From: Gammaproteobacteria bacterium
GTDB lineage: Bacteria; Pseudomonadota; Gammaproteobacteria; Ga0077536
Direction of reading: 5' to 3'
Length of the DNA stretch: 64,000 nt
Assembly (NCBI GenBank): GCA_016191285.1
Contig: JACPPA010000009.1
Location: forward strand, 62,001 to 126,000
Of this stretch, positions 1 through 64,000 are shown piece after piece. The translations under genes were made by a program, and so were the position numbers. Under the pieces are notes generated by a model, which saw nothing but the letters and a program-made list of their open reading frames with translations, ran no database searches and was not told the origin of the DNA. Within the stretch, counting starts at the first letter, position 1, and each line of letters starts with the position of its first letter.

Positions 1-369
1 TTATTGTCGTTTGCGGTGTAAACCGGAGCGGCGCCTAGCAGCGCACGGGGCCGGCGGCGCATCATAGCTGGAACATCGTCTTATCACTATCCACTCTCGA
101 CTAGCCACCAGGCCTTAGGCGTGGCCGTTAGGTGGCGAGACCGGCCTTAACGCCATGGTCCCGGCGTGGCGCCGGCCGCGCGCCGTATTAATGGAAATTA
201 TGCGAGGTCCGTCGCATTGCCAGGCGCGATGCTTTGCTCGGTTCCTGGACTAAGTCACAATTCTCAACCATCGGACCGGCAAGCCACGGAGCGGCGGCTC
301 AATCAACCGGCACCGCAAGCCTTAAGGAATTGGGGCTTGCATAAGCGCGCGACTGGATTTCCCGACGCA
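1..369. other. Intergenic/leader stretch, no gene recognised
   Basis: No protein or RNA gene is recognisable here. The reading frame of the downstream diguanylate cyclase stays open back to about position 166. The residues it would add have no membrane or domain character, and the segment reads as untranslated leader. It may also hold the end of whatever lies left of the window. Confidence 0.4.
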
Positions 370-1650
370 ATGACCGCTCCTGACCCAAACGTGCCTGAGA
401 TGGATTCCGCGGCGGTGTCGCGTCTGGTTCGCAAACGCCAATTCGATCTTGCCTTTGACAATGCTCGCTGTGGACTCCTGCCGCTGTTTCTATCGGTGTG
501 TTGCTATGCGGTTCTGCTTGGCAATTTTGTGTCGAGCGCGGTGCTTGCGACGTGGTTGTCGGTGATGTTCGCGGCGATCGGCGTGCGCGGCGCGGCATTG
601 CTCGCGTACGCCCGCGCGCCGGACAAGACGCATCGGCGCTGGATTTATTGGCAGGTGGGTACGTTGAGTGTACTGGGTCTTGCCTACGGCAGCACTGCGT
701 TGTTAACCGCGTTGCCGAGTCAGGCGTGGCAAACCGCCGTGATCAACTTATGGTTGGGTGGAATCACGGTTGCCGTACTCCTGGGGCAAGGCATCGCATG
801 CCACCTGGGCTTGGCTTTCGCCATCCCAGCGTTAGTCCCTTTGCTTATCCGACTATTGATTAGCGCCGATCCAATCCTCGCGGTACTCGGCACCGGCAAT
901 TTGCTGTTTTACACCTACGTGTTCAGCGTGATCGCCCGCACTCAAGCGCATATGCTGCATGAGGTAAAAAATCGGGTGCAATCGGATTGGCTTGCCGATC
1001 GCCTCGAGGGACAACGCCGCCACGGCGAACAACTGGTCGAGACCTTGACGCGGGAGGTGGCGCGCCGCAAGCGCGCGCAAGAGGCACTCCGCCACGCGCG
1101 TAATGCCGCCCGCGAACAGTCTGAACTCGACCATCTGACGGGGTTGGCGAATTATCGAATATTCGAACGGACGCTGACCCGCGAATGGACGCGAGCGCAA
1201 CGTGATCGTCGCCCACTGTCCGTGATCTTGTGCGATATCGATCGCTTTCGAATTTACAACGACCGGTATGGACATCACGCGGGTGATCGCTGTTTGATGC
1301 GTTTAGCCGGTGTGATAAACGCGGTGGCGGTGCGCCCGGGGGATCTGGTAGCGCGTTACGGCGGCGAGGAGTTCGCGGTGTTATTGCCGGAAACGAACGA
1401 ATATGCGGCGCTCAATCTCGCCGAATCGATCCGCACCAAAGTGTATGAATTGACCATTCTCCACGGCGGTTCAGATGTCGAACGCATCGTGACCGCGAGT
1501 TGCGGCGTGGCCACCATCATTCCCGAAGCGGATAACCGCGAGCATGATCTTGTGGAAGCTGCCGCGCTCGCGCTCCGGCGCGCCAAGCAAGCTGGCCGGA
1601 ATTGCGTCTTTACTTTGTACGGCGCACAAGCGACGCCTGATGAAGCCTAA
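370..1650 (+). CDS. Membrane-bound GGDEF diguanylate cyclase
   Basis: This enzyme should condense two GTP into the second messenger cyclic di-GMP at the inner membrane. The N-terminal half carries several hydrophobic segments, about five to six, forming a membrane sensor of unknown ligand. A basic, Arg-rich coiled linker follows. The C-terminal GGDEF domain has an intact GGEEF active site at residues 331-335. An RPGD inhibitory I-site sits five residues upstream (322-325), so product feedback inhibition is expected. The ATG at 370 is chosen because it opens the conserved part; an upstream in-frame start at 166 would add 68 low-complexity residues. No clear ribosome binding site is visible. 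It stands alone, converging with htpX, so the signal it reads cannot be inferred. Confidence 0.88.
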   Translation: MTAPDPNVPEMDSAAVSRLVRKRQFDLAFDNARCGLLPLFLSVCCYAVLLGNFVSSAVLATWLSVMFAAIGVRGAALLAYARAPDKTHRRWIYWQVGTLSVLGLAYGSTALLTALPSQAWQTAVINLWLGGITVAVLLGQGIACHLGLAFAIPALVPLLIRLLISADPILAVLGTGNLLFYTYVFSVIARTQAHMLHEVKNRVQSDWLADRLEGQRRHGEQLVETLTREVARRKRAQEALRHARNAAREQSELDHLTGLANYRIFERTLTREWTRAQRDRRPLSVILCDIDRFRIYNDRYGHHAGDRCLMRLAGVINAVAVRPGDLVARYGGEEFAVLLPETNEYAALNLAESIRTKVYELTILHGGSDVERIVTASCGVATIIPEADNREHDLVEAAALALRRAKQAGRNCVFTLYGAQATPDEA

Positions 1651-1670
1651 CGCCAGCCGCTAACGGTGCG

Positions 1671-2528
1671 TTAGTGACTAGCGCGTAACGCTGCAATGCG
1701 TTCAGCCAATGGCGGATGCGTCATGAAGAGCTTCGCCCAGCCACCGTCCCCGCTAATGCCGAAGGCCGCCAAGGTCGTTGGCAGGGCTTTCGGTTCCGAT
1801 TCAATTTGTAGCCGTTCGAGTGCTGCGATCATTTTTTGGCGGCCGGCGAGGTCGGCGCCGCCCGCATCGGCGCGAAACTCGCGATGACGACTAAACCAAA
1901 ACACGATCAGCGACGCCAGAAAACCGAGCACGGTTTGCGCCAGCATGTAGCCTAGGTAATACCCCATGCCGCGGCCACCATCACGGCCATTACCGCGGTC
2001 AAAGACGCTCGCGAGAATGCTCGCAAAGACCATCACAAACGTATTAAGCACGCCCTGTATCAAGGTCAGCGTGACCATGTCGCCATTGGCGACATGCGAC
2101 ATCTCATGCCCCAGTACTGCTTCCACTTCGTCCTGTGACATCCGATCGAGGAGTCCACTACTCACCGCGACTAGCGCTGAGTCGCGCTTGGCGCCGGTGG
2201 CGAACGCATTCGGACTGGATGAACTAAATACGGCCACATCCGGCATGCCGATACCGAGCCGGTCGGCCTGCCGGCGTACGGTGGCGACCAGCCATTGCTC
2301 GGTTTGATTTTGCGCATTCGTAATGACCTGTGCGCCGGTACTGCGGAGCGCCATCGTTTTCGACAGCAACAGCGAGATCAACGAACCACCCATGCCCATG
2401 ACCATCGCCATGACCAGCAATGAGGTCATGTTTGATCCCGGTCGGTTGAGGCCGAGGACGTTCAAGACCACCGACAAAACCGCGACCACCGCGAGATTGG
2501 TGGCCAGGAACAACACGATTCGATTCAT
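1671..2528 (-). CDS. htpX: Membrane zinc metalloprotease HtpX
   Basis: HtpX is an inner-membrane M48 protease that degrades misfolded membrane proteins alongside FtsH, usually induced by envelope stress. Two N-terminal membrane segments (about residues 4-24 and 35-55) precede the catalytic domain. The zinc motif HEMSH lies at residues 141-145, with the third ligand probably E217 in REFRAD. Two further hydrophobic stretches flank it (about 155-176 and 190-212). The 285-residue length is typical. A GGAG sequence lies about 8 bases before the ATG on the minus strand. The gene is monocistronic and diverges from the HisN-like gene. Confidence 0.95.
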   Translation of the reverse strand: MNRIVLFLATNLAVVAVLSVVLNVLGLNRPGSNMTSLLVMAMVMGMGGSLISLLLSKTMALRSTGAQVITNAQNQTEQWLVATVRRQADRLGIGMPDVAVFSSSSPNAFATGAKRDSALVAVSSGLLDRMSQDEVEAVLGHEMSHVANGDMVTLTLIQGVLNTFVMVFASILASVFDRGNGRDGGRGMGYYLGYMLAQTVLGFLASLIVFWFSRHREFRADAGGADLAGRQKMIAALERLQIESEPKALPTTLAAFGISGDGGWAKLFMTHPPLAERIAALRASH

Positions 2529-2641
2529 TCTAAGCTCCGTAATCCGTGACTCGTGAACATCTGATCAATATGGAGAGCATTTTACTCACCACGACGCGAA
2601 TGTCATGATCCCGGGACCACGACATCGCGACGCTGCCCTTC

Positions 2642-3436
2642 ATGTCATTACTGACCGCGACTGAGATACTGAAGTTCCTGGACAAGCTCGCGGATTTATC
2701 GGCCGCCGCGATCCTGCCGCATTTCCGTGCGCAGCTTACGATCGAAAATAAGGGACATGGCCAGTTCGATCCGGTGACGGTGGCCGATCGCGCGGCGGAA
2801 CGCGTCATCGTCGAGGCAATTCAGCAACAGTTCCCGACCCACGCCATCCTCGGCGAAGAATACGGTGCGCACGCCGGCACGGCGAGTTATCGGTGGATCA
2901 TCGACCCCATCGATGGCACGCGCGCTTTCGTGTCGGGTGTTCCGACCTGGGGCACATTGATTGGTCTGTGGCATGGTGAGACACCGTTGTACGGCATGAT
3001 GACTCAGCCGTTTATCGGCGAGCGTTTTATCGGGTCGCCAGACGGTGCGTGGTGGAGTCGCGGTAACGCGCGAGCGCCCTTACACACGCGACAGTCGAGT
3101 TCATTGGCTACCGCGAGTTTGTTCGCGACCGCGCCCGAAATGTTCGAACCGGCCTTTGAATGGCCGCGCTTCCAAGCCCTCGCGGCGCGCGCACGCCTTA
3201 CCCGTTACGGTGTCGACTGCTATGCGTATTGTCTGTTGGCCGCCGGCCATATCGATTTGGTGGTTGAAGCGGGACTTGGTCTATATGACGTCGCCGCGTT
3301 AATTCCGATCGTCGAGGCCGCGGGTGGCATCATCACCGATTGGACCGGACAACCCGTGCGCGCCGGTGGGCGCGTAATCGCGGCGGCGACGATTGCACTC
3401 CACGCCGAAGCGCTCGCGGTCCTGGGCGGTGCGTGA
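2642..3436 (+). CDS. hisN: Inositol-monophosphatase-family phosphatase, HisN-like
   Basis: The protein belongs to the Mg-dependent, Li-sensitive phosphatase superfamily. The metal ligands are visible as GEEYG and as DPIDGTRAFVSG, with the C-terminal Asp in YDVAALIPIVEAAGG. The phrase DGTRAFVSGVPTWGTLIG and the 264-residue length match the histidinol-phosphatase (HisN) subgroup better than SuhB. The likely reaction is therefore L-histidinol phosphate to histidinol in histidine synthesis. No other his genes are nearby, so the substrate is inferred from family resemblance. It could also act on inositol-1-phosphate or 3'-phosphoadenosine compounds. The gene stands alone and is followed by the multi-hairpin element. 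Confidence 0.82.
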   Translation: MSLLTATEILKFLDKLADLSAAAILPHFRAQLTIENKGHGQFDPVTVADRAAERVIVEAIQQQFPTHAILGEEYGAHAGTASYRWIIDPIDGTRAFVSGVPTWGTLIGLWHGETPLYGMMTQPFIGERFIGSPDGAWWSRGNARAPLHTRQSSSLATASLFATAPEMFEPAFEWPRFQALAARARLTRYGVDCYAYCLLAAGHIDLVVEAGLGLYDVAALIPIVEAAGGIITDWTGQPVRAGGRVIAAATIALHAEALAVLGGA

Positions 3437-3477
3437 GCCGGGATAATCGACCACGATGACAGTGTGCCCTAAGGAAA

Positions 3478-3620
3478 CTCTGAATAAGTCCCTCCTGGAC
3501 TTTTCAGAGTACGGAAAACAAAAAGTGTGATTTTTGTTTTCCTTCATTTTCAACGGTCTGCGACCATTGAAAATGGCGGCACATCCCTGTGCCGCAGGAA
3601 TCTCTGCCTTGCGCGCAAGG
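3478..3620. repeat. Cassette of five consecutive hairpins
   Basis: Five inverted repeats follow one another with almost no spacing. (1) 3478-3491 pairs with 3497-3509: 13 bp with one bulge and a 5-base loop. (2) 3513-3524 pairs with 3531-3542: perfect 12 bp around GTGTGA. (3) 3545-3557 pairs with 3563-3575: 13 bp with one mismatch. (4) 3576-3583 pairs with 3588-3595: perfect 8 bp. (5) 3607-3620 is a perfect 14-bp palindrome. The left edge, GGAAACTCTGAATAAGTC, recalls ends of some transposable elements, but no transposase is present. It looks like a mobile palindromic repeat unit or a structured 5' leader for the next gene. Confidence 0.75.
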
Positions 3621-3626
3621 AATTGC

Positions 3627-4604
3627 ATGTCTGACCGCCTAAACACTTCGCCGCCGCGGCCGCTACGTCATCGTGGCAGTCGTTCTAGATGGGCGTATTC
3701 GGCGCAGCTAGTGCTGGGGTTAATAAGTACCGGCGTAGTGGCGGCGCAGAGCGTCGATGCGGTGAGTTCGCGCTATTCGCGATTACTGCAACAGGTGATG
3801 GCCAGTGACAGCACGACCCAGCGGACGTTTAGTGAAATCGCGTTGGCGGCGGTAATCAACGCAAATCGGGTGGAAATGGCGCGCGCCAATGCCACCCAAG
3901 ATGCCACGAGACGATGGGCTGGCGGCGCCGCGGGCTATGTCGCGCGCCTCGACGCTATCGCCGGTGGTTTGGAGCGCGCGACCGACATTCAGATTATCGC
4001 TCAACATCACGGCACCGCACTGTTGGTGATCGACGGCCAGCAAGTGATGATTAGTGCTCCGCGGGATTCACGGCAGCGCCACCTGGAGAACGCGATTGTG
4101 GACACGGTGTGCGGACAGATCGACTGCGCGGCGCCGGCCGCGCCGCTGGTTGAAACGATCATGGCGGAAGAACGGGACATCACCAAGGAATGGGCCTTCG
4201 GCGATAATCGACCGCCCTTGTTGTCGACCAGCGATGGGCTGCATTGTGTGTTTGAAGATGCGCGACATTTGCGTCTCAAGGAGGCGGCGTGCGCGGGTGT
4301 GATGCGCGATCTGCGGTTGGTCGCCGAAGGCGTTCGCGCGGTCGCCGAACGGGGTGCGATCATCGATTGGACCACTTTCGGCATTACACCGTCGCGGGCA
4401 GGCGAGGGCTCACGCGTCGTCTACGATCGGGCAGGCGATTACTTCCAATTGGACGTGCCCTACATCGCCAGCGCCGAGCCGATATGGCGCGAAGCGATTC
4501 CGTGGTTGCAGGCGCGACTGCGCGGCTACGTTGCAAATTATGTGATCAAAGCACCGGAGAAACTCGCGTACTTTATGTCACCAGCGAATGCAGTCCCGCC
4601 CTAA
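3627..4604 (+). CDS. Unknown exported or membrane-anchored protein
   Basis: I do not recognise this 325-residue protein. After a basic start it has one hydrophobic segment (about residues 27-43, ending VVAAQ) that looks like an uncleaved anchor or a signal peptide. The rest is soluble, so the bulk probably sits in the periplasm. Two cysteines in CGQIDC and a later CVFED/CAGVM region could form disulfides. The start at 3627 is chosen because AAGGA lies 5 bases upstream, inside the last hairpin of the preceding repeat cassette; longer in-frame starts would lie within the hairpins. A small exported protein and an SDR gene follow closely on the same strand. Confidence 0.6.
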   Translation: MSDRLNTSPPRPLRHRGSRSRWAYSAQLVLGLISTGVVAAQSVDAVSSRYSRLLQQVMASDSTTQRTFSEIALAAVINANRVEMARANATQDATRRWAGGAAGYVARLDAIAGGLERATDIQIIAQHHGTALLVIDGQQVMISAPRDSRQRHLENAIVDTVCGQIDCAAPAAPLVETIMAEERDITKEWAFGDNRPPLLSTSDGLHCVFEDARHLRLKEAACAGVMRDLRLVAEGVRAVAERGAIIDWTTFGITPSRAGEGSRVVYDRAGDYFQLDVPYIASAEPIWREAIPWLQARLRGYVANYVIKAPEKLAYFMSPANAVPP

Positions 4605-4662
4605 AGCGCCTGCATCGAGATTCAGCGGCGTGCCGTATGGGCATTGAATTTTAGAGGTCATT

Positions 4663-4983
4663 ATGAAGATGTCATTGTGGGCACTAATCGTCGCTGGTGT
4701 CGTCGGCGGGTTCATGCAATCCGCCGGTGCTGATGGTCGCTATCAGGCCGTACCAATAAATTCAGGGTCGGAATTTGGCACTGAGAAGGCCCTGATTCTC
4801 GATACCGTCGCCGGCCATTTGTGGATCTGGACCGAGAGCCCGGCGACAGAAGACGAACCGGGCGGGCGCTACATCATCTACCAAGGGCAGTTAACGCCCG
4901 GCGATAAAATCGGCGATGTGGTGCTCAAACAAGAATGGCCGACTCCCCTTAAACCGGGACCGGCTTCCGCCAAGAAAAAATAA
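4663..4983 (+). CDS. Small exported protein of unknown function
   Basis: This 106-residue product begins with a typical signal peptide (hydrophobic core about residues 4-21, cleavage likely after AGA or AD near 22-24). The mature part of about 80 residues contains YQAVPINSG, a Trp-rich HLWIWTE segment, and a Lys-rich tail. The sequence pattern of an LDTVAGHLWIW-type phrase is common in small periplasmic proteins that display a short beta structure, but no family is assigned. GAGGT lies 6 bases before the ATG, which supports the start. The next gene begins 9 bases after its stop, so they are probably co-transcribed. Confidence 0.65.
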   Translation: MKMSLWALIVAGVVGGFMQSAGADGRYQAVPINSGSEFGTEKALILDTVAGHLWIWTESPATEDEPGGRYIIYQGQLTPGDKIGDVVLKQEWPTPLKPGPASAKKK

Positions 4984-4992
4984 AGTGAATTG

Positions 4993-5763
4993 ATGATGGA
5001 GCCCGTATTGCGGTTAGCCGGAAAGCGCGCGGTGGTTACCGGTGCGAGCGGTGGCATTGGACGTGCGGTAGCGCGTGCGTTTGCAGCGGCCGGTGCGACC
5101 GTGATGGTTAATTATCGCGTCTCGCGCGCACAGGCCGAACAATGCGTGGCAGAAATCAGTGCGACAGGTGGTACGGCTTACGCGTTCGCCGCCGACATCA
5201 GCGATGCTGCTGCCTGCGAGCGTCTGCTCAATGGCGCGTTAGCCGCAATGGGCGGTCTCGAGATCTGGGCCAACATGGCCGGCGCCGACATCCTCACCGC
5301 GCGCCACGCGGATGTGTCAGATCTAGAAAAACTTTCATGCTTAATCGATACCGATCTACGCGGTACAGTGCTCGCGAGCTGGGCCGCGGCGCCTGTTTTA
5401 GCAAAACACCCTGGCAGTAGTATTCTCAATATGTCGTGGGATTTGGCGTTACGGGGGATGGCTGGACGCAATCCGGAAATGTTTGCGGCGGTCAAAGCCG
5501 GGGTCACGGGGTTTACGCGCGCGCTCGCGCGCTCGTTGGCGCCAGCGGTGCGTGTCAATGAAATCGCCCCGGGCTGGATCGAAACCGCCTTTGCGCGCGA
5601 GCACATGCCAGCCGCGTATCGCGCCGGCATCATTGCCGCGACGCCCTTACGACGATTCGGCCGCCCTGAGGACGTGGCTCAAGCCGCGGTATTTCTGGTT
5701 TCGGACGAAGCCGCCTTTATCACCGGGCAAACGCTCAATGTTGATGGCGGCCTCGCGAGTTGA
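4993..5763 (+). CDS. Short-chain dehydrogenase/reductase with Phe for catalytic Tyr
   Basis: The fold is a classical SDR: the NAD(P)-binding TGASGGIGRAV near the N-terminus, an NMAG-equivalent (NMAGADIL), the catalytic-Ser region NMSWD, and a C-terminal FLVSDEAAFITGQTLNVDGG as in FabG-like enzymes. The Y-x-x-x-K active site reads F-A-A-V-K (codon TTT), so the proton-donating tyrosine is missing while the lysine remains. The protein may be a poor dehydrogenase, a binding protein, or an enzyme using another acid. Three start codons lie in a row (TTG 4990, ATG 4993, ATG 4996); the first ATG is used here. It follows the small exported-protein gene closely. Confidence 0.82.
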   Translation: MMEPVLRLAGKRAVVTGASGGIGRAVARAFAAAGATVMVNYRVSRAQAEQCVAEISATGGTAYAFAADISDAAACERLLNGALAAMGGLEIWANMAGADILTARHADVSDLEKLSCLIDTDLRGTVLASWAAAPVLAKHPGSSILNMSWDLALRGMAGRNPEMFAAVKAGVTGFTRALARSLAPAVRVNEIAPGWIETAFAREHMPAAYRAGIIAATPLRRFGRPEDVAQAAVFLVSDEAAFITGQTLNVDGGLAS

Positions 5764-5776
5764 CGCTCGCGCATTC

Positions 5777-7018
5777 CTATCTGCAATCGCGCGCGAGTCG
5801 TATCCCGCTAAATTGCCAGCGCTGGTGTGGATAGAAAAAATTCCGGTAGCTGGCACGAATATGTGAGGCGGGGGTTACACAGGCGCCACCGCGCAACACC
5901 AGCTGATTGCTCATGAATTTTCCGTTGTATTCCGCGGCCGCGCCGCACAGGGGCCGAAATCCGGGATACGGCGCGTAGGCGCTGCTTGTCCACTCCCACA
6001 CATCGCCGAACAATTGCAGCGCCTGCGAATTGTCTGTGACAGCGTCGGCGGCGTGGGGATGCAAGCAGCCGCTTTCGACGAAATTACCGCTGATCGCGAC
6101 CGGCTCGGCGGCCAGTTCCCATTCGTATTCGGTAGGTAAGCGGGCGTCGGCCCATCGCGCGTAGGCGTCTGCCTCGTAATAGTTGACGTGGCAAACCGGC
6201 GCCGCGGGATCAAGCGGAACGGTTCCGGCCAGCGTGAATTCGGACCACTTCTCGTCTTGTCTGCGCCAATATTCCGGATGCGCCCAACCCTCCGTCTGCA
6301 CGCCATGCCAGCCGTCGGCTAACCACCATTGCGGTGCTCGATAGCCACCGCTGTCGACGAACTCGCAATATTCGGCATTAGTGATCACTCGATTGGCGAG
6401 GGCAAAGGGCGCCACGAAGGCCCGGTGACGCGGTCGTTCGTTGTCGAAGGCGAAGCCCGTCGCTTCCGCACCGAATTCGCGTAGCCCACCGTTATGTTTA
6501 ATCCAGCTCAGCGGTGCGCTCGTGTGCGCACCAGGCACGCGCGGCGCGCGATACCGCGGCGCTAAGGGGTTGCACGAAAAAAGATGTTTGATATCCATCA
6601 ACAGCAATTCCTGATGTTGCTGCTCGTGCTCAATCCCCAGTTCGATTAGATCGGCGATCGACGCTGGCACGCCGGCATTCAATGCGCGCTGCAGCGCCAC
6701 GTCGATCGTCTCGCGATAAGCCAACACGTCGGCCAAAGTCGGACGCGTCAGTACGCCGCGTTGCGCGCGGCGGAACTGCGGGCCGATTCCGTTGTAATAC
6801 GAATTAAACAGCATGCGAAAGTTCGCGAACGACGACTGGTAACGGGGTATCAACGTCTCAAGCACCACTGTTTCGAAAAACCATGCGGTGTGCGCCAGAT
6901 GCCATTTCGCCGGACTGGCATCCGGCATGGACTGGACACAGGCGTCTTCCGCCGACAACGGCGCCACGAGGTCGACGGTCGCGCGCCGGATCGCCGCCAA
7001 CCGCACATCAAGCGACAT
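5777..7018 (-). CDS. egtB: EgtB-type non-heme iron sulfoxide synthase
   Basis: The protein has the two-domain layout of EgtB: an N-terminal DinB-like four-helix domain and a C-terminal formylglycine-generating-enzyme-like domain. The iron ligands are visible as H43 in WHLAHTAWFFE, and H131 and H135 in EHEQQHQELL. In known systems EgtB joins a thiol (gamma-glutamylcysteine or cysteine) to trimethylhistidine, using O2, in ergothioneine synthesis. The related SenA makes selenoneine by similar chemistry. No EgtD methyltransferase or SenB/SenC gene is in the window, so the substrate is open. Its start overlaps the end of the NRDE gene by 11 bases, giving an apt-NRDE-egtB operon. Confidence 0.88.
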   Translation of the reverse strand: MSLDVRLAAIRRATVDLVAPLSAEDACVQSMPDASPAKWHLAHTAWFFETVVLETLIPRYQSSFANFRMLFNSYYNGIGPQFRRAQRGVLTRPTLADVLAYRETIDVALQRALNAGVPASIADLIELGIEHEQQHQELLLMDIKHLFSCNPLAPRYRAPRVPGAHTSAPLSWIKHNGGLREFGAEATGFAFDNERPRHRAFVAPFALANRVITNAEYCEFVDSGGYRAPQWWLADGWHGVQTEGWAHPEYWRRQDEKWSEFTLAGTVPLDPAAPVCHVNYYEADAYARWADARLPTEYEWELAAEPVAISGNFVESGCLHPHAADAVTDNSQALQLFGDVWEWTSSAYAPYPGFRPLCGAAAEYNGKFMSNQLVLRGGACVTPASHIRASYRNFFYPHQRWQFSGIRLARDCR

Positions 7019-7778
7019 GGGAGTGATCCGGTGTCAGGTGGTAGCGCTGTTCGCCAACGCTGGCTGCGTGTTCGTCGTAACGGCGTTCGACAAACGTAAG
7101 CTCGCCGGATGGCGCGCGTAGCACCACACTCGAGCACCGCGTACCGTAGCTGGGCGTGTGGACGAAAATGGTTTCTTCCAGGCGACCTAAATCAAGGTTC
7201 GCGCCGCGGTGATCGCCGGGAGTGACGTCGGCGTCGCGCAAGAGATCGAGCATGCGTGAAATCAACTCGTCGCCACGCGCATGGGCCAATGGCGTGAACG
7301 CGGCTTTCAGACGCGTAACCTTCGGCCAGGCCGAATGCAGCGGCGCATTGCTCACCGCGTAAATACCGGGGCCAAGGACTTGTGAATTCGCCGCTTCACT
7401 CGACCAGCAATGCAGGGCATCGCGATCGGCCAGCAGCAGGTTACATGCGGCAAAGGTTTGCGCGGCGGAGCGGGTGCGGGCCACGAATTCGTCTGGCGTG
7501 TGGGTCGCGAGCAAAAAATCGCGTACCAAATGACCGCGCGAAGAGCCGCCGATAGCGGCTTGCGCGCCACGTAAGTTAGTCACGGCTGCGAAGCGGCCTT
7601 GGTTGGTTACGCCTAGCCAGGTGCCGCCAGCTTCGAGATCCTGTCCCGCTACCAACGCTGGTGCAGTGGGCCACGGTGCGGCGGGCGCTGCCGGCCGCGA
7701 ATAAAATTCATCCCGGTTGGCCCCGACGACGAGGTCATAGTGCGGATGCGTGCGATAAGCGAGGAGAACAATGCACAT
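7008..7778 (-). CDS. NRDE (TANGO2-like) family protein
   Basis: The sequence opens MCIVLLAY and carries the family signature GANRDEFYSRPAAP near residue 20, with a GGTWLGVTNQGRFAAVTN core. This matches the NRDE/TANGO2 family, which has an N-terminal-nucleophile hydrolase-like fold. Cys2 would be the nucleophile if the initiator Met is removed. The bacterial function is not established; the eukaryotic relative is linked to haem and lipid handling. The 256-residue length is usual. It lies between apt and egtB in one minus-strand operon, with 15 bases to the apt stop and an 11-base overlap with egtB. Confidence 0.85.
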   Translation of the reverse strand: MCIVLLAYRTHPHYDLVVGANRDEFYSRPAAPAAPWPTAPALVAGQDLEAGGTWLGVTNQGRFAAVTNLRGAQAAIGGSSRGHLVRDFLLATHTPDEFVARTRSAAQTFAACNLLLADRDALHCWSSEAANSQVLGPGIYAVSNAPLHSAWPKVTRLKAAFTPLAHARGDELISRMLDLLRDADVTPGDHRGANLDLGRLEETIFVHTPSYGTRCSSVVLRAPSGELTFVERRYDEHAASVGEQRYHLTPDHSHVA

Positions 7779-7793
7779 GGGGCGCGCGTCGGC

Positions 7794-8315
7794 TCAAGAT
7801 GCATAGTGGATGAGTGAATGGACGGGAACCTCGGCCAGGACCTGACGTCCCTTTAAAAAATCGAGTTCGATCACGAACGCACACCCAGCGATGCTGGCGC
7901 CTGATTTTCGCACCAGTTCGCAACTCGCGGCGGCCGTGCCGCCGGTCGCGATTAAATCATCGACTAATAAGACCGTGTCGCTCGCTGTCAGTGCGTCGAC
8001 ATGGATTTCGAGGGCGGCCGAGCCGTATTCGAGCGCATACGCCACCTGATGCGTGAGATGCGGTAATTTGCCGGGCTTACGCAGGGGAATAAATCCAACC
8101 CCGAGGGCGTAAGCGGCCAGACTGCCGAAGATAAAGCCACGTGCTTCCATGCCAGCAACGGCTGTGACGCCAGCAGTCTTGAATGGCGCGATAAGCCCGG
8201 CCACCGCGGCGCCGAGTAATCGTCCGTCCGCGATAACCGGTGTTAAGTCTTTGAAGACAATACCTGGTTTCGGAAAATTCGGAATATCTCTAATTTTGGC
8301 GCGGAGTCGATCCAC
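7794..8315 (-). CDS. apt: Adenine phosphoribosyltransferase
   Basis: Apt salvages adenine by joining it to PRPP to give AMP in the cytoplasm. The family start (IRDIPNFPKPGIVFKDLTP) is clear. The PRPP-binding signature VLLVDDLIATGGTAAA lies near residues 115-130, and AVAGMEARGFIFG forms the base-binding side. The 173 residues are the normal length. It is the first gene of a minus-strand operon with the NRDE and egtB genes. No operator-like sequence is evident in the roughly 240 bases that separate it from the divergent GAF-GGDEF gene. Confidence 0.95.
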   Translation of the reverse strand: MDRLRAKIRDIPNFPKPGIVFKDLTPVIADGRLLGAAVAGLIAPFKTAGVTAVAGMEARGFIFGSLAAYALGVGFIPLRKPGKLPHLTHQVAYALEYGSAALEIHVDALTASDTVLLVDDLIATGGTAAASCELVRKSGASIAGCAFVIELDFLKGRQVLAEVPVHSLIHYAS

Positions 8316-8561
8316 GGGGCGACCTCGGGTTGCGGACCTTGAAGGTTCAAATGATAGCGGAGACGACCGACGTTAGAACATATTCATGTTCGCGCAAGGA
8401 TCCTATCCGGAGGAGACCGGAGCTTGCCGCTTCGGGTCGGTTACGCCAAGATCGAGTGACTAGAACCGGTCTCAAAATAAGAAGCCAGCGCACAGAAGAA
8501 CGGTCAGGATCCGGCAACCCGGCGACTCATGGATGAGGTCTCACGCGGAGGTGCATGCCCA

Positions 8562-9554
8562 ATGCAGGTGTTAGATACCCAAAGCGACAAATGTTTCGAA
8601 CGCATCACGCGACTCGCGTGTCGCGCGCTAGAGATACCGATCGCCGCGATTGTGTTAATCGATGAACATGGTGCGGGAGAGCCACACCTCTGGATTAAAT
8701 CGATCCACGGTCTTTCGATCACAGAGCTCCCATCCGATTTTGTATCTTGCGCGCGCGCCTTGCTGACGGCGGGGCCGACAGTCATTGGAGACACGCGCCA
8801 GGACGCGCGCTTTCGCGCTAGCGCGCTCGTCACCGATCCGCTTCATTTGCGGTTTTATGCGTCGCATCCGCTGCACGCGCCCGACGGCCGCTGCGTGGGC
8901 AGTATCTGTGTGCTCGATCGCCAACCGCGACGAATGGAGCCGCAAACGGTCGACACGCTGCGCGACCTGGCGCTGGTGGCCGAGACCGAGTTGAAGATCA
9001 ACTCGCTGGCGCTTGCCCAATCCGAATTATCGAACGATCTCGACGCTGTCCGCCGCCAAGTGTTCATCGATCGTCTTACGCAGACATGGAATCGCGCCGG
9101 GATCCTCGAAATTTTGACGCGGGAGCACGCCCGCGCCAAACGCGGCAAGCGCTGTCTCGGCGTGGCGTTGGTCGAGCTTGATCATTTCAAGCAGGTCAAC
9201 GCCACCTACGGCAATCCGCTCGGCGACCGCATACTGCGCACGGCCGCCGAGCGTATGGTCGAAGCGGTGCGGCCGTATGACGCGGTGGGCCGCTATCAAG
9301 ATGAAGAATTTTTAGTGGTTATCGTCGAGCGCGACAGCGACGTCATCGGCGCCGTGGCGGAACGCATTCGTCGGCACGTGACTTGCGCGCCGGTCAGTGC
9401 GGAGCGTAAATCGATTCCGATTGCAACGAGCATTGGCGTCGCATTCACTTCCCCACGGCGGCCAATCGAAATTCATCGCTTGCTCGAAGCAGCGGATGAG
9501 GCGCTGTATCGGGCCAAGTACGAGGGGCGCAATCGCGTAGTGGTCGCCGCCTAA
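8562..9554 (+). CDS. GAF-GGDEF protein with degenerate active site
   Basis: A GAF sensor domain (about residues 10-155, with a VLIDEHGAGEPHLWIKSIHG pattern) precedes a GGDEF fold (about 165-330). The signature motif reads QDEEF at residues 246-250 instead of GGDEF, so both glycines that hold GTP are lost. The inhibitory-site motif RPYD (237-240) is kept at the correct five-residue distance. This combination is known from inactive GGDEF proteins that act as cyclic di-GMP receptors. I infer a receptor or regulatory role, not synthesis. The ATG at 8562 is preferred because GGAGGT lies 9 bases before it; an in-frame ATG at 8529 lacks one. Confidence 0.83.
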   Translation: MQVLDTQSDKCFERITRLACRALEIPIAAIVLIDEHGAGEPHLWIKSIHGLSITELPSDFVSCARALLTAGPTVIGDTRQDARFRASALVTDPLHLRFYASHPLHAPDGRCVGSICVLDRQPRRMEPQTVDTLRDLALVAETELKINSLALAQSELSNDLDAVRRQVFIDRLTQTWNRAGILEILTREHARAKRGKRCLGVALVELDHFKQVNATYGNPLGDRILRTAAERMVEAVRPYDAVGRYQDEEFLVVIVERDSDVIGAVAERIRRHVTCAPVSAERKSIPIATSIGVAFTSPRRPIEIHRLLEAADEALYRAKYEGRNRVVVAA

Positions 9555-9599
9555 GGGCGTTCTAAACTTCGGCATGCGTCGGGAACCTTAAGCCGTCAC

Positions 9600-11753
9600 T
9601 TACTCGTGGCGCCGCCAACGTTGATAACCCGTCAGTAACTTCAGAATGAAGGCTGGTTGGTGGGCGCGCCGCCACACCCCGGCAATCGCTTTATTGCCTT
9701 CCATCCACGTGGGATAGGCGTGCACGGTTCCCAAGATTTTGTTTAAGCCCAAGCCATGTCGCATGGCGAGCGCGAATTCGGCGATCATGTCGCCAGCGCG
9801 CTCACCGGCGATGGTCACGCCGAGAATTCGATCGCGATTCGGGGGCGTCAAGACTTTCACGCGACCGTGCGCCGCGCCATCGGTAATGGCGCGATCAAGC
9901 TCGGCGAGATCGTAGGTATGGATTTCATACGCGATCTGCCGCGCTTGCGCCTCCATTTCACTTAAACCCACGTGCGCAATCTCGGGATCGGTGAACGTGC
10001 ACCACGGTAACACCGAATAATCGACCGCGAAGCGGCGGAACTGTCCAAACAACGCATTAATGGTGGCATACCACGCCTGGTGCGAACTCGCGTGAGTGAA
10101 TCGGTACGGTCCCGCCACGTCGCCGCAGGCATAGACATTCGGGAACACCGTTTCCAAATAGCGATCCGTTTCAAATTTCAATTTGGTATCGATGCCGAGC
10201 GCTTCGAGACCAAGTCCGGCGAGGTTGGGTTCGCGACCAACGGCGAGCAACAGGCGATCGAAGGGCACGCGCAGTTTGTCGTTCACTGCGTTGTTGGCGG
10301 CACAGACCAACATCGGGGCGCCCGCCCCCGTTTCGATCGCGCACGCGCGGTAATTCGTCATGACCGTAATGCCTTCATGCGCGAACTGCTCGGCCAAGAT
10401 CGTCGAAAACTCCGGATCTTCGCGCGGCAACAGCCGCGCGGCCTGTTGCACAATCGTGACGTGGCTGCCGAGGCGCGCGAAGGCTTGACCGAGTTCGCAA
10501 CCGATAGGGCCTCCGCCTAACACGACTAGACGTGCCGGCAGTTCGCGCAGCTCCCACAGCGTGTCCGAAGTCAGATAGGGAACGGTGTCCAATCCTGGCA
10601 GCGCCGGCAGCGCGGGCCGTGCACCGCTGGCGACGATGATGCCGCGGGTGGTTAACACGCGGTCGCCGACGGCGACTTGGTATGGTGACATCACGCGCGC
10701 TTCGCCTTGCAAACATTCGACACCGAGCGCTTGGTACCGCACCACCGAATCGTGTGGCGCCACGGCTGCGATAGTGCGTTGCACGTGCGCCATGATGGTC
10801 GCAAAGTCCGCGGTGATAGCAGTCGGCGGTAATCCGTAGCGATCGGCGTGGCGTGCCTGATAGATCTGCTTGGCGGCGCGAAGCAGGGTTTTGGACGGCA
10901 CACATCCGGTATTTAGACAATCGCCACCCATCTTATGGCGCTCGATCAACGTGACCTTGGCGCGTAGCGCGGCCGCCAGATAGGCCGCAACCAAGCCAGC
11001 AGAGCCGGCGCCGATCACGATCAGATTGCGATCAAAACGCGCGGGTTTGGGAAAGCGGCGAAGCGTGCGTTGGCGTCTCCACCACTGCAGTAGCGCACGC
11101 GTAAGCAGCGGAAGTACCCCGAGTAAACACAGCGATATCACCACCTGCGGCGACAAAATGTCGCGCGCGGCGCGGATCTGACCCAGATGTGTGCCGGCAT
11201 TGACGAAGATCACTGTTGCCGGGAACATCCCGAGCTGGCTCACCAGATAGAACACGCGCAGTGGCAAGGTCGTCAGTCCGAGCGCGAGGTTAATCACAAA
11301 AAAGGGGATCGCCGGGACTAAGCGCAAGCTGAGGAGATAGAACCCGCCGTCGCGCGCGAGACCCGCGTTAATCGCCGTCAGCGTCGAGCCTAAAAATCGG
11401 GCTGCGCGCTCGCGAAATAGATAACGCGCGATCGCGCACGCGAGTGTGGCGCCGAGCGTACTTGCGAAGGACACGAGAAGCGTGCCCCACCACCAGCCAA
11501 ACAATGCGCCAGCCGCCAGCGTCAGCACAGCCGCGCCAGGCAAGGAGAGACCGGTGACTCCCACATAAAGCGCGAAAAATCCGCCGAGCATTGCCGCGGG
11601 GTGAGTGGCAAACAATGCGGTTAGTTGCGCGCGGTGACTGGCCAGGGTTTCAAAATTTAAGTAGCGAAGGCCGTCGAACATGAAGAAGGCGATGACGACA
11701 GCGCCGCAGATGACAAATGCCCATCCACGATTAACCCAGCGTTGGCGTGGCAT
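9600..11753 (-). CDS. TVP38/TMEM64 membrane domain fused to FAD disulfide oxidoreductase
   Basis: Residues 1-230 form a polytopic membrane domain of the TVP38/TMEM64 (DedA/VTT-like) type, with hydrophobic segments near 12-30, 55-85, 88-110, 140-160, 170-188 and 203-222. Residues 243-717 form a complete pyridine-nucleotide disulfide oxidoreductase: FAD-binding VIGAGSAGLVAAY, the redox pair C279/C284 in GGDCLNTGCVPSKTLL, NAD-binding GGGPIGCELGQAF, and a C-terminal dimerisation domain. It resembles MerA and lipoamide dehydrogenase but lacks the mercury-binding N-terminal domain and a C-terminal Cys pair. This fusion occurs in other bacteria; the substrate is unknown. It is a single gene, converging with the GAF-GGDEF gene. 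Confidence 0.88.
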   Translation of the reverse strand: MPRQRWVNRGWAFVICGAVVIAFFMFDGLRYLNFETLASHRAQLTALFATHPAAMLGGFFALYVGVTGLSLPGAAVLTLAAGALFGWWWGTLLVSFASTLGATLACAIARYLFRERAARFLGSTLTAINAGLARDGGFYLLSLRLVPAIPFFVINLALGLTTLPLRVFYLVSQLGMFPATVIFVNAGTHLGQIRAARDILSPQVVISLCLLGVLPLLTRALLQWWRRQRTLRRFPKPARFDRNLIVIGAGSAGLVAAYLAAALRAKVTLIERHKMGGDCLNTGCVPSKTLLRAAKQIYQARHADRYGLPPTAITADFATIMAHVQRTIAAVAPHDSVVRYQALGVECLQGEARVMSPYQVAVGDRVLTTRGIIVASGARPALPALPGLDTVPYLTSDTLWELRELPARLVVLGGGPIGCELGQAFARLGSHVTIVQQAARLLPREDPEFSTILAEQFAHEGITVMTNYRACAIETGAGAPMLVCAANNAVNDKLRVPFDRLLLAVGREPNLAGLGLEALGIDTKLKFETDRYLETVFPNVYACGDVAGPYRFTHASSHQAWYATINALFGQFRRFAVDYSVLPWCTFTDPEIAHVGLSEMEAQARQIAYEIHTYDLAELDRAITDGAAHGRVKVLTPPNRDRILGVTIAGERAGDMIAEFALAMRHGLGLNKILGTVHAYPTWMEGNKAIAGVWRRAHQPAFILKLLTGYQRWRRHE

Positions 11754-11797
11754 TTCGTGCGGGGACTAGTCAGCTCGGAGTACGCAGAGGGCGGCGC

Positions 11798-12844
11798 TCA
11801 ACAGCAACTCGCCGGAGCGCTCGTCGAACTGCTCGTCGCAAACGGCAGATCGGTGCCGCATCCAGCAAAAATGCCATAGTGGGTGTCCCAGTCACCGTGA
11901 AAACTAAAGTGCGGGCGAAACCGCGTGTCGAACAGCATGCGCCATGTGTTGCCGCAGACTGGAATAAGTTTGCCGCGCTCAAAGCGATGATGGCGGTCGA
12001 GTTGAAACACCGCAGGCGTTTCTGGGATGGTTCCAAGATAAGCCACGGCCTGCCCGTAGTCTTCGCACGCGGGTTCCAATTCCGCCAATTTAAATAGCCG
12101 GTACGTGGCGGAATAAAACTGGATTGGCGCGACCCGTGCCGCAATCGCGTCATTGCGGAGGCCAACCGGATGATCGTCGATCAGACGCGGATCAAGAAAA
12201 CCGGCACGCTTACCGAGCGTCAAAAAATCGTGCCAATACAGCGCGCCGCCCAGGCACTCGCCATACAACACGGGATCGCTGGCGAGCGCGCGCGGCACGC
12301 GTCGATCGGCATAAATATCGGAAAAATAAAGTTCGCCACCATTCGCCAGCAGGCGCTGCGCGGCATTGAGCACTGCGGCCTTATCGAGCGCGAGATTGAT
12401 CACGCAATTCGAGACGATGACGTCGAACGAACCGGCGGCGAAATTCAATTCATCAAGGCGTTCGATATAACCTTTGTGAAATTCGACGTTCGGGGCGGCA
12501 TAGCCGAAGCGTTCCATATGCCAGGGTAGGTAACGCTCGCCCACGGCGAGTTGCTCCTCGGTCATGTCGACGCCCGCCACGTGGCCATTAGCGCCGACCA
12601 ATTGCGCGAGAACGAAACAATCGCGACCCGTGCCACAGCCTAAATCAAGCACGCGGCGGCCGCGGAGTTCATGCGGGAACACCGTGCCACAACCGTAGTA
12701 GCGCTCCCGAACTTCTGGATGAACCGCGCTTAATGCGATGCGCAGATGCGCCGCGGGTGCGCCGGCAGTCGTGCAGACGTCGGTTTGTAAGTCTTCGGTT
12801 TTATTGATGATAGAACCGTAGTAGCGCTGAACATCCGTATGCAT
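11798..12844 (-). CDS. arsM: Arsenite S-adenosylmethionine methyltransferase
   Basis: The SAM-binding site VLDLGCGTGRDCFVLAQLVG and the text GVDMTEEQL, VSNCVINL and GECLGGALYW match ArsM/AS3MT closely. All four cysteines that bind As(III) in the family have counterparts here: C24 (QTDVCTT), C52 (RYYGCG), C147 (SNC) and C197 (GEC). A vicinal Cys pair ends the protein, as in several ArsM proteins. The enzyme methylates arsenite to less toxic, volatile forms in the cytoplasm. No arsR, arsB or arsC gene is nearby, so it is an orphan. The next minus-strand gene downstream is the oxidoreductase fusion, 44 bases away; co-transcription is possible. Confidence 0.9.
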   Translation of the reverse strand: MHTDVQRYYGSIINKTEDLQTDVCTTAGAPAAHLRIALSAVHPEVRERYYGCGTVFPHELRGRRVLDLGCGTGRDCFVLAQLVGANGHVAGVDMTEEQLAVGERYLPWHMERFGYAAPNVEFHKGYIERLDELNFAAGSFDVIVSNCVINLALDKAAVLNAAQRLLANGGELYFSDIYADRRVPRALASDPVLYGECLGGALYWHDFLTLGKRAGFLDPRLIDDHPVGLRNDAIAARVAPIQFYSATYRLFKLAELEPACEDYGQAVAYLGTIPETPAVFQLDRHHRFERGKLIPVCGNTWRMLFDTRFRPHFSFHGDWDTHYGIFAGCGTDLPFATSSSTSAPASCC

Positions 12845-12957
12845 GAATCACCCGTGTCACGATGCGAAATTCCGCCACGGAGAATACTGCAATTGTTGGA
12901 TTTTTGCGCGACGACGGATGTACTTGTGGCGTTTCCGTATGCCGGCCCTGCTGAAGC

Positions 12958-14400
12958 TCAGGCCGCTTGGTAGACTAAGATTTCCTGTCCGGGTTGGAGG
13001 TTGGCGCCGGTGGCTCGTTTATTCCATGCCAATAGTTGTTCGACAGTAACGTTGAACTGCCGGGAAATCGTCCACAACGAGTCACCCACACGGACGCGGT
13101 AATACACCACCGTCGGCGCCTCGACATTATGCTGTGCCGCACGCGACTTCGTCACGCCGACGCGCTCGTTGCGGGTGCCGAGCACGATGCGTTGCCCAAG
13201 GTGCAGGGCATGTTTGCGATTGAGCTTATTAAGTCGTTCTAGATCGCCAATGTGTAAATCGTTCTGACGCGCGATCGACCACAACGAATCGCCATGCCGC
13301 ACGGTGTAAAACGCGAGCTTCGTTTTGTGCGCAGCCGCGCTCGGCGGTGCCGACGCTAGCGCTGGCACTACAGCCGCCGGCAGGTCGAACGCCAGGTGCG
13401 CTGCCACGTCAGCCTGGTCAGCGGGAACCAGCACCTGCTGGTGCGCCACGGGGCCGGTATGCCAGGTTTTAAATGCCGGGTTTAGCGCTTTAAAGGTGGC
13501 TTCTGGGATCCGTGCTACTTCGACTAAACGTCGCAGATCTGTTGGGTGTTCTAACGTCACGGGCGCGAAGAAAGCTTGGTTCGGAATCGCCGGTAGTTCG
13601 AGCGCATAGCGTTGCGGCGCCTTGACGATTTCAGCGAGAGCCAACAACCGACCGACCAAGCGATGGGTTTCATCGGACACCGCAAGCGACCAGACGTCGA
13701 GCGGTTTGCCCTGGCTGCGATTTTGAGCGATCGCCTGTTCGATGTTGCCCCATCCGGCGTTATAGGCGGCGATTGCCAGCAGCCAATCGCCATCGAAGCG
13801 TTGGTGGAGCGTTTCGAGATAAGTCAGCGCGGCGTTGGTCGACTGCACGACGTCGAGCCGTTCGTCTCGCCATTGGTTGGTCGCGAGACCGAATTTGGTA
13901 CCAGTCCCGCCCATGAACTGCCATAACCCCGCAGCACCGTAGGGCGAGACCACCTGCGCTCGATAACCACTTTCTAGAATCGGCAGCAATACCAGTTCGT
14001 TTGGCAGTTGGCGTCGCCGTAGTTCGGTCGCGATGTAATAGAGATAAGGCTCCGCGTGCGCTGAGATCTCACGCAGAAATTTCCGCTGCCCGCGATACCA
14101 AGTCAGTTCGCGTTGGACCGCGGGCCTTGCGGCACCATCCAACGTAAACCCCTGCGCGATACTGTCCCAAAGGTTAGCCGACGCATCCATCGTCGTGCTT
14201 GAATCGCTGCGCGCCGCGGCTGCCATCGGCGTAGGATTTTTGACGCTGGTCGCGACCGGCGGTGCACTAGCGGGAGCAGCAAGCCCGGTGTCGGCCGTGA
14301 GTTCTGAATGGTCATGCACGCGATGGCTTGCACAACCAGTGACGCCACCGATACCGGCGATACCGAGCGAGATCCATAGAGGCAGTAGGTCGCGACGCAT
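12958..14400 (-). CDS. mltD: Membrane-bound lytic murein transglycosylase D with two LysM domains
   Basis: This lipoprotein cleaves peptidoglycan glycan strands, forming 1,6-anhydro ends. The signal peptide ends in a lipobox (VTGC, Cys at about 23). The SLT domain has the catalytic Glu in LPILESGYRAQVVSPYGAAG followed by LWQFMGGTGTKFGL. Two C-terminal LysM domains (YTVRHGDSLWSIARQ and YRVRVGDSLWTISRQ) bind the wall. The 480-residue length fits MltD. The start has no ribosome binding site. A promoter-like pair lies so close to the ATG that the message may be leaderless. Confidence 0.93.
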   Translation of the reverse strand: MRRDLLPLWISLGIAGIGGVTGCASHRVHDHSELTADTGLAAPASAPPVATSVKNPTPMAAAARSDSSTTMDASANLWDSIAQGFTLDGAARPAVQRELTWYRGQRKFLREISAHAEPYLYYIATELRRRQLPNELVLLPILESGYRAQVVSPYGAAGLWQFMGGTGTKFGLATNQWRDERLDVVQSTNAALTYLETLHQRFDGDWLLAIAAYNAGWGNIEQAIAQNRSQGKPLDVWSLAVSDETHRLVGRLLALAEIVKAPQRYALELPAIPNQAFFAPVTLEHPTDLRRLVEVARIPEATFKALNPAFKTWHTGPVAHQQVLVPADQADVAAHLAFDLPAAVVPALASAPPSAAAHKTKLAFYTVRHGDSLWSIARQNDLHIGDLERLNKLNRKHALHLGQRIVLGTRNERVGVTKSRAAQHNVEAPTVVYYRVRVGDSLWTISRQFNVTVEQLLAWNKRATGANLQPGQEILVYQAA

Positions 14401-14406
14401 CGGGGT

Positions 14407-14436
14407 ATGCTAGTAAAGTATCCTTTTAGGCGTCAA
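14407..14436 (-). promoter_or_regulatory. Candidate sigma70 promoter of mltD, leaderless spacing
   Basis: On the minus strand TTGACG (14436-14431) and TAGCAT (14412-14407) are separated by 18 bases. Only six bases lie between the -10 box and the mltD ATG, so transcription would start at or next to the start codon. No Shine-Dalgarno sequence is present there. Confidence 0.5.
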
Positions 14437-14489
14437 CCCTTAGCGCGACTGTTATGCTGCTTTAGACACTCGAGTAAAGAGCGAAAAAA

Positions 14490-15287
14490 ATGTTGGATCC
14501 CGCGCCCACTCAGACCACCACTCTTGTCGCGCCGCGCGTGCAACTGGATGATTTAGCCGCGCTGCGCGCATGGTTCGCGTCGGTTCCGGGTCTCATGATT
14601 GCGGAAGCCGAACAAGCCTTGGCGCGCGACATTCTGCCCAATCTGTTCGGCTATCATGCCGTACAAATAGGGACACCTCACGCGTCGGAGTTGCTCGAAC
14701 ACAGTCGTATTTCTCATCGCTTGGTGATTGGGACCGAACTGGTCGAAAGCCGGTTTGGGCGAATCATCGCCGATCCAGTGGCCTTGCCGATCGAACGTAA
14801 TTCGGTCGATGTGGTGGTGTTACCGCATACGTTGGAATTTTCGCCAAACGCGCATGGGATTTTGCGCGAGGCCGAGCGGATTTTGATTGGTGAAGGTCAT
14901 GTGGTTATTTTGGGATTTAATCCGTGGAGCAGTTTCGGCTGTTCACGGCGCTTGCTCGGTTGGCGGGGCAGAGTCCCCTGGAGCGGCTCCTTCTTGAGCC
15001 TGGCGCGACTTAAGGATTGGCTCGGTCTATTGGGATTTGAAATGGAACGGGTGGCGCGCGCGTCGTTCCGACCACCGATTTCTCAGCCAATCTGGCATGC
15101 GCGCTTGGAATTTCTCGAACGAATGGGTGCGCACTTTTGGCCGCTGCTCGGCAATGTTTATGCATTGGTAGCGCGGAAGCGGGTTGAAGCGATCATGCCA
15201 ATTCGTGCGCGCTGGGCGCGGCGGCGGCGCTTAGCCGCGCGGGGAGTAATCGAACCGACGGCGCGGACCATATCCAAGCGAGATTAA
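14490..15287 (+). CDS. Class I SAM-dependent methyltransferase (unknown substrate)
   Basis: A Rossmann-type methyltransferase of 265 residues. The recognisable part is DVVVLPHTLEFSPNAHGILREAERILIGEGHVVILGFNPWS, the post-I and motif IV-VI region of class I enzymes. The motif I glycine loop is weakly conserved (VIGTELVES). Genes of this type often lie just upstream of rnhA and dnaQ in proteobacteria, and that is the context here: rnhA starts 15 bases after its stop. The substrate is not known. The C-terminus is strongly basic (RARWARRRRLAARG), suggesting a nucleic-acid or membrane contact. It diverges from mltD. Confidence 0.75.
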   Translation: MLDPAPTQTTTLVAPRVQLDDLAALRAWFASVPGLMIAEAEQALARDILPNLFGYHAVQIGTPHASELLEHSRISHRLVIGTELVESRFGRIIADPVALPIERNSVDVVVLPHTLEFSPNAHGILREAERILIGEGHVVILGFNPWSSFGCSRRLLGWRGRVPWSGSFLSLARLKDWLGLLGFEMERVARASFRPPISQPIWHARLEFLERMGAHFWPLLGNVYALVARKRVEAIMPIRARWARRRRLAARGVIEPTARTISKRD

Positions 15288-15302
15288 ATCGCGAGGTAAC
15301 TT

Positions 15303-15773
15303 TTGGAAGTGAATCAAAGCCGAGTGATCATTCATACCGATGGCGCGTGTCGCGGCAACCCCGGCCCGGGTGGCTGGGCTGCATTGCTGCGTTACGGGGA
15401 GCGCACGCGCGAACTTTTGGGTAGCGAACTGGTTACGACCAATAACCGGATGGAATTGATGGGCGCGATTCAAGCGCTAGAGTCGCTTACACGCGCGAGT
15501 TCAGTCGACCTCTACACCGATTCGCAGTATGTTCAAAAAGGAATCAGCGAATGGTTACCAGCCTGGGTCGCACGCGGCTGGCGCACCGCGAACAAGGCGC
15601 CGGTCAAGAATGCGGATCTTTGGCAACGTTTAAAGACTGTAGCTGATCGCCATGAAGTGCGGTGGCATTGGGTCAAGGGTCACGCCGGTGACCCCGGCAA
15701 TGAAGCAGTGGATCGACTGGCGAACAGCGCCATCGACACGTTACTCAACGACACGCGGATGTCGCGCCGCTAG
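15303..15773 (+). CDS. rnhA: Ribonuclease HI
   Basis: RNase HI removes the RNA strand of RNA-DNA hybrids. The catalytic acidic residues are visible in [15 protein letters not shown] (Asp), [10 protein letters not shown] (Glu), [12 protein letters not shown] (Asp) and [14 protein letters not shown] (Asp). The 156-residue length is normal. A TTG start at 15303 is used because GAGGT lies about 6 bases before it; a GTG two codons later is an alternative. It sits between the methyltransferase gene and dnaQ, a usual arrangement. Confidence 0.95.
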
Positions 15774-15825
15774 CCAGCGTTGCGGTCATCACCAACTATT
15801 GGTTGGATGTGATAAAGGACATGCC

Positions 15826-16575
15826 ATGAGCCGTCAACTTGTGCTCGACACCGAAACCACGGGACTTGCGCCGGAAGAAGGCCATCGCCTAGTTGAAATC
15901 GGCTGCATTGAAATCCGCAATCGCCGGGTGAGTGAGCAGCGCTTTCATTGCTATTTGAATCCCGAGCGCGATCTTGATCTTGGCGCCATGGAAGTTCACG
16001 GTTTGACCCGCGAAAAATTACGGGAGTGTCCGCGGTTTCAGGACGTCGCGCTGGAATTCATCGAATTTATCCGTGGTGCGGAAATCATCATTCACAATGC
16101 ACCGTTCGATGTCGGGTTTATCAACCATGAACTCAGGAGAATCGGTGCTGCGTGGGGGCAATTGGAAGATTATTGCACGGTACTCGACACGCTAAAGCTT
16201 GCGCGCGAACTGCATCCCGGTCAGCGCAACAGCTTGGATGCCCTGTGCAAGCGCTATGAAATAGATAACGCGCATCGCACACTGCACGGCGCACTCTTGG
16301 ACGCCGAGTTACTGGCCGAAGTGTACTTGGCGCTAACTGGCGGTCAGGCGGCGTTGTCCTTGCACACGCCGCAGGTTGGCGATGCCGCGACGGCACCGCC
16401 GCTTGCCGCAACGCACGCGGCGACACGCCGCGGTCAAGTGATTGCGCCAACACCGGACGAACTCGCGAAGCACGCGGAGCGGCTGACGCGCTTGGCCACC
16501 GCTAGCGGTGGGCGTTGCCTATGGCAAGAACTCGAATCAGCGCCGTCCGAGAGCGTTACCCACCAAACGCAATGA
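15826..16575 (+). CDS. dnaQ: DNA polymerase III epsilon subunit (3'-5' proofreading exonuclease)
   Basis: This subunit proofreads within the polymerase III core together with alpha and theta. The DEDDh exonuclease motifs are present: LDTETTGL (ExoI, Asp and Glu), HNAPFDVGFIN (ExoII) and HGALLDAELLAEVYL (ExoIII His and Asp). The polymerase-binding tail extends to residue 249. The ATG at 15826 is chosen because AAGGA lies 6 bases upstream and the conserved sequence starts directly after it; an open frame back into rnhA is not part of the gene. Confidence 0.95.
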   Translation: MSRQLVLDTETTGLAPEEGHRLVEIGCIEIRNRRVSEQRFHCYLNPERDLDLGAMEVHGLTREKLRECPRFQDVALEFIEFIRGAEIIIHNAPFDVGFINHELRRIGAAWGQLEDYCTVLDTLKLARELHPGQRNSLDALCKRYEIDNAHRTLHGALLDAELLAEVYLALTGGQAALSLHTPQVGDAATAPPLAATHAATRRGQVIAPTPDELAKHAERLTRLATASGGRCLWQELESAPSESVTHQTQ

Positions 16576-16626
16576 CGCCGTTGCTCAGTCGCGAGTGCGG
16601 CACGAGAAATTGAGGCGCTAACCAGG

Positions 16627-16944
16627 TTAGGCAGTTTGTGCCGAGGTAACCATTTTCTGGAGTTCCCCGCGTTGGTAGAGGTCGAGCACGATGTCGCAGC
16701 CGCCGACCAATTCCCCTTTGATGAATACCTGAGGAAAGGTTGGCCACTGCGAGAACTGCGGGAGGTTCTGGCGGAAGGCGGGTTCGGCCAGGATGTCGAC
16801 GGCGTGGACAGTGGCCCCGCAGGCTTGCAGCGCCTGTGCGGTGCGCATCGAAAAACCGCATTGGGGAAACTGTGGCGTCCCTTTCATGAACAGGACGATA
16901 GGATTGTCATCGACGATCGATTGTATGCGTTGCATTATGTCCAT
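16627..16944 (-). CDS. grxD: Monothiol glutaredoxin Grx4 type
   Basis: Grx4-type proteins bind and transfer [2Fe-2S] clusters using glutathione. The monothiol CGFS motif lies in KGTPQFPQCGFSMRTAQAL. The cis-Pro and GSH-binding region is visible as WPTFPQVFIKGELVGGCDI. The 105 residues are the standard size. GAGG lies a short distance before the ATG on the minus strand. It converges with dnaQ and stands alone. Confidence 0.95.
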   Translation of the reverse strand: MDIMQRIQSIVDDNPIVLFMKGTPQFPQCGFSMRTAQALQACGATVHAVDILAEPAFRQNLPQFSQWPTFPQVFIKGELVGGCDIVLDLYQRGELQKMVTSAQTA

Positions 16945-17041
16945 GGAGAAACCTCGTTCAGCATTAGTGGGTAATATCGCTCACTCAAGTCTACCACCTG
17001 GATGTGAGTTCAATCAGCGGTCACTCGCCGATCGTTTAGGC

Positions 17042-17070
17042 TTGAATCTTAAGCGGCCGTAAAAGACAAT
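17042..17070 (+). promoter_or_regulatory. Candidate promoter for the membrane microprotein and PuuD-like genes
   Basis: TTGAAT (17042-17047) and GACAAT (17065-17070) are 17 bases apart. This would start transcription about 45-50 bases before the 31-codon gene. The match to the -10 consensus is moderate. Confidence 0.4.
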
Positions 17071-17124
17071 GGCGCAGCACTCAACGACAGTTACGAAAAA
17101 TAAGCAAGCGGGAGGGTTAACGCA

Positions 17125-17220
17125 ATGAATCCTTTGGAAACTTTAGGTGGCACGGTGACGGCAGGCGTAATCCTGGCTATCGTTTTGGCCTATGTCGCGA
17201 AATTACTGGTTGGTGCCTAG
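17125..17220 (+). CDS. 31-residue single-span membrane microprotein
   Basis: A short gene with a good ribosome binding site (GGAGGG about 8 bases before the ATG) encodes 31 residues. A short polar start (MNPLETLGG) precedes a hydrophobic helix of about 20 residues (TAGVILAIVLAYVAKLLVG). It should be a one-span inner-membrane peptide. It ends 59 bases before the PuuD-like membrane protein gene on the same strand, so it may be an accessory subunit of that protein, as small single-helix subunits are for respiratory oxidases. I do not recognise a family. Confidence 0.55.
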   Translation: MNPLETLGGTVTAGVILAIVLAYVAKLLVGA

Positions 17221-17279
17221 GCGATGGCGTCAATCGGTAACACGCGATTCGAACAATTGAATTTTGGGAGGATTCGTCG

Positions 17280-17816
17280 ATGCATCTAGAATTGTTAGTA
17301 CGGTGGCTCCACTTGGTCTCTGGCGTGATGTGGATCGGACTTTTGTATTACTTCAATTTCGTGCAGGTCGGGGCGTTGGCCAACGCGGCTGTGGAAGCCA
17401 ATTCGGGTGGCCCGGGCGGCGCGGCGATCACCAAATATGTCGCGCCAAGGGCACTGTTTTGGTTCCGCTGGGCGGCATTAGTCACTTGGTTAAGCGGCGC
17501 CTTTTATTTGGAAGCCGTCCCGCAATATTCATTAGCTGGCGCTTTTAGTCTCGGTCTTATGTCGAGCCCAGTTAACTCTCAGCTTACTTTTATCGGTTTA
17601 GGGGCTTGGCTCGGCACCATCATGTTGTTCAATGTGTGGATGCTGATTTGGCCCAATCAAAAGAAAATTCTCGGCATCGTCCAGGCGACCGATCCGGAGA
17701 AGGCGCGCGCCCGTCGGGTGGCGTTCCTCGCGTCACGAACCAACACGGTGCTGTCGATCCCCATGTTGATGTTCATGCAAGCTGGCGCGCACGGCTTGCC
17801 GTTCTTTATGAATTAG
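17280..17816 (+). CDS. Integral membrane protein of the PuuD/urate-hydroxylase N-terminal type
   Basis: The 178-residue protein has about four membrane segments and starts with RWLHLVSGVMWIGLLYYFNF, a pattern shared with the membrane domain of PuuD-type urate hydroxylases. Conserved His and Trp residues in that first helix could hold haem. The cytochrome c domain that full-length PuuD carries is absent. No purine catabolism gene is nearby, so a urate role is not supported by context; a haem-containing respiratory or redox membrane protein is an equal possibility. It is preceded by a 31-residue membrane peptide gene and followed by a strong terminator. Confidence 0.75.
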   Translation: MHLELLVRWLHLVSGVMWIGLLYYFNFVQVGALANAAVEANSGGPGGAAITKYVAPRALFWFRWAALVTWLSGAFYLEAVPQYSLAGAFSLGLMSSPVNSQLTFIGLGAWLGTIMLFNVWMLIWPNQKKILGIVQATDPEKARARRVAFLASRTNTVLSIPMLMFMQAGAHGLPFFMN

Positions 17817-17843
17817 GACGACACTCGTCTCATTAGCACGACT

Positions 17844-17876
17844 TGAGCCCGGCCTCTGGCCGGGCTCAGCTTTTTT
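17844..17876 (+). terminator. Rho-independent terminator
   Basis: A perfect 11-bp GC-rich stem (17844-17854 with 17858-17868), a TCT loop and a following run of six T form a textbook intrinsic terminator. It closes the microprotein/PuuD-like unit before argF. Confidence 0.93.
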
Positions 17877-17992
17877 GAAAGCGACGATCTTTGCACCATG
17901 CCTCTACCTTTGGCGTTGCTCGAACTTCATAGCCGCTTCGAAATTGTCGTGGCGACTTTCCGATCGCCGACACGAACGATGGCCATAGCGTC

Positions 17993-18898
17993 GTGAACAC
18001 GCGACACCTGTTGAGTTTGCTCGACCTGGCGCGCGACGAAGCGTACGCCATCCTACGCCGCGCTGCGGAGCTCAAGCAGCTGCGTCAGCAAGGCATCCGA
18101 CCGCTCTTATTTGAGCGCAAGGTGTTGGCGATGATTTTCGAGAAATCGTCGACGCGAACGCGCGTATCGTTTGAATCAGCCATGATCGAAGGGGGCGGCG
18201 GAGCGGTGTTCTTGTCACTTTCGGATTCCCAGCTCGGACGCGGCGAACCAATTCAAGACACCGCGCGCGTGTTGTCGGAAATGTGCGATGCGATCATGGC
18301 GCGCACTTATGCGCACACGACGGTTGAGAGCTTGGCCGCGCATTCGAGCGTACCGGTGATCAACGGTTTAACCGATCGTTCGCATCCGTGTCAGGTGCTT
18401 GCCGACATTCAAACTTACATGGAATTTCGCGGTGACATCGCACATGCGCGGGTCGCGTGGGTGGGTGATGGCAATAACATGTGCAACACCTACATCGAAG
18501 CCGCACAGTTGTTCGGATTCCAATTGGTGATTTCAAGTCCCCGTGACTACGCCGCGACGATTGATAAGTCGTTATTGACAAACGCCACGATCAATATCGA
18601 GGAAGACCCGGTCAAGGCGGTCGCTGGCGCCGATCTTGTGGTTACCGATGTGTGGGTAAGCATGGGGCAGGAACACGATACGGATACGCGTCGCAGCGCG
18701 CTGCGGCCCTATCAAGTAAACACGGCGTTACTGCAATTGGCGAATCCAGATGTGCTGTTCATGCATTGCCTTCCGGCGCACCGTGGCGAGGAAGTCACCA
18801 GCGAGGTCATGGACCGTTCGAACGGTGTAGTATGGGCCGAGGCTGGCAATCGCTTACATGCGCAGAAAGCCTTGCTCGAGTTTTTGCTGCGCGAATAG
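17993..18898 (+). CDS. argF: Ornithine carbamoyltransferase
   Basis: The enzyme makes citrulline from ornithine and carbamoyl phosphate in arginine synthesis. The carbamoyl phosphate site STRTRVSFE and the HPCQ motif (RSHPCQVLAD) are present, as is the ornithine-side FMHCLPAHRGEEV. The 301-residue length is usual. The start is GTG at 17993. The gene is alone, with pcm about 115 bases downstream; no ARG box was identified with confidence. Confidence 0.95.
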   Translation: MNTRHLLSLLDLARDEAYAILRRAAELKQLRQQGIRPLLFERKVLAMIFEKSSTRTRVSFESAMIEGGGGAVFLSLSDSQLGRGEPIQDTARVLSEMCDAIMARTYAHTTVESLAAHSSVPVINGLTDRSHPCQVLADIQTYMEFRGDIAHARVAWVGDGNNMCNTYIEAAQLFGFQLVISSPRDYAATIDKSLLTNATINIEEDPVKAVAGADLVVTDVWVSMGQEHDTDTRRSALRPYQVNTALLQLANPDVLFMHCLPAHRGEEVTSEVMDRSNGVVWAEAGNRLHAQKALLEFLLRE

Positions 18899-19012
18899 AT
18901 GCGAGTTGTTTATTCCCTTGCGCCACCTCGGATGTCTCGTCGTTGAATTATTTTAAGCGCGACCCGATCTCGTCATCTCGATTATGTGATGGCCGATAAG
19001 CACGGGATAGGC

Positions 19013-19645
19013 ATGACTTCGCAGCGCACCAGGAACCGACTGGTGGATCAGTTGCGCGAAATGGGCATTAGTTCCGAGGCCGTATTGGATTTGATTCGAA
19101 CCACGCCTCGGCATTTATTCGTGGATGAAGCGCTGGCGAGTAGGGCGTATGAGAACAACGCGTTACCCATCGGCTTTGGACAGACCATTTCGCAGCCCTA
19201 CATCGTGGCCGCCATGACCGCGCTATTAGTCGAAAGCGGTCCGCTCGCTAAAGTGCTCGAAGTCGGCGCGGGATGCGGCTACCAAACCGTGGTATTGGCC
19301 CGATTTGCCCAGCAGGTCTACAGCATCGAGCGCATTGCTGCGCTGGCGAATCGCTTGCGTGAGCGATTACACGAATTACGCGTGACCAATGTCCGAGTGC
19401 GGCATGGCGATGGGCGACAGGGTTGGACGGCACACGCACCTTTCGATGCCATCTTGGTGGCTGCCGCCGCGTCAAGCGTCCCTAGCGCATTGATCGATCA
19501 ATTAGGTATTGGTGGACGGTTAATCATGCCGCTCGGTAAACCGCGTGATCAGATGCTTACGGTGCTACGCAAAACTGCTGACGGCATGAGCGAAAAGCAA
19601 ATTGAACGGGTGAGCTTCGTGCCCTTGGTTGACGGAGTCGGGTGA
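19013..19645 (+). CDS. pcm: Protein-L-isoaspartate O-methyltransferase
   Basis: PIMT repairs isoaspartyl residues in aged proteins using SAM. The sequence has the family start (RLVDQLREMGI), LPIGFGQTISQPYIVAAMTALL, motif I VLEVGAGCGYQTVVLA, and the terminal FVPLVDGVG. The ATG at 19013 aligns best with known Pcm starts; an ATG at 18989 would add eight residues. The stop overlaps the nlpD GTG start (GTGA), and rpoS follows, giving the standard pcm-nlpD-rpoS order. surE, usually upstream of pcm, is replaced by argF. A second PIMT gene lies near 54.1 kb. Confidence 0.93.
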   Translation: MTSQRTRNRLVDQLREMGISSEAVLDLIRTTPRHLFVDEALASRAYENNALPIGFGQTISQPYIVAAMTALLVESGPLAKVLEVGAGCGYQTVVLARFAQQVYSIERIAALANRLRERLHELRVTNVRVRHGDGRQGWTAHAPFDAILVAAAASSVPSALIDQLGIGGRLIMPLGKPRDQMLTVLRKTADGMSEKQIERVSFVPLVDGVG

Positions 19646-20487
19646 ACGAATGCGAGTCGATGCGTAGTCGTATGGATCGGCTAACCGCAATAGTTGGCCT
19701 CGTCTTCACGTTAACCGCCTGTAGTTCTCATCAACCCGCGCGGATTGAGCAGAAGTCGGTCACCGCCATGACGCCGCCGTCACGCGCCATCGCGCCGCTC
19801 GTTCTGCCGGCGTCCAACGAACTACCGCGAGCTTACCGAGTCGCGGCTGGCGATACGCTGTATTCCATTGCCTGGCGCTTTGGTGTCGATCATCGGATGC
19901 TTGCCCAATTGAATGGAATTTCAGATCCACACAAGATCTACGTCGGGCAAGTTTTGGCCATGCGCGGCACGGTGGCCCTACGCACCGCGCGCGCACCTGA
20001 TGCGGATGAGGCAGACAATTCGCGCCCTGCGCCAAAATCCCCGCGCGAGGCGCCGCGGACGCCGAACGCGAATTCACCATCGGTCGTCGCGGCCGATATA
20101 CAGCGGCCGCCGATCACGAAAAGCGACCTCTGGGTGTGGCCGACGACGGGTACCGCGGTGCGCGCGGTGTCGGCCACCGGATCGATTGGTTTGGAGATAA
20201 AGGGCCAGCGCGCGCAACCCGTTAAAGCGGCTGCCGCGGGCCAAGTGGTGTATAGCGGGAATGGGCTGCGCGGGTACGGTCAGCTGTTGATCATTAAGCA
20301 TGACGAGACATTTTTGAGCGCGTATGCACACAACGACAAACTCCTCGTTGGAGAAGGGCAGCGCGTGGAAGCGGGGCAAACGATAGCGCTCATGGGAGAT
20401 TCCGAGGCAAGTGAGGTTATGTTACATTTTGAAATACGGAGAAACGGCAAGGCCGTTGAACCGCTGCAATTCCTCCCTCAGCGCTGA
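19642..20487 (+). CDS. nlpD: LysM/M23-domain lipoprotein NlpD
   Basis: NlpD is an outer-membrane lipoprotein that activates the amidase AmiC at the division site. The signal peptide ends in LTAC. A LysM domain ([19 protein letters not shown]) is followed by a Pro/Ala-rich linker and a LytM domain. As in E. coli NlpD, the zinc ligands are degenerate: GLEIKG stands where active enzymes have a His/Asp ligand pair, so it should be an activator, not a peptidase. The GTG at 19642 overlaps the pcm stop; ATG codons at 19660 and 19672 are possible starts. rpoS starts 10 bases after its stop. Confidence 0.9.
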
Positions 20488-20497
20488 ACGAGCTCGG

Positions 20498-21559
20498 ATG
20501 GCTGGTACTCGCAATAAAGACAAAGATCAGGACTCGTCGAGCGCCACCGAATCGTTACCTACGGTACGGGCGGACGGTGTGCTCGGCGACGGAACGGCCG
20601 CTGATTTCGATCCGTTGACCGATCTCGATAATCTTGAGCCCAGTCTCGAGCAATTAGAAGTTACCGACGAAGCCGAAGTCGAGGTTCCGATTCCCGCCGC
20701 CATTGGCGAGGTGTCGGACGGTGAACTCGACGCGACTCGGTTGTACTTAAACGAAATCGGATTCTCGGCGCTGCTGACGGCCGCGGAAGAGGTGCGGTTT
20801 GCGCGCCTCGCTCAGCGCGGTGACGCCGCCGCGCGCAAGCGAATGATCGAAAGTAACCTACGTCTGGTGGTTAAAATCGCGCGGCGTTATATGAATCGGG
20901 GATTAGCGTTACTCGATCTGATCGAGGAAGGAAATTTGGGACTCATTCGGGCGGTCGAAAAATTCGATCCGGAGCGCGGCTTTCGTTTTTCTACCTATGC
21001 GACGTGGTGGATCCGCCAGACCGTTGAACGTGCGTTGATGAACCAGACCCGGACCATTCGCCTGCCGATCCATATCGTCAAGGAAATTAATATCTATTTA
21101 CGGGCCGCGCGCCGCTTGGCGCAAACGTTGGAACGTGAACCGAGCCCAGAAGACGTGGCGCAAATGCTCGATCGCCCGCTCGAAGACGTGAAGCGGATGC
21201 TCGGTCTGAATGAACGCATTGCCTCGGTCGATAGTCCGCTCGATCGTGATTCCGATCGCACTCTCATTGACACCATTCCCGACGAACATAATCGGGATCC
21301 GGCGCGCCTGCTTCAAGATAGCGACGTGCAGCGGCATATCGACGCCTGGCTCGCGCAATTGAACGACAAGCAACGCGCGGTCGTCGAGCGCCGCTTCGGC
21401 TTGGATGGTCGCGAAAGTGCGACCTTGGAGGAAGTCGGGATAGAGATTGGCGTTACGCGTGAACGCGTGCGGCAAATTCAAATCGAAGCATTACGGCGCT
21501 TACGCCATATCCTCGAGCGCGAGGGGTTTTCCGTCGACGCCTTGTTCGCCGAACTGTAG
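20498..21559 (+). CDS. rpoS: RNA polymerase sigma factor RpoS
   Basis: RpoS is the stationary-phase and general-stress sigma factor. Region 1.2 ([21 protein letters not shown]), region 2 ([36 protein letters not shown] and [17 protein letters not shown]), region 3 and the region 4 helix-turn-helix ([19 protein letters not shown]) are intact. The 353-residue length and an acidic N-terminal extension fit RpoS better than RpoD. The ATG at 20498 is chosen because it lies after nlpD; the frame is open upstream inside nlpD. Transcription is probably driven in part from within nlpD, as in other Gammaproteobacteria, although I could not mark that promoter. Confidence 0.96.
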
Positions 21560-21577
21560 CGCTTGCGGTACGGTAAC

Positions 21578-21955
21578 TTAGGGTTCGCCGACGAAGATGG
21601 CGGCGACGACAGCGCGATTTTCAGCGGCGAGCACGTTGTAAATCCGGCAGGCCGCGCCATTGTCCATGGTTTCAACCCCAATCCTCCGCGCGTTTAGCTC
21701 AGCGATTAAAATTGGCGGCAAGAAGTGTTGCTTCGCGCCGGAGCCAATGACGATGACCTCGGCTCCAAGATCAGCAAGCGCGAACAAATGTTGGCTGGTC
21801 ATGGCCGTGAAGTTCGGGGGTAGCCGGTCGGCGTATATAGCGCTCGGTGTGATTACAAATGGGCTAGCGTAGCGCTGTTCGCCGATTTGCACGTAATCGG
21901 TGTGGTAGGCGCGGATGACGTTGCCAGAACGCACGGAATCGAGTTCGAATTTCAT
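21578..21955 (-). CDS. Mth938-like domain protein (DUF498)
   Basis: A small cytoplasmic protein of 125 residues with the family pattern YASPFVITP, LGAEVIVIGSGAKQHFLPP and GVETMDNGAACRIYNVLAAENRAVVAA. Members of this Mth938/NDUFAF3-like family have a conserved alpha-beta fold; the mitochondrial member assists complex I assembly, while the bacterial role is unknown. The start is placed at the Met of MKFELDS; an ATG 16 codons upstream is possible. It converges with rpoS and diverges from adk. Confidence 0.82.
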   Translation of the reverse strand: MKFELDSVRSGNVIRAYHTDYVQIGEQRYASPFVITPSAIYADRLPPNFTAMTSQHLFALADLGAEVIVIGSGAKQHFLPPILIAELNARRIGVETMDNGAACRIYNVLAAENRAVVAAIFVGEP

Positions 21956-22006
21956 GGATGCCTTGGACTCGTCGAATGAAGTTTGCCGAATGTTTGCCGA
22001 CAATAG

Positions 22007-22684
<678 letters not shown>

Positions 22685-22812
22685 ATGCGTCATGCACGTT
22701 CAACGCGATTTATTACAAAAAATTTCGACGTGTTTGTTGTTCTGGATGGACGATTAGCTGTGGCACGAAGGAAACACAAACGAGCTTGTTGATATTTTTT
22801 TTACTATAAACC

Positions 22813-22842
22813 TTTACATACCACCTAAAGGTGATGTATATA
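22813..22842 (+). promoter_or_regulatory. Candidate promoter for the Lys/Ala-rich protein with an inverted repeat in the spacer
   Basis: TTTACA (22813-22818) and TATATA (22837-22842) are 18 bases apart, in a strikingly AT-rich stretch for this window. The inverted repeat CACCTAAAGGTG (22822-22833) lies between the two boxes, a position where a repressor or activator could bind. Confidence 0.5.
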
Positions 22843-22897
22843 AGCAAGTGTGGTGTTGCATTTTTTGTTCAACCATTGTTGAAGGGGGACTCGTCAT

Positions 22898-23044
22898 ATG
22901 GCGACAGCGAAAAAGAAGGCATCCACTAAGAAGGCCGCGGCGAAGAAACCAGCAGCTAAAAAAGCTGCTGCGAAGAAACCCGCTAAGAAGAAAGCTTCAA
23001 AGAAGTCTGCTTCTAAGAAGAAGACCTCTGCGAAGAAAAAGTAG
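22898..23044 (+). CDS. Lys/Ala-rich histone H1-like small protein
   Basis: The 48-residue product is about half lysine, with most of the rest Ala, Ser, Thr and Pro, in repeats of the type AAAKKPA and KKASKK. This is the composition of histone H1 tails and of bacterial basic nucleoid or AlgP-like proteins, so it probably binds DNA or RNA without sequence specificity. There is no folded domain. GAAGGGGG lies about 8 bases upstream of the ATG. A long AT-rich leader with a good promoter precedes it and a stable hairpin follows, so it seems to be a strongly expressed single gene. Confidence 0.75.
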   Translation: MATAKKKASTKKAAAKKPAAKKAAAKKPAKKKASKKSASKKKTSAKKK

Positions 23045-23072
23045 TTTGAGGTAACCCCTAAAACTGCTTCTT

Positions 23073-23111
23073 GCGGAAGTGCCTGGGCACTTTAACGACA
23101 GGCACTTCCGC
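23073..23111 (+). terminator. Hairpin after the Lys/Ala-rich gene, possible terminator
   Basis: A perfect 13-bp stem (23073-23085 with 23099-23111) with a 13-base loop lies 29 bases after the stop codon. No T run follows, so it may be an RNA-stability element or a Rho-dependent site and not an intrinsic terminator. Confidence 0.5.
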
Positions 23112-23298
23112 GATACCAATCTCATCACCCTCAGCTGCTATCTAAATCTTCTCGCTCGATTAAGTACTTCAAGGCTCAAGTTGGGGTCTACGCTGCGCTA
23201 AAGCGCGCTGAAGTTTCCTCTATCGACATGCCGCGCTTCTGTAGGTGGGCAGACCTTCGCGCTAAACGTCGCGGTAGTCACTTCTAGGTTCACGCGCA

Positions 23299-25614
23299 GT
23301 GCCAAGAACACCGCCACGCCGAACCGGGCCGACCACGCGCTATAAGAAGCTCGCGATCTTTTATTTCGGACATCTTGCGCTGTGGTTATTTCTAGCCTTT
23401 ATCGCGTATTGGGCCTGGTTAGATCACAAAGTCATTGCCGCGTTTGAAGTACGCCGCTGGGATCTCCCGGCGCGGATTTATGCGGCTCCACTCGAGCTTT
23501 ATCGCGGTTTACGGCTCCGCGCCAGCAGTCTTGAACAGGTTCTGCAGATGCTCGGTTATCGCAAAGTCCAAACCGCGCCGGGCCCCGGACAGTACGCCGC
23601 ACGCGATCTGGAGTGGTCGATCCATACGCGGGGTTTTACCTTCTCTGACAGTACTGAAAGCTCGCGGCGCGTAACTCTGCGCTTCGATCACAATGCGATT
23701 TCCGACTTAGCCGGCGAGCGCGCCGAACTGTCTCCCGGATTGGTGAGGCTTGAGCCGCTCGAGATCGGGCGCGTCCATCCTGAGTCATTTGAGGATCGCG
23801 TTTTACTGAGTCGTGGCGAATTGCCAGCAATCTTTAAGCGGGCGTTGATTGCGGTGGAGGACCGGCGTTTTTACTCTCACATCGGACTCGACGCATTCGG
23901 ATTACTCCGGGCCGTGGTGGTCAATATTCGACACGGTGGGATTAGCCAAGGGGGAAGCACCTTGACTCAACAGCTGGTCAAGAATATGTATCTCGACAGC
24001 GAACGCAGCCTAGTCCGGAAGTTCAATGAAGCGTTGATGGCAGTGTCGATAGAGCGGCGATACTCGAAGGAAGACATTCTTGAAACGTATTGCAACGAAG
24101 TCTTCCTAGGACAGGATGGCAATCGGGCTGTCCACGGTTTCGGTTTAGCGGCGCGCTTTTATTTCGGACGTCCGCTGAATGAATTATCAGTGCCGGAAGT
24201 GGCGTTGCTGATCGGCATGATCCGTGGACCGTCGCAGTACAACCCATTCAAATATGCGGCGCGGGCGCTCGCGCGCCGCAATGTGGTGTTACGGACCCTG
24301 CGTGACGAAGGCGTAATTTCGGATGCTGAATTCACGCAGTACTCGGCATCGGTACTGACACTGCGTGCCGGCACGTGGAGTGCGGGTGGTCGGTATGCGG
24401 CGTTTTTAGATCTCGTTCGGCGGCAGTTGAAAGATGATTATCGCGAATCGGATTTGCAAACCGGCGGCTTAAAAGTCTTTACCACGCTCGATATTGTCGC
24501 GCATGAGGCCGCGGAAAATGCACTCCAGTCGGTGGTGCCAGCGCTCGAACGTGGACATCCAAAATTGAAAGGCGAGCTGCAAGCCGCGGTAATCGTGACC
24601 GATGCGCGCACCGCAGATATTAAGGCGCTACTCGGCGGACGCAGCGAAGAAGCCGGTGGCTTTAATCGGGCCTTGGACGCGAAGCGACAAATCGGTTCGC
24701 TAATCAAGCCGTTTGTCTACATGACCGCGCTCGCGAATGCGGCCCGATTTAATGTCGCCACGGAGTTGTCGGATGCTCCGCACTCGTGGCAGGGCGCCGA
24801 TGGAAAAATGTGGACGCCGAAGAACTATGACGGTCAGTATAGCGGTCCGGTGCAAATCCAAAATGCGCTCGCAAGGTCACTCAATTCGGCCACCGTCGAT
24901 CTTGGCTTTCGGATCGGTACCGAGGCGGTAGGTCAGACATTGCACCGGCTCGGCTTTGACGGAACCATTCCGAATTATCCGGCATTATTTTTGGGTGCGA
25001 TTGACATGAGTCCCTATCAGATCGCCCAGCTCTATCAAGTGATTGCCAACGACGGGTTCCGAGTACCGTTACGTGCGATTCAGGCGGTCGTCGATAGCCG
25101 CAATCAACCGATTAAGCGTTATGGGCTACGCGTCACGCGCGTGCTCGATGCGCCCACCGCGTTTCTGGTGCGTTACTTACTAACTCGAGTAGTCGCCGTC
25201 GGTACGGCGCATTCATTGGCGGCGGAATTTCCTGCCGCGCTACCGTTGGCCGGTAAAACGGGAACAACCAACGATACGCGTGATAGTTGGTTCGTGGGAT
25301 TCAGTGGCACCGATCTGGCGACGGTTTGGATTGGCCGCGACGATAATCAAGTTGCAGGCCTCACAGGCGCGACCGGGGCCTTGCGCGTGTGGACTGAAAC
25401 CATGAAACAAGTGGGACTTACGCCGATTAACATGGTGCCCCCAGATTCAATTGCGTGGCACTGGGTTATTCCCGATGGGACGGGCTTGAGCACGGCGGAT
25501 TGTCCCGGCGCAACGTGGGTGCCGCTCAATAAAAGCTTTATTCCGAGCCCCAGTTACTGTGCAGGCAACGCGGCGGGTTTCGTTCCGTTTTCGCAACCGG
25601 AGATTACGCCATGA
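23299..25614 (+). CDS. mrcB: Penicillin-binding protein 1B (bifunctional)
   Basis: PBP1B polymerises and cross-links peptidoglycan at the inner membrane. A basic cytoplasmic tail and one membrane span (about residues 22-42) precede a UB2H-like region. The glycosyltransferase domain has its catalytic Glu at about 187 (VEDRRFYSHIGLD) and the GGSTLTQQLVKN motif. The transpeptidase domain has SLIK with Ser467 and KTGT at 653-656. The 771-residue length is normal. The start is GTG at 23299. The lipoprotein gene overlaps its stop by four bases (ATGA), so the two are translationally coupled. Confidence 0.96.
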   Translation: MPRTPPRRTGPTTRYKKLAIFYFGHLALWLFLAFIAYWAWLDHKVIAAFEVRRWDLPARIYAAPLELYRGLRLRASSLEQVLQMLGYRKVQTAPGPGQYAARDLEWSIHTRGFTFSDSTESSRRVTLRFDHNAISDLAGERAELSPGLVRLEPLEIGRVHPESFEDRVLLSRGELPAIFKRALIAVEDRRFYSHIGLDAFGLLRAVVVNIRHGGISQGGSTLTQQLVKNMYLDSERSLVRKFNEALMAVSIERRYSKEDILETYCNEVFLGQDGNRAVHGFGLAARFYFGRPLNELSVPEVALLIGMIRGPSQYNPFKYAARALARRNVVLRTLRDEGVISDAEFTQYSASVLTLRAGTWSAGGRYAAFLDLVRRQLKDDYRESDLQTGGLKVFTTLDIVAHEAAENALQSVVPALERGHPKLKGELQAAVIVTDARTADIKALLGGRSEEAGGFNRALDAKRQIGSLIKPFVYMTALANAARFNVATELSDAPHSWQGADGKMWTPKNYDGQYSGPVQIQNALARSLNSATVDLGFRIGTEAVGQTLHRLGFDGTIPNYPALFLGAIDMSPYQIAQLYQVIANDGFRVPLRAIQAVVDSRNQPIKRYGLRVTRVLDAPTAFLVRYLLTRVVAVGTAHSLAAEFPAALPLAGKTGTTNDTRDSWFVGFSGTDLATVWIGRDDNQVAGLTGATGALRVWTETMKQVGLTPINMVPPDSIAWHWVIPDGTGLSTADCPGATWVPLNKSFIPSPSYCAGNAAGFVPFSQPEITP

Positions 25615-26180
25615 GTATCCAAGCATCGCTGGTCCTGAGTGCCGTATTGCTGAGCGGTTGTACGACTGGACTGCGAACCGCCGTGCCAATCGAGGGGCGA
25701 ACAACCTCGTCACCAAGCACGGTTACCGCGAAGGCGGAAAATAAAATATCGAATCCCGTCGCGTCGCCGTCACCGGACACCGTGAATTCGCCACGCGTCT
25801 ACGCCATTCCCGATCGCGCTCCTGTACCACTCGCCCCATTGCCCGCGCCGATTCCATCACCGATCGGTGGGGAGCGTGACGGAACGGTGTCGTCGGCGAA
25901 GTCTCCGGTAACTGATTTGATGGCGAGCGCCGATCAAGCTGCGCGGAAGGGTGATCGCGGTCGCGCGCGCGCCACGTTGGAGCGCGCGGTCAAAATCGCA
26001 CCGGACGACGCGCAAGTTTGGTATCAGTTGGCCGAGCTGAATCTCGCGGAGGGCGATTACGAGCAAGCGATCGTGGTCGCCCAGCGCTCGATAACGCTCG
26101 CGAGATCCGAGCAGACGCTCATCGCGAGAAATCGATCGTTAATCCAGCGTGCGCAACACCTGATAGCTCTCAAGCATTAA
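25611..26180 (+). CDS. TPR-containing lipoprotein
   Basis: A 189-residue protein with a signal peptide ending in the lipobox LLSGC (Cys at about 17). A Pro/Ser-rich linker of about 80 residues follows, then two to three TPR-like helix pairs (ADQAARKGDRGRARATLERAVKIAPDDAQVWYQLAELNLAEGDYEQAI). It should be anchored to the outer membrane and act as a protein-protein adaptor. Coupling to mrcB by a four-base overlap suggests a role in regulating PBP1B, parallel to LpoB, although LpoB itself has no TPRs. That link is inference. Confidence 0.78.
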   Translation: MSIQASLVLSAVLLSGCTTGLRTAVPIEGRTTSSPSTVTAKAENKISNPVASPSPDTVNSPRVYAIPDRAPVPLAPLPAPIPSPIGGERDGTVSSAKSPVTDLMASADQAARKGDRGRARATLERAVKIAPDDAQVWYQLAELNLAEGDYEQAIVVAQRSITLARSEQTLIARNRSLIQRAQHLIALKH

Positions 26181-26215
26181 TCCGCGCGCGTAAATTAGAT
26201 CGCGGTGTGATCACT

Positions 26216-26494
26216 TTACGAGCGGTCATCGAAGGTTTTGTCCCGCAGCGAGTATGCGAAGGCGATCACTTCAGCCACTGCGCGGAAGAGGTTTTCGGGA
26301 ATTTCACGTCCCAAATCGACCCGGCTCAGCACTTCAACGAGGGCTGGATCTTCGCGCAGCGGCACCCCGTGTTTGACGGCCAGCGCTAAAATTCGGGTCG
26401 CGACATCGGCGCTGCCTTTGGCCGTGATGCGCGGCGCCCCGCGCCCTTCCCATCGCAAGGCTATCGCACGCGGAGGTGGTTGGCGTTCAGTCAC
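26216..26494 (-). CDS. fhlB: FhlB: FlhB C-terminal-domain protein
   Basis: The 92-residue protein resembles only the cytoplasmic C-terminal domain of FlhB/YscU (PPPRAIALRWEGRGAPRITAKG, then the helix AVKHGVPLREDPALVEVLSRVDLGREIPENLFRAVAEVIAFAYSL). The autocleavage motif NPTH is absent. It would act in flagellar export specificity, and stand-alone copies of this domain can replace the cleaved part of FlhB. The start is a GTG directly after the fliK stop (TAAGGTG on the minus strand). An ATG seven codons earlier overlaps fliK. Confidence 0.8.
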   Translation of the reverse strand: MTERQPPPRAIALRWEGRGAPRITAKGSADVATRILALAVKHGVPLREDPALVEVLSRVDLGREIPENLFRAVAEVIAFAYSLRDKTFDDRS

Positions 26495-26495
26495 C

Positions 26496-27689
26496 TTACA
26501 CCCGCGCATCAACAAGCGTCAGCGGTTGCCGCGCTAATTCGGTCACTGGTGCAACTTCCGCAACGGTAAGGCGGTCGACCTGCAGTCCGCATCGTTCAAG
26601 TTGTCGCTGCAATATATGTTGGTGGCGGGCGATCATTTCCCGCGTCGCCGGATCATCGCTCCAGACGCTCATGGCTACATGAAGGTCACTCAGCGTGAGG
26701 CGCGCGCGCAGTTCCCGGTCGTCGCCTAAGGGAACGCGGACCATCACCGTGGTTGGCGCGACGTAATCCGAATGCTCGCCTGCCAAGTCGCGTTCGACAT
26801 TGATCAAGACTGAACCAATCCCCTGGTCAACGGTAACCGGGATTTCAAAGGTGCCGTAAACCATACCGTTGTTGGCGGCTTCGGCGATTTGAAGTTGGTG
26901 AGTCGTGATACGCGCGACGACCGCTTCAATCGCGTCCTTCACACCAGCTAACCTCTGCGGCTGAGGACTGATGCCGAGGGCTTGGAGCGAACTCGAAAGT
27001 TCCGGTGCTGTACGCGCCGCGATCGTCACTCGTGCGGGGATAGATTCAGGCCGGTGTTCAAGCGCGAGGTCCGTCGCACGCAACAACGTCAACGCACGCC
27101 ATTTCAAATCGGTATTTGGCAGGCGTTCTAGTCCCTGGCTAGTTGTCACCTGCGCAAGCGTCGCTTCCAAGTGGATTCCGGTATTAGTTAGCGCGCGTTT
27201 CAGGTCCGCCGGATTGCTGAGTTCGACGAGCGTCGGCGCATTGGCTACCATCGTTTCGATCTGCTGCACCAATTGCAGTATCTGGGCAGTTACCGGCTCG
27301 CCGCTTGGCGCCGGCGTATTGAGCGATGTGGCAAGCGCGCCGAGCGCCTGATACATCCCGGCTAATGGCTGCTGTCGTGGTAGGACCAGATTTAAACCGC
27401 GGTTTAGGACTGATGTCGGTTCGACCTCGTGAGTCGGGGGCTGCGGCAGCGGAGTGAGAACTGGCAACGAACCGGCGCTTTTTACCTGCACGACAAATTT
27501 TTGGCCCGGTGCGAGAGTGGCGGCGCTCGCGGTTTCGAAGATCGCGCCGTCAATGCGCAGGCGAGTGGAGTTTTTATCGCTCGGGCCGATAACCGTCACG
27601 TCGAGAAGCTGGCCGACAACCCATTCTTGGAGCGGGCCTAGCGCGGGTTTGCTAAGCGCGCCGGGCGTGGCGATGGGCATGACTTTCAT
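26496..27689 (-). CDS. fliK: Flagellar hook-length control protein FliK-like
   Basis: This 397-residue protein has the FliK layout: a variable Pro/Thr-rich N-terminal half and a conserved C-terminal domain (VRVPLGDDRELRARLTLSDLHVAMSVWSDDPATREMIARHQHILQRQLERCGLQVDRLTVAEV). FliK measures hook length and switches export specificity through FlhB. Fitting this, the fhlB gene follows immediately. There are no other flagellar genes in the window, so the pair is separated from the main flagellar cluster. It diverges from the GYF/pentapeptide gene. Confidence 0.8.
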   Translation of the reverse strand: MKVMPIATPGALSKPALGPLQEWVVGQLLDVTVIGPSDKNSTRLRIDGAIFETASAATLAPGQKFVVQVKSAGSLPVLTPLPQPPTHEVEPTSVLNRGLNLVLPRQQPLAGMYQALGALATSLNTPAPSGEPVTAQILQLVQQIETMVANAPTLVELSNPADLKRALTNTGIHLEATLAQVTTSQGLERLPNTDLKWRALTLLRATDLALEHRPESIPARVTIAARTAPELSSSLQALGISPQPQRLAGVKDAIEAVVARITTHQLQIAEAANNGMVYGTFEIPVTVDQGIGSVLINVERDLAGEHSDYVAPTTVMVRVPLGDDRELRARLTLSDLHVAMSVWSDDPATREMIARHQHILQRQLERCGLQVDRLTVAEVAPVTELARQPLTLVDARV

Positions 27690-27770
27690 GTGTCATACAG
27701 CGGCTGGAAGGGCCAGTTCTTGACCAAATAACGAACCTCACAGCAGCATCTTCGCGGGAGCTTGCGGCAT

Positions 27771-28646
27771 ATGCCGATCGGACATCTTTGGTATGTGCGC
27801 CGGGGCCATGACAAGCGTGGCCCATTTCCCGCCGCGATTATCGAACGCAACATTGGTCTGGGACGCATAACGGCGACCGACGACATTAGCCCGGATGGCG
27901 AACAATGGGTGTCTGCGAGCGACTACCCAGACTTTGCCCTGCACGCCGTGAGCGGACGTGAGCCAGCGCGCCTGCGCCAGCTCGATGAACGCCAGCGCGA
28001 ACGACGCGCCTTAGCGCTTGAACCGCGCGGCGATGAAGGACGGACCGGCGGCGATCGCCGCGAACCGGAAGAATCTGAACTAGTTCGGCGGCGTGAACGC
28101 GCCAATCAGGTATGGGACGGATTGCGTCCGCGACAGTTGTCCGCGCGCGGTACCTTTGTGGCGATTAGCGTGGTGCTCGGACTGGTATTCGCTATCGGTT
28201 GGTTGGCGCGCCGCGCTGAACCACCGACCGTTGTGCGCTGTGAGGCGCCGGCTGCCCCGCGTGTGATCTGGGATTTTTGTAGCAAGCAAGCGGTCGACCT
28301 GCACGGCGCTGATCTTCACGCATCAAGTCTCCGCAACACGGCGTTAGTCGGGGCGAATTTAGCCGATTCGAATTTGGAGGGCGCCAATTTCGCCTATGCG
28401 GATTTAACCGCCGCAAATCTCGCCGGCGCGGACGCCACGGCGCTCAAATTAACCGGCGCTAGTTTGCGCGGCACGAATCTAACCGACGCTAAGTTGAGTG
28501 GCGCTGATCTGGAGTATGCGGATTTGTCGGGAGCGAACATCGCAGGCGTGAATTGGGCCAAGGCGCGGCTCGGTAACGCAATTTGGACCACTGGTGCGTC
28601 CTGCGCGCCGCAGTCGATCGGTACCTGCGTGCTGTCTGTCCCTTAG
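27771..28646 (+). CDS. GYF-like domain, one membrane span, pentapeptide-repeat protein
   Basis: The N-terminus is a GYF_2-type domain (GHLWYVRRGHDKRGPFPAAIIERNIGLGRITATDDISPDGEQWV) that typically binds peptide motifs or ribosome-associated partners. An Arg/Glu-rich coiled segment (about residues 65-120) leads to one membrane helix (TFVAISVVLGLVFAIGWLA). The C-terminal 100 residues are pentapeptide repeats of the A(D/N)LxX type, forming a right-handed beta-helix, probably in the periplasm. The ATG at 27771 is preferred over the upstream TTG at 27762 because GGGAG lies 10 bases before it. The function is unknown; this combination of domains is the notable point. Confidence 0.8.
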   Translation: MPIGHLWYVRRGHDKRGPFPAAIIERNIGLGRITATDDISPDGEQWVSASDYPDFALHAVSGREPARLRQLDERQRERRALALEPRGDEGRTGGDRREPEESELVRRRERANQVWDGLRPRQLSARGTFVAISVVLGLVFAIGWLARRAEPPTVVRCEAPAAPRVIWDFCSKQAVDLHGADLHASSLRNTALVGANLADSNLEGANFAYADLTAANLAGADATALKLTGASLRGTNLTDAKLSGADLEYADLSGANIAGVNWAKARLGNAIWTTGASCAPQSIGTCVLSVP

Positions 28647-28771
28647 CACGCGTTATTTCGCGGACCGACCGCGATTTTAGAATCCGTCATCCTCTCTCAA
28701 ATTCATCGCGACACCGGACCGACACATGCCTTCGACGTGTCGATCGACTGTGCGCTGACCGCGGATTAAGC

Positions 28772-28800
28772 TTGAAAAAGGTCCAATGACTCAGTACGAT
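28772..28800 (+). promoter_or_regulatory. Sigma70 promoter for the initiator tRNA operon
   Basis: TTGAAA (28772-28777) and TACGAT (28795-28800) are separated by exactly 17 bases. The GC-only stretch GCGCGCCC that follows is a typical discriminator of growth-rate-controlled stable-RNA promoters, so stringent control is likely. The tRNA begins 16 bases after the -10 box. Confidence 0.8.
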
Positions 28801-28815
28801 GCGCGCCCTAGCTAG

Positions 28816-28892
28816 TGCGGGGTGGAGCAGTCTGGCAGCTCGTCGGGCTCATAACCCGAAGGTCGCAGGTTCAAATCCTGCCCCCGCTACCA
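28816..28892 (+). tRNA. metY: tRNA-fMet (initiator, anticodon CAT)
   Basis: The 77-base sequence folds as a tRNA with a CAT anticodon in CTCATAA, the three G-C pairs of the initiator anticodon stem (GGG/CCC), and CCA encoded at the 3' end. The first and last acceptor positions are T1 and T72, unpaired, which is the initiator hallmark; E. coli has C1-A72 there. Its place immediately before rimP-nusA-infB is that of E. coli metY. Confidence 0.95.
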
Positions 28893-28904
28893 TCGAAACG
28901 AAAG

Positions 28905-28928
28905 GCCCCGGGTGATCGGGGCTTTTTT
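28905..28928 (+). terminator. Terminator or attenuator between metY and rimP
   Basis: A GCCCCG stem (28905-28910) pairs with CGGGGC (28917-28922), with a six-base loop, and is followed by six T. It would end most tRNA transcripts while allowing some read-through into rimP, as at the E. coli metY operon. Confidence 0.88.
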
Positions 28929-28946
28929 GTTTTGGAAGGAACACGA

Positions 28947-29453
28947 TTGATTGCAAACGATATTCTTGAACCATTAGTCGGTCCGACCGTAGCCGGGCTC
29001 GGCTACGAACTGCTGGGCATTGAGCGGCAACGATCGGGAGATAATCTATTGCTCCGCCTGTACATCGATAGCCCGACGGGGATTGCCCTGATGGATTGCG
29101 AACGCGTGAGCAAACAGATCGGTAACCTGCTCGATGCCGAACAACTTATCGATGGTCGATATACGCTCGAAGTTTCTTCGCCGGGTGTCGATCGGCCGTT
29201 ATTTAAACTCGACCACTATCGGCGCTTCATTGGTGCGACGGTGCAAGTTCGCTTGCGCGCGTTAGTTGAGCAGCGCCGGCGTCTGCAAGGCAAACTCCTC
29301 GCGGTCGACGAACGCACGGTCAGCGTGGAGTGCGATGACGAGACCATACAGGTTCCCGTCGGGTTAATTGAACGCACACGGCTGGTCCCGTCCTGGGAAC
29401 TGAACTCCAAACCCGCTTCGCCTAAGCGCGGCCCGAAGAAGTCTGTAGGTTGA
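28947..29453 (+). CDS. rimP: Ribosome maturation factor RimP
   Basis: RimP helps assemble the 30S subunit. The start is TTG at 28947, with GGAAGGA 6 bases upstream, immediately after the metY terminator. The frame is open further back, but only through the tRNA. The product of 168 residues has the N-terminal fold ([22 protein letters not shown]) and the typical [14 protein letters not shown] and [18 protein letters not shown] sequences. The stop overlaps the start region of nusA. Confidence 0.95.
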
Positions 29454-29458
29454 TCCCG

Positions 29459-31012
29459 ATGAACAAAGAAATCTTAACGGTTGTTGATGTCGTTTCTAAC
29501 GAAAAAAGCGTTTCTAAGGACGTGATATTCGAGGCCTTGGAAGCCGCCTTGGCGAGCGCCACCAAGAAGCGCTACTCGGAAGACATTGAAGTCCGCGTCG
29601 ACATCAATCGAATGACGGGCGATTACGCCGCGTTTCGACGCTGGGAAGTCATCGATCCCGAAGCCCATAGAATTCAATTTGAGCTCGATGCCGACGATCC
29701 CATCGCGTTGGAATTCAAGGAACGCCAGATTTGGCTCGCCGACGCTGTGCAGCGACAACCCGAGATCAAGGCCGGCGAATTTATCGAAGAGCCGTTGCAA
29801 GCGGCGGATTTCGGCCGCATCGCCGCTCAAACCGCCAAGCAAGTCATCGTGCAAAAAGTGCGCGAAGCCGAGCGCGCGCAGGTCGTCGAAGCGTTTCAAG
29901 GCCGCATCGGCGATTTAGTAATGGGGGTCGTCAAGCGCGTCGAGCGCGGCAACGTTTATCTGGACCTTGGCGGTAACGCCGAGGCGATTATTGTCAAAGA
30001 ACATATGATTCCGCGTGAAGTGGTGCGGCCGGGCGATCGCATTCGTGGCTATCTATTCGAAGTGCGGCCGGAGAAGCGCGGACCGCAGTTATTTGTGAGT
30101 CGTACCGCGCGCGAATTGCTGATTGAGCTCTTTAAACTCGAAGTGCCGGAAATTGGCGAAGGCGTGATCGAAATCCATGGCGCCGCGCGTGATCCCGGAC
30201 TGCGCGCCAAAATCGCGGTGCGCAGCGCGGATCCGCGAATCGATCCCGTCGGCGCCTGCGTCGGCATGCGCGGCTCGCGCGTTCAGGCGGTGTCCAATGA
30301 GTTGGCCGGCGAGCGTGTTGACATCATTCTGTGGGACGAGAACTCAGCGCAGTTCGTGATCAATGCCATGTCGCCAGCCGAGGTGGTGTCCATTCTCGTC
30401 GATGAGGATTCGCAGAGCATGGATGTCGCGGTGGTCGAAGATCAGCTATCGCAGGCGATCGGGCGCAACGGCCAAAATGTGCGTTTAGCCAGTCAGTTGA
30501 CCGGCTGGGAACTCAACGTCATGAATGAGGCTGACGCCGAATCGAAGAGCGCGGCCGAGACGCAAAAGGCGCAGAAGACATTCATGGATCTTCTCGATGT
30601 CGATGAAGAGATTGCGGTAATCCTGGTCCAGGAAGGGTTTACGACCATCGAAGAAATCGCCTACGTCCCCGAACACGAAATGGCAAATATCGAAGAATTC
30701 GATGAGACCCTAATTAGCGAGCTGCGGCAACGGGCGAAAGATCTGTTGTTAACGCGCGCCATCGCGTCCGAGGAGAAGCTCGGGGATACCCAACCAGCCG
30801 ACGATTTGCTTGGCATGGAAGGAATGGATAAGGAATTGGCGCATCAAATGGCCGGGCGAGGAATCGTGTCGATGGAGGATCTGGCAGAGCAATCCGTCGA
30901 CGAACTCATGGAGTTGGAGGGCATGAACCCAGAACGTGCCGCTGAACTCATCATGGCCGCGCGCGCGCCGTGGTTCGCCGCGGACGTCACGACGGGAGGG
31001 ACCGATGGCTGA
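29459..31012 (+). CDS. nusA: Transcription termination/antitermination factor NusA
   Basis: NusA binds RNA polymerase and nascent RNA at pauses and terminators. The N-terminal polymerase-binding domain, an S1 domain ([25 protein letters not shown]), two KH domains ([20 protein letters not shown] and [22 protein letters not shown]), and two C-terminal acidic HhH repeats (about residues 370-510) are all present. At 517 residues it is slightly longer than E. coli NusA. The ATG at 29459 follows the rimP stop; a TTG at 29450 would add three residues. Confidence 0.96.
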
Positions 31013-33578
31013 AATTACGGTCGGAGACTTTGCGAATGTCGTCGGCATTTCAGTCGATCGCTTACTGGCGCAATTAGGCGAAGCAGGACTTTCCGAGAAA
31101 AAACCATCCGATACGATTACCGAGGCCGAGAAGAGTCAACTTCTCGGTTATTTGCGGCGCTTGCATGGCAAAGACGATCCGGCTTTGGAGCCCAGCAAAA
31201 TTACCTTAAGCCGCAAGACCCACGGCGAGATAAAAATTCTCGGCGATAAGCCCAAAGGCCGGTTACGCGCTACCGCCAAACCGACGGTCGCCAAAACGGT
31301 TGCAGTCGAAATTCGGCGTAAAAAGACCTATGTCAAACGCAGCGTGGTTGCCGAAGAAGAAGCCGCCCGCCTCGAAAAAGAGCACGCGGAAGTCGAACTT
31401 CAGCGGCAAGAAGCGCAAGCGAAGTTAGGACCTGCACCCGAGTCGACTGCCGCGGTGACGGCGGCGGCCGAGCTGCCCGCCGCGCCGCCGGTGGATGAAC
31501 CGGCGGTGACTGTCCGTGTCGACGAGGTAAGCACCGACGTCGCCGAAATCACGACGAGTACACCGGTCCCAGAAATCGCCCGGGTAATCCCAGAAGTTCC
31601 GCCCCTTCCCGCGCCGTCAGCACCGTCACGCGGGCGTCCAGAATTTATCCAAGCGCGTAATGACGGGCGAGGCGATGAGCGTGATCCGCGACAAGGTGGC
31701 GCGCGCAAGGAGTTGCATGTCGCGAGCGACAAATCCGGCAAACGCAAAAAGAAAGCGCCGCCGCCGCGACGCGTCGTTCCGCCGTCCGGTGCTAAACATG
31801 GATTCGAAAGGCCGACTCAGCCGGTCGTTCGCGATGTATTGATTCCCGAAAGCGTGACGGTCGCGGAGCTTGCGCAACGGATGTCGGTTAAAGCCGCCGA
31901 GGTTATCAAGGCCATGATGAACCTCGGCAGCATGGTCACGATCAATCAAATGATTGATCAGGAGACCGCCGCCGTCGTCGTCGAAGAGATGGGGCATCGC
32001 GCCAAGCTGCTGCGCGAGAACGCAGTTGAAGAGAAGTTGATGGAGCGTGCGAGTGTCGAGATCGAAGGGGAAACCCGCGCGCCAATCGTCACCATCATGG
32101 GCCATGTCGATCACGGCAAGACTTCGCTTCTCGACTTTATTCGAAAATCGCGAGTCGCGGCCGGCGAAGCGGGCGGCATCACGCAACATATCGGCGCCTA
32201 TCGCGTCGACACCGCGGGTGGGCCCATCACCTTTCTTGATACGCCTGGCCATGAAGCGTTCACCGCGATGCGTGCGCGCGGCGCCAAGGTCACCGATATC
32301 GTCATTCTCGTGGTCGCGGCCGACGACGGTGTCATGCCGCAAACCGAAGAAGCGGTGAAACACGCGAAAGCCGCTGGCGTCCCGATGATTGTCGCCGTTA
32401 ATAAAATGGATAAAAACGGCGCGGATCCTGAACGCATCAAGCAAGAGCTATCGGTCCGCGGCGTCATTGCCGAAGACTGGGGTGGCGATACACAATTCGT
32501 GCCCGTGTCAGCGCGGACTGGTGATGGTGTCGACCGTTTGCTCGAAGCCATTTCGCTGCAAGCTGAAGTGTTGGAACTCAAGGCGGTCGATCACGGTAGT
32601 GCAAAAGGCGTTGTAATCGAATCGCGGCTCGACCGTGGGCGTGGTCCGGTGGCGACCGTGTTAGTGCAGCGCGGCCAATTGCGACGCGGCGACGTGTTGT
32701 TGACCGGCACGGAATTCGGACGCGTGCGCGCCATGGTCGATGCGCATGGCCAAACCGTCGAGACCGCGGGTCCGTCGGATCCGGTGGAGGTCTTGGGTTT
32801 GTCGGGTACGCCGAATGCGGGCGATGACGCCATGGTGGTCGACGATGAGCGTAAGGCCCGCGAAATCGCGATCTTCCGTCAAGACAAGGACCGCGAGAAC
32901 AAACTCGCGCGGCAGCAGGCGTCGAAACTCGACAATGTGTTTTCGCAGATGAAGGATGGCGGTAGTTCGTCGCTCAAGATCTTGATCAAGGCGGACGTGC
33001 AAGGTTCAGCCGAGGCGATCTCAGAGGCATTAACCCGCCTCAGCAATGACGAAGTCCGCGTGGATGTCATTTCTAGCGGGGTCGGCGGCATCAATGAATC
33101 CGATGTCAATCTGGCGTTAGCCTCCCGCGCCTTTATCGTCGGCTTTAATGTCCGCGCGGATAGCTCGGCGCGCCGTGTCGTGGATGACGAGGGCATCGAT
33201 CTGCGCTATTACAGCGTCATCTATGACGTAATCGATGACGTAAGAGCCGCGGTCACCGGCATGCTGGCGCCGGAAATCCGTGAATCGATCATCGGCGTCG
33301 CCGAAGTACGCGATGTCTTTCGCTCGTCGAAACTGGGTGCCATCGCGGGCTGTATCGTTACCACGGGGACGATCCGTCGCAGCAATCCCATTCGAGTGTT
33401 GCGTGATAACGTGGTCATCTACGAAGGCGAGCTCGAGTCCCTTCGGCGCTTCAAGGATGATGTCTCCGAAGTGAAGGCCGGCACCGAGTGTGGCATTGGC
33501 GTGAAGAACTACAACGATGTCCGTCCTGGCGACAACATCGAAGTATATGAACGCACGATAGTTGCACGGACGGCGTAA
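31005..33578 (+). CDS. infB: Translation initiation factor IF-2
   Basis: IF-2 is the GTPase that places initiator tRNA on the 30S subunit. The N-terminal IF2_N domain ([22 protein letters not shown]) leads to a long Ala/Pro/Glu linker. The G domain has [24 protein letters not shown] and NKMD. Four C-terminal domains complete 857 residues. The ATG at 31005 overlaps the nusA stop (ATGGCTGA) and is preceded by GGGAGGG, so translation is coupled. Confidence 0.97.
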
Positions 33579-33599
33579 CGGATAATTGTCGACGCTCTG

Positions 33600-33956
33600 A
33601 TGCCCCGCGAGTTTCCTCGCCACGTCCGGATCGCGCAGGCCATTCACCGGATCCTTGCCCCCGAGTTCACGCGCCTTGCGCGTGTCGCCGGGGTTGGGAT
33701 GACAACGATCACCGACGTAACTGTGGCGAGCGATTTGAGCGTGGCGACTTTGTTTGTCAGCGTGTACGCAGAGCAGGCCAAAAACGCGGCACTCGAACCC
33801 TTGCGCGCGGCATTGCCGCAAATGCGGAGCTTGATTGCACGTGACTTGCGATTAAAAAGGGTCCCCATCTTGGCCTTGGAATTTGACGAGACCGTCGCGC
33901 GCGGCGCGCGGATTTCCGAACTATTAGCCTCGCGTCCAACGCGCGCTGACTCTTGA
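33600..33956 (+). CDS. rbfA: Ribosome-binding factor A
   Basis: RbfA is a KH-fold protein that matures 16S rRNA in the 30S subunit. The sequence has the family start (RVAQAIHRILAPEF-like) and the DVTVASDLSVATLFVSVYAE core, with 118 residues. It lies 21 bases after infB and shares its last bases with the truB TTG start, the usual operon order. Confidence 0.93.
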   Translation: MPREFPRHVRIAQAIHRILAPEFTRLARVAGVGMTTITDVTVASDLSVATLFVSVYAEQAKNAALEPLRAALPQMRSLIARDLRLKRVPILALEFDETVARGARISELLASRPTRADS

Positions 33957-34876
33957 TCGACACCGAGCGGCGTCCGCGATGGCGTGCCGTCAACGGGATC
34001 TTGCTGCTTGATAAGCCCATCGGCCTAAGTTCTAACCAAGCCCTGCAAAAAGTTCGCCGGGCATTTCAAGCGGCGAAGGCAGGCCACACCGGCACCTTGG
34101 ATGTTGCCGCCAGCGGCTTACTGCCGATCTGTTTTGGCGCGGCGACCAAGGTCTGTTCGTTTTTATTAGATGCGGATAAGCGTTACCGCGCGGAAATTCG
34201 TTTTGGGCAGACGACGACCACCGGCGATCGCGAGGGCGACGTGATTGCGACGGCGCCCGCGGTTCCCTCCACTGCCGAAGAAGTGGAGGCGGCGCTCAGG
34301 GGCTTTCACGGCGAAATCCAGCAGACCCCACCGATGTATTCGGCGCTGAAGCATCGCGGGCAACCGTTGTATAAATTGGCGCGACAAGGGATCGAAATCG
34401 AACGCGCGGCGCGCACGGTTCAGATCCATCATTTGGAGTTGTTACATTACACGGCCGGCCTAGCGGTGATCGACGTTAGTTGTTCTAAAGGGACCTATAT
34501 TCGAACGCTGGCCGTCGCGCTTGGCGAGGTCCTGGGTTGCGGCGCCCATCTGGCGGGATTGCATCGCCTCGCCACCGGACCATTCAACGTGACCGCGGCG
34601 CATCCGCTCAGCTTGTTCACCACGACGAACTATGAACTAGGCGACTACGACGCCTTACTTTTAGCGCCAGACCAAGCGCTTAGCGGATATTCGGAAGTCA
34701 CGATCGATGCCGCCGGAGTGCAACGCGTGGCGCACGGTCAAGCGATTCACGTTGCGGCGCAAGTGCGCGAACCCCTTGTGGTTCGAATCTATGGACCCGC
34801 CAAGCAATTCATCGGAATGGGTGTCTTAGCTTCTGACGGAACGCTCACGCCGAAGCGATTGATGGGCGATAAATGA
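33953..34876 (+). CDS. truB: tRNA pseudouridine(55) synthase
   Basis: TruB forms pseudouridine 55 in the T-loop of most tRNAs. The family sequences LLDKPIGLSSNQALQKVRR and GHTGTLDVAASGLLPICFGAATK (catalytic Asp in TGTLD) are present, and a C-terminal PUA-like part completes 307 residues. The start is TTG at 33953, overlapping the rbfA stop (TTGA); no ATG or GTG is found near the required position. Confidence 0.95.
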   Translation: MIDTERRPRWRAVNGILLLDKPIGLSSNQALQKVRRAFQAAKAGHTGTLDVAASGLLPICFGAATKVCSFLLDADKRYRAEIRFGQTTTTGDREGDVIATAPAVPSTAEEVEAALRGFHGEIQQTPPMYSALKHRGQPLYKLARQGIEIERAARTVQIHHLELLHYTAGLAVIDVSCSKGTYIRTLAVALGEVLGCGAHLAGLHRLATGPFNVTAAHPLSLFTTTNYELGDYDALLLAPDQALSGYSEVTIDAAGVQRVAHGQAIHVAAQVREPLVVRIYGPAKQFIGMGVLASDGTLTPKRLMGDK

Positions 34877-34919
34877 TGGGTGACAGGATCGAAAGCTAAT
34901 GATTTTTCATGAAAAACGG

Positions 34920-34948
34920 TTGTGAGAAGGAGCCTGCGCGGTTAGAAT
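34920..34948 (+). promoter_or_regulatory. Sigma70 promoter of rpsO
   Basis: TTGTGA (34920-34925) and TAGAAT (34943-34948) are 17 bases apart and lead to transcription about 40 bases before rpsO. A 14-bp palindrome, TTTTTCATGAAAAA, lies just upstream (34903-34916). It could be a protein-binding site or simply AT-rich UP-element sequence. Confidence 0.75.
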
Positions 34949-34995
34949 GCGCGCCGCAAACGAGCGCGAGATAGTGACAGCTTAGGAGTGCGTTA

Positions 34996-35265
34996 ATGGC
35001 GTTGAAGAGCGAACAAAAACAGCAGATCGTCGATGGCTATCGACGTGGTAACACCGACACCGGGTCGCCTGAAGTTCAGGTCGCACTGCTGTCCGCGCGG
35101 ATTGAAGACTTGTCCGAACATTTCAAAGCGCATGCCCACGACAACCATTCGCGCCAGGGTTTGCTGCGGATGGTGAATCGTCGCCGCAAATTACTCGATT
35201 ACCTAAAGACCCATCATACCGAGCGTTACCGCGACCTGATTGGACGCCTCGGACTCCGCAAGTAA
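34996..35265 (+). CDS. rpsO: 30S ribosomal protein S15
   Basis: S15 binds 16S rRNA early in 30S assembly. The 89-residue product has the full family sequence ([50 protein letters not shown]). TTAGGAG precedes the ATG. It has its own promoter and is followed by a stable hairpin and pnp, as in E. coli. Confidence 0.98.
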
Positions 35266-35274
35266 GCGCCTCCC

Positions 35275-35306
35275 CGCGGCGTCATGTTTCAGCAGATGGC
35301 GCCGCG
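35275..35306 (+). terminator. Stem-loop between rpsO and pnp
   Basis: CGCGGCGTCA (35275-35284) pairs with TGGCGCCGCG (35297-35306), with one T-G wobble and a 12-base loop. No T run follows. By analogy with E. coli, it may be the rpsO 3' stabiliser or the RNase III processing site through which PNPase controls its own message. Confidence 0.6.
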
Positions 35307-35342
35307 ATCCTCCAATTTGCTCCAGCTTTGGTTAAATAACGC

Positions 35343-37430
35343 ATGACTCCGACTACCGTCTCGTTCCAATACGGTGAACACCAAGTTCGCCTCGAAACCG
35401 GCCGCATTGCAAAGCAGGCGACTGCGGCAGTGCTCGTAAGCATGGGTGAAACGGTCGTGCTGTGCACGGTGGTGGGGGCCAAAAACGCCTCCGCCGAGCG
35501 CGATTTCTTCCCGCTCACGGTCGATTACCAGGAGCGAACTTATGCCGCCGGCAAAATTCCCGGCGGATTCTTCAAGCGCGAAGGCCGGCCGACGGAAAAG
35601 GAAACGCTAACGTCACGCCTAATCGACCGTCCGATTAGACCGTTATTTCCCGAAGGCTTTAAGCACGAAGTTCAAATTATCTGCACGGTGATGTCGCTCG
35701 ATCCGAACGTTGATCCGGATATTCCCGCGTTAATCGGCGCTTCCGCCGCGCTATCGTTGTCGGGAATGCCGTTTCAAGAGCCGATCGGCGCCGCGCGGGT
35801 CGGTTATCGCAATGGCGAATATCTCCTTAACCCGAGCTTCAAAGGCTTGGATGACTCAGCGCTCGATTTAGTCGTTGCCGGGACGTCGACTTCAGTGCTG
35901 ATGGTCGAATCGGAAGCCAAGCAGCTGTCGGAAGAAATTATGCTCGGCGCGGTGGTTTTCGGTCACCAGCAATCGCAAACCGCAATCAAGGCCATCCAAG
36001 AGTTGGTGGCTAAAGTTAAACCGGAGTCATGGAATTGGCGACCCGCGGTCGACAATTCCGAATTGAACACCAGCCTGCGTGAGCGCTTTGGCGCCGCCTT
36101 TACGGAGGCGTACTCGATTACCGACAAAATGGTTCGCCGTGATCGCCTATCCGCATTGCGCGCCGAGGTTCAGGCCGCGTTGGCCGCGCCAGCGGCGTCG
36201 AATTGGACACCGCCACAAATTTCGAACGCGATCGAAGGCCTCGAATACGACACGGTACGTGGCAACGCGTTGGGCGGCAAGCCGCGCATCGATGGCCGCG
36301 GCAAGCAGGACATCCGGCCCATTACTGTCGAAGTCGGATTGTTACCGCGTACGCATGGGTCGGCGTTATTCACTCGTGGTGAAACTCAAGCTGTGGTCGT
36401 GGTTGCGTTAGGCACCGAACGCGATTCGCAGATCATCGACGCCATCGAAGGCGAACACCGCGAACCGTTTATGTTGCATTACAATTTCCCGCCGTTTTCA
36501 GTTGGCGAAATCGGCCGCGTTGGTTCGCCAAAGCGACGCGAAATCGGACACGGTCGGCTAGCCAAGCGCGCGATTCAAGCCGTCATGCCGGACATGACGA
36601 AATTTCCGTACACCGTGCGTGTGGTGTCGGAAATCACCGAATCGAACGGCTCAAGCTCGATGGCGTCGGTGTGTGGTACGAGTCTGTCGATGATGGACGC
36701 TGGCGTTCCCTTGGTCGCCCCCGTCGCGGGGATCGCGATGGGCCTCATCAAAGAAGGTGATCAATACGTCGTGCTCTCCGACATCATGGGTGACGAGGAC
36801 CATCTCGGCGACATGGATTTCAAGGTGGCAGGCACCGCCAATGGTGTTACCGCACTACAAATGGATATCAAGATTAACGGGATCACGCGCGAAATCATGG
36901 AAGTCGCGCTGGCTCAAGCGCAAAAGGGACGCCTGCACATTCTCGAGTGCATGAATAAAGTACTGCGTGAACCGCGCACCGAAATGTCAGAGTACGCGCC
37001 GCGCATCATCACGATCAAGATCGATCCCGATAAAATCCGCGACGTTATCGGTAAAGGCGGCAGCACGATTCGGCAAATCACCGAGGAGACTGGGACGACT
37101 ATCGACATCACCGACGACGGTACCGTCAAAATTGCCTCGGTCGATTTCGCGGCAGGCCAAGAAGCGAAGCGGAGGGTCGAAGCCATTACCGCTGACGTCC
37201 TGGTGGGCGCGATCTACGAAGGCCGCGTGCAAAAACTGATGGACTTTGGCGCTTTCGTCAATATTCTTCCCGGCAAGGACGGACTGGTGCACATTTCGCA
37301 GATTTCGAACGAGCGGGTCGAAAATGTCAGCGACAAATTGCGCGAAGGCGACACCGTTAAAGTCAAAGTCCTGGAAGTGGACAAACAGGGTCGCATCCGT
37401 CTCAGCATGAAAGCGGTCGACGGCACTTAA
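35343..37430 (+). CDS. pnp: Polynucleotide phosphorylase
   Basis: PNPase is a trimeric 3'-5' phosphorolytic exoribonuclease and a degradosome component. Two RNase PH domains ([30 protein letters not shown] and [20 protein letters not shown]), the conserved [10 protein letters not shown]-type and [10 protein letters not shown] motifs, a KH domain ([17 protein letters not shown]) and a C-terminal S1 domain ([24 protein letters not shown]) are present. The 695-residue length is standard. Confidence 0.98.
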
Positions 37431-37443
37431 GCGCGTTGACGAC

Positions 37444-38037
37444 CTACCGATAACGCGAGCGGTCGATTACGATCGTCCGTGCTTCCGTCACGATGGCGTC
37501 AACCGCGATGTCATGTGCTTCGATTGGAAGCTGATCGACCAGATCCGCTTCCAGGCACAGCCCGAGGCGCAACGTCATCGGGTGTTCGGCAAACCACCGA
37601 TCGTAATACCCCGCGCCATAACCTAATCGATAACCGGTTGCGGTATATGCTAAACCCGGTACGAGGGCGACATCGATGGGCTCCGCGAATGGGTTGGTCG
37701 CTAGCGTCGTGAGGATCCCTAGCGTCCCGGGAATGAGCGCATCCCAACCCGGGAATGACACGGCCACCATTTCCTTGCGCGGCGTTATCCGCGGAATGAG
37801 GACGATTTTTTGCTGGCGCGCGATTTCATCCATTAGCGCGCGCGTCTCGATTTCGTCCGGCAGAGCGATGTAAATGAACAGCGTCCGCGCGCGCTCGACC
37901 ACGGGCTCGGCGCAGACCCTGGCGGCGATACGTTGGTCGTCGTCGCAGTGCGCCGCGCCGCGCCGAGTAGCGCGCTGTGCTTTGAGTGCGACGCGCAGGG
38001 CAACTTTTTGCTGATTAGTAGTCTCCGGTGTCTCCAT
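37444..38037 (-). CDS. fau: 5-formyltetrahydrofolate cyclo-ligase family protein
   Basis: The enzyme converts 5-formyl-THF to 5,10-methenyl-THF with ATP, restoring folate cofactors. The family pattern is visible: LRVALKAQRATR near the start, FIYIALPDEIETRALMDEI, and the C-terminal GYRLGYGAGYYDRWFAEHP with its ATP-binding GYGAGYYD. The 197 residues are normal. It lies on the opposite strand between pnp and rpsP. In E. coli this gene (ygfA) follows the 6S RNA; no 6S RNA was identified here. Confidence 0.92.
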   Translation of the reverse strand: METPETTNQQKVALRVALKAQRATRRGAAHCDDDQRIAARVCAEPVVERARTLFIYIALPDEIETRALMDEIARQQKIVLIPRITPRKEMVAVSFPGWDALIPGTLGILTTLATNPFAEPIDVALVPGLAYTATGYRLGYGAGYYDRWFAEHPMTLRLGLCLEADLVDQLPIEAHDIAVDAIVTEARTIVIDRSRYR

Positions 38038-38074
38038 CGCGCCTCCACGGTGTCTAACAATTCAATCTAAATGC

Positions 38075-38103
38075 TTAATAATGCCGCCGAATACCCGTAC
38101 AAT
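38075..38103 (+). promoter_or_regulatory. Candidate promoter of rpsP-rimM-trmD
   Basis: TTAATA (38075-38080) and TACAAT (38098-38103) are 17 bases apart. The -10 box is one base from consensus. The leader to rpsP would be about 60 bases. Confidence 0.6.
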
Positions 38104-38167
38104 ACGCGACCGTATCGCGCGGACTTAGCCGCGAGCGCCGTAATGTTAGAGAAAGGTTTTATATAGC

Positions 38168-38419
38168 ATGGTTACGATTCGACTTTCACGTGGGGGCGCT
38201 AAAGCGCGCCCGTTCTATCACATCGTGGTGACCGATAGCCGCAATAAGCGGGACGGTCGATTTATCGAGCGCATCGGTTTTTTTAATCCCATCGCGGTTA
38301 AGAACGATGTGCCGTTTCGGATGGCGCGCGATCGCTACGATTATTGGACTGCAACCGGTGCGCAACCGTCGGAACGCGTCTCCAAGCTGGTCAAACAATT
38401 CGCCACCGCGCCGACCTGA
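38168..38419 (+). CDS. rpsP: 30S ribosomal protein S16
   Basis: S16 is a primary 16S rRNA-binding protein. The 83-residue product opens [20 protein letters not shown] and contains [19 protein letters not shown], both diagnostic. GAGAAAGG precedes the ATG. It heads the rpsP-rimM-trmD-rplS group. Confidence 0.98.
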
Positions 38420-38455
38420 GGCGGACTGAATTAGCGGCGAGCTGCGCATCAGTAG

Positions 38456-39001
38456 ATGAACGGCAACCGCCCAGCGTCCAGGGAATCGACGGTCGAGCAC
38501 ATCGCAGATCCCATCGTCATTGGCCAGGTTTGCGGCTTCTTCGGGACGCATGGCTGGCTGAAAGTTCTATCCTACTCACGTCCGCGACAGCAACTATTTG
38601 AATATCCACGGTGGTGGCTAGGGCGCCCTAACCACTGGCAAGCATTCGTCGTTTCCGCGCATAAAGTTCAGGGTAAGGCGCTGCTGGTTATGCTCGAAGG
38701 GATTGCCGATCGCGAACACGCGTTGGGATTAGTCCGGCATTCGATTGCCGTTCCGCGCAGCGCGTTATCACCTGCCGGCAACGACGAGTATTACTGGGCC
38801 GACATCATTGGTTGCACGGTCAACAATGTCGACGGCGTGCGACTCGGCGTGGTCAGGCGTTTATATGATTCCAGTAGTCACGATACGCTGGTGGTCCGTG
38901 GTGAACGGGAATACTTAATCCCGTTTGTACGCAAGGTCTACATCCTAAAAGTCGACGTCCCCGCCAAGCGCCTGGTCGTCGATTGGCATCCCGACGATTA
39001 A
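38456..39001 (+). CDS. rimM: Ribosome maturation factor RimM
   Basis: RimM binds S19 and assists 30S head assembly. The N-terminal barrel (IADPIVIGQVCGFFGTHGWLKVLSYSRP) and a C-terminal PRC barrel (YYWADIIGCTVNNVDGVRLGVVRRLYDSSSHDTLVV and LIPFVRKVYILKVDVPAKRLVVDW) are clear. The 181-residue length is normal. Its stop codon is immediately followed by the trmD ATG. Confidence 0.96.
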   Translation: MNGNRPASRESTVEHIADPIVIGQVCGFFGTHGWLKVLSYSRPRQQLFEYPRWWLGRPNHWQAFVVSAHKVQGKALLVMLEGIADREHALGLVRHSIAVPRSALSPAGNDEYYWADIIGCTVNNVDGVRLGVVRRLYDSSSHDTLVVRGEREYLIPFVRKVYILKVDVPAKRLVVDWHPDD

Positions 39002-39763
39002 ATGGCGTTGCGTTTTAGCGTCATCACTATTTTCCCCGAGCTTGTTGCGGCGTTTATGGCTTGCGGCATCGTCCGCAAGGCGTGCGCGGACGGCTTGGCA
39101 AATATCACCACGTTTAATCCACGCGATTTCACCGCTGATGCTCGGCGCACGGTCGACGATGTGTCGTACGGGGGAGGCCCCGGCATGGTGATGAAAGTCG
39201 CACCGTTACGCGCGGCGGTGCATGCCGCCAAAAAAACCATTGGACCTGGCCACGTGGTGTATTTATCCCCACAGGGGCAACGCCTGCGGCAACGCGATTT
39301 ATCAGCGCTACTCGAACACCAGCATCTCATCCTTATGGCCGGTCGTTACGAAGGTGTCGACGAGCGCGTCCTTGAGTGCGATGTTGATGCCGAGTGGTCG
39401 ATTGGCGATTACGTTTTATCAGGCGGCGAACTGCCGGCGCTGGTGTTAATGGACGCTATGATCCGTTTGATTCCTGGGGCACTCGGTGACGCCGCGTCGG
39501 CGATCAACGAATCGTTCGCCGGCGGGTTATTGGATTACCCGCACTACACCCGCCCCGAGGTTATAGACGGTCAGCAAGTACCGCCCGTCCTCTTGAGCGG
39601 TAATCACCAACAGATCGCCGAGTGGCGTCAGCGCCAAGCTGTCACGCGGACCTTGGAGCGGCGCCCCGACCTGCTTGAAGAAGCGGCCGTGGATTCCAAA
39701 GTCCAGGCGCTCACGCGACAAATTCGCGCAGAGCTAGACAAAAAAACCGAGGAGGAGGGTTAA
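39002..39763 (+). CDS. trmD: tRNA (guanine(37)-N1)-methyltransferase
   Basis: TrmD methylates G37 next to the anticodon and prevents frameshifting. The trefoil-knot SPOUT signature is present: DDVSYGGGPGMVMK, LMAGRYEGVDERVLE and the knot motif WSIGDYVLSGGELPALVLMDA. The length of 253 residues is normal. The gene begins at the base after the rimM stop. Confidence 0.97.
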   Translation: MALRFSVITIFPELVAAFMACGIVRKACADGLANITTFNPRDFTADARRTVDDVSYGGGPGMVMKVAPLRAAVHAAKKTIGPGHVVYLSPQGQRLRQRDLSALLEHQHLILMAGRYEGVDERVLECDVDAEWSIGDYVLSGGELPALVLMDAMIRLIPGALGDAASAINESFAGGLLDYPHYTRPEVIDGQQVPPVLLSGNHQQIAEWRQRQAVTRTLERRPDLLEEAAVDSKVQALTRQIRAELDKKTEEEG

Positions 39764-39788
39764 TTCAAGCGTGGTAATAGGCTAGAAT
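39760..39788 (+). promoter_or_regulatory. Candidate internal promoter of rplS
   Basis: TTAATT (39760-39765) and TAGAAT (39783-39788) are 17 bases apart and would start transcription about 30 bases before rplS. This would allow L19 to be made independently of trmD. Confidence 0.5.
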
Positions 39789-39825
39789 CCGCTGCTCTTT
39801 ACGTACATGTCTGCCGGAGTGCTTC

Positions 39826-40191
39826 ATGACCGACCTTATCGCCCGACTGGAATCCAAAATCATGGAGCGCAAATTGCCCGAATTCGCGCCCGGCGACACT
39901 ATTGTCGTCCAGGTTAAGGTGGTTGAAGGAACTCGCGAGCGCTTGCAAGCATTCGAAGGCGTGGTGATCGCCAAACGTAACCGCGGCGCCAATTCGTCTT
40001 TCACGGTGCGTAAGATTTCACACGGCGAAGGCGTGGAGCGGGTATTCCCAGCGTATAGCCCGCTCATCGCGGACGTAACGGTTAAGCGCAAGGGCGCGGT
40101 GCGCCGCGCGAAGCTTTACTACATGCGCGATCGCAAGGGCAAGTCGGCTCGAATTAAAGAGAAAATTGTCTCCAATAAGAACGACGCGTAA
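39826..40191 (+). CDS. rplS: 50S ribosomal protein L19
   Basis: L19 lies at the 30S-50S interface. The 121-residue protein has the family sequence [46 protein letters not shown] and [38 protein letters not shown]. It is the last gene of the rpsP group. Confidence 0.98.
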
Positions 40192-40293
40192 CGCTTTCAG
40201 CGCCTGGTCACGCCGCTTCGACTCGGTCGCACACGCGAACAGGAGCTGCGGCTAGGCGACCAATGTACTCGTCGCCCGCCCGAGTCTCCTCTG

Positions 40294-40584
40294 TCACGCC
40301 GGTCGCGGCGTAAAGCGCGCGGCTAAATACGCGATTATATCTGCCGATTCGTACAGCCATTCCACGCGTTGATCCGGGTGCTGAATTCGCAGACACGGGA
40401 CCTGTGTTTTGCCGCCGCCGCTCGCGAGTTCCTGTCGAAAATGCAGGTCGTGGTCGATATCCCGAAACGCTAACTCCACGTGCATCTCGGCCAATGCCTG
40501 CCGCACTCGACCGCAGAACCAGCACGTTTCGGACTGATAGAGAACCAAATCAGAAACCGACGAATCAGAATTTATTGCGCTCAT
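40294..40584 (-). CDS. Glutaredoxin/GST N-terminal-like thiol protein
   Basis: A 96-residue thioredoxin-fold protein with the dithiol motif CWFC (LVLYQSETCWFCGRVRQALAEM) and a cis-Pro region (GGGKTQVPCLRIQHPDQRVEWLYESADIIAYLAARF). The pattern matches glutaredoxin-like or GST N-terminal-domain proteins that use glutathione. The start is placed at the Met of MSAINSD; an in-frame ATG at 40662, at the xerD start, is unlikely. It diverges from xerD across about 77 bases. Confidence 0.82.
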   Translation of the reverse strand: MSAINSDSSVSDLVLYQSETCWFCGRVRQALAEMHVELAFRDIDHDLHFRQELASGGGKTQVPCLRIQHPDQRVEWLYESADIIAYLAARFTPRPA

Positions 40585-40661
40585 AGACAATCCTGCCGTT
40601 GAAGGGTCACGATTAAGGCTAACGTCCTTGATAAGCGACGATAAGCCATTTACGGTTCTCA

Positions 40662-41564
40662 ATGAAACCCCCCGCCGAACCGACTCGCGATGGGCGCGTC
40701 ACGCGTTTTTTGGACAATCTATGGTCCGAGCACGGCTTAAGCGACAACACGCTCGCCGCCTACCGCAGCGATTTGCGCGCGCTTGAGCGCTTCCTGGCGC
40801 AACGTGGCGTGGGCTTGCTGCAAACCGGTGAAGCTGATCTCTATTCTTATCTTGCCGCCACGAGTCAACAATCTACGCGCACGGCGGCGCGGCGCTTATC
40901 CAGCGCGCGGCGATTTTTTCGCTACCTATTACGTGAACGGCAAATTCAGATCGATCCAACTCTGCGAGTGGCTGGGCCTCGCGCCGGGCGGGCGTTGCCG
41001 AAATCCCTGAGCGAGCGCGATGTCGAAGCATTACTCGCGGCGCCGAATCCCGATACGCCGTTCGGACTGCGCGATCGCGCGATGCTGGAACTGCTGTACG
41101 CGACGGGGCTGCGCGTCTCCGAACTCGTCGGCATTCGACTCAACCAATTGAATCTCGCGCAAGGCATCGTCCGGGTGGTCGGCAAAGGTAATAAGGAACG
41201 ACTAGTCCCAATTGGCGACGAAGCGCTCGATTGGTTAGAACGGTTCAATAAGCAGGGCCGGGCGGCGATTCTCGGCAGCAAGCTTATCGATGTATTGTTC
41301 CCGACCCCGCGTGGAAGTGGCATGACGCGACAGGCGTTTTGGCATTTGATTAAACGCTACGCGCTACGCGCCGGGATTGATGTCCCACTATCGCCGCATA
41401 CACTGCGTCATGCCTTTGCCACGCATTTATTAAATCACGGCGCCGATTTACGCGTGGTCCAAATGTTGCTTGGCCATAGCGATATCTCAACTACCCAGAT
41501 TTATACCCATGTAGCTCGTGAGCGTTTGAAACAACTGCATGCAGATCACCATCCACGAGGGTAG
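40662..41564 (+). CDS. xerD: Site-specific tyrosine recombinase XerD
   Basis: XerD works with XerC at dif to resolve chromosome dimers at the septum. An N-terminal SAM-like DNA-binding domain (FLDNLWSEHGLSDNTLAAYRSDLRALERFL) precedes the catalytic domain. The active-site set is visible: Arg in ATGLRVSEL, Lys in VVGKGNKERLVP, HTLRHAFATHLL, GHSDISTTQIYTHV (His and Tyr). The 300-residue length is standard. Confidence 0.95.
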   Translation: MKPPAEPTRDGRVTRFLDNLWSEHGLSDNTLAAYRSDLRALERFLAQRGVGLLQTGEADLYSYLAATSQQSTRTAARRLSSARRFFRYLLRERQIQIDPTLRVAGPRAGRALPKSLSERDVEALLAAPNPDTPFGLRDRAMLELLYATGLRVSELVGIRLNQLNLAQGIVRVVGKGNKERLVPIGDEALDWLERFNKQGRAAILGSKLIDVLFPTPRGSGMTRQAFWHLIKRYALRAGIDVPLSPHTLRHAFATHLLNHGADLRVVQMLLGHSDISTTQIYTHVARERLKQLHADHHPRG

Positions 41565-41582
41565 GGTTTCGCACCGGTGAAG

Positions 41583-43367
41583 CTAGTGATTGGCGGCTGG
41601 CACAACTCCAAAGACCTCGACGAAGTTGGTTTTTTCGGCGGCAATTTTATGTGCGCCAGCCAGGCGCAACGGTTGCATACCGTGCGCCAACGCGGCGCGG
41701 CGTAATTCCTGGGTATGCATCCCGGGCCGAATCAGCGCGCTGATCGCATCGGATACTGTCAGAATTTCATAAATACCTTCGCGCCCGCGGAACCCTGTGT
41801 TGCGACATTCGTCGCAACCCGTGGCGCTCGCCATGCGCGTTGGCATGCGGACCTTATGCGGTTCGATGAGCGACTGCCAAGCGCTCGCATCCATCGGCAC
41901 TGGGATCTTACAGTGTGGGCACAGCGTGCGGATTAAGCGCTGGGCTACCACGCCCAACAGGGTCGCGCCGATCAAATAGGGTTCAACGCCAAGATCCATT
42001 AAGCGGGTGACTGACGACGGTGCGTCGTTGGTATGCAACGTCGACAGCACCAAATGTCCGGTCAACGCGGCTTGGATCGCGACTTCGGAGGTTTCGCGGT
42101 CCCGTACCTCGCCGATCATGATCACATCGGGATCTTGGCGGAGCAACGTCCGCACGCCACCCGCGAAGCCAAGATCGATCGCCGGTTGGACTTGCATTTG
42201 ATTGAACGTGGGCTCGACCATTTCGATGGGATCTTCGATCGTGCAAACATTAATTTCCGGCCGCGCCAGCTGTCGAAGCGCCGAGTAAAGCGTGGTCGTT
42301 TTTCCAGAACCGGTTGGCCCGGTGACCAGCACGACGCCGTGCGGATGTTTGACAATGCTGTTCCAAGCCGCGAGATCGTGTTCGGTAAAGCCCAGCGCGG
42401 CAAATGGCTGCTCGAGTTTTTCGGGATCGAAAATTCGCATCACCAATTTTTCGCCAAAGGCGGTCGGCATCGTCGACAAGCGGAGTTCTACTTCCTTGCC
42501 GAGCGGCGTTTTGGTTTTTAAGCGGCCGTCCTGCGGACGCCGTTTATCCGCCACGTCCATGCGACCGAGCGATTTTATCCGACTGACAATAGCGCCGATG
42601 ACCGGCGTTGCCATCTGATTCACCAAGTGCAGGACGCCGTCGATCCGGAAGCGAATGTTGCTTTGGTCGCGGCGCGGCTCGATGTGAATATCGCTCGCGC
42701 GTTGCTCGAACGCGTACTGTAACAACCAATCCACCAGATGTACGATGTGTCGATCATTGGCATCGGGCTCTCCCATCTGCCCGAGCTGCGTCAACTGTTC
42801 GAAGTTATCGACGATATTCGAGCGCTCGGCGGCTTTGCTGGTGGTGGCGCGGACGATCGAGCGACTCACTCCGTAGAATTCCTTGAGATAGCGCTCAACG
42901 TCGATTGGATTGGCAAGGACTCGCTTTATTTTGCGCTTTACGATGGGCGCAATCTCGGTTTCCCATTCTTGAACATTGGGCTCGCTCGAGGCGATGGTCA
43001 CGCAGGTGTCGTTCACTTCGACCGGCAAAAAACCGAAGCGGGTGGCGTAGGCTTGCGACACCAAGCTGGTTACCGCTTCGACATCAATTTTTAACGGGTC
43101 GATTCGAAAATACGTGAGGCTGCTAGCTTCCGCGATCAAGCGGGTGATCGCTTCGAGCGTGAGGGGATAAGGCGGCGACGTGTCGCTCTGGATCGCCTGC
43201 GTGGAGAGCTGGACGAACGGATGCCGCTCGTCATTGGGCCGCGCTACATTTTTGATGCGTTGAACGGTCTTTGCCGTTAGCACGCCTTTTTGGCGGAGCA
43301 ATTTAAGGGTCTCGTCGAAGGTTAATCGATGATCGGTGGAGGTTGTGTTTAAAGCGTCGCGCGCCAC
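41583..43367 (-). CDS. GspE/PilB-type secretion ATPase
   Basis: An N-terminal MshEN-like domain (ITRLIAEASSLTYFRIDPLKIDVEAVTSLVSQAYATRFGFLPVEV), known in relatives to bind cyclic di-GMP, precedes the ATPase. Walker A is GPTGSGKTTTLYSAL, the Asp box DPIEMVEPTFNQMQ, Walker B LLRQDPDVIMIGEVRDRET, and a zinc-type CPHC...CDEC cluster is present. The family powers type II secretion or type IV pilus assembly. No pilin, PilC or secretin gene is adjacent. The GTG at 43367, thirteen bases after the kinase stop, is my choice; an ATG at 43445 would overlap the kinase end by 65 bases. Confidence 0.88.
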   Translation of the reverse strand: MARDALNTTSTDHRLTFDETLKLLRQKGVLTAKTVQRIKNVARPNDERHPFVQLSTQAIQSDTSPPYPLTLEAITRLIAEASSLTYFRIDPLKIDVEAVTSLVSQAYATRFGFLPVEVNDTCVTIASSEPNVQEWETEIAPIVKRKIKRVLANPIDVERYLKEFYGVSRSIVRATTSKAAERSNIVDNFEQLTQLGQMGEPDANDRHIVHLVDWLLQYAFEQRASDIHIEPRRDQSNIRFRIDGVLHLVNQMATPVIGAIVSRIKSLGRMDVADKRRPQDGRLKTKTPLGKEVELRLSTMPTAFGEKLVMRIFDPEKLEQPFAALGFTEHDLAAWNSIVKHPHGVVLVTGPTGSGKTTTLYSALRQLARPEINVCTIEDPIEMVEPTFNQMQVQPAIDLGFAGGVRTLLRQDPDVIMIGEVRDRETSEVAIQAALTGHLVLSTLHTNDAPSSVTRLMDLGVEPYLIGATLLGVVAQRLIRTLCPHCKIPVPMDASAWQSLIEPHKVRMPTRMASATGCDECRNTGFRGREGIYEILTVSDAISALIRPGMHTQELRRAALAHGMQPLRLAGAHKIAAEKTNFVEVFGVVPAANH

Positions 43368-43380
43368 GTTAAGGTCCGAA

Positions 43381-44709
43381 TCAACTGCCAGGCGCGATCG
43401 ACAAAATCGGTTCCAGCGCGGCGAGCTGCTCGGTCGCGAGTTCAAGACGTTCGATCAGCGCCGTGAGGAAATTGCGTTGGAAACGCAGTTGGCAATTCAT
43501 CGACGTGCGATCGATCACCGACCCGCGAACTTTTATAACCGTCGTCGCCGTATGAGTCTTGATTGACGCGGAGCGGTTGCGCCCCGACATCAAGGCCATC
43601 TCGCCAAAGCAATCTCCACCGTGGAGATGCACGATTTCGCGCTCGCCTTTGATAACGGCCACCACGCCGTCAACGATGACGTAGAACGACGGCTCATAGT
43701 TGCCTTCATGGAAGATTTCCTGGCCAGCGCCGAGTTCGATCCACTCCGCCGCGTTGACTACCTCCCATAACTCGATCTCCTGAAAATCGGCGAAAAACCG
43801 CAGCCCGCGGATACGCGCAAACTTTTCCCGCGGTCCAATATGTTCCGGATCGCGACGTAAGAAGTCATAGACCAAGGCAATATCGCCCGCCAAATCCGCG
43901 CCCGACTTGTAACGATAGTACGGCGCCTTGGCCAACGCTTTGTCGATAATGCGCTGAAAGACTTCCGGAATGTCGGCGCGATACTCGGTTAGCGGCAAGG
44001 GTTTGCCGGTAACGATACGGTGTTTGATCGCCTCGAGGTTGTCGGCTTCAAACGGATGTTTACCCGTGAGGAGTTCATAGGCGACGATGCCTATCGAGAA
44101 TAAATCAGACTGACCATTTAAGGGTTCGCTCTGAATCTGTTCGGGCGACATGTACAACGCCGAGCCCGCTTGCTCGCGCGCGAGGTCGGGTTGTGTTGAC
44201 GGTGTAATCGCAACGCCAAAATCGGAAAGTTTTACCTCCTTCGCGAGTGTTAGCAGCATATTGCGGGGCTTGATATCGCGATGGATGACACCCTTGCGAT
44301 GGGCGTAGTCGAGCGCGAGCGCGCTCTGGTAGAGAACGTTGGTGACATCCTCCACTGGTAACAGGTTCGCGGCGTTCGTGAAGTTGTCTAGCGTTTGGCA
44401 GTCGGGGACATATTCCATCACGATGTAATGCACGTCCTCGTCCACGCCCGCGTCGAAAATCGCCGTGATATTCGGGTGCCGTAACATGCCGGCCGTCTGC
44501 GCCTCGTTAAAAAATAATCGCTTGAATAAATCCTGGTCGCCATCGTCGACTATCTGTTGGGGCTGAGCGACTTTGATCGCGACGAAGCGATCGATAAACG
44601 GATCCTTGGCGAGGTAGACGATAGACATATTGCCTTCGCCTAATTTGCGAATGATTTGGTATTTACCGAGCGCTCGATCTTCCAAGGCAGAGGGGTTCGG
44701 CTTGCTCAT
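43381..44709 (-). CDS. Ser/Thr protein kinase with C-terminal cyclic-nucleotide-binding domain
   Basis: Residues 17-280 form a Hanks-type kinase: glycine loop KLGEGNMSIVYLA, catalytic Lys in VAIKVA, catalytic loop HRDIKPRNMLL, DFG and activation segment GSALYMSPEQ. Residues about 310-430 form a cNMP-binding domain (GQEIFHEGNYEPSFYVIVDGVVAVIKGEREIVHLHGGDCFGEMALMSGRNRSASI) with the phosphate-binding GEMALMSGRNRSA. There is no membrane span. It lies immediately upstream of the secretion ATPase, on the same strand, so the kinase probably regulates that ATPase or the machine it drives. That link is inferred from position. Confidence 0.9.
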   Translation of the reverse strand: MSKPNPSALEDRALGKYQIIRKLGEGNMSIVYLAKDPFIDRFVAIKVAQPQQIVDDGDQDLFKRLFFNEAQTAGMLRHPNITAIFDAGVDEDVHYIVMEYVPDCQTLDNFTNAANLLPVEDVTNVLYQSALALDYAHRKGVIHRDIKPRNMLLTLAKEVKLSDFGVAITPSTQPDLAREQAGSALYMSPEQIQSEPLNGQSDLFSIGIVAYELLTGKHPFEADNLEAIKHRIVTGKPLPLTEYRADIPEVFQRIIDKALAKAPYYRYKSGADLAGDIALVYDFLRRDPEHIGPREKFARIRGLRFFADFQEIELWEVVNAAEWIELGAGQEIFHEGNYEPSFYVIVDGVVAVIKGEREIVHLHGGDCFGEMALMSGRNRSASIKTHTATTVIKVRGSVIDRTSMNCQLRFQRNFLTALIERLELATEQLAALEPILSIAPGS

Positions 44710-44966
44710 AATTAGGTGTGACGTGAGACTAGAAGGGGTCGCGGACGCCGGCCTGGGTACGTGAGCGTCAATAGTAGGCGATTCGGTGGGTCATCACTAT
44801 CGTCTGCCTGGCATGCGGCCGAGGCCACGCGCTAGGGAACGTCGCGCCGGTTTGGTGGTCACACGAAGAAAGCGCGATGTTGTTGGCCTTAAGTTCTAGC
44901 TCGAACCGTCGATTCCCCCTACAATCCGGGCGCCCCGCGCGGGCGAACTCAATCTTGGAGGCGTGC

Positions 44967-45695
44967 ATGAGAAGACAGCTGCGAAGGTTATTGGTCTTGG
45001 CATTGGCCATGACTACGGTTAGCGCCGCCGCCGACCCGCAACTTGAGCAACAATTGTCCGCGACGCTCAAAACCATCATGCCCGACGCCAAGATCACCAG
45101 CGTTAAACCAGGGCCAATAGCTGGGTTGTACGAAGTCATGCTCGGTCCCATGGTGCTATACATGACACCCGATGCGCATTTCCTCGTGCGCGGCGACATC
45201 TACGATCTCAAAGCCAAAGCAAATCTCACCGATGCGCGGCGTGCGGCGGCGCGCGTGGCGGCCTTTAGCGCCCAGGCCTCGCGCGCCATTGAATTCGCTC
45301 CCGCCAGCGGCAAGCCGCAGCACACGCTATATGTGTTTACCGATGTGGATTGCGGCTATTGCCGCAAAATGCATCAAGAAATCGGCAAGCTCACGGCGGC
45401 GGGGATCGCGGTTCGCTACTTAGCGTTCCCACGCACTGGCCTCAACAGCGACTCGTACAACAAAGCAGTGTCGGTGTGGTGTTCGGCGAATCCGAGCGAA
45501 GCGCTAACGCAGGCAAAATTGGGTCAGACGGTGGTGTCCAAGCCCTGCGACAACCCGGTGGCTGCGCAGTATCACCTCGGCGAAGCGATGGGCGTCCACG
45601 GCACGCCAGCCGTCTTCTTGGATACTGGGGAAGAACTCGGCGGCTATATTCCAGCCGCAGAATTGATCAGAATGTTTCAAACTGGCGAGATTTAG
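44967..45695 (+). CDS. dsbC: Thiol:disulfide interchange protein DsbC
   Basis: DsbC isomerises wrong disulfides in the periplasm. A signal peptide (LLVLALAMTTVSAAA) is followed by the dimerisation domain and a thioredoxin-fold domain with CGYC (C129 and C132) in FTDVDCGYCRKMHQEI. A conserved Thr-Pro (GTPAVF) is present. The ATG at 44967 is chosen because TTGGAGG lies about 6 bases before it; an open frame extends 30 codons upstream without signal-peptide character. The 242-residue length is typical. Confidence 0.93.
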   Translation: MRRQLRRLLVLALAMTTVSAAADPQLEQQLSATLKTIMPDAKITSVKPGPIAGLYEVMLGPMVLYMTPDAHFLVRGDIYDLKAKANLTDARRAAARVAAFSAQASRAIEFAPASGKPQHTLYVFTDVDCGYCRKMHQEIGKLTAAGIAVRYLAFPRTGLNSDSYNKAVSVWCSANPSEALTQAKLGQTVVSKPCDNPVAAQYHLGEAMGVHGTPAVFLDTGEELGGYIPAAELIRMFQTGEI

Positions 45696-45724
45696 CAACC
45701 GTTCGACCCGTGGGACGCTTGCTG

Positions 45725-46459
45725 TCAACGCACGAGTTTAGTTAGTCGTGCGGTGGTTATACCGCCGTCGTCTTCACGATATTCAATTTGGATCGGCAGG
45801 TAGCCCTGCGCCGGGGCGCACCACAGCGTGGTCCGGCGCTGGGAGTCCTGTCGCAGGTAAGCGACCTTAATCGTACGGACTGGCGCCCCATCGAACTCCA
45901 CCGACTCCTCGCCTAGGCGCGTAATTTCATAGGACTTTAACTTCCCGCCGTCGGCCACCGTGTAAACCAGTGGCGCTTTGTCGTTTATCAGGTCGCGCAT
46001 TAGCACGAGTTGATAAACGAGCTTGTCGAGCGTTCCAGCCATCGCGTCCATTTCCCAGCGCTGGCCTTGAACGATCGTCGTGATTCGATGCTTATCCCAG
46101 TCGAAGGCAATTTCCGTTTCGCGCTGTCGGCTTTTGCTGCTGCGGCGATAGACGTAGTGGCGCGGACGGATCTCGTCACCGAGGAGATCGCCGCTACTCG
46201 ACTCTTGGATAGATTCATGTCGCACGAGTTTCAGTAAACCGCTCGATTCAATGGTGGTTTCGAAGCGATATTGTGCAGGCTCGTAGAGGCTGAGCGCGCG
46301 GGTCATTTCGCCGACCTTGAGCCCTCCGGCCCGCACACTGTACGTGGCGGTGAAAGCAGCCAGCGGCGCGGCGCCTAAGGCCCCAGAAGCGAAGACATAA
46401 GTTAGCGCAACGCAGGCGCCAAGCGTGACGTGAGCCCGAGACTGAGTCCAATTCTTCAT
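45725..46459 (-). CDS. DUF3108 exported protein
   Basis: A 244-residue periplasmic protein. The signal peptide ends about GALGA, and the body has FTATYSVRAGGLKVGEMTRALSLYEPAQYRFETTIESSGLLKLV and RHYVYRRSSKSRQRETEIAFDWDKH, the DUF3108 pattern. Members are often adjacent to purN or hldE-like genes; their function is unknown, and a lipid or peptidoglycan-related beta-barrel or sheet structure has been suggested by fold. It converges with dsbC and diverges from hldE over about 107 bases. Confidence 0.82.
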   Translation of the reverse strand: MKNWTQSRAHVTLGACVALTYVFASGALGAAPLAAFTATYSVRAGGLKVGEMTRALSLYEPAQYRFETTIESSGLLKLVRHESIQESSSGDLLGDEIRPRHYVYRRSSKSRQRETEIAFDWDKHRITTIVQGQRWEMDAMAGTLDKLVYQLVLMRDLINDKAPLVYTVADGGKLKSYEITRLGEESVEFDGAPVRTIKVAYLRQDSQRRTTLWCAPAQGYLPIQIEYREDDGGITTARLTKLVR

Positions 46460-46566
46460 GTGTTAGAATCGAAATTAATGGTGAATAATCCGTCCGTAAC
46501 GGGCAGGTCAAGGATTTCGCGCGGACTGCGTTCAATGCCAGCGGCAGTATACGTTCAAACCAACGC

Positions 46567-48015
46567 ATGACACGTTCATTAGACGCGTTTAGTCGCGCGC
46601 GAATCGTCGTTGTTGGCGATGTGATGCTTGATCGCTATTGGCAGGGTCGCGCCGCGCGTATTTCGCCGGAAGCGCCTGTGCCCATCGTGCGCGTTACGGC
46701 CGAGGACGAGCGTCCGGGCGGCGCGGCCAACGTCGCCGTCAACGCTGCGGTGCTCGGCGCCAAAGTCGTGCTCGTGAGCGCCACCGGTAGCGACGCGGCG
46801 GCGGCCGCCTTGGCTGAAAAATGCCGGGGCTTTGGGGTAGAGACTCGATTTGTCGAAGACGCCGCGTTCTCCACCACCGTCAAGTTACGAGTCCTGGCGC
46901 AACATCAACAGTTGCTCCGCTTAGATTTTGAAGCCGATGCGCCGCAATCATCGACGCTGAATTTGTTACCGGTTTTGAATTCAGTGCTAAGCGCCATCAC
47001 CGTCGTGGTGTTGTCGGATTATGGCAAGGGTGCCCTTCACAACGCCGCTGAGATAATTGCGATAGCGAAGGCGGCGCAGAAAACTGTGATCGTCGATCCC
47101 AAGGGCCGCGATTTTGCGCGCTACCATGGCGCCGATCTCATCACGCCTAACCTGGCGGAATTCGAAGCAGTCGTCGGGCCGTGTGCGGATCACGACGAAC
47201 TTGCCGCGCGTGGCCAGGCGTTATGCGCGCAGTACAATTTCGGTGCAGTGCTGGTTACGCGGGGTGAACAAGGCATGTCCTTAGTGTTAAAAGACGCTGC
47301 GGCGCTTCACCTCGCTGCCAGGGCGCGCGATGTGTTCGACGTAACCGGCGCAGGCGATACGGTTTGCGCAGTGCTCGGGTGCGGACTCGGGGCGGGGTTA
47401 ACGCTCGAGCAGGCGGTTGAAATCGCCAATGCCGCGGCTGGCATTGCCGTCGGTAAACTTGGCACGGCGACGGTGAGTCGAGCCGAATTAGCCGCCGCAC
47501 TCGACGAAAAGCAATTACAAAATCCTCGATTTAAATCGCGCAGTGCGCTGCTTGGCGAAATCGCGAAAGCCCGCGCGCGCGGCGAGCGTGTGGTGATGAC
47601 CAATGGGTGTTTCGATGTGTTGCATGCCGGACACGTTCGCTATTTAGTTGCTGCTGCGGAGTTGGCGGATCGCCTGCTCGTGGCGGTTAATTCAGACGCT
47701 TCCGTGCAGCGCTTAAAAGGCTCGGCGCGCCCGATAAATCCGTTAGCGGCGCGGGTCGAAGTGTTAACTTCCTTGCGCGCGGTCGACTGGGTCATTGCCT
47801 TCGATGACGATACGCCACGCGACCTGATCGCCGAAATCGAACCCGACGTGTTGGTCAAGGGCGGCGACTACGATATTGCATCGATCGCGGGCGCGGCCGA
47901 AGTCATCGCGGCCGGCGGTCGGGTCCTGACCCTGCCGTATCACGCAGGTTTTTCGAGCACGACAACTATCGAGCGCGCGGGCATTGATCCCTTGGCCACG
48001 CGTGTGAAATCGTGA
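46567..48015 (+). CDS. hldE: Bifunctional heptose kinase/adenylyltransferase
   Basis: HldE makes ADP-D-beta-D-heptose for the LPS inner core. The first domain (about 1-320) is a ribokinase-like D-beta-D-heptose-7-phosphate kinase with the DVTGAGDTVCAVLGCGLGAG signature. The second is an adenylyltransferase with VVMTNGCFDVLHAGHVRYLVAAA. At 482 residues it is full length. The next gene, hldD, starts with GTG overlapping its stop. Confidence 0.96.
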   Translation: MTRSLDAFSRARIVVVGDVMLDRYWQGRAARISPEAPVPIVRVTAEDERPGGAANVAVNAAVLGAKVVLVSATGSDAAAAALAEKCRGFGVETRFVEDAAFSTTVKLRVLAQHQQLLRLDFEADAPQSSTLNLLPVLNSVLSAITVVVLSDYGKGALHNAAEIIAIAKAAQKTVIVDPKGRDFARYHGADLITPNLAEFEAVVGPCADHDELAARGQALCAQYNFGAVLVTRGEQGMSLVLKDAAALHLAARARDVFDVTGAGDTVCAVLGCGLGAGLTLEQAVEIANAAAGIAVGKLGTATVSRAELAAALDEKQLQNPRFKSRSALLGEIAKARARGERVVMTNGCFDVLHAGHVRYLVAAAELADRLLVAVNSDASVQRLKGSARPINPLAARVEVLTSLRAVDWVIAFDDDTPRDLIAEIEPDVLVKGGDYDIASIAGAAEVIAAGGRVLTLPYHAGFSSTTTIERAGIDPLATRVKS

Positions 48016-48953
48016 TCGTCGTAACGGGTGCGGCGGGTTTTATTGGCAGTAATTTGGTGCACGCGCTCAATCGTCGCGGGCGTAGCGATATCGTGGTTGT
48101 CGACGATCTGACGGACGGTCGGAAATTTGTGAACCTCGTCGATGCCGACATTGCGGACTTTATTTCGCCTACAGAGTTTTTAAGGCACTTTGCCCAGCCT
48201 TCGACCTATGCGGAGGTTGAACTTGTATATCACCTTGGTGCGTGCTCCGACACGACTGAGTGGAACGGGCGTTTGATGCTCGAATCTAATTATGAGTATT
48301 CCAAGACGTTGTTGAGCGCTTGTCAGGCACGCGACATTGGATTGATCTATGCGTCGAGCGCGGCCGTCTACGGCGCCAGTCGAATCTGTATCGAAACCGC
48401 GGCGCACGAGCGACCCCTAAACGTCTATGGCTACTCGAAGTTGCTTTTCGACCGCTACGTGCGCCATCGATTGGCGAGCGCCCGCGCACCGATCATCGGG
48501 CTGCGCTATTTCAATGTGTACGGTCCCCGCGAACAACACAAGGCGCGCATGGCGAGCGTGGTGTGGCATTTCAATCAGCAGATGCAAGCGCATGCACGAG
48601 TTAAGCTCTTTGGCGCTTCGCATGGAGTCGAGTCCGGCGAGCAGCGGCGTGATTTTATTCATGTCGAGGATGCCGTGGCCGTGACCTTATGGTGCGGCGA
48701 ACAACGCACCGCCTCGGGCATTTACAATTGCGGAACCGGCGGCGCAGCGAGCTTTAATGACGTCGCCAACGCCGTGCTCGCTTGGCACCAACACGGTCGC
48801 ATCGAATACATCCCGTTCCCGGCCGATCTATTGGCTGCGTACCAAAGCCATACCTGTGCCGATCTCGGCAATTTGCGCACAGCGGGATTTCACGGAGAAT
48901 TTCAATCAGTGCAATCGGGCATCAAGGCGTATCTCGATTGGCTGAATCGGTGA
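48012..48953 (+). CDS. hldD: ADP-L-glycero-D-manno-heptose 6-epimerase
   Basis: HldD epimerises ADP-heptose to the L-glycero form used in LPS core. The NADP-binding TGAAGFIGSNLVHALN and the active-site region SSAAVYGAS plus YGYSKLLFDRY (Tyr and Lys) are present, with a FNVYGPRE motif. The 313-residue length is standard. The start is GTG within the hldE stop (GTGA). The gene overlaps the waaA start codon in the same way. Confidence 0.96.
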   Translation: MIVVTGAAGFIGSNLVHALNRRGRSDIVVVDDLTDGRKFVNLVDADIADFISPTEFLRHFAQPSTYAEVELVYHLGACSDTTEWNGRLMLESNYEYSKTLLSACQARDIGLIYASSAAVYGASRICIETAAHERPLNVYGYSKLLFDRYVRHRLASARAPIIGLRYFNVYGPREQHKARMASVVWHFNQQMQAHARVKLFGASHGVESGEQRRDFIHVEDAVAVTLWCGEQRTASGIYNCGTGGAASFNDVANAVLAWHQHGRIEYIPFPADLLAAYQSHTCADLGNLRTAGFHGEFQSVQSGIKAYLDWLNR

Positions 48954-50224
48954 GGCTACTCTACAGCGTTGCCTATACTTGCGCGCTGCCGCTGATCCTG
49001 CTGCGCCTGTGGTGGCGCGGCCACTTCAATCCTGCCTATCGCAGACGGCTGCGCGAACAGCTTGGGTTTTATCTTGGCGCGCCCATCACCTCGCGTCCGC
49101 TGTGGATCCACGCGGTATCCGTGGGCGAGGTCATTGCGACCACGCCATTGATTAGAGCCTTGCGCGCACGTGACACTAGTTTGCCCATTCTGGTCACCAC
49201 CACCACCCCGACCGGCCGCGAAACGCTTGACCGCTTACTGGGCGTGTCGGTTGCTCACGCGTATTTTCCGTTTGACTTGTCCTGGGCGGTTCGGCGCTTC
49301 ATCGTGCATTTTGCGCCGCGTGCCTTGTTGCTGATGGAAACCGAAATCTGGCCGAATGTTGTCGCCGGGTGTCATGCCGACGGCGTCCCGGTGTTTCTGA
49401 TCAATGGGCGACTATCGGCACGCTCAGCCGCGCGTTACGCCTGCGTAAGTCCACTGCTAAAAATGACGTTGCTTAAGATCACACAAGCAGCCATGCAGAC
49501 TCCCGAAGACGCGGCTCGCTTGATGGGCTTGGGTGCGCCAACGGCGATTACGACGGTTGCGGGCAGCCTCAAGTTCGATGTTCATATACCGGCGAGTGTG
49601 CATGAAGAAGCGGCAGCACTGCGTCGCGAACTCGGGCTTAATCGTCAAATTTTCATGGCCGGGAGTACACGTCCTGGGGAAGAAGAACGGATCTTGGACG
49701 TATTCGCGCAGCTTAAGCACGACTTCCCGTCGTTACTGTTGATTTTGGCGCCGCGACACCCGGAGCGCTTCCACGCGGTAGCCGAGCTGTGTCGCGCGCG
49801 TGGCGTGCGGCTGTGCTGCCGCAGCGAGAGGCGTAAATGCTCCGCTGCGACTGAAGTCTTTGTGCTCGATTCGATGGGTGAACTGCTGCGCTTCTATGCC
49901 ACGAGCGATGTCGCATTCGTCGGCGGCAGTTTGGTCCCGCTCGGCGGCCACAATTTGCTGGAGCCGGCAGCGCTAGGAATTCCGGTCGTAACCGGGCCAC
50001 ATTTATTCAATTTCAGCGATATTAGCAGTAAGCTGCTGACGGGTGGCGCGCTCAAGATCGGCCGCGACGCAGCCGAAGTAGCTGACATCGTCGGGCTCTG
50101 GCTCGGTGATAGTAACGCACGCGACAGCGCGGGGCGGGGCGGCCGCGAAATTGTCGCGAATAACCGTGGCGCCACGTCGCGAGTATTAACCATGCTAGGA
50201 GCACATGGTGTGTGCCCAGCCTAG
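48950..50224 (+). CDS. waaA: 3-deoxy-D-manno-octulosonic acid transferase
   Basis: WaaA (KdtA) adds Kdo to lipid A precursor at the inner membrane. An N-terminal hydrophobic anchor (LLYSVAYTCALPLILLRLWW) is followed by a GT-B fold with the catalytic-Glu region HAVSVGEVIATTPLI and METEIWPNVV. The C-terminal part has FVGGSLVPLGGHNLLEPAALG. The GTG at 48950 overlaps the hldD stop (GTGA); a longer frame into hldD is not real. The 424-residue length is typical. It completes a translationally coupled hldE-hldD-waaA operon. Confidence 0.95.
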   Translation: MRLLYSVAYTCALPLILLRLWWRGHFNPAYRRRLREQLGFYLGAPITSRPLWIHAVSVGEVIATTPLIRALRARDTSLPILVTTTTPTGRETLDRLLGVSVAHAYFPFDLSWAVRRFIVHFAPRALLLMETEIWPNVVAGCHADGVPVFLINGRLSARSAARYACVSPLLKMTLLKITQAAMQTPEDAARLMGLGAPTAITTVAGSLKFDVHIPASVHEEAAALRRELGLNRQIFMAGSTRPGEEERILDVFAQLKHDFPSLLLILAPRHPERFHAVAELCRARGVRLCCRSERRKCSAATEVFVLDSMGELLRFYATSDVAFVGGSLVPLGGHNLLEPAALGIPVVTGPHLFNFSDISSKLLTGGALKIGRDAAEVADIVGLWLGDSNARDSAGRGGREIVANNRGATSRVLTMLGAHGVCPA

Positions 50225-50368
50225 CGCGCCTGTTATGACAGTATTTGCATGTGACGTGTCGCATGCGCGAATTGAATGTTGGTGCAGACCTCAGGTTCGA
50301 ATCCGCGTAAAGCCATGTTGAGGGAATCGAGGTCGCTTCGCTGCAGAACAGTCATGGGAGAAACTGCT

Positions 50369-50998
50369 ATGAAATTACACCGGGGTCGATGTGTGTTGAC
50401 GACGTTATCGGTACTGTCGGCGACGCTAGCGGCCGGCGCGACCCATGCGCAACAAGCGCCGGTATTCGCGTATCCCAATGCGGGACAATCGCAGGAGCAG
50501 CAGAGTAAGGACCGCTTCGAGTGCCATCAATGGTCAGTGTCTCAATCTGGTTTTGACCCGAGCACCGCGCCGCCGGTGGCGATGCAGGCGCCACCACCGC
50601 CGCCTTATGGTTATTCCGATCAACCCCCGCCGCCGCCACAAAATCAAGGCGGTGGGTTCCTCGGTCTAGGCAACGGCGGAATGTTTAAAGGTGGCGGGAT
50701 GGTCGGCGACGCGGCGACCGGCGCCGCGTTGGGCGCCGCCGGTGGTGCACTGGCCGGCAACGCTGGTCAGGGCGCCGCGATCGGCGCCCTGGCGTCGACC
50801 ATGTTGGGTGCGGTGTCACGTTCAAGTACCCCGAGCCAACCGCCGCCGCAACAGAATTACGGCGCGTACCAGCAGCAGCAATATCAGCAACAACGGATGC
50901 AAGCCGATCAAAGCTACCAAGATCGGATGCGTCGCACCGCCGACTATAACCAAGCGTTTGGCGCGTGCATGAAGGCGCGCAACTATACGGTTAATTGA
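50369..50998 (+). CDS. Exported glycine-zipper protein
   Basis: The signal peptide ends THAQQ (about residue 28). The mature part carries a Pro-rich stretch of PPPPP type, then a Gly/Ala zipper (GDAATGAALGAAGGALAGN, then GQGAAIGALAST) like those of YmgG-type and outer-membrane-associated proteins. A Gln-rich segment (YQQQQYQQQ) and a C-terminal FGACMKARNYTVN follow, the latter a common ending in this family. It is probably outer-membrane associated. The ATG at 50369 is preferred; GGAG lies 9 bases before it. Confidence 0.72.
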   Translation: MKLHRGRCVLTTLSVLSATLAAGATHAQQAPVFAYPNAGQSQEQQSKDRFECHQWSVSQSGFDPSTAPPVAMQAPPPPPYGYSDQPPPPPQNQGGGFLGLGNGGMFKGGGMVGDAATGAALGAAGGALAGNAGQGAAIGALASTMLGAVSRSSTPSQPPPQQNYGAYQQQQYQQQRMQADQSYQDRMRRTADYNQAFGACMKARNYTVN

Positions 50999-51020
50999 TC
51001 TGGCAACCTTCGCCCCCGTA

Positions 51021-51506
51021 TTGCCTGACATCGTCGATGTCGAAGCGTCTGGTTTCGGCCGCGGTAGTTACCCGATCGAGGTTGGACTAGCGCTGACCAC
51101 CGGTAAAACGGCGTGCTATTTGATCAACCCGTATCCCGAGTGGACCCACTGGACCCACGAAGCGGAAGGTTTGCATGGGATCACGCGCCAGATATTGGTG
51201 AGTCGCGGACGTCCGCCATTCGAAGTGGCCACCGCGCTCAACACGCTCCTCGAATCACGAATGGTTTATACCGATGCGTGGGGAGTCGACAGCAGTTGGT
51301 TGGCGCTGCTCCACGCGCGGAGCGGCGTGCGCGCGACGTATCGGGTGGAATCACTCGCAGTCTTGTTAACTGAAATACAGCAGCGCGCGTGGGGAACACT
51401 AAAAGTCGGTGCGCGTGCTGATATGGCGCTCGTCCGACATCGTGCTAGCGCCGATGCGTTGGTCCTGCAAACGGCTTATACACGGAGCTTCGGACTGACG
51501 ACCTAA
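51021..51506 (+). CDS. DEDDh-family 3'-5' exonuclease-like protein
   Basis: The 161-residue protein has the DEDDh exonuclease motifs: DVEASGFG at the start, TDAWGVDSSWL in the middle, and a C-terminal RHRASADALV with the His and Asp. It resembles short proofreading-type nucleases. The first codon appears to be TTG at 51021, with no clear ribosome binding site; the frame extends upstream through a possible ATT. The substrate is not known. It follows the glycine-zipper gene by 22 bases. Confidence 0.68.
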   Translation: MPDIVDVEASGFGRGSYPIEVGLALTTGKTACYLINPYPEWTHWTHEAEGLHGITRQILVSRGRPPFEVATALNTLLESRMVYTDAWGVDSSWLALLHARSGVRATYRVESLAVLLTEIQQRAWGTLKVGARADMALVRHRASADALVLQTAYTRSFGLTT

Positions 51507-51529
51507 CACGCAAGCCACAAGTCTTCGCG

Positions 51530-52114
51530 CTAGCGGAGCAACGTTTGGATCGCTTTGAATTGGGGATGTTTGGAATCCGCCAGCCACTCAAACACCACCG
51601 ATTCCGCACTCACCACCGCCACCCCGTTATCGCGCAGGCGGTCGAGCGCATTTTGATAGTTCTCCAAGCGTCGCGAGCAAATAGCATCCTCCACGACGAA
51701 CGTTTCGAAGCCCGCCATGACCAAGTCGAGAGCTGTTTGCAGAATGCAGATATGGGCCTCCATTCCCACTAAGATTACTTGTCTGCGCTCGGCCGCGCTG
51801 TGTAGGGCGCTCATGAAAGTCGTCGCTTGCGCGCAACTAAAAGCGGTTTTAGTAAACGATTGGGCGCCGGCCGGCAGCGCCGCCGAGACCAATGCATGCG
51901 TTAGGCCCAAGCCTTCGGGGTATTGTTCGGTCTGTAACACCGGGACCTTTAACAAGCCTGCGGTGCGCGTCAGCAGCACGGTGTTTTGCAGCACGCGATT
52001 TAATACCTTGACCGGCATCGCGTCGCCCAAGCGTTGTTGAAGGTCGACCACGACCAGCATACTGGTGGCAATTTCGCACTTATGAGCACCCACGGCGCTG
52101 GTTTTCGTAATCAT
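51530..52114 (-). CDS. Isochorismatase-family hydrolase
   Basis: The sequence has the catalytic Asp in MLVVVDLQQRLGDAMP, a Lys in TKTAFSC, and the catalytic Cys in LVGMEAHICILQTALDL, the cysteine-hydrolase triad of the isochorismatase/nicotinamidase superfamily. It is closest in layout to YcaC-like proteins. The substrate cannot be told from sequence. AAGGA lies a few bases before the ATG. The 194-residue length is normal. Confidence 0.88.
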   Translation of the reverse strand: MITKTSAVGAHKCEIATSMLVVVDLQQRLGDAMPVKVLNRVLQNTVLLTRTAGLLKVPVLQTEQYPEGLGLTHALVSAALPAGAQSFTKTAFSCAQATTFMSALHSAAERRQVILVGMEAHICILQTALDLVMAGFETFVVEDAICSRRLENYQNALDRLRDNGVAVVSAESVVFEWLADSKHPQFKAIQTLLR

Positions 52115-52212
52115 GCTAATCCTTTCAATTCAGGGCCAAATAGCCCGCACTGTAACTGTAAGACCAACACAGGCTTGGACACGGCGTGTCGACACCGGAT
52201 GCTTCCAACCCG

Positions 52213-52315
52213 GTCATCCCGGAAAGTGCGCAGCACTTATCCGGGATCCCGCTGGTATTTCAGGCGTCCATGGATCCCGGATCTGCGCGGCTGACGCCGC
52301 TTCGTCCGGGATGAC
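52213..52315. repeat. Nested palindromic repeat element
   Basis: The outer arms GTCATCCCGGA (52213-52223) and TCCGGGATGAC (52305-52315) are perfect inverted repeats. Between them lie three more pairs: AAGTGC/GCACTT (52224-52229 with 52233-52238), TCCGGGATCC/GGATCCCGGA (52240-52249 with 52272-52281) and GCGGC/GCCGC (52287-52291 with 52296-52300). The result is a cloverleaf-like fold. Elements with these GTCATCCCGGA ends are dispersed in many proteobacterial genomes as small non-coding repeats. Confidence 0.8.
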
Positions 52316-52371
52316 GGACCTAACCATTTAGGTCGAGTTCCTGTTCTTGATCCCATTGCAATGCGGGTTAT

Positions 52372-53775
52372 TTAGTTGGCTTTGACCGCTGACGACGCCG
52401 GCGCCAGCCAACTATTCGCTACCGCGATATCGGGTGGCGCGAGCGTGCCAGCCGCTTTTTTAAGGCGCAATATATCGAGCACGTAATCGTAACGTGCGCG
52501 CGAATAATCGCGCCGTGATTGCGATAGCCCGCGTTCGGCGGTAACCACATCGATCGTCGTGCGCGTGCCGACTTCGAAGCCGGCACGCGTCGATTCGACT
52601 GCGGTTGACGACGAGATCACTGCTTGTTTGAGGGCTTTCACGGCGCTGATTTGGGCGACGATCCCAAGATAGGCCTCGTGCGCCTCGCGGGAAACCGCGC
52701 GCCGCGCTTTCTCCAGTCGTTCAAGGGCCGCCGAATGTTCATGTGTGGCTTGGCGGGTTCGCGAGACGACACTGCCACCAGCGTAGAGCGGTACATTGAG
52801 GCGGACACCTATATCGCTACTGTCGATATCGGTTTGTCCAAAGCGCCCCCCTTGAGAACTGAAACCGTGACTGCCTTGAATGTCGAGCGAGGGATAGTGT
52901 CCAGCGCTCTGGGCTCGAATCTCCTGTTCGGCGATTTCGGTGGCGCTAAGCGCGGCGGAAATTTCCAGATTTTGCGCGAGCGCGGTCGTGGTCCAATTTT
53001 CAATGTTATCGGGATCCGGCTTCTTGAGCGGCAGCTCTTGGCCCAAGGGTAGGAGGTCCGTTTGCGGCGCGCCGGTGACTTCGCGCAATGACTCGTGGGC
53101 GTTTTCACGCTGATTTTCGGCGGCAATTTCTTGGGCCACTGCGCGATCGTAGCCAGCCTGTGCTTCTTGGACATCGGTAATCGCGATCAAGCCCACTTCA
53201 AAGCGCTGTTTGGCCTGGTCGAGTTGGCCCGCGAGCGACTCCTTTTCCGCTTGCGCGAAGATCAAATTATCTTGCGCCGCCAACACCTCGAAGTAGCGCT
53301 CCGCGACACGCAAGATTAGTTCTTGATGCGCGAAATCAAGTTCGGTTTGCGCTTGATGCAACCGTTGGTCAGCTTGTTTCAAACGGACGCGGCGGTCTTG
53401 GTGATAAACCGGTTGCGTGAGACTCAGGCGATAGTCGGTATTTTCAAACGAAGACTCACCGCCCGTGCCAAAGGCGAACGCGGAACTGATGTCCTGACGG
53501 ACATGGCTGCCACCGGCGGTGAAGCTCAATTCTGGTTTCCATAGCGCGGCCTGCGCCTGAGGAATGCCTTCGGCGACCGCCAAGGCCTTGGCCTGGGCTT
53601 CGCGATACAGGGGGTCGGATTGCTCCGCGAGGGTTAGCGCGTCGAGCAGATTCGCGGCCTGTGTCGTGCTCCCGCAGAACATCAGCACGACGAGCGTAAT
53701 GCTCGCGGCGGTTGCTAGAGCGCCTCTGCGCGGTTCATTGTTTCTGACAACATTAGCGGTCATAACCATGCTCAA
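52372..53775 (-). CDS. tolC: TolC family outer-membrane efflux protein
   Basis: TolC forms the outer-membrane channel of tripartite efflux pumps and type I secretion. A signal peptide (about residues 1-41, cleaved near TTQAANLLD) is followed by two OEP repeats of coiled coil: DALTLAEQSDPLYREAQAKALAVAEGIPQAQAALWPEL-type start and a matching second half with VVSRTRQATHEHSAALERLEKARRAV. The 467-residue length is usual. It overlaps the rhodanese gene by four bases in a PIMT-rhodanese-tolC operon. Confidence 0.9.
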   Translation of the reverse strand: MSMVMTANVVRNNEPRRGALATAASITLVVLMFCGSTTQAANLLDALTLAEQSDPLYREAQAKALAVAEGIPQAQAALWKPELSFTAGGSHVRQDISSAFAFGTGGESSFENTDYRLSLTQPVYHQDRRVRLKQADQRLHQAQTELDFAHQELILRVAERYFEVLAAQDNLIFAQAEKESLAGQLDQAKQRFEVGLIAITDVQEAQAGYDRAVAQEIAAENQRENAHESLREVTGAPQTDLLPLGQELPLKKPDPDNIENWTTTALAQNLEISAALSATEIAEQEIRAQSAGHYPSLDIQGSHGFSSQGGRFGQTDIDSSDIGVRLNVPLYAGGSVVSRTRQATHEHSAALERLEKARRAVSREAHEAYLGIVAQISAVKALKQAVISSSTAVESTRAGFEVGTRTTIDVVTAERGLSQSRRDYSRARYDYVLDILRLKKAAGTLAPPDIAVANSWLAPASSAVKAN

Positions 53776-54086
53776 TACCGCGTCATCTCGGGGTCGAGTT
53801 CACGCGCCCAACGGTCGATGCCGCCGGCGAGATTCGCGACATCGGCAAACCCGTTTTCAACGAGGAAGCGCTGAGCGTATTCGCTGCGCATGCCGTGATG
53901 GCAGACCACCACGAGCGAGGCCGTTCGACAGAGTTCTGCGAGATGCATCGGGATCCCATTTAATGGTATGTTGATCGAACTCGGAATTCGACACACGTCG
54001 AACTCCCACGGTTCGCGCACGTCGAGGATGAGAGGTCGACCGGTCGCGAATTGCGCCTGCAATTCGTGGGGTGAAATTTCGCGCAC
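53772..54086 (-). CDS. Rhodanese-like domain protein
   Basis: The 104-residue single-domain protein has LILDVREPWEF and the active-site loop VVVCHHGMRSEYAQRFL, with the catalytic Cys in place. It should transfer sulfur from a donor to a thiophilic acceptor. The start is GTG, directly following the PIMT stop codon; the stop overlaps tolC by four bases. The PIMT-rhodanese-TolC order is common in Gammaproteobacteria. Confidence 0.9.
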   Translation of the reverse strand: MREISPHELQAQFATGRPLILDVREPWEFDVCRIPSSINIPLNGIPMHLAELCRTASLVVVCHHGMRSEYAQRFLVENGFADVANLAGGIDRWARELDPEMTRY

Positions 54087-54740
54087 TCAGAACTCGAACC
54101 TCGGCGCCGCTTGCGCGCCAATCAGCGGCTCAAGCTCCAGCTCGAATAACGATTCGCTGTGTATTTCACCCGACGCAAGCCGCGTGATAAGCAAAGCTTC
54201 CATCGCGGGACTGGTGCCGACCACCATGAATAACCGCCCTCCGGGCGCGAGTTGCGCTTCTATTTTAGGGCGGCGGGCAGGCGACGAGGCGGTAACGGCA
54301 ATGACATCATACGGACCCTGCGCAGGCCAACCGTCTAACCCATCGCCCACCACGGCCTTGGCATTGGTGATCCCCGCAATACGCAGACGACGCGTCGCGG
54401 CCGTGACGAAATCCTCAAACAGATCGACACTGACCACTTCCTGACATAAATGCCCAAGCAGCGCAGTGAGGTAGCCGCTGCCAGTCCCGATTTGAAGCAC
54501 GCGGGCCGTCTTGGAGGGGGCGAGCGCTTGGAGTAGCCGACCTTCCCAGATGGGCGCCAGCATAGCCTGCCCGTGCCCGAGTGGAATGCGGGTGTCCGAG
54601 AACGCTAGCAGGGCGTAATCCGCCGGTACGAAATTCTCGCGGGCAATCAGCATCATTGCGTCAAGCACGCTCTGGTCGGGGACTTCCCATGGCCGCACCT
54701 GCTGTTCGACCATGTTGAAACGGGCTAGATTTGAATCCAT
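54087..54740 (-). CDS. Second protein-L-isoaspartate methyltransferase
   Basis: A 217-residue PIMT paralogue: FNMVEQQVRPWEVPDQSVLDAM, LPLGHGQAMLAP-like (IPLGHGQAMLAPIWEGRLLQAL), and motif I VLQIGTGSGYLTALLGHL. It shares family features with pcm at 19 kb but belongs to the subgroup found with rhodanese and TolC. The start is placed at MDSNLARFN; the frame continues upstream through the promoter and TPP riboswitch region of thiC on the other strand, which is not coding. The two genes are probably not interchangeable; the role of this one is unknown. Confidence 0.88.
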   Translation of the reverse strand: MDSNLARFNMVEQQVRPWEVPDQSVLDAMMLIARENFVPADYALLAFSDTRIPLGHGQAMLAPIWEGRLLQALAPSKTARVLQIGTGSGYLTALLGHLCQEVVSVDLFEDFVTAATRRLRIAGITNAKAVVGDGLDGWPAQGPYDVIAVTASSPARRPKIEAQLAPGGRLFMVVGTSPAMEALLITRLASGEIHSESLFELELEPLIGAQAAPRFEF

Positions 54741-54784
54741 CACTGGTCTTCTCTGCAGTGCAGTCGAAGTATGGCTCGGAAATT

Positions 54785-54814
54785 TTGAAGCGATTCGATT
54801 ATATACGGTATAGT
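54785..54814 (+). promoter_or_regulatory. Candidate promoter of thiC
   Basis: TTGAAG (54785-54790) and TATAGT (54809-54814) are separated by 18 bases. The riboswitch begins about 16 bases after the -10 box, which fits a transcript that starts just before the riboswitch. Confidence 0.6.
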
Positions 54815-54830
54815 TCGGCCGTAGACAGCA

Positions 54831-54923
54831 GCTAGGGGTGCTCCGCAATCGCCTCGATCGATTGCCGCGAGCTGAGAAAAACCCTTCGAACCTGACCCGG
54901 GTTGTGCCGGCGTAGGGAAGCCA
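54831..54923 (+). promoter_or_regulatory. TPP (thiamin pyrophosphate) riboswitch
   Basis: The THI-box is well conserved: GGGGTGCTC at the 5' side, GCTGAGA in the middle, and GAACCTGACCCGGGTTG followed by GCCGGCGTAGGGAAG at the 3' side. TPP binding should fold it and reduce thiC expression, probably at translation because no terminator is visible between it and the ATG. Confidence 0.97.
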
Positions 54924-54995
54924 AAGCGCGCCATACGGGCGCGGATGCGGGCGCACTAGTGAGCGAGTCGAAACCGCTTCCGTACAATGCCATGA

Positions 54996-56891
<1,896 letters not shown>

Positions 56892-56901
56892 GGAGTGCGC
56901 G

Positions 56902-57726
56902 ATGTCGCGAACCGTAAATCCAGTGGTTCCGTTGTTAGTGGCGCTGGTCATGACCCTATGCATCAACCCGTTGCAAGCGGCGACCAGCGATGCGCTAGAC
57001 GCGGCGCTCGCCGGCGCCCAGCGCAGTGATGACCATCGCGCGCGCGATGCGTTTCGGCATCCGAAAGAAACCCTGCTCTTTTTTGGTCTAGAACCCACGA
57101 TGCACGTGGTGGAAATGCTGCCGGGCGCGGAGGGTTGGTACAGCGAAATTCTAGCGCCGGTGCTACGCGATCACGGGTTGTTGATCGCCGTCACGCCGCC
57201 CGCCGATAGCGCGGTTGATTATCTGCGCGATCAATTCACGAAATTCAAAGCGAAGCTTGGCGCCGCGCCCAGCGTCTACGACAAAGTTAAACTGCGTTTC
57301 CTAACGAAAGATAAAATCGATCTCGGCGCGCCGGAGTCGGCCGATATGGTGGTTACTTTTCGCGCCACGCATAATTGGATCCGCGGCGGTCAATTGGATC
57401 GCGTTTACAAGGCAATTTTCGAGGTGCTGAAGCCCGGCGGAATCCTCGGCATCGAACAGCACCGCGCGCCCAGCGGCAGCGATCCGGCGGTGGAAGCGGA
57501 ACACGGCTATGTGCCCGAAGCGTATCTCATCCAGTATCTCGAATCGGTCGGATTCAAGCTCGAAGCCAAATCCGAAATCAATGCGAATCCCAGAGATACC
57601 AAGGATTATCCGAAAGGAGTATGGACTTTACCGCCAACCTACGTCTTGGGTGATGTGGACCGCGCGAAGTATGCAGCGATCGGTGAATCGGACCGCATGA
57701 CCTTGAAGTTTCGCAAACCGAATTAG
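56902..57726 (+). CDS. Exported class I SAM-dependent methyltransferase-like protein (COG4798 type)
   Basis: The 274-residue product has a clear signal peptide (VVPLLVALVMTLCINPLQA, cleavage about residue 26). The mature part has a methyltransferase-like fold: LFFGLEPTMHVVEMLPGAEGWYSEILAPVLRDHG at motif I, an ADMVVTFRATHNWIRGG region, and YKAIFEVLKPGGILGIEQHRAP. SAM is not known to be available in the periplasm, so either the protein is a non-catalytic binder or the leader is not a true signal. AAGGAG lies 7 bases before the ATG. It is 10 bases behind thiC, so it may share the TPP-controlled transcript. Confidence 0.82.
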   Translation: MSRTVNPVVPLLVALVMTLCINPLQAATSDALDAALAGAQRSDDHRARDAFRHPKETLLFFGLEPTMHVVEMLPGAEGWYSEILAPVLRDHGLLIAVTPPADSAVDYLRDQFTKFKAKLGAAPSVYDKVKLRFLTKDKIDLGAPESADMVVTFRATHNWIRGGQLDRVYKAIFEVLKPGGILGIEQHRAPSGSDPAVEAEHGYVPEAYLIQYLESVGFKLEAKSEINANPRDTKDYPKGVWTLPPTYVLGDVDRAKYAAIGESDRMTLKFRKPN

Positions 57727-57777
57727 TGTGGTGTTCCGTAACGAAGTTTCATGACGAGTCACCACCGGCGCGTCCTG

Positions 57778-57800
57778 GTGGGAGCCGCTTTAGCGGCGAA
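57778..57800. repeat. REP-like palindromic unit
   Basis: GTGGGAGCCGCTTTAGCGGC with GAA following is built around the hairpin GCCGCT-TT-AGCGGC (57784-57789 and 57792-57797). The GTGGGAGC head and hairpin closely resemble the REP units of Pseudomonas and Xanthomonas. A partly complementary CACCACC / TGGTGGG pair lies just to its left. It sits between convergent genes, a usual REP position. Confidence 0.65.
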
Positions 57801-57832
57801 TGCAGCGATCATTTCTCTCGTGAGTCCATGCA

Positions 57833-58846
57833 TTAGGCAGCGCATGACTGCGGGATGCGAGTCATAAAGTGCTCGGCTTCCGCAAACGCTTCGGCCACCC
57901 TTAAGTTCGGGCGCGCCGAGTGGCTGCCGATTAGTCGCCGCCATTCACGCGCGCCCGGACGCCCCTGCCACAATCCAAGCCAGTGTTTGCTCAAATGCCG
58001 AAGATCGGTGCCACTCGCCACCTCACGCTCGACATAGGGTTTGAGGCGAGCTAACACTGCCAATGCGTTCGTTACCGGCGCGCTGCTGTCAAAGAGGACC
58101 GCATCGACTTCAGCGAGCATGTCGAGCTGCGCGTAGCTCACACGACCGAGCATGACGCCATCGACATGTTCGAGATGCTGCACGGATTCGGCCAGCGAGC
58201 TGATCCCACCGTTAATGACCACCGACAGCTGCGGAAACGCGCGCTTGATCGCATACACGCGTGGATAGTCGAGTGGCGGGATCTCACGATTAGCGCGCGG
58301 GCTAAAATTGAGCAGCGCTTTCCGCGCGTGCAAGATCAGCGTCTCACACCCCGCGTCAGCGACCGCAGAGACCAAGCTACATAGGTGTTCGTAACTGTCG
58401 AGATTATCCACGCCTAAGCGAGTTTTCACCGTCACCGGTACCGGCACCGGCACAGCCTCGCGCATCGCGGCCACGCACTCCGCGACTAACGCCGGTTCGG
58501 CGATCAGGCACGCGCCGAAGCGGCCGGATTGCACGCGATCGCTGGGACAACCGACATTTAAATTGATTTCACAGTAACCCGCTTCAACGCCGAGTTTGGC
58601 CGCGGCCGCCAATTCATTCGGCACGCTCCCGCCGAGCTGCAACGCCACCGGCGTTTCCGCCGGATCGTGCGCCAGAAACCGGTTGCGATCACCGCGCAAA
58701 ACGGCGCTAGCCACCACCATTTCCGTGTACAGGCGAGCGTGCGTCGACATGCACCGCGCCAGAAACCGGAAATGACGATCTGTGTATTGCATCATGGGGG
58801 CAATGCAGAAGCGCCAAGGATTGAACTGATTAGGTGTGTGAGCCAA
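57833..58846 (-). CDS. dusA: tRNA-dihydrouridine(20/20a) synthase DusA
   Basis: DusA reduces U20 and U20a in the D-loop with FMN and NADPH. The sequence has the FMN-binding NPWRFCIAPMMQYTDRH, MVVASAVLRGD, GCPSDRVQSGRFGACLI (catalytic Cys) and VIVNGG-type (VVINGGISS) motifs. The 337-residue length is normal. A remnant of its first codons occurs again near 60.15 kb next to a vapC fragment, showing a local duplication. Confidence 0.95.
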   Translation of the reverse strand: MAHTPNQFNPWRFCIAPMMQYTDRHFRFLARCMSTHARLYTEMVVASAVLRGDRNRFLAHDPAETPVALQLGGSVPNELAAAAKLGVEAGYCEINLNVGCPSDRVQSGRFGACLIAEPALVAECVAAMREAVPVPVPVTVKTRLGVDNLDSYEHLCSLVSAVADAGCETLILHARKALLNFSPRANREIPPLDYPRVYAIKRAFPQLSVVINGGISSLAESVQHLEHVDGVMLGRVSYAQLDMLAEVDAVLFDSSAPVTNALAVLARLKPYVEREVASGTDLRHLSKHWLGLWQGRPGAREWRRLIGSHSARPNLRVAEAFAEAEHFMTRIPQSCAA

Positions 58847-59324
58847 AGGGGCAGCGGCCGATGGTTGAGTTGTGACGATTATGACGGTGTTTCCAGCGCA
58901 TTCGAAGTCGACGATAAGGTCTTGTGCCGGATCCGCTTGCAGATGTCGCTATACAGAGCGATCCGATTAATCGGTCGGCTCGGCGTCGCGGCGTGAAATC
59001 CAACCTGCCAAGCTAGGATGCCTGCCTCCGAATAAACGTGTGGTAACCCTCTCGAGCGCGTCGCCAAGGTGATAGATCACGGGAAAAGGCGCGGCCTTGT
59101 TCCATATGCGCATACGGAATGCTTGATACACTCATCGTCATCGCCGAACTCTGCAACAACATGGTCCCGACACCCCACCATCGGAATGCTTGATACACTC
59201 CCCGTGGCAACGTAATTACCGGCGTTTACATGTTCCTTTCTATAGTGGTGCGGCCGAGCTTGACGCCGGAGGGGGCTTTTGTGACAGTAAGAATTAATGA
59301 AGTCTTACAGTTATAGAGGCCTGT
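58847..59324. other. Intergenic region with a 19-bp direct repeat
   Basis: This gap between dusA and vapB has no convincing gene. It contains two exact copies of CGGAATGCTTGATACACTC at 59116-59134 and 59183-59201, 67 bases apart. Just before vapB a GTAAG/CTTAC inverted pair may form an operator-like site. Otherwise nothing is recognised. Confidence 0.6.
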
Positions 59325-59561
59325 ATGCGTATAACTTCGAAGGGTCAGGTCACAATTCCAGTGGAAATTCGTGAACGATTGGGACTCTTGCCGAATTGCG
59401 AAGTCGAATTCGTGGTTGAAGGTAGTGCGTTGCGATTGCGCAAGGTGCGTGGCGGTCGCGCGAGCGGACGCGGCCGAAGCATCGTGCAGCACCTCAAGGG
59501 CAAAGCGACCAGTAGCATGACGACGAAGCAGATTATGGCGCTTACCCGCGCTGAAATCTAA
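59325..59561 (+). CDS. vapB: AbrB/VapB-type antitoxin
   Basis: The 78-residue protein opens with a swapped-hairpin DNA-binding domain (MRITSKGQVTIPVEIRERLGLLPNCEVEFVVEG), as in AbrB/MazE antitoxins. A tail (RGRSIVQHLKGKATSSMTTKQIMALTRAEI) should wrap around the toxin. It would neutralise VapC and repress its own promoter. GAGG lies about 6 bases upstream of the ATG. The stop shares one base with the vapC start, so translation is coupled. Confidence 0.88.
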   Translation: MRITSKGQVTIPVEIRERLGLLPNCEVEFVVEGSALRLRKVRGGRASGRGRSIVQHLKGKATSSMTTKQIMALTRAEI

Positions 59562-59962
59562 TGCCGATCCTTGTCGATAGTAACGTGTTGTTAGACGTAT
59601 TGACCGAAGATCCGCAATGGTGTGAGTGGTCGATGGAGACCTTGGCCAGCCAAGCGGATCGAGACGTGCTGGCGATCAATCCGATTATTTATGCGGAGGT
59701 TTCGGTGGGATTCGAGCGTATTGAAGAACTCGAAGCGGCGCTCCCGGCGCTGAGTTTTCATCGATTACCACTGCCGTGGGAAGCCGCATTCCTCGCCGGT
59801 AAGTGTTTTGTGTCCTACCGCAAGCGAGGAGGATCGCGATCGTCACCACTACCAGATTTTTATATTGGCGCTCATGCCAGCGTTTCCCGCATGACTTTGC
59901 TCACCCGCGACGCGACGCGTTATAGAACTTACTTTCCCAAGCTAAAGCTCGTCACTCCGTAG
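59561..59962 (+). CDS. vapC: VapC PIN-domain ribonuclease toxin
   Basis: A 133-residue PIN-domain protein. The acidic active-site residues are D6 in MPILVDSNVLLDVL, E in IIYAEVSVGF, and D in LPDFYIGAHA and LLTRDATRY, as required for Mg-dependent RNase activity. In the family, targets are initiator tRNA or rRNA; this one is not established. The gene is intact, in contrast to the second copy 400 bases downstream. Confidence 0.9.
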   Translation: MPILVDSNVLLDVLTEDPQWCEWSMETLASQADRDVLAINPIIYAEVSVGFERIEELEAALPALSFHRLPLPWEAAFLAGKCFVSYRKRGGSRSSPLPDFYIGAHASVSRMTLLTRDATRYRTYFPKLKLVTP

Positions 59963-60351
59963 TCCGCGCTTGAGCGCATCGAACTGTAACTCGCCGTTAA
60001 CAAAGCCTTCATCAATCCGCCGCTTAAAAGCGGGTTTGAGTACAAGCGACTCCGCCTGAATGGGACTAGCAGGGGACTACAGCCTTTCCCCTACGTTTCC
60101 AATCCATTGAAAAATGTCGCGAATAAAAATAATCGATCCACTGCATCATCGGCGCGCAGCAGAAGCGCCAGGGATTGGATTTATCGGTAATTTTTATCAA
60201 GCGCAACAGCGTCCAGATCGTTTGAGCGACCGCGATTATGGCTTCATTTTCGACTATTTAGGACCATTTCGTTCAGCGTGGGACTACAGGTTGGTCGTTT
60301 GTCAGCCAGGATCAGCACTGTCGGCGCGACCAATACCCGCGTTGAACCCTG
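59963..60351. other. Intergenic region with dusA and vapB remnants
   Basis: No intact gene is present. Positions about 60135-60180, read on the minus strand, give NPWRFCCAPMMQW, matching the dusA start NPWRFCIAPMMQY. About 60340-60351 matches the last codons of vapB (ACCCGCG then TTGAA). This is the left part of a duplicated dusA-vapBC segment from which most of vapB was lost. Confidence 0.75.
60135..60180 (-). pseudogene. Remnant of the 5' end of dusA
   Basis: On the minus strand the translation NPWRFCCAPMMQW aligns with NPWRFCIAPMMQY of intact dusA, and the DNA matches 58786-58826 at roughly four bases in five. The match ends after about 15 codons on either side, so it is a truncated copy without function. 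Confidence 0.8.
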
Positions 60352-60753
60352 ATGCCGGTTCTAGTCGATAGCGATGTGTTGCTGGATATCTTGACCGAAG
60401 ATCCCCGATGATGCGCGTGGTCGATGAACACCTTCGCCGACCAAGCCGATCGCGGCGTAGTTGCGATTAATCCGATTATTTACGCGGAGGTTTCAGTAGG
60501 ATTCGCGCATATTGAAGAACTCGAAGCAGCGCTGCCAGTGTTGAGCTTTCATCGGTTGGCGCTGCCTTGGGAAGCCGCATTTCTTGCGGGTAAGTGCTTC
60601 GTGTCCTACCGTAAGCGCGGAGGGTCGCGATTGTCACCGCTGCCGGATTTTTATATTGGTGCGCACGCCAGCGTTTCCGGCATGACGTTGCTCACTCGCG
60701 ACGCAGCGCGTTATCGGACGTACTTTCCCAAGCTGAAGCTCATCGCACCTTGA
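60352..60753 (+). pseudogene. Decayed second vapC copy with an in-frame stop
   Basis: The frame starts MPVLVDSDVLLDILTEDPR, like intact vapC, but the Trp codon at position 20 is TGA (60409-60411). The frame then continues to its end without another stop, differing from vapC at about 16 of the last 114 residues. The reading frame from ATG 60424 gives 109 residues lacking the first acidic residue of the PIN site, so any product should be inactive as a nuclease. It has no antitoxin partner. Confidence 0.88.
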
Positions 60754-60877
60754 ACCGTACTTTGGAGCATCCAGCCCGGTTTTCAGAATCATGACCTTGA
60801 GACTTATGGGTGCTTCTTTATTTGCGGAAGACTTGTGCGGTGAGCCGGCTTAGAATCAACACAATCAAGAGGTTCAC

Positions 60878-61390
60878 ATGATCTATCAGATAATTATTCC
60901 GCAGTTCAGCAAGATGCTTGGTAACCTCTTAACGATCTTCGATAGAGCGGCAATGCATGCCGAAACGAAGAAGTTCGAACTAGAGGTGCTATTGCACGCG
61001 CGATTGGCGCCCGATCAGTTCGATTTGATCCGCCAGGTGCAGGTGGCCTGCGATACCGCCAAGCTGGGCGCCGCCAGGCTCGCTGACAAAGAGCAGGACG
61101 CGCCGAGTCATCCCGACACCGAACAGAGCCTGGCCGAGATCAGGATGCGCATTCAAAGCGTGATTACCTATCTCGGCACTTTCTCGGAGGCGGATTTCGC
61201 GCACGCCGCGGAACGGCGGATCACGCAGCCGCGCTGGAAGGGGAAATCCCTGTCGGGGCAAGAGTTTCTGCTCCAGCATGTGGTTCCGAATTTCTATTTT
61301 CACGTGACTACTGCGTATGCCATCCTGCGCCACAATGGCGTCGAGGTTGGTAAGAAAGACTACCTCGGCGAGCTGCCCTATAAGGAATAA
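60878..61390 (+). CDS. DUF1993 family protein
   Basis: A 170-residue protein with the DUF1993 pattern: FSKMLGNLLTIFDRAAMHAETKKFE near the start and QEFLLQHVVPNFYFHVTTAYAILRHNGVEVGKKDYLG at the end. The family has a DinB-like four-helix fold. Its biochemical role is unknown. AGAGG lies 6 bases before the ATG. It stands alone. Confidence 0.88.
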   Translation: MIYQIIIPQFSKMLGNLLTIFDRAAMHAETKKFELEVLLHARLAPDQFDLIRQVQVACDTAKLGAARLADKEQDAPSHPDTEQSLAEIRMRIQSVITYLGTFSEADFAHAAERRITQPRWKGKSLSGQEFLLQHVVPNFYFHVTTAYAILRHNGVEVGKKDYLGELPYKE

Positions 61391-61428
61391 CGAGGAGCGC
61401 AAAGTAGTCTGCGCGATGTCCCACGCCG

Positions 61429-61917
61429 TCAGGCGCTATGCCACGGAAATACGGCCTGCCACGGCAGCCGCGTCTCCGCATGACGGCCTAGCACCGCACA
61501 AAAACGTCGCAGCATCGCCGGCACATCGGTCCGATTTTTCTGCGCCTCCCGATCCAATTGCTGTAAAGAGAGAAACGCAGCGGCGGTCACTTCGAGTAGC
61601 TCCCGATGGCAAGCCATGAGCGCGGTTAAATCCGTGGATCCGCGCGCGACTCGTTGAGTCAGCGAAGTGAGTGGCGTCGGATCGAAAGACGCCGCCAGAT
61701 CGTGCAGCAGCACATGTGCGTCACCATCTAATGCAAGTAGCTCACGACATTCGTCGAGTAATCGCGGGTAGAGTGCGTCTAATTCATCGCGCGCGGTGTC
61801 AAGTAACTTGATCGTCGCCCGGAGTTCGGCCGTCAAAGCCCGGGGGATCACCGGGAGCACATCCCGCGTGAGGAATTTGCTCACCAAAGTAAGCGCGGCT
61901 AAGCCGTCCGGCATCAT
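61429..61917 (-). CDS. Small helical protein paired with the phosphotransferase (DUF6285-like)
   Basis: The 162-residue product is almost entirely helical (FLTRDVLPVIPRALTAELRATIKLLDTARDELDALYPRLLDECRELLAL) with no membrane segment. Its size, helical pattern and position directly after an APH-like gene fit the DUF6285 family, but I recognise it mainly by that context. The ATGA overlap with the phosphotransferase gene shows translational coupling. Function unknown. Confidence 0.6.
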   Translation of the reverse strand: MMPDGLAALTLVSKFLTRDVLPVIPRALTAELRATIKLLDTARDELDALYPRLLDECRELLALDGDAHVLLHDLAASFDPTPLTSLTQRVARGSTDLTALMACHRELLEVTAAAFLSLQQLDREAQKNRTDVPAMLRRFCAVLGRHAETRLPWQAVFPWHSA

Positions 61918-62957
61918 TGTTGTCCCCCCTCACCGAAGCAGCGCGGCAACATTCGCGCGAGGTCGCGTTCGAGAACCGGCAGTGCGCGGCCGAGCAGTGC
62001 GTGTAATGGTCGTACGGGCTGGCGCCGTGAAACCGGATGGGCGCCGCTGAGAAAAATGGCTGCGAGCTTCACACGTGCAAACATTTCCCAGTAAAACAAC
62101 CGCTGTGCGTCGACAGGAATCCCGCTGGCTGCGGTATACGCGTTGAGATATTCATCGCGCGAAAGCAGTCCGCCGACCAAGTCATCTTGCGTGGTCCATA
62201 ACAGGGTCCACGCGAGGTCTTCAATCGGATCGCCCACATGCGCCATTTCCCAATCGAGAATGGTGGTGTGCCCACCTTCGGCCAGCATGAGATTATTGGC
62301 TTTGAAATCGCCATGCACCAGACTCAAGCGCTTCAGCGTGGGTGCGTTGGCCTGAAGCCACAGTACGGCCGCGCTAAGCAAAGGTCGCGTGTTGCTGGCA
62401 CCGGCAGCGTCAATCATTGCGGTCCAAGACCTAAGTTCGGCCAGCGCTGACGCAGCGCATGACCCTGGCAAAACATCGCCCAAATCGTCGAGCGCGACGC
62501 GGTGAATCACGACTTGTTGATCAACGAGCACTATACCCAGCGCGGGCCGATCGACAGTCTCCCCTTTGGCCGCCAAGTGCTTTCGCAAATCGACGCCTGC
62601 CACGCGTTCCACGATCATGAAGGGCGCGCCAAACGCTGCTTCGTTTAATGCGCACCACGCAGGCCGGGCGACCGGCAGTCCGCGGTCGAATAGTCGTTGC
62701 AGCAACGCAAATTCAGTGTCGAGTGGTTGCGTGTTTGAACTGCGCTCAAATTCACGTCGAAGCACATAGCCTAGGGGCTCGCTGGGAGCCTTCTCGCGCA
62801 CGACATCGAATGACCAGGTTTCGTGCGAAGACCCACCGGTGAGGCGGCGGAGCTCACGTACCCGCAGCGCCTCCCCAAGTTGTGCACTAACAAATTTTTC
62901 GAGAGTGCGTTCGAGTAGGACTACGCCTTGTTCCCGGTCGCACGCCTCTTTATTCAC
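61914..62957 (-). CDS. Aminoglycoside-phosphotransferase-like kinase (ACAD10-type)
   Basis: The APH-type fold is shown by the Brenner motif VHGDFKANNLMLAEG and the metal-binding ILDWEMAHVGDPIEDLAW. The subgroup (GGSSHETWSFDVV, YVLRREFERS) resembles the phosphotransferase domain of ACAD10/11, which in animals phosphorylates hydroxyacyl-CoA compounds, more than drug-resistance enzymes. No acyl-CoA dehydrogenase is in view, so the substrate is open. It overlaps its neighbours on both sides by four bases. Confidence 0.8.
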   Translation of the reverse strand: MNKEACDREQGVVLLERTLEKFVSAQLGEALRVRELRRLTGGSSHETWSFDVVREKAPSEPLGYVLRREFERSSNTQPLDTEFALLQRLFDRGLPVARPAWCALNEAAFGAPFMIVERVAGVDLRKHLAAKGETVDRPALGIVLVDQQVVIHRVALDDLGDVLPGSCAASALAELRSWTAMIDAAGASNTRPLLSAAVLWLQANAPTLKRLSLVHGDFKANNLMLAEGGHTTILDWEMAHVGDPIEDLAWTLLWTTQDDLVGGLLSRDEYLNAYTAASGIPVDAQRLFYWEMFARVKLAAIFLSGAHPVSRRQPVRPLHALLGRALPVLERDLARMLPRCFGEGGQQ

Positions 62958-64000
62958 GAGTGGAAGCCGTAACGCGGGTAAGCACCGAAAATTTGCGTTT
63001 CAAACGTGCCGAACCCGACATCGCCGTTATCCATTTCCATGCGGCAGAGGACGTGGGTGGGACCGATCCGCGCAGTGACCGCGTCGTTCCCGAGATCGTA
63101 TCGGACCGTATTCACCCACGGGTTGCCCATGTATTTTCCGTGTCGCCAATCGTCTGGCCCGCCGTAACCCGTCCCCGCGCGTAAATAGGCACGACGTAAT
63201 GGGAAGAGGCGAACGACACGGCGTTCGCCATCGGCATCCCGAAAACTCACCGAAGAACCGGCCTGTAATTCGCGGGTGGCCGAATCAAATTTCAAGTCAT
63301 GCTGAGCGTCGCCGAGCACCGTCACGTCACCGCCGCGCGCAAAACTTGCAACGCGCCGCACGGTTTCGATCTCGCGTTCGCCGGAAGGATATTCGCCAAG
63401 ACTGAAATGAATGGAGTAATGCTCAAACTGCATCGGCGACCAGATCCACAGCGTAGTGCGCTGTTCGTTGGTGGCGTGCGCTTGCATGATCCCGCGTGGT
63501 TCGCGCTCAAGACCAATCGACCGCACGCCCCACGAGCGATCGCGTGCCCCCCACGCCGTCGCGGCGTTGAGCTCGAAACGTCGATCATCCACGCGTAGCG
63601 TTCCGGTCCAATTGCCGGTCTGAATAAAACGCGTGCCTTGTTCCAGTACCCGGCCGAGCGTTCGCGTGAAGAGCGGCGGCTCCTCGAAGGCTGGCACCGC
63701 GCCGATCCACTCTAAATCGAACGCTATGGCGTCACGCTCGCTGTGACACGAAAAGCGCAGACGGCGCAGCCCTTCCACGACTTCAACGCTGAATGGGCCG
63801 ACGTTCACCGTATCCATGCGATCGCTGCCGAGCTCGCGTGAGGCGCGCGTTGTACATTGTGTCGCGCCAACCGCTACCGAGGCGAACGCGTCGATGACGC
63901 CGAGGTTAGGATAGCTCCCCATGCCGAGCATGAAGAACAACTCTGAACTGCAGGCGTGCCCGGTGAAGAAATAGCGATCGTAGAATCGCCGATCGCTGGT
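62954..64000 (-). CDS. Unknown protein, 5' end outside the window
   Basis: The frame is open to the end of the window without a start, so the protein is partial at its N-terminus; at least 348 residues are visible. It has a beta-rich appearance with many Trp and Gly (WTGTLRVDDRRFELNAATAWGARDRSWGVRSIG), resembling the DUF7064/7065 or CrtC-like hydratase fold. The last residues end with a Pro/Tyr-rich AYPRYGFHS. It heads an operon with the phosphotransferase and helical protein, overlapping the former by four bases. Confidence 0.6.
   Translation of the reverse strand, partial: TSDRRFYDRYFFTGHACSSELFFMLGMGSYPNLGVIDAFASVAVGATQCTTRASRELGSDRMDTVNVGPFSVEVVEGLRRLRFSCHSERDAIAFDLEWIGAVPAFEEPPLFTRTLGRVLEQGTRFIQTGNWTGTLRVDDRRFELNAATAWGARDRSWGVRSIGLEREPRGIMQAHATNEQRTTLWIWSPMQFEHYSIHFSLGEYPSGEREIETVRRVASFARGGDVTVLGDAQHDLKFDSATRELQAGSSVSFRDADGERRVVRLFPLRRAYLRAGTGYGGPDDWRHGKYMGNPWVNTVRYDLGNDAVTARIGPTHVLCRMEMDNGDVGFGTFETQIFGAYPRYGFHS

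Follow-up and report, generated by a model that had tools for sequence, protein, structure and literature searches.

The window analyzed here, a DNA stretch of 64 kb (G000:C11:62001-126000) in a source genome of 5.1 Mb, contains an intact dusA gene for tRNA dihydrouridine synthase A, which occupies, with its present 5' end, positions 57833-58846 of the minus strand (NCBIfam NF008774, 445 bits). Upstream of this gene lies a non-coding gap (58847-59324), which constitutes the present promoter side of dusA and is unlike that of congeners, followed by two intact genes on the plus strand: vapB (59325-59561), encoding an AbrB/MazE-type antitoxin of 78 residues (PF04014, E 2.7e-9), and vapC1 (59561-59962), encoding a PIN-domain toxin of 133 residues (PF01850, E 3.4e-10). 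The next segment (59963-60134), the putative distal end of an insert, is AT-rich at its far side (33% GC at 60100-60141 vs 58% for the window), where it meets a displaced, attL-like fragment of the dusA 5' end on the minus strand (60135-60184, NPWRFCCAPMMQWID). Then come the probable former promoter region of dusA (60185-60319, minus strand), the 3' end (~18 nt) left of a second, otherwise deleted vapB (60334-60351, plus strand) and the pseudogene vapC2 (60352-60753, plus strand), in which a TGA at codon 20 (60409-60411) leaves a remnant open reading frame of 109 residues (60424-60753) without the first catalytic acidic residue. Beyond vapC2, a DUF1993 gene begins at 60878 (60878-61390); a related, decayed second copy with a TAG and a frameshift is found elsewhere in the genome (G000:C40:106018-106511). 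Upstream of vapB there is also a 24-nt direct repeat, CGGAATGCTTGATACACTC, at 59115-59138 and 59182-59205 (67 bp spacing), which was considered as a dispersed element and rejected, the genome holding only these two local copies. No RNA families were found at 56-64 kb.

On the basis of their domains and residues, vapB and vapC1 are a VapBC toxin-antitoxin pair, with predicted toxicity and neutralization; they resemble type II modules in domains, gene order, overlap of stop and start codons and the acidic residues of vapC1. The latter carries the four acidic residues of the PIN criterion, D6, E46, D99 and D117, which are invariant in alignment A1. The assignment applies to copy 1 only; unlike VapBC modules, copy 2 is an orphan pseudogene. 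The two vapC genes align ungapped at an offset of 791, with 328 of 402 nucleotides identical (82%) and the differences distributed 14/9/51 over the three codon positions; at the protein level, vapC2 has 16 changes from codon 20 onward, the stop included. The original prediction, which had described an intact vapBC pair and a second vapC with a TGA at codon 20 and about 16 differences, is thus confirmed on the letters, and the few bases of the vapB end that it had recognized before vapC2 amount to ~18 nt, of which ~14 are identical (alignment edge 59543/60334), similarity being absent further upstream.

The genome contains no vapC copies other than vapC1 and vapC2, which form sister rows in a tree of 86 (support 100/98) and are by far each other's closest relatives, their other relatives being scattered across many phyla. 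Their divergence (Ks 0.86, Ka 0.074 and Ka/Ks ~0.09, Nei-Gojobori) shows that purifying selection acted while they separated and that vapC2 was functional for most of its history. It had been proposed that loss of the antitoxin forced loss of the toxin, thereby giving the order of events. This order is not supported: the Ka/Ks value, which holds over the whole divergence, indicates that vapC2 was disabled late and not soon after the copy arose, since an early loss of constraint would have given a several-fold higher Ka; by our own arithmetic, the neutral share of the copy-2 branch is at most ~17%, even assuming zero Ka elsewhere. In addition, the neighboring vapB1 could neutralize VapC2, a toxin 85% identical to its own partner, so that the sequence of losses does not follow from the absence of vapB2 alone. 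The longer end branch of vapC2 (0.16 vs 0.078 in the tree) and its changes at conserved sites (N8D and L28F) are consistent with late relaxation. The pS between the two copies (0.51) is below that of the flanking genes compared between this genome and the closest congener compared, G003 (0.67-0.73), which indicates that the copies split within the lineage or derive from close sources.

The minus-strand fragment of the dusA start previously noticed before vapC2 is real: over 43 nt of its 43-45 nt it is 79% identical to the dusA of the same genome (BLAST E 9e-5 against 64 kb; in a profile search of 6 kb, E 2.6e-8 and every other site at noise). Profile R1, which was built from 40 dusA starts, matches this piece at positions 2-39 (26.8 bits) and an attR-like segment inside the present dusA (~58776-58818) at positions 2-44 (40.8 bits); both segments are therefore within the conserved attachment region, and they contain imperfect direct repeats in the same orientation (58788-58808 and 60142-60162, 16/21 identical). 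Genomic islands and prophages are known to insert in the 5' end of dusA, where they generate imperfect repeats of ~21 bp, displace the original end and provide the gene with another 5' end and promoter (PMC4482086; PMC8409611); tandem insertions at dusA have been reported for Vibrio (PMC8409611). Intact dusA genes mostly match the profile to position 44 or 45, and the match stops at position 39 (of 45) in the window piece, in the presumed attL of a genome of the same class, G244, and in the terminal sequence of an integrated Vibrio element. Some intact dusA genes likewise stop at 38-39, however, so that this edge alone is no proof of an attachment site. The piece was also aligned directly with the presumed G244 attL and with the attP of the phages AH2, BcepIL02 and C5a, the first two of which have been named as dusA-integrase phages (PMC4482086, Farrugia et al. 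2015); the BcepIL02 attP has TGCTGCGCGCC and the peptide NPWRFCCAPMM in common with it. The confinement of the piece to the region used by dusA-specific elements, with the same end as the presumed G244 attL and the Vibrio element, and the features shared with the BcepIL02 attP support insertion of such an element at this site.

Originally, the locus was explained by tandem duplication of a unit extending from the dusA start to vapC, with subsequent deletion of vapB2 and a stop in vapC2. Part of this explanation stands: the two toxins belong to one vapC lineage and are mutually the closest relatives, order and orientation with respect to the dusA start are alike in both units, and copy 2 is broken and has lost its vapB. 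Against a plain tandem copy, the spacers are unlike and homology extends no further than the stop codon of vapC, the sequences that follow vapC1 and vapC2 being non-homologous (p = 0.98). An alignment restricted to vapC had been named as evidence against duplication, and this is nearly, if not fully, what is found, since only the dusA piece and the ~18 nt from the vapB end align in addition. Non-coding sequences are difficult to align at a Ks of 0.86, which weakens this test, so that the mismatch of the tails is not decisive by itself and the spacer of copy 2 may have diverged past recognition. A breakpoint located exactly at the dusA attachment region, and the promoter comparison that follows, also argue against plain tandem duplication, which we consider possible but rather unlikely.

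Which of the two dusA starts is older was evaluated by global alignment of 135 nt of upstream sequence, p values being obtained from 3000 random genomic pieces. The region upstream of the displaced piece resembles that upstream of dusA in the congeners G001 and G003 (p 0.0007 each), a statistical similarity over 135 nt, whereas the region upstream of the present dusA shows no resemblance to either (p 0.79 and 0.12, respectively); comparison with G002, G004 and G005, which are more distant, was uninformative. Such an asymmetry, with a congener-like promoter on the displaced side only, would be expected had the present dusA start arrived with the insert. The two upstream regions of the window are weakly similar to each other (p 0.015-0.04), as a tandem copy would have it. 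One weak local match to vapB within the displaced promoter region (60197-60243, p 0.01) was considered as a vapB remnant and dropped, being weaker than the promoter match.

Members of the genus share the gene order thiC - methyltransferase - dusA, and comparison of the locus in related genomes shows that vapBC is absent from dusA in congeners. In G003, homologs of the genes at 65.3-66.5 and 67.4-68.3 kb lie ~1.1 kb after dusA, which indicates that the stretch of 58.85-65.3 kb differs between the two genomes. The same geometry as in the window is seen in G395, a genome of an unrelated family, where a displaced dusA start of 25 residues is found 1.6 kb upstream of the gene and on the same strand (L197, 4838-6430); in this small insert, too, no integrase was seen, but its cargo consists of small hypothetical genes instead of vapBC. 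A probable, decayed dusA piece is also present in G001, 1.06 kb upstream of dusA (L050, 4931-6002), with an ungapped matrix score of 16.3 (next best, 3.7), although with a covariance model the match is not significant (E 0.015, a better chance hit being present); the region between holds a DUF4160 gene broken by an internal stop and a DUF2442 gene. This probable piece resembles the present dusA of the window (27/31 nt) more than it does the dusA of G001. In G244, an integrase similar to that of AH2 (41%) is divergent from and directly beside dusA (L202, 3245-5369), and the attL-like piece is on another contig (L203, 9701-9727), apparently as part of an intact dusA island. The absence of vapBC at dusA in congeners and the equivalent geometry in G395, probably also in G001, count in favor of insertion. 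A survey of dusA by exact pattern proved insensitive (62/369 genomes) and was replaced by the profile, from which the prevalence of displaced dusA pieces is at least that observed. In 80 loci from genomes and 14 from viruses, no vapC relative was found beside a dusA piece, and the idea that vapBC is a regular cargo of dusA elements was consequently rejected. A vapBC of the same lineage occurs at an unrelated site in G003 (C220; L062, 6690-7280); its vapB is intact (81% at the amino acid level) and its vapC is interrupted by a MITE-like insert of ~155 bp with inverted ends (CAGCCTGTCGGACTTAGG) and a CTAG duplication, and is truncated after ~40 codons.

No match to four dusA-element integrases was obtained in the window by tblastn, and no AH2-type integrase is present in the genome at E 1e-10. 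Integrase remains between dusA and vapB were considered and rejected, given that tblastn was blank and six-frame translation was without recognizable remains. The profile search found no third, outer dusA piece beyond vapC2. Together with the size of the insert, ~1.35 kb, the statistical nature of the promoter-side similarity, the weak vapB match at 60197-60243, the covariance-model result for G001 and the lack of vapC relatives beside dusA pieces, these results count against insertion. The lack of an integrase would also agree with two independent events of illegitimate recombination, each bringing one of two related vapBC pairs to the vicinity of dusA, the dusA piece being a by-product of repair and no site-specific element being involved; the scatter of vapC kin over many phyla and the presence of other decayed duplicates in the genome, such as that of DUF1993, are compatible with such events. 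Yet they would require the coincidence of sister toxins at one spot with a dusA piece edged like an attachment site, and this geometry recurs at dusA in G395, so we judge them improbable. It is very improbable, in our estimate, that tiny cassettes of toxin-antitoxin pairs between two dusA attachment sites, non-autonomous and moved by dusA integrases encoded elsewhere, have been stacking in tandem in the genus.

The best account of the locus, which we consider probable, is that an element bearing vapBC inserted at dusA and left the present remnant, beyond which lies a related unit of greater age. An element with vapBC would have entered dusA at the conserved attachment region, around codons 8-20, giving the gene a new start and promoter, so that the old ones came to lie at 60135-60319. 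Its integrase and remaining parts would have disappeared later, while vapBC may have stayed because it punishes its own loss. The pseudogene vapC2 would stem from a unit that shared this site and the vapBC lineage but was older, and that had arisen either through an earlier related insertion or when the inserted element was duplicated; the vapB of this unit would have been deleted, and the reading frame of vapC2 stopped by the TGA late in its history. A hybrid history, with a duplication between the direct repeats of the inserted element, is also possible and would reconcile insertion with tandem duplication. The insert resembles dusA islands and prophages in its site at the 5' end of dusA and its imperfect repeats; it may also have provided the new start and promoter, as the statistical comparison of promoter regions suggests. 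Unlike them, it is only ~1.35 kb long, lacks an integrase and a directionality factor and borders on the decayed gene of a related toxin. It is best regarded as a remnant, not an intact member, of the dusA-specific integrated elements and a new example of a known process, for which no new kind of system is needed.

For the interpretation of similar loci, these findings imply caution, in that a broken second toxin gene beside an intact pair need not indicate a fresh tandem duplication, and a displaced dusA start is a useful marker of old insertions that are missed by gene-based searches. On this reading, the locus illustrates what may remain of a dusA-targeted element after loss of its integrase, namely a swapped start and promoter of dusA together with a toxin-antitoxin pair.
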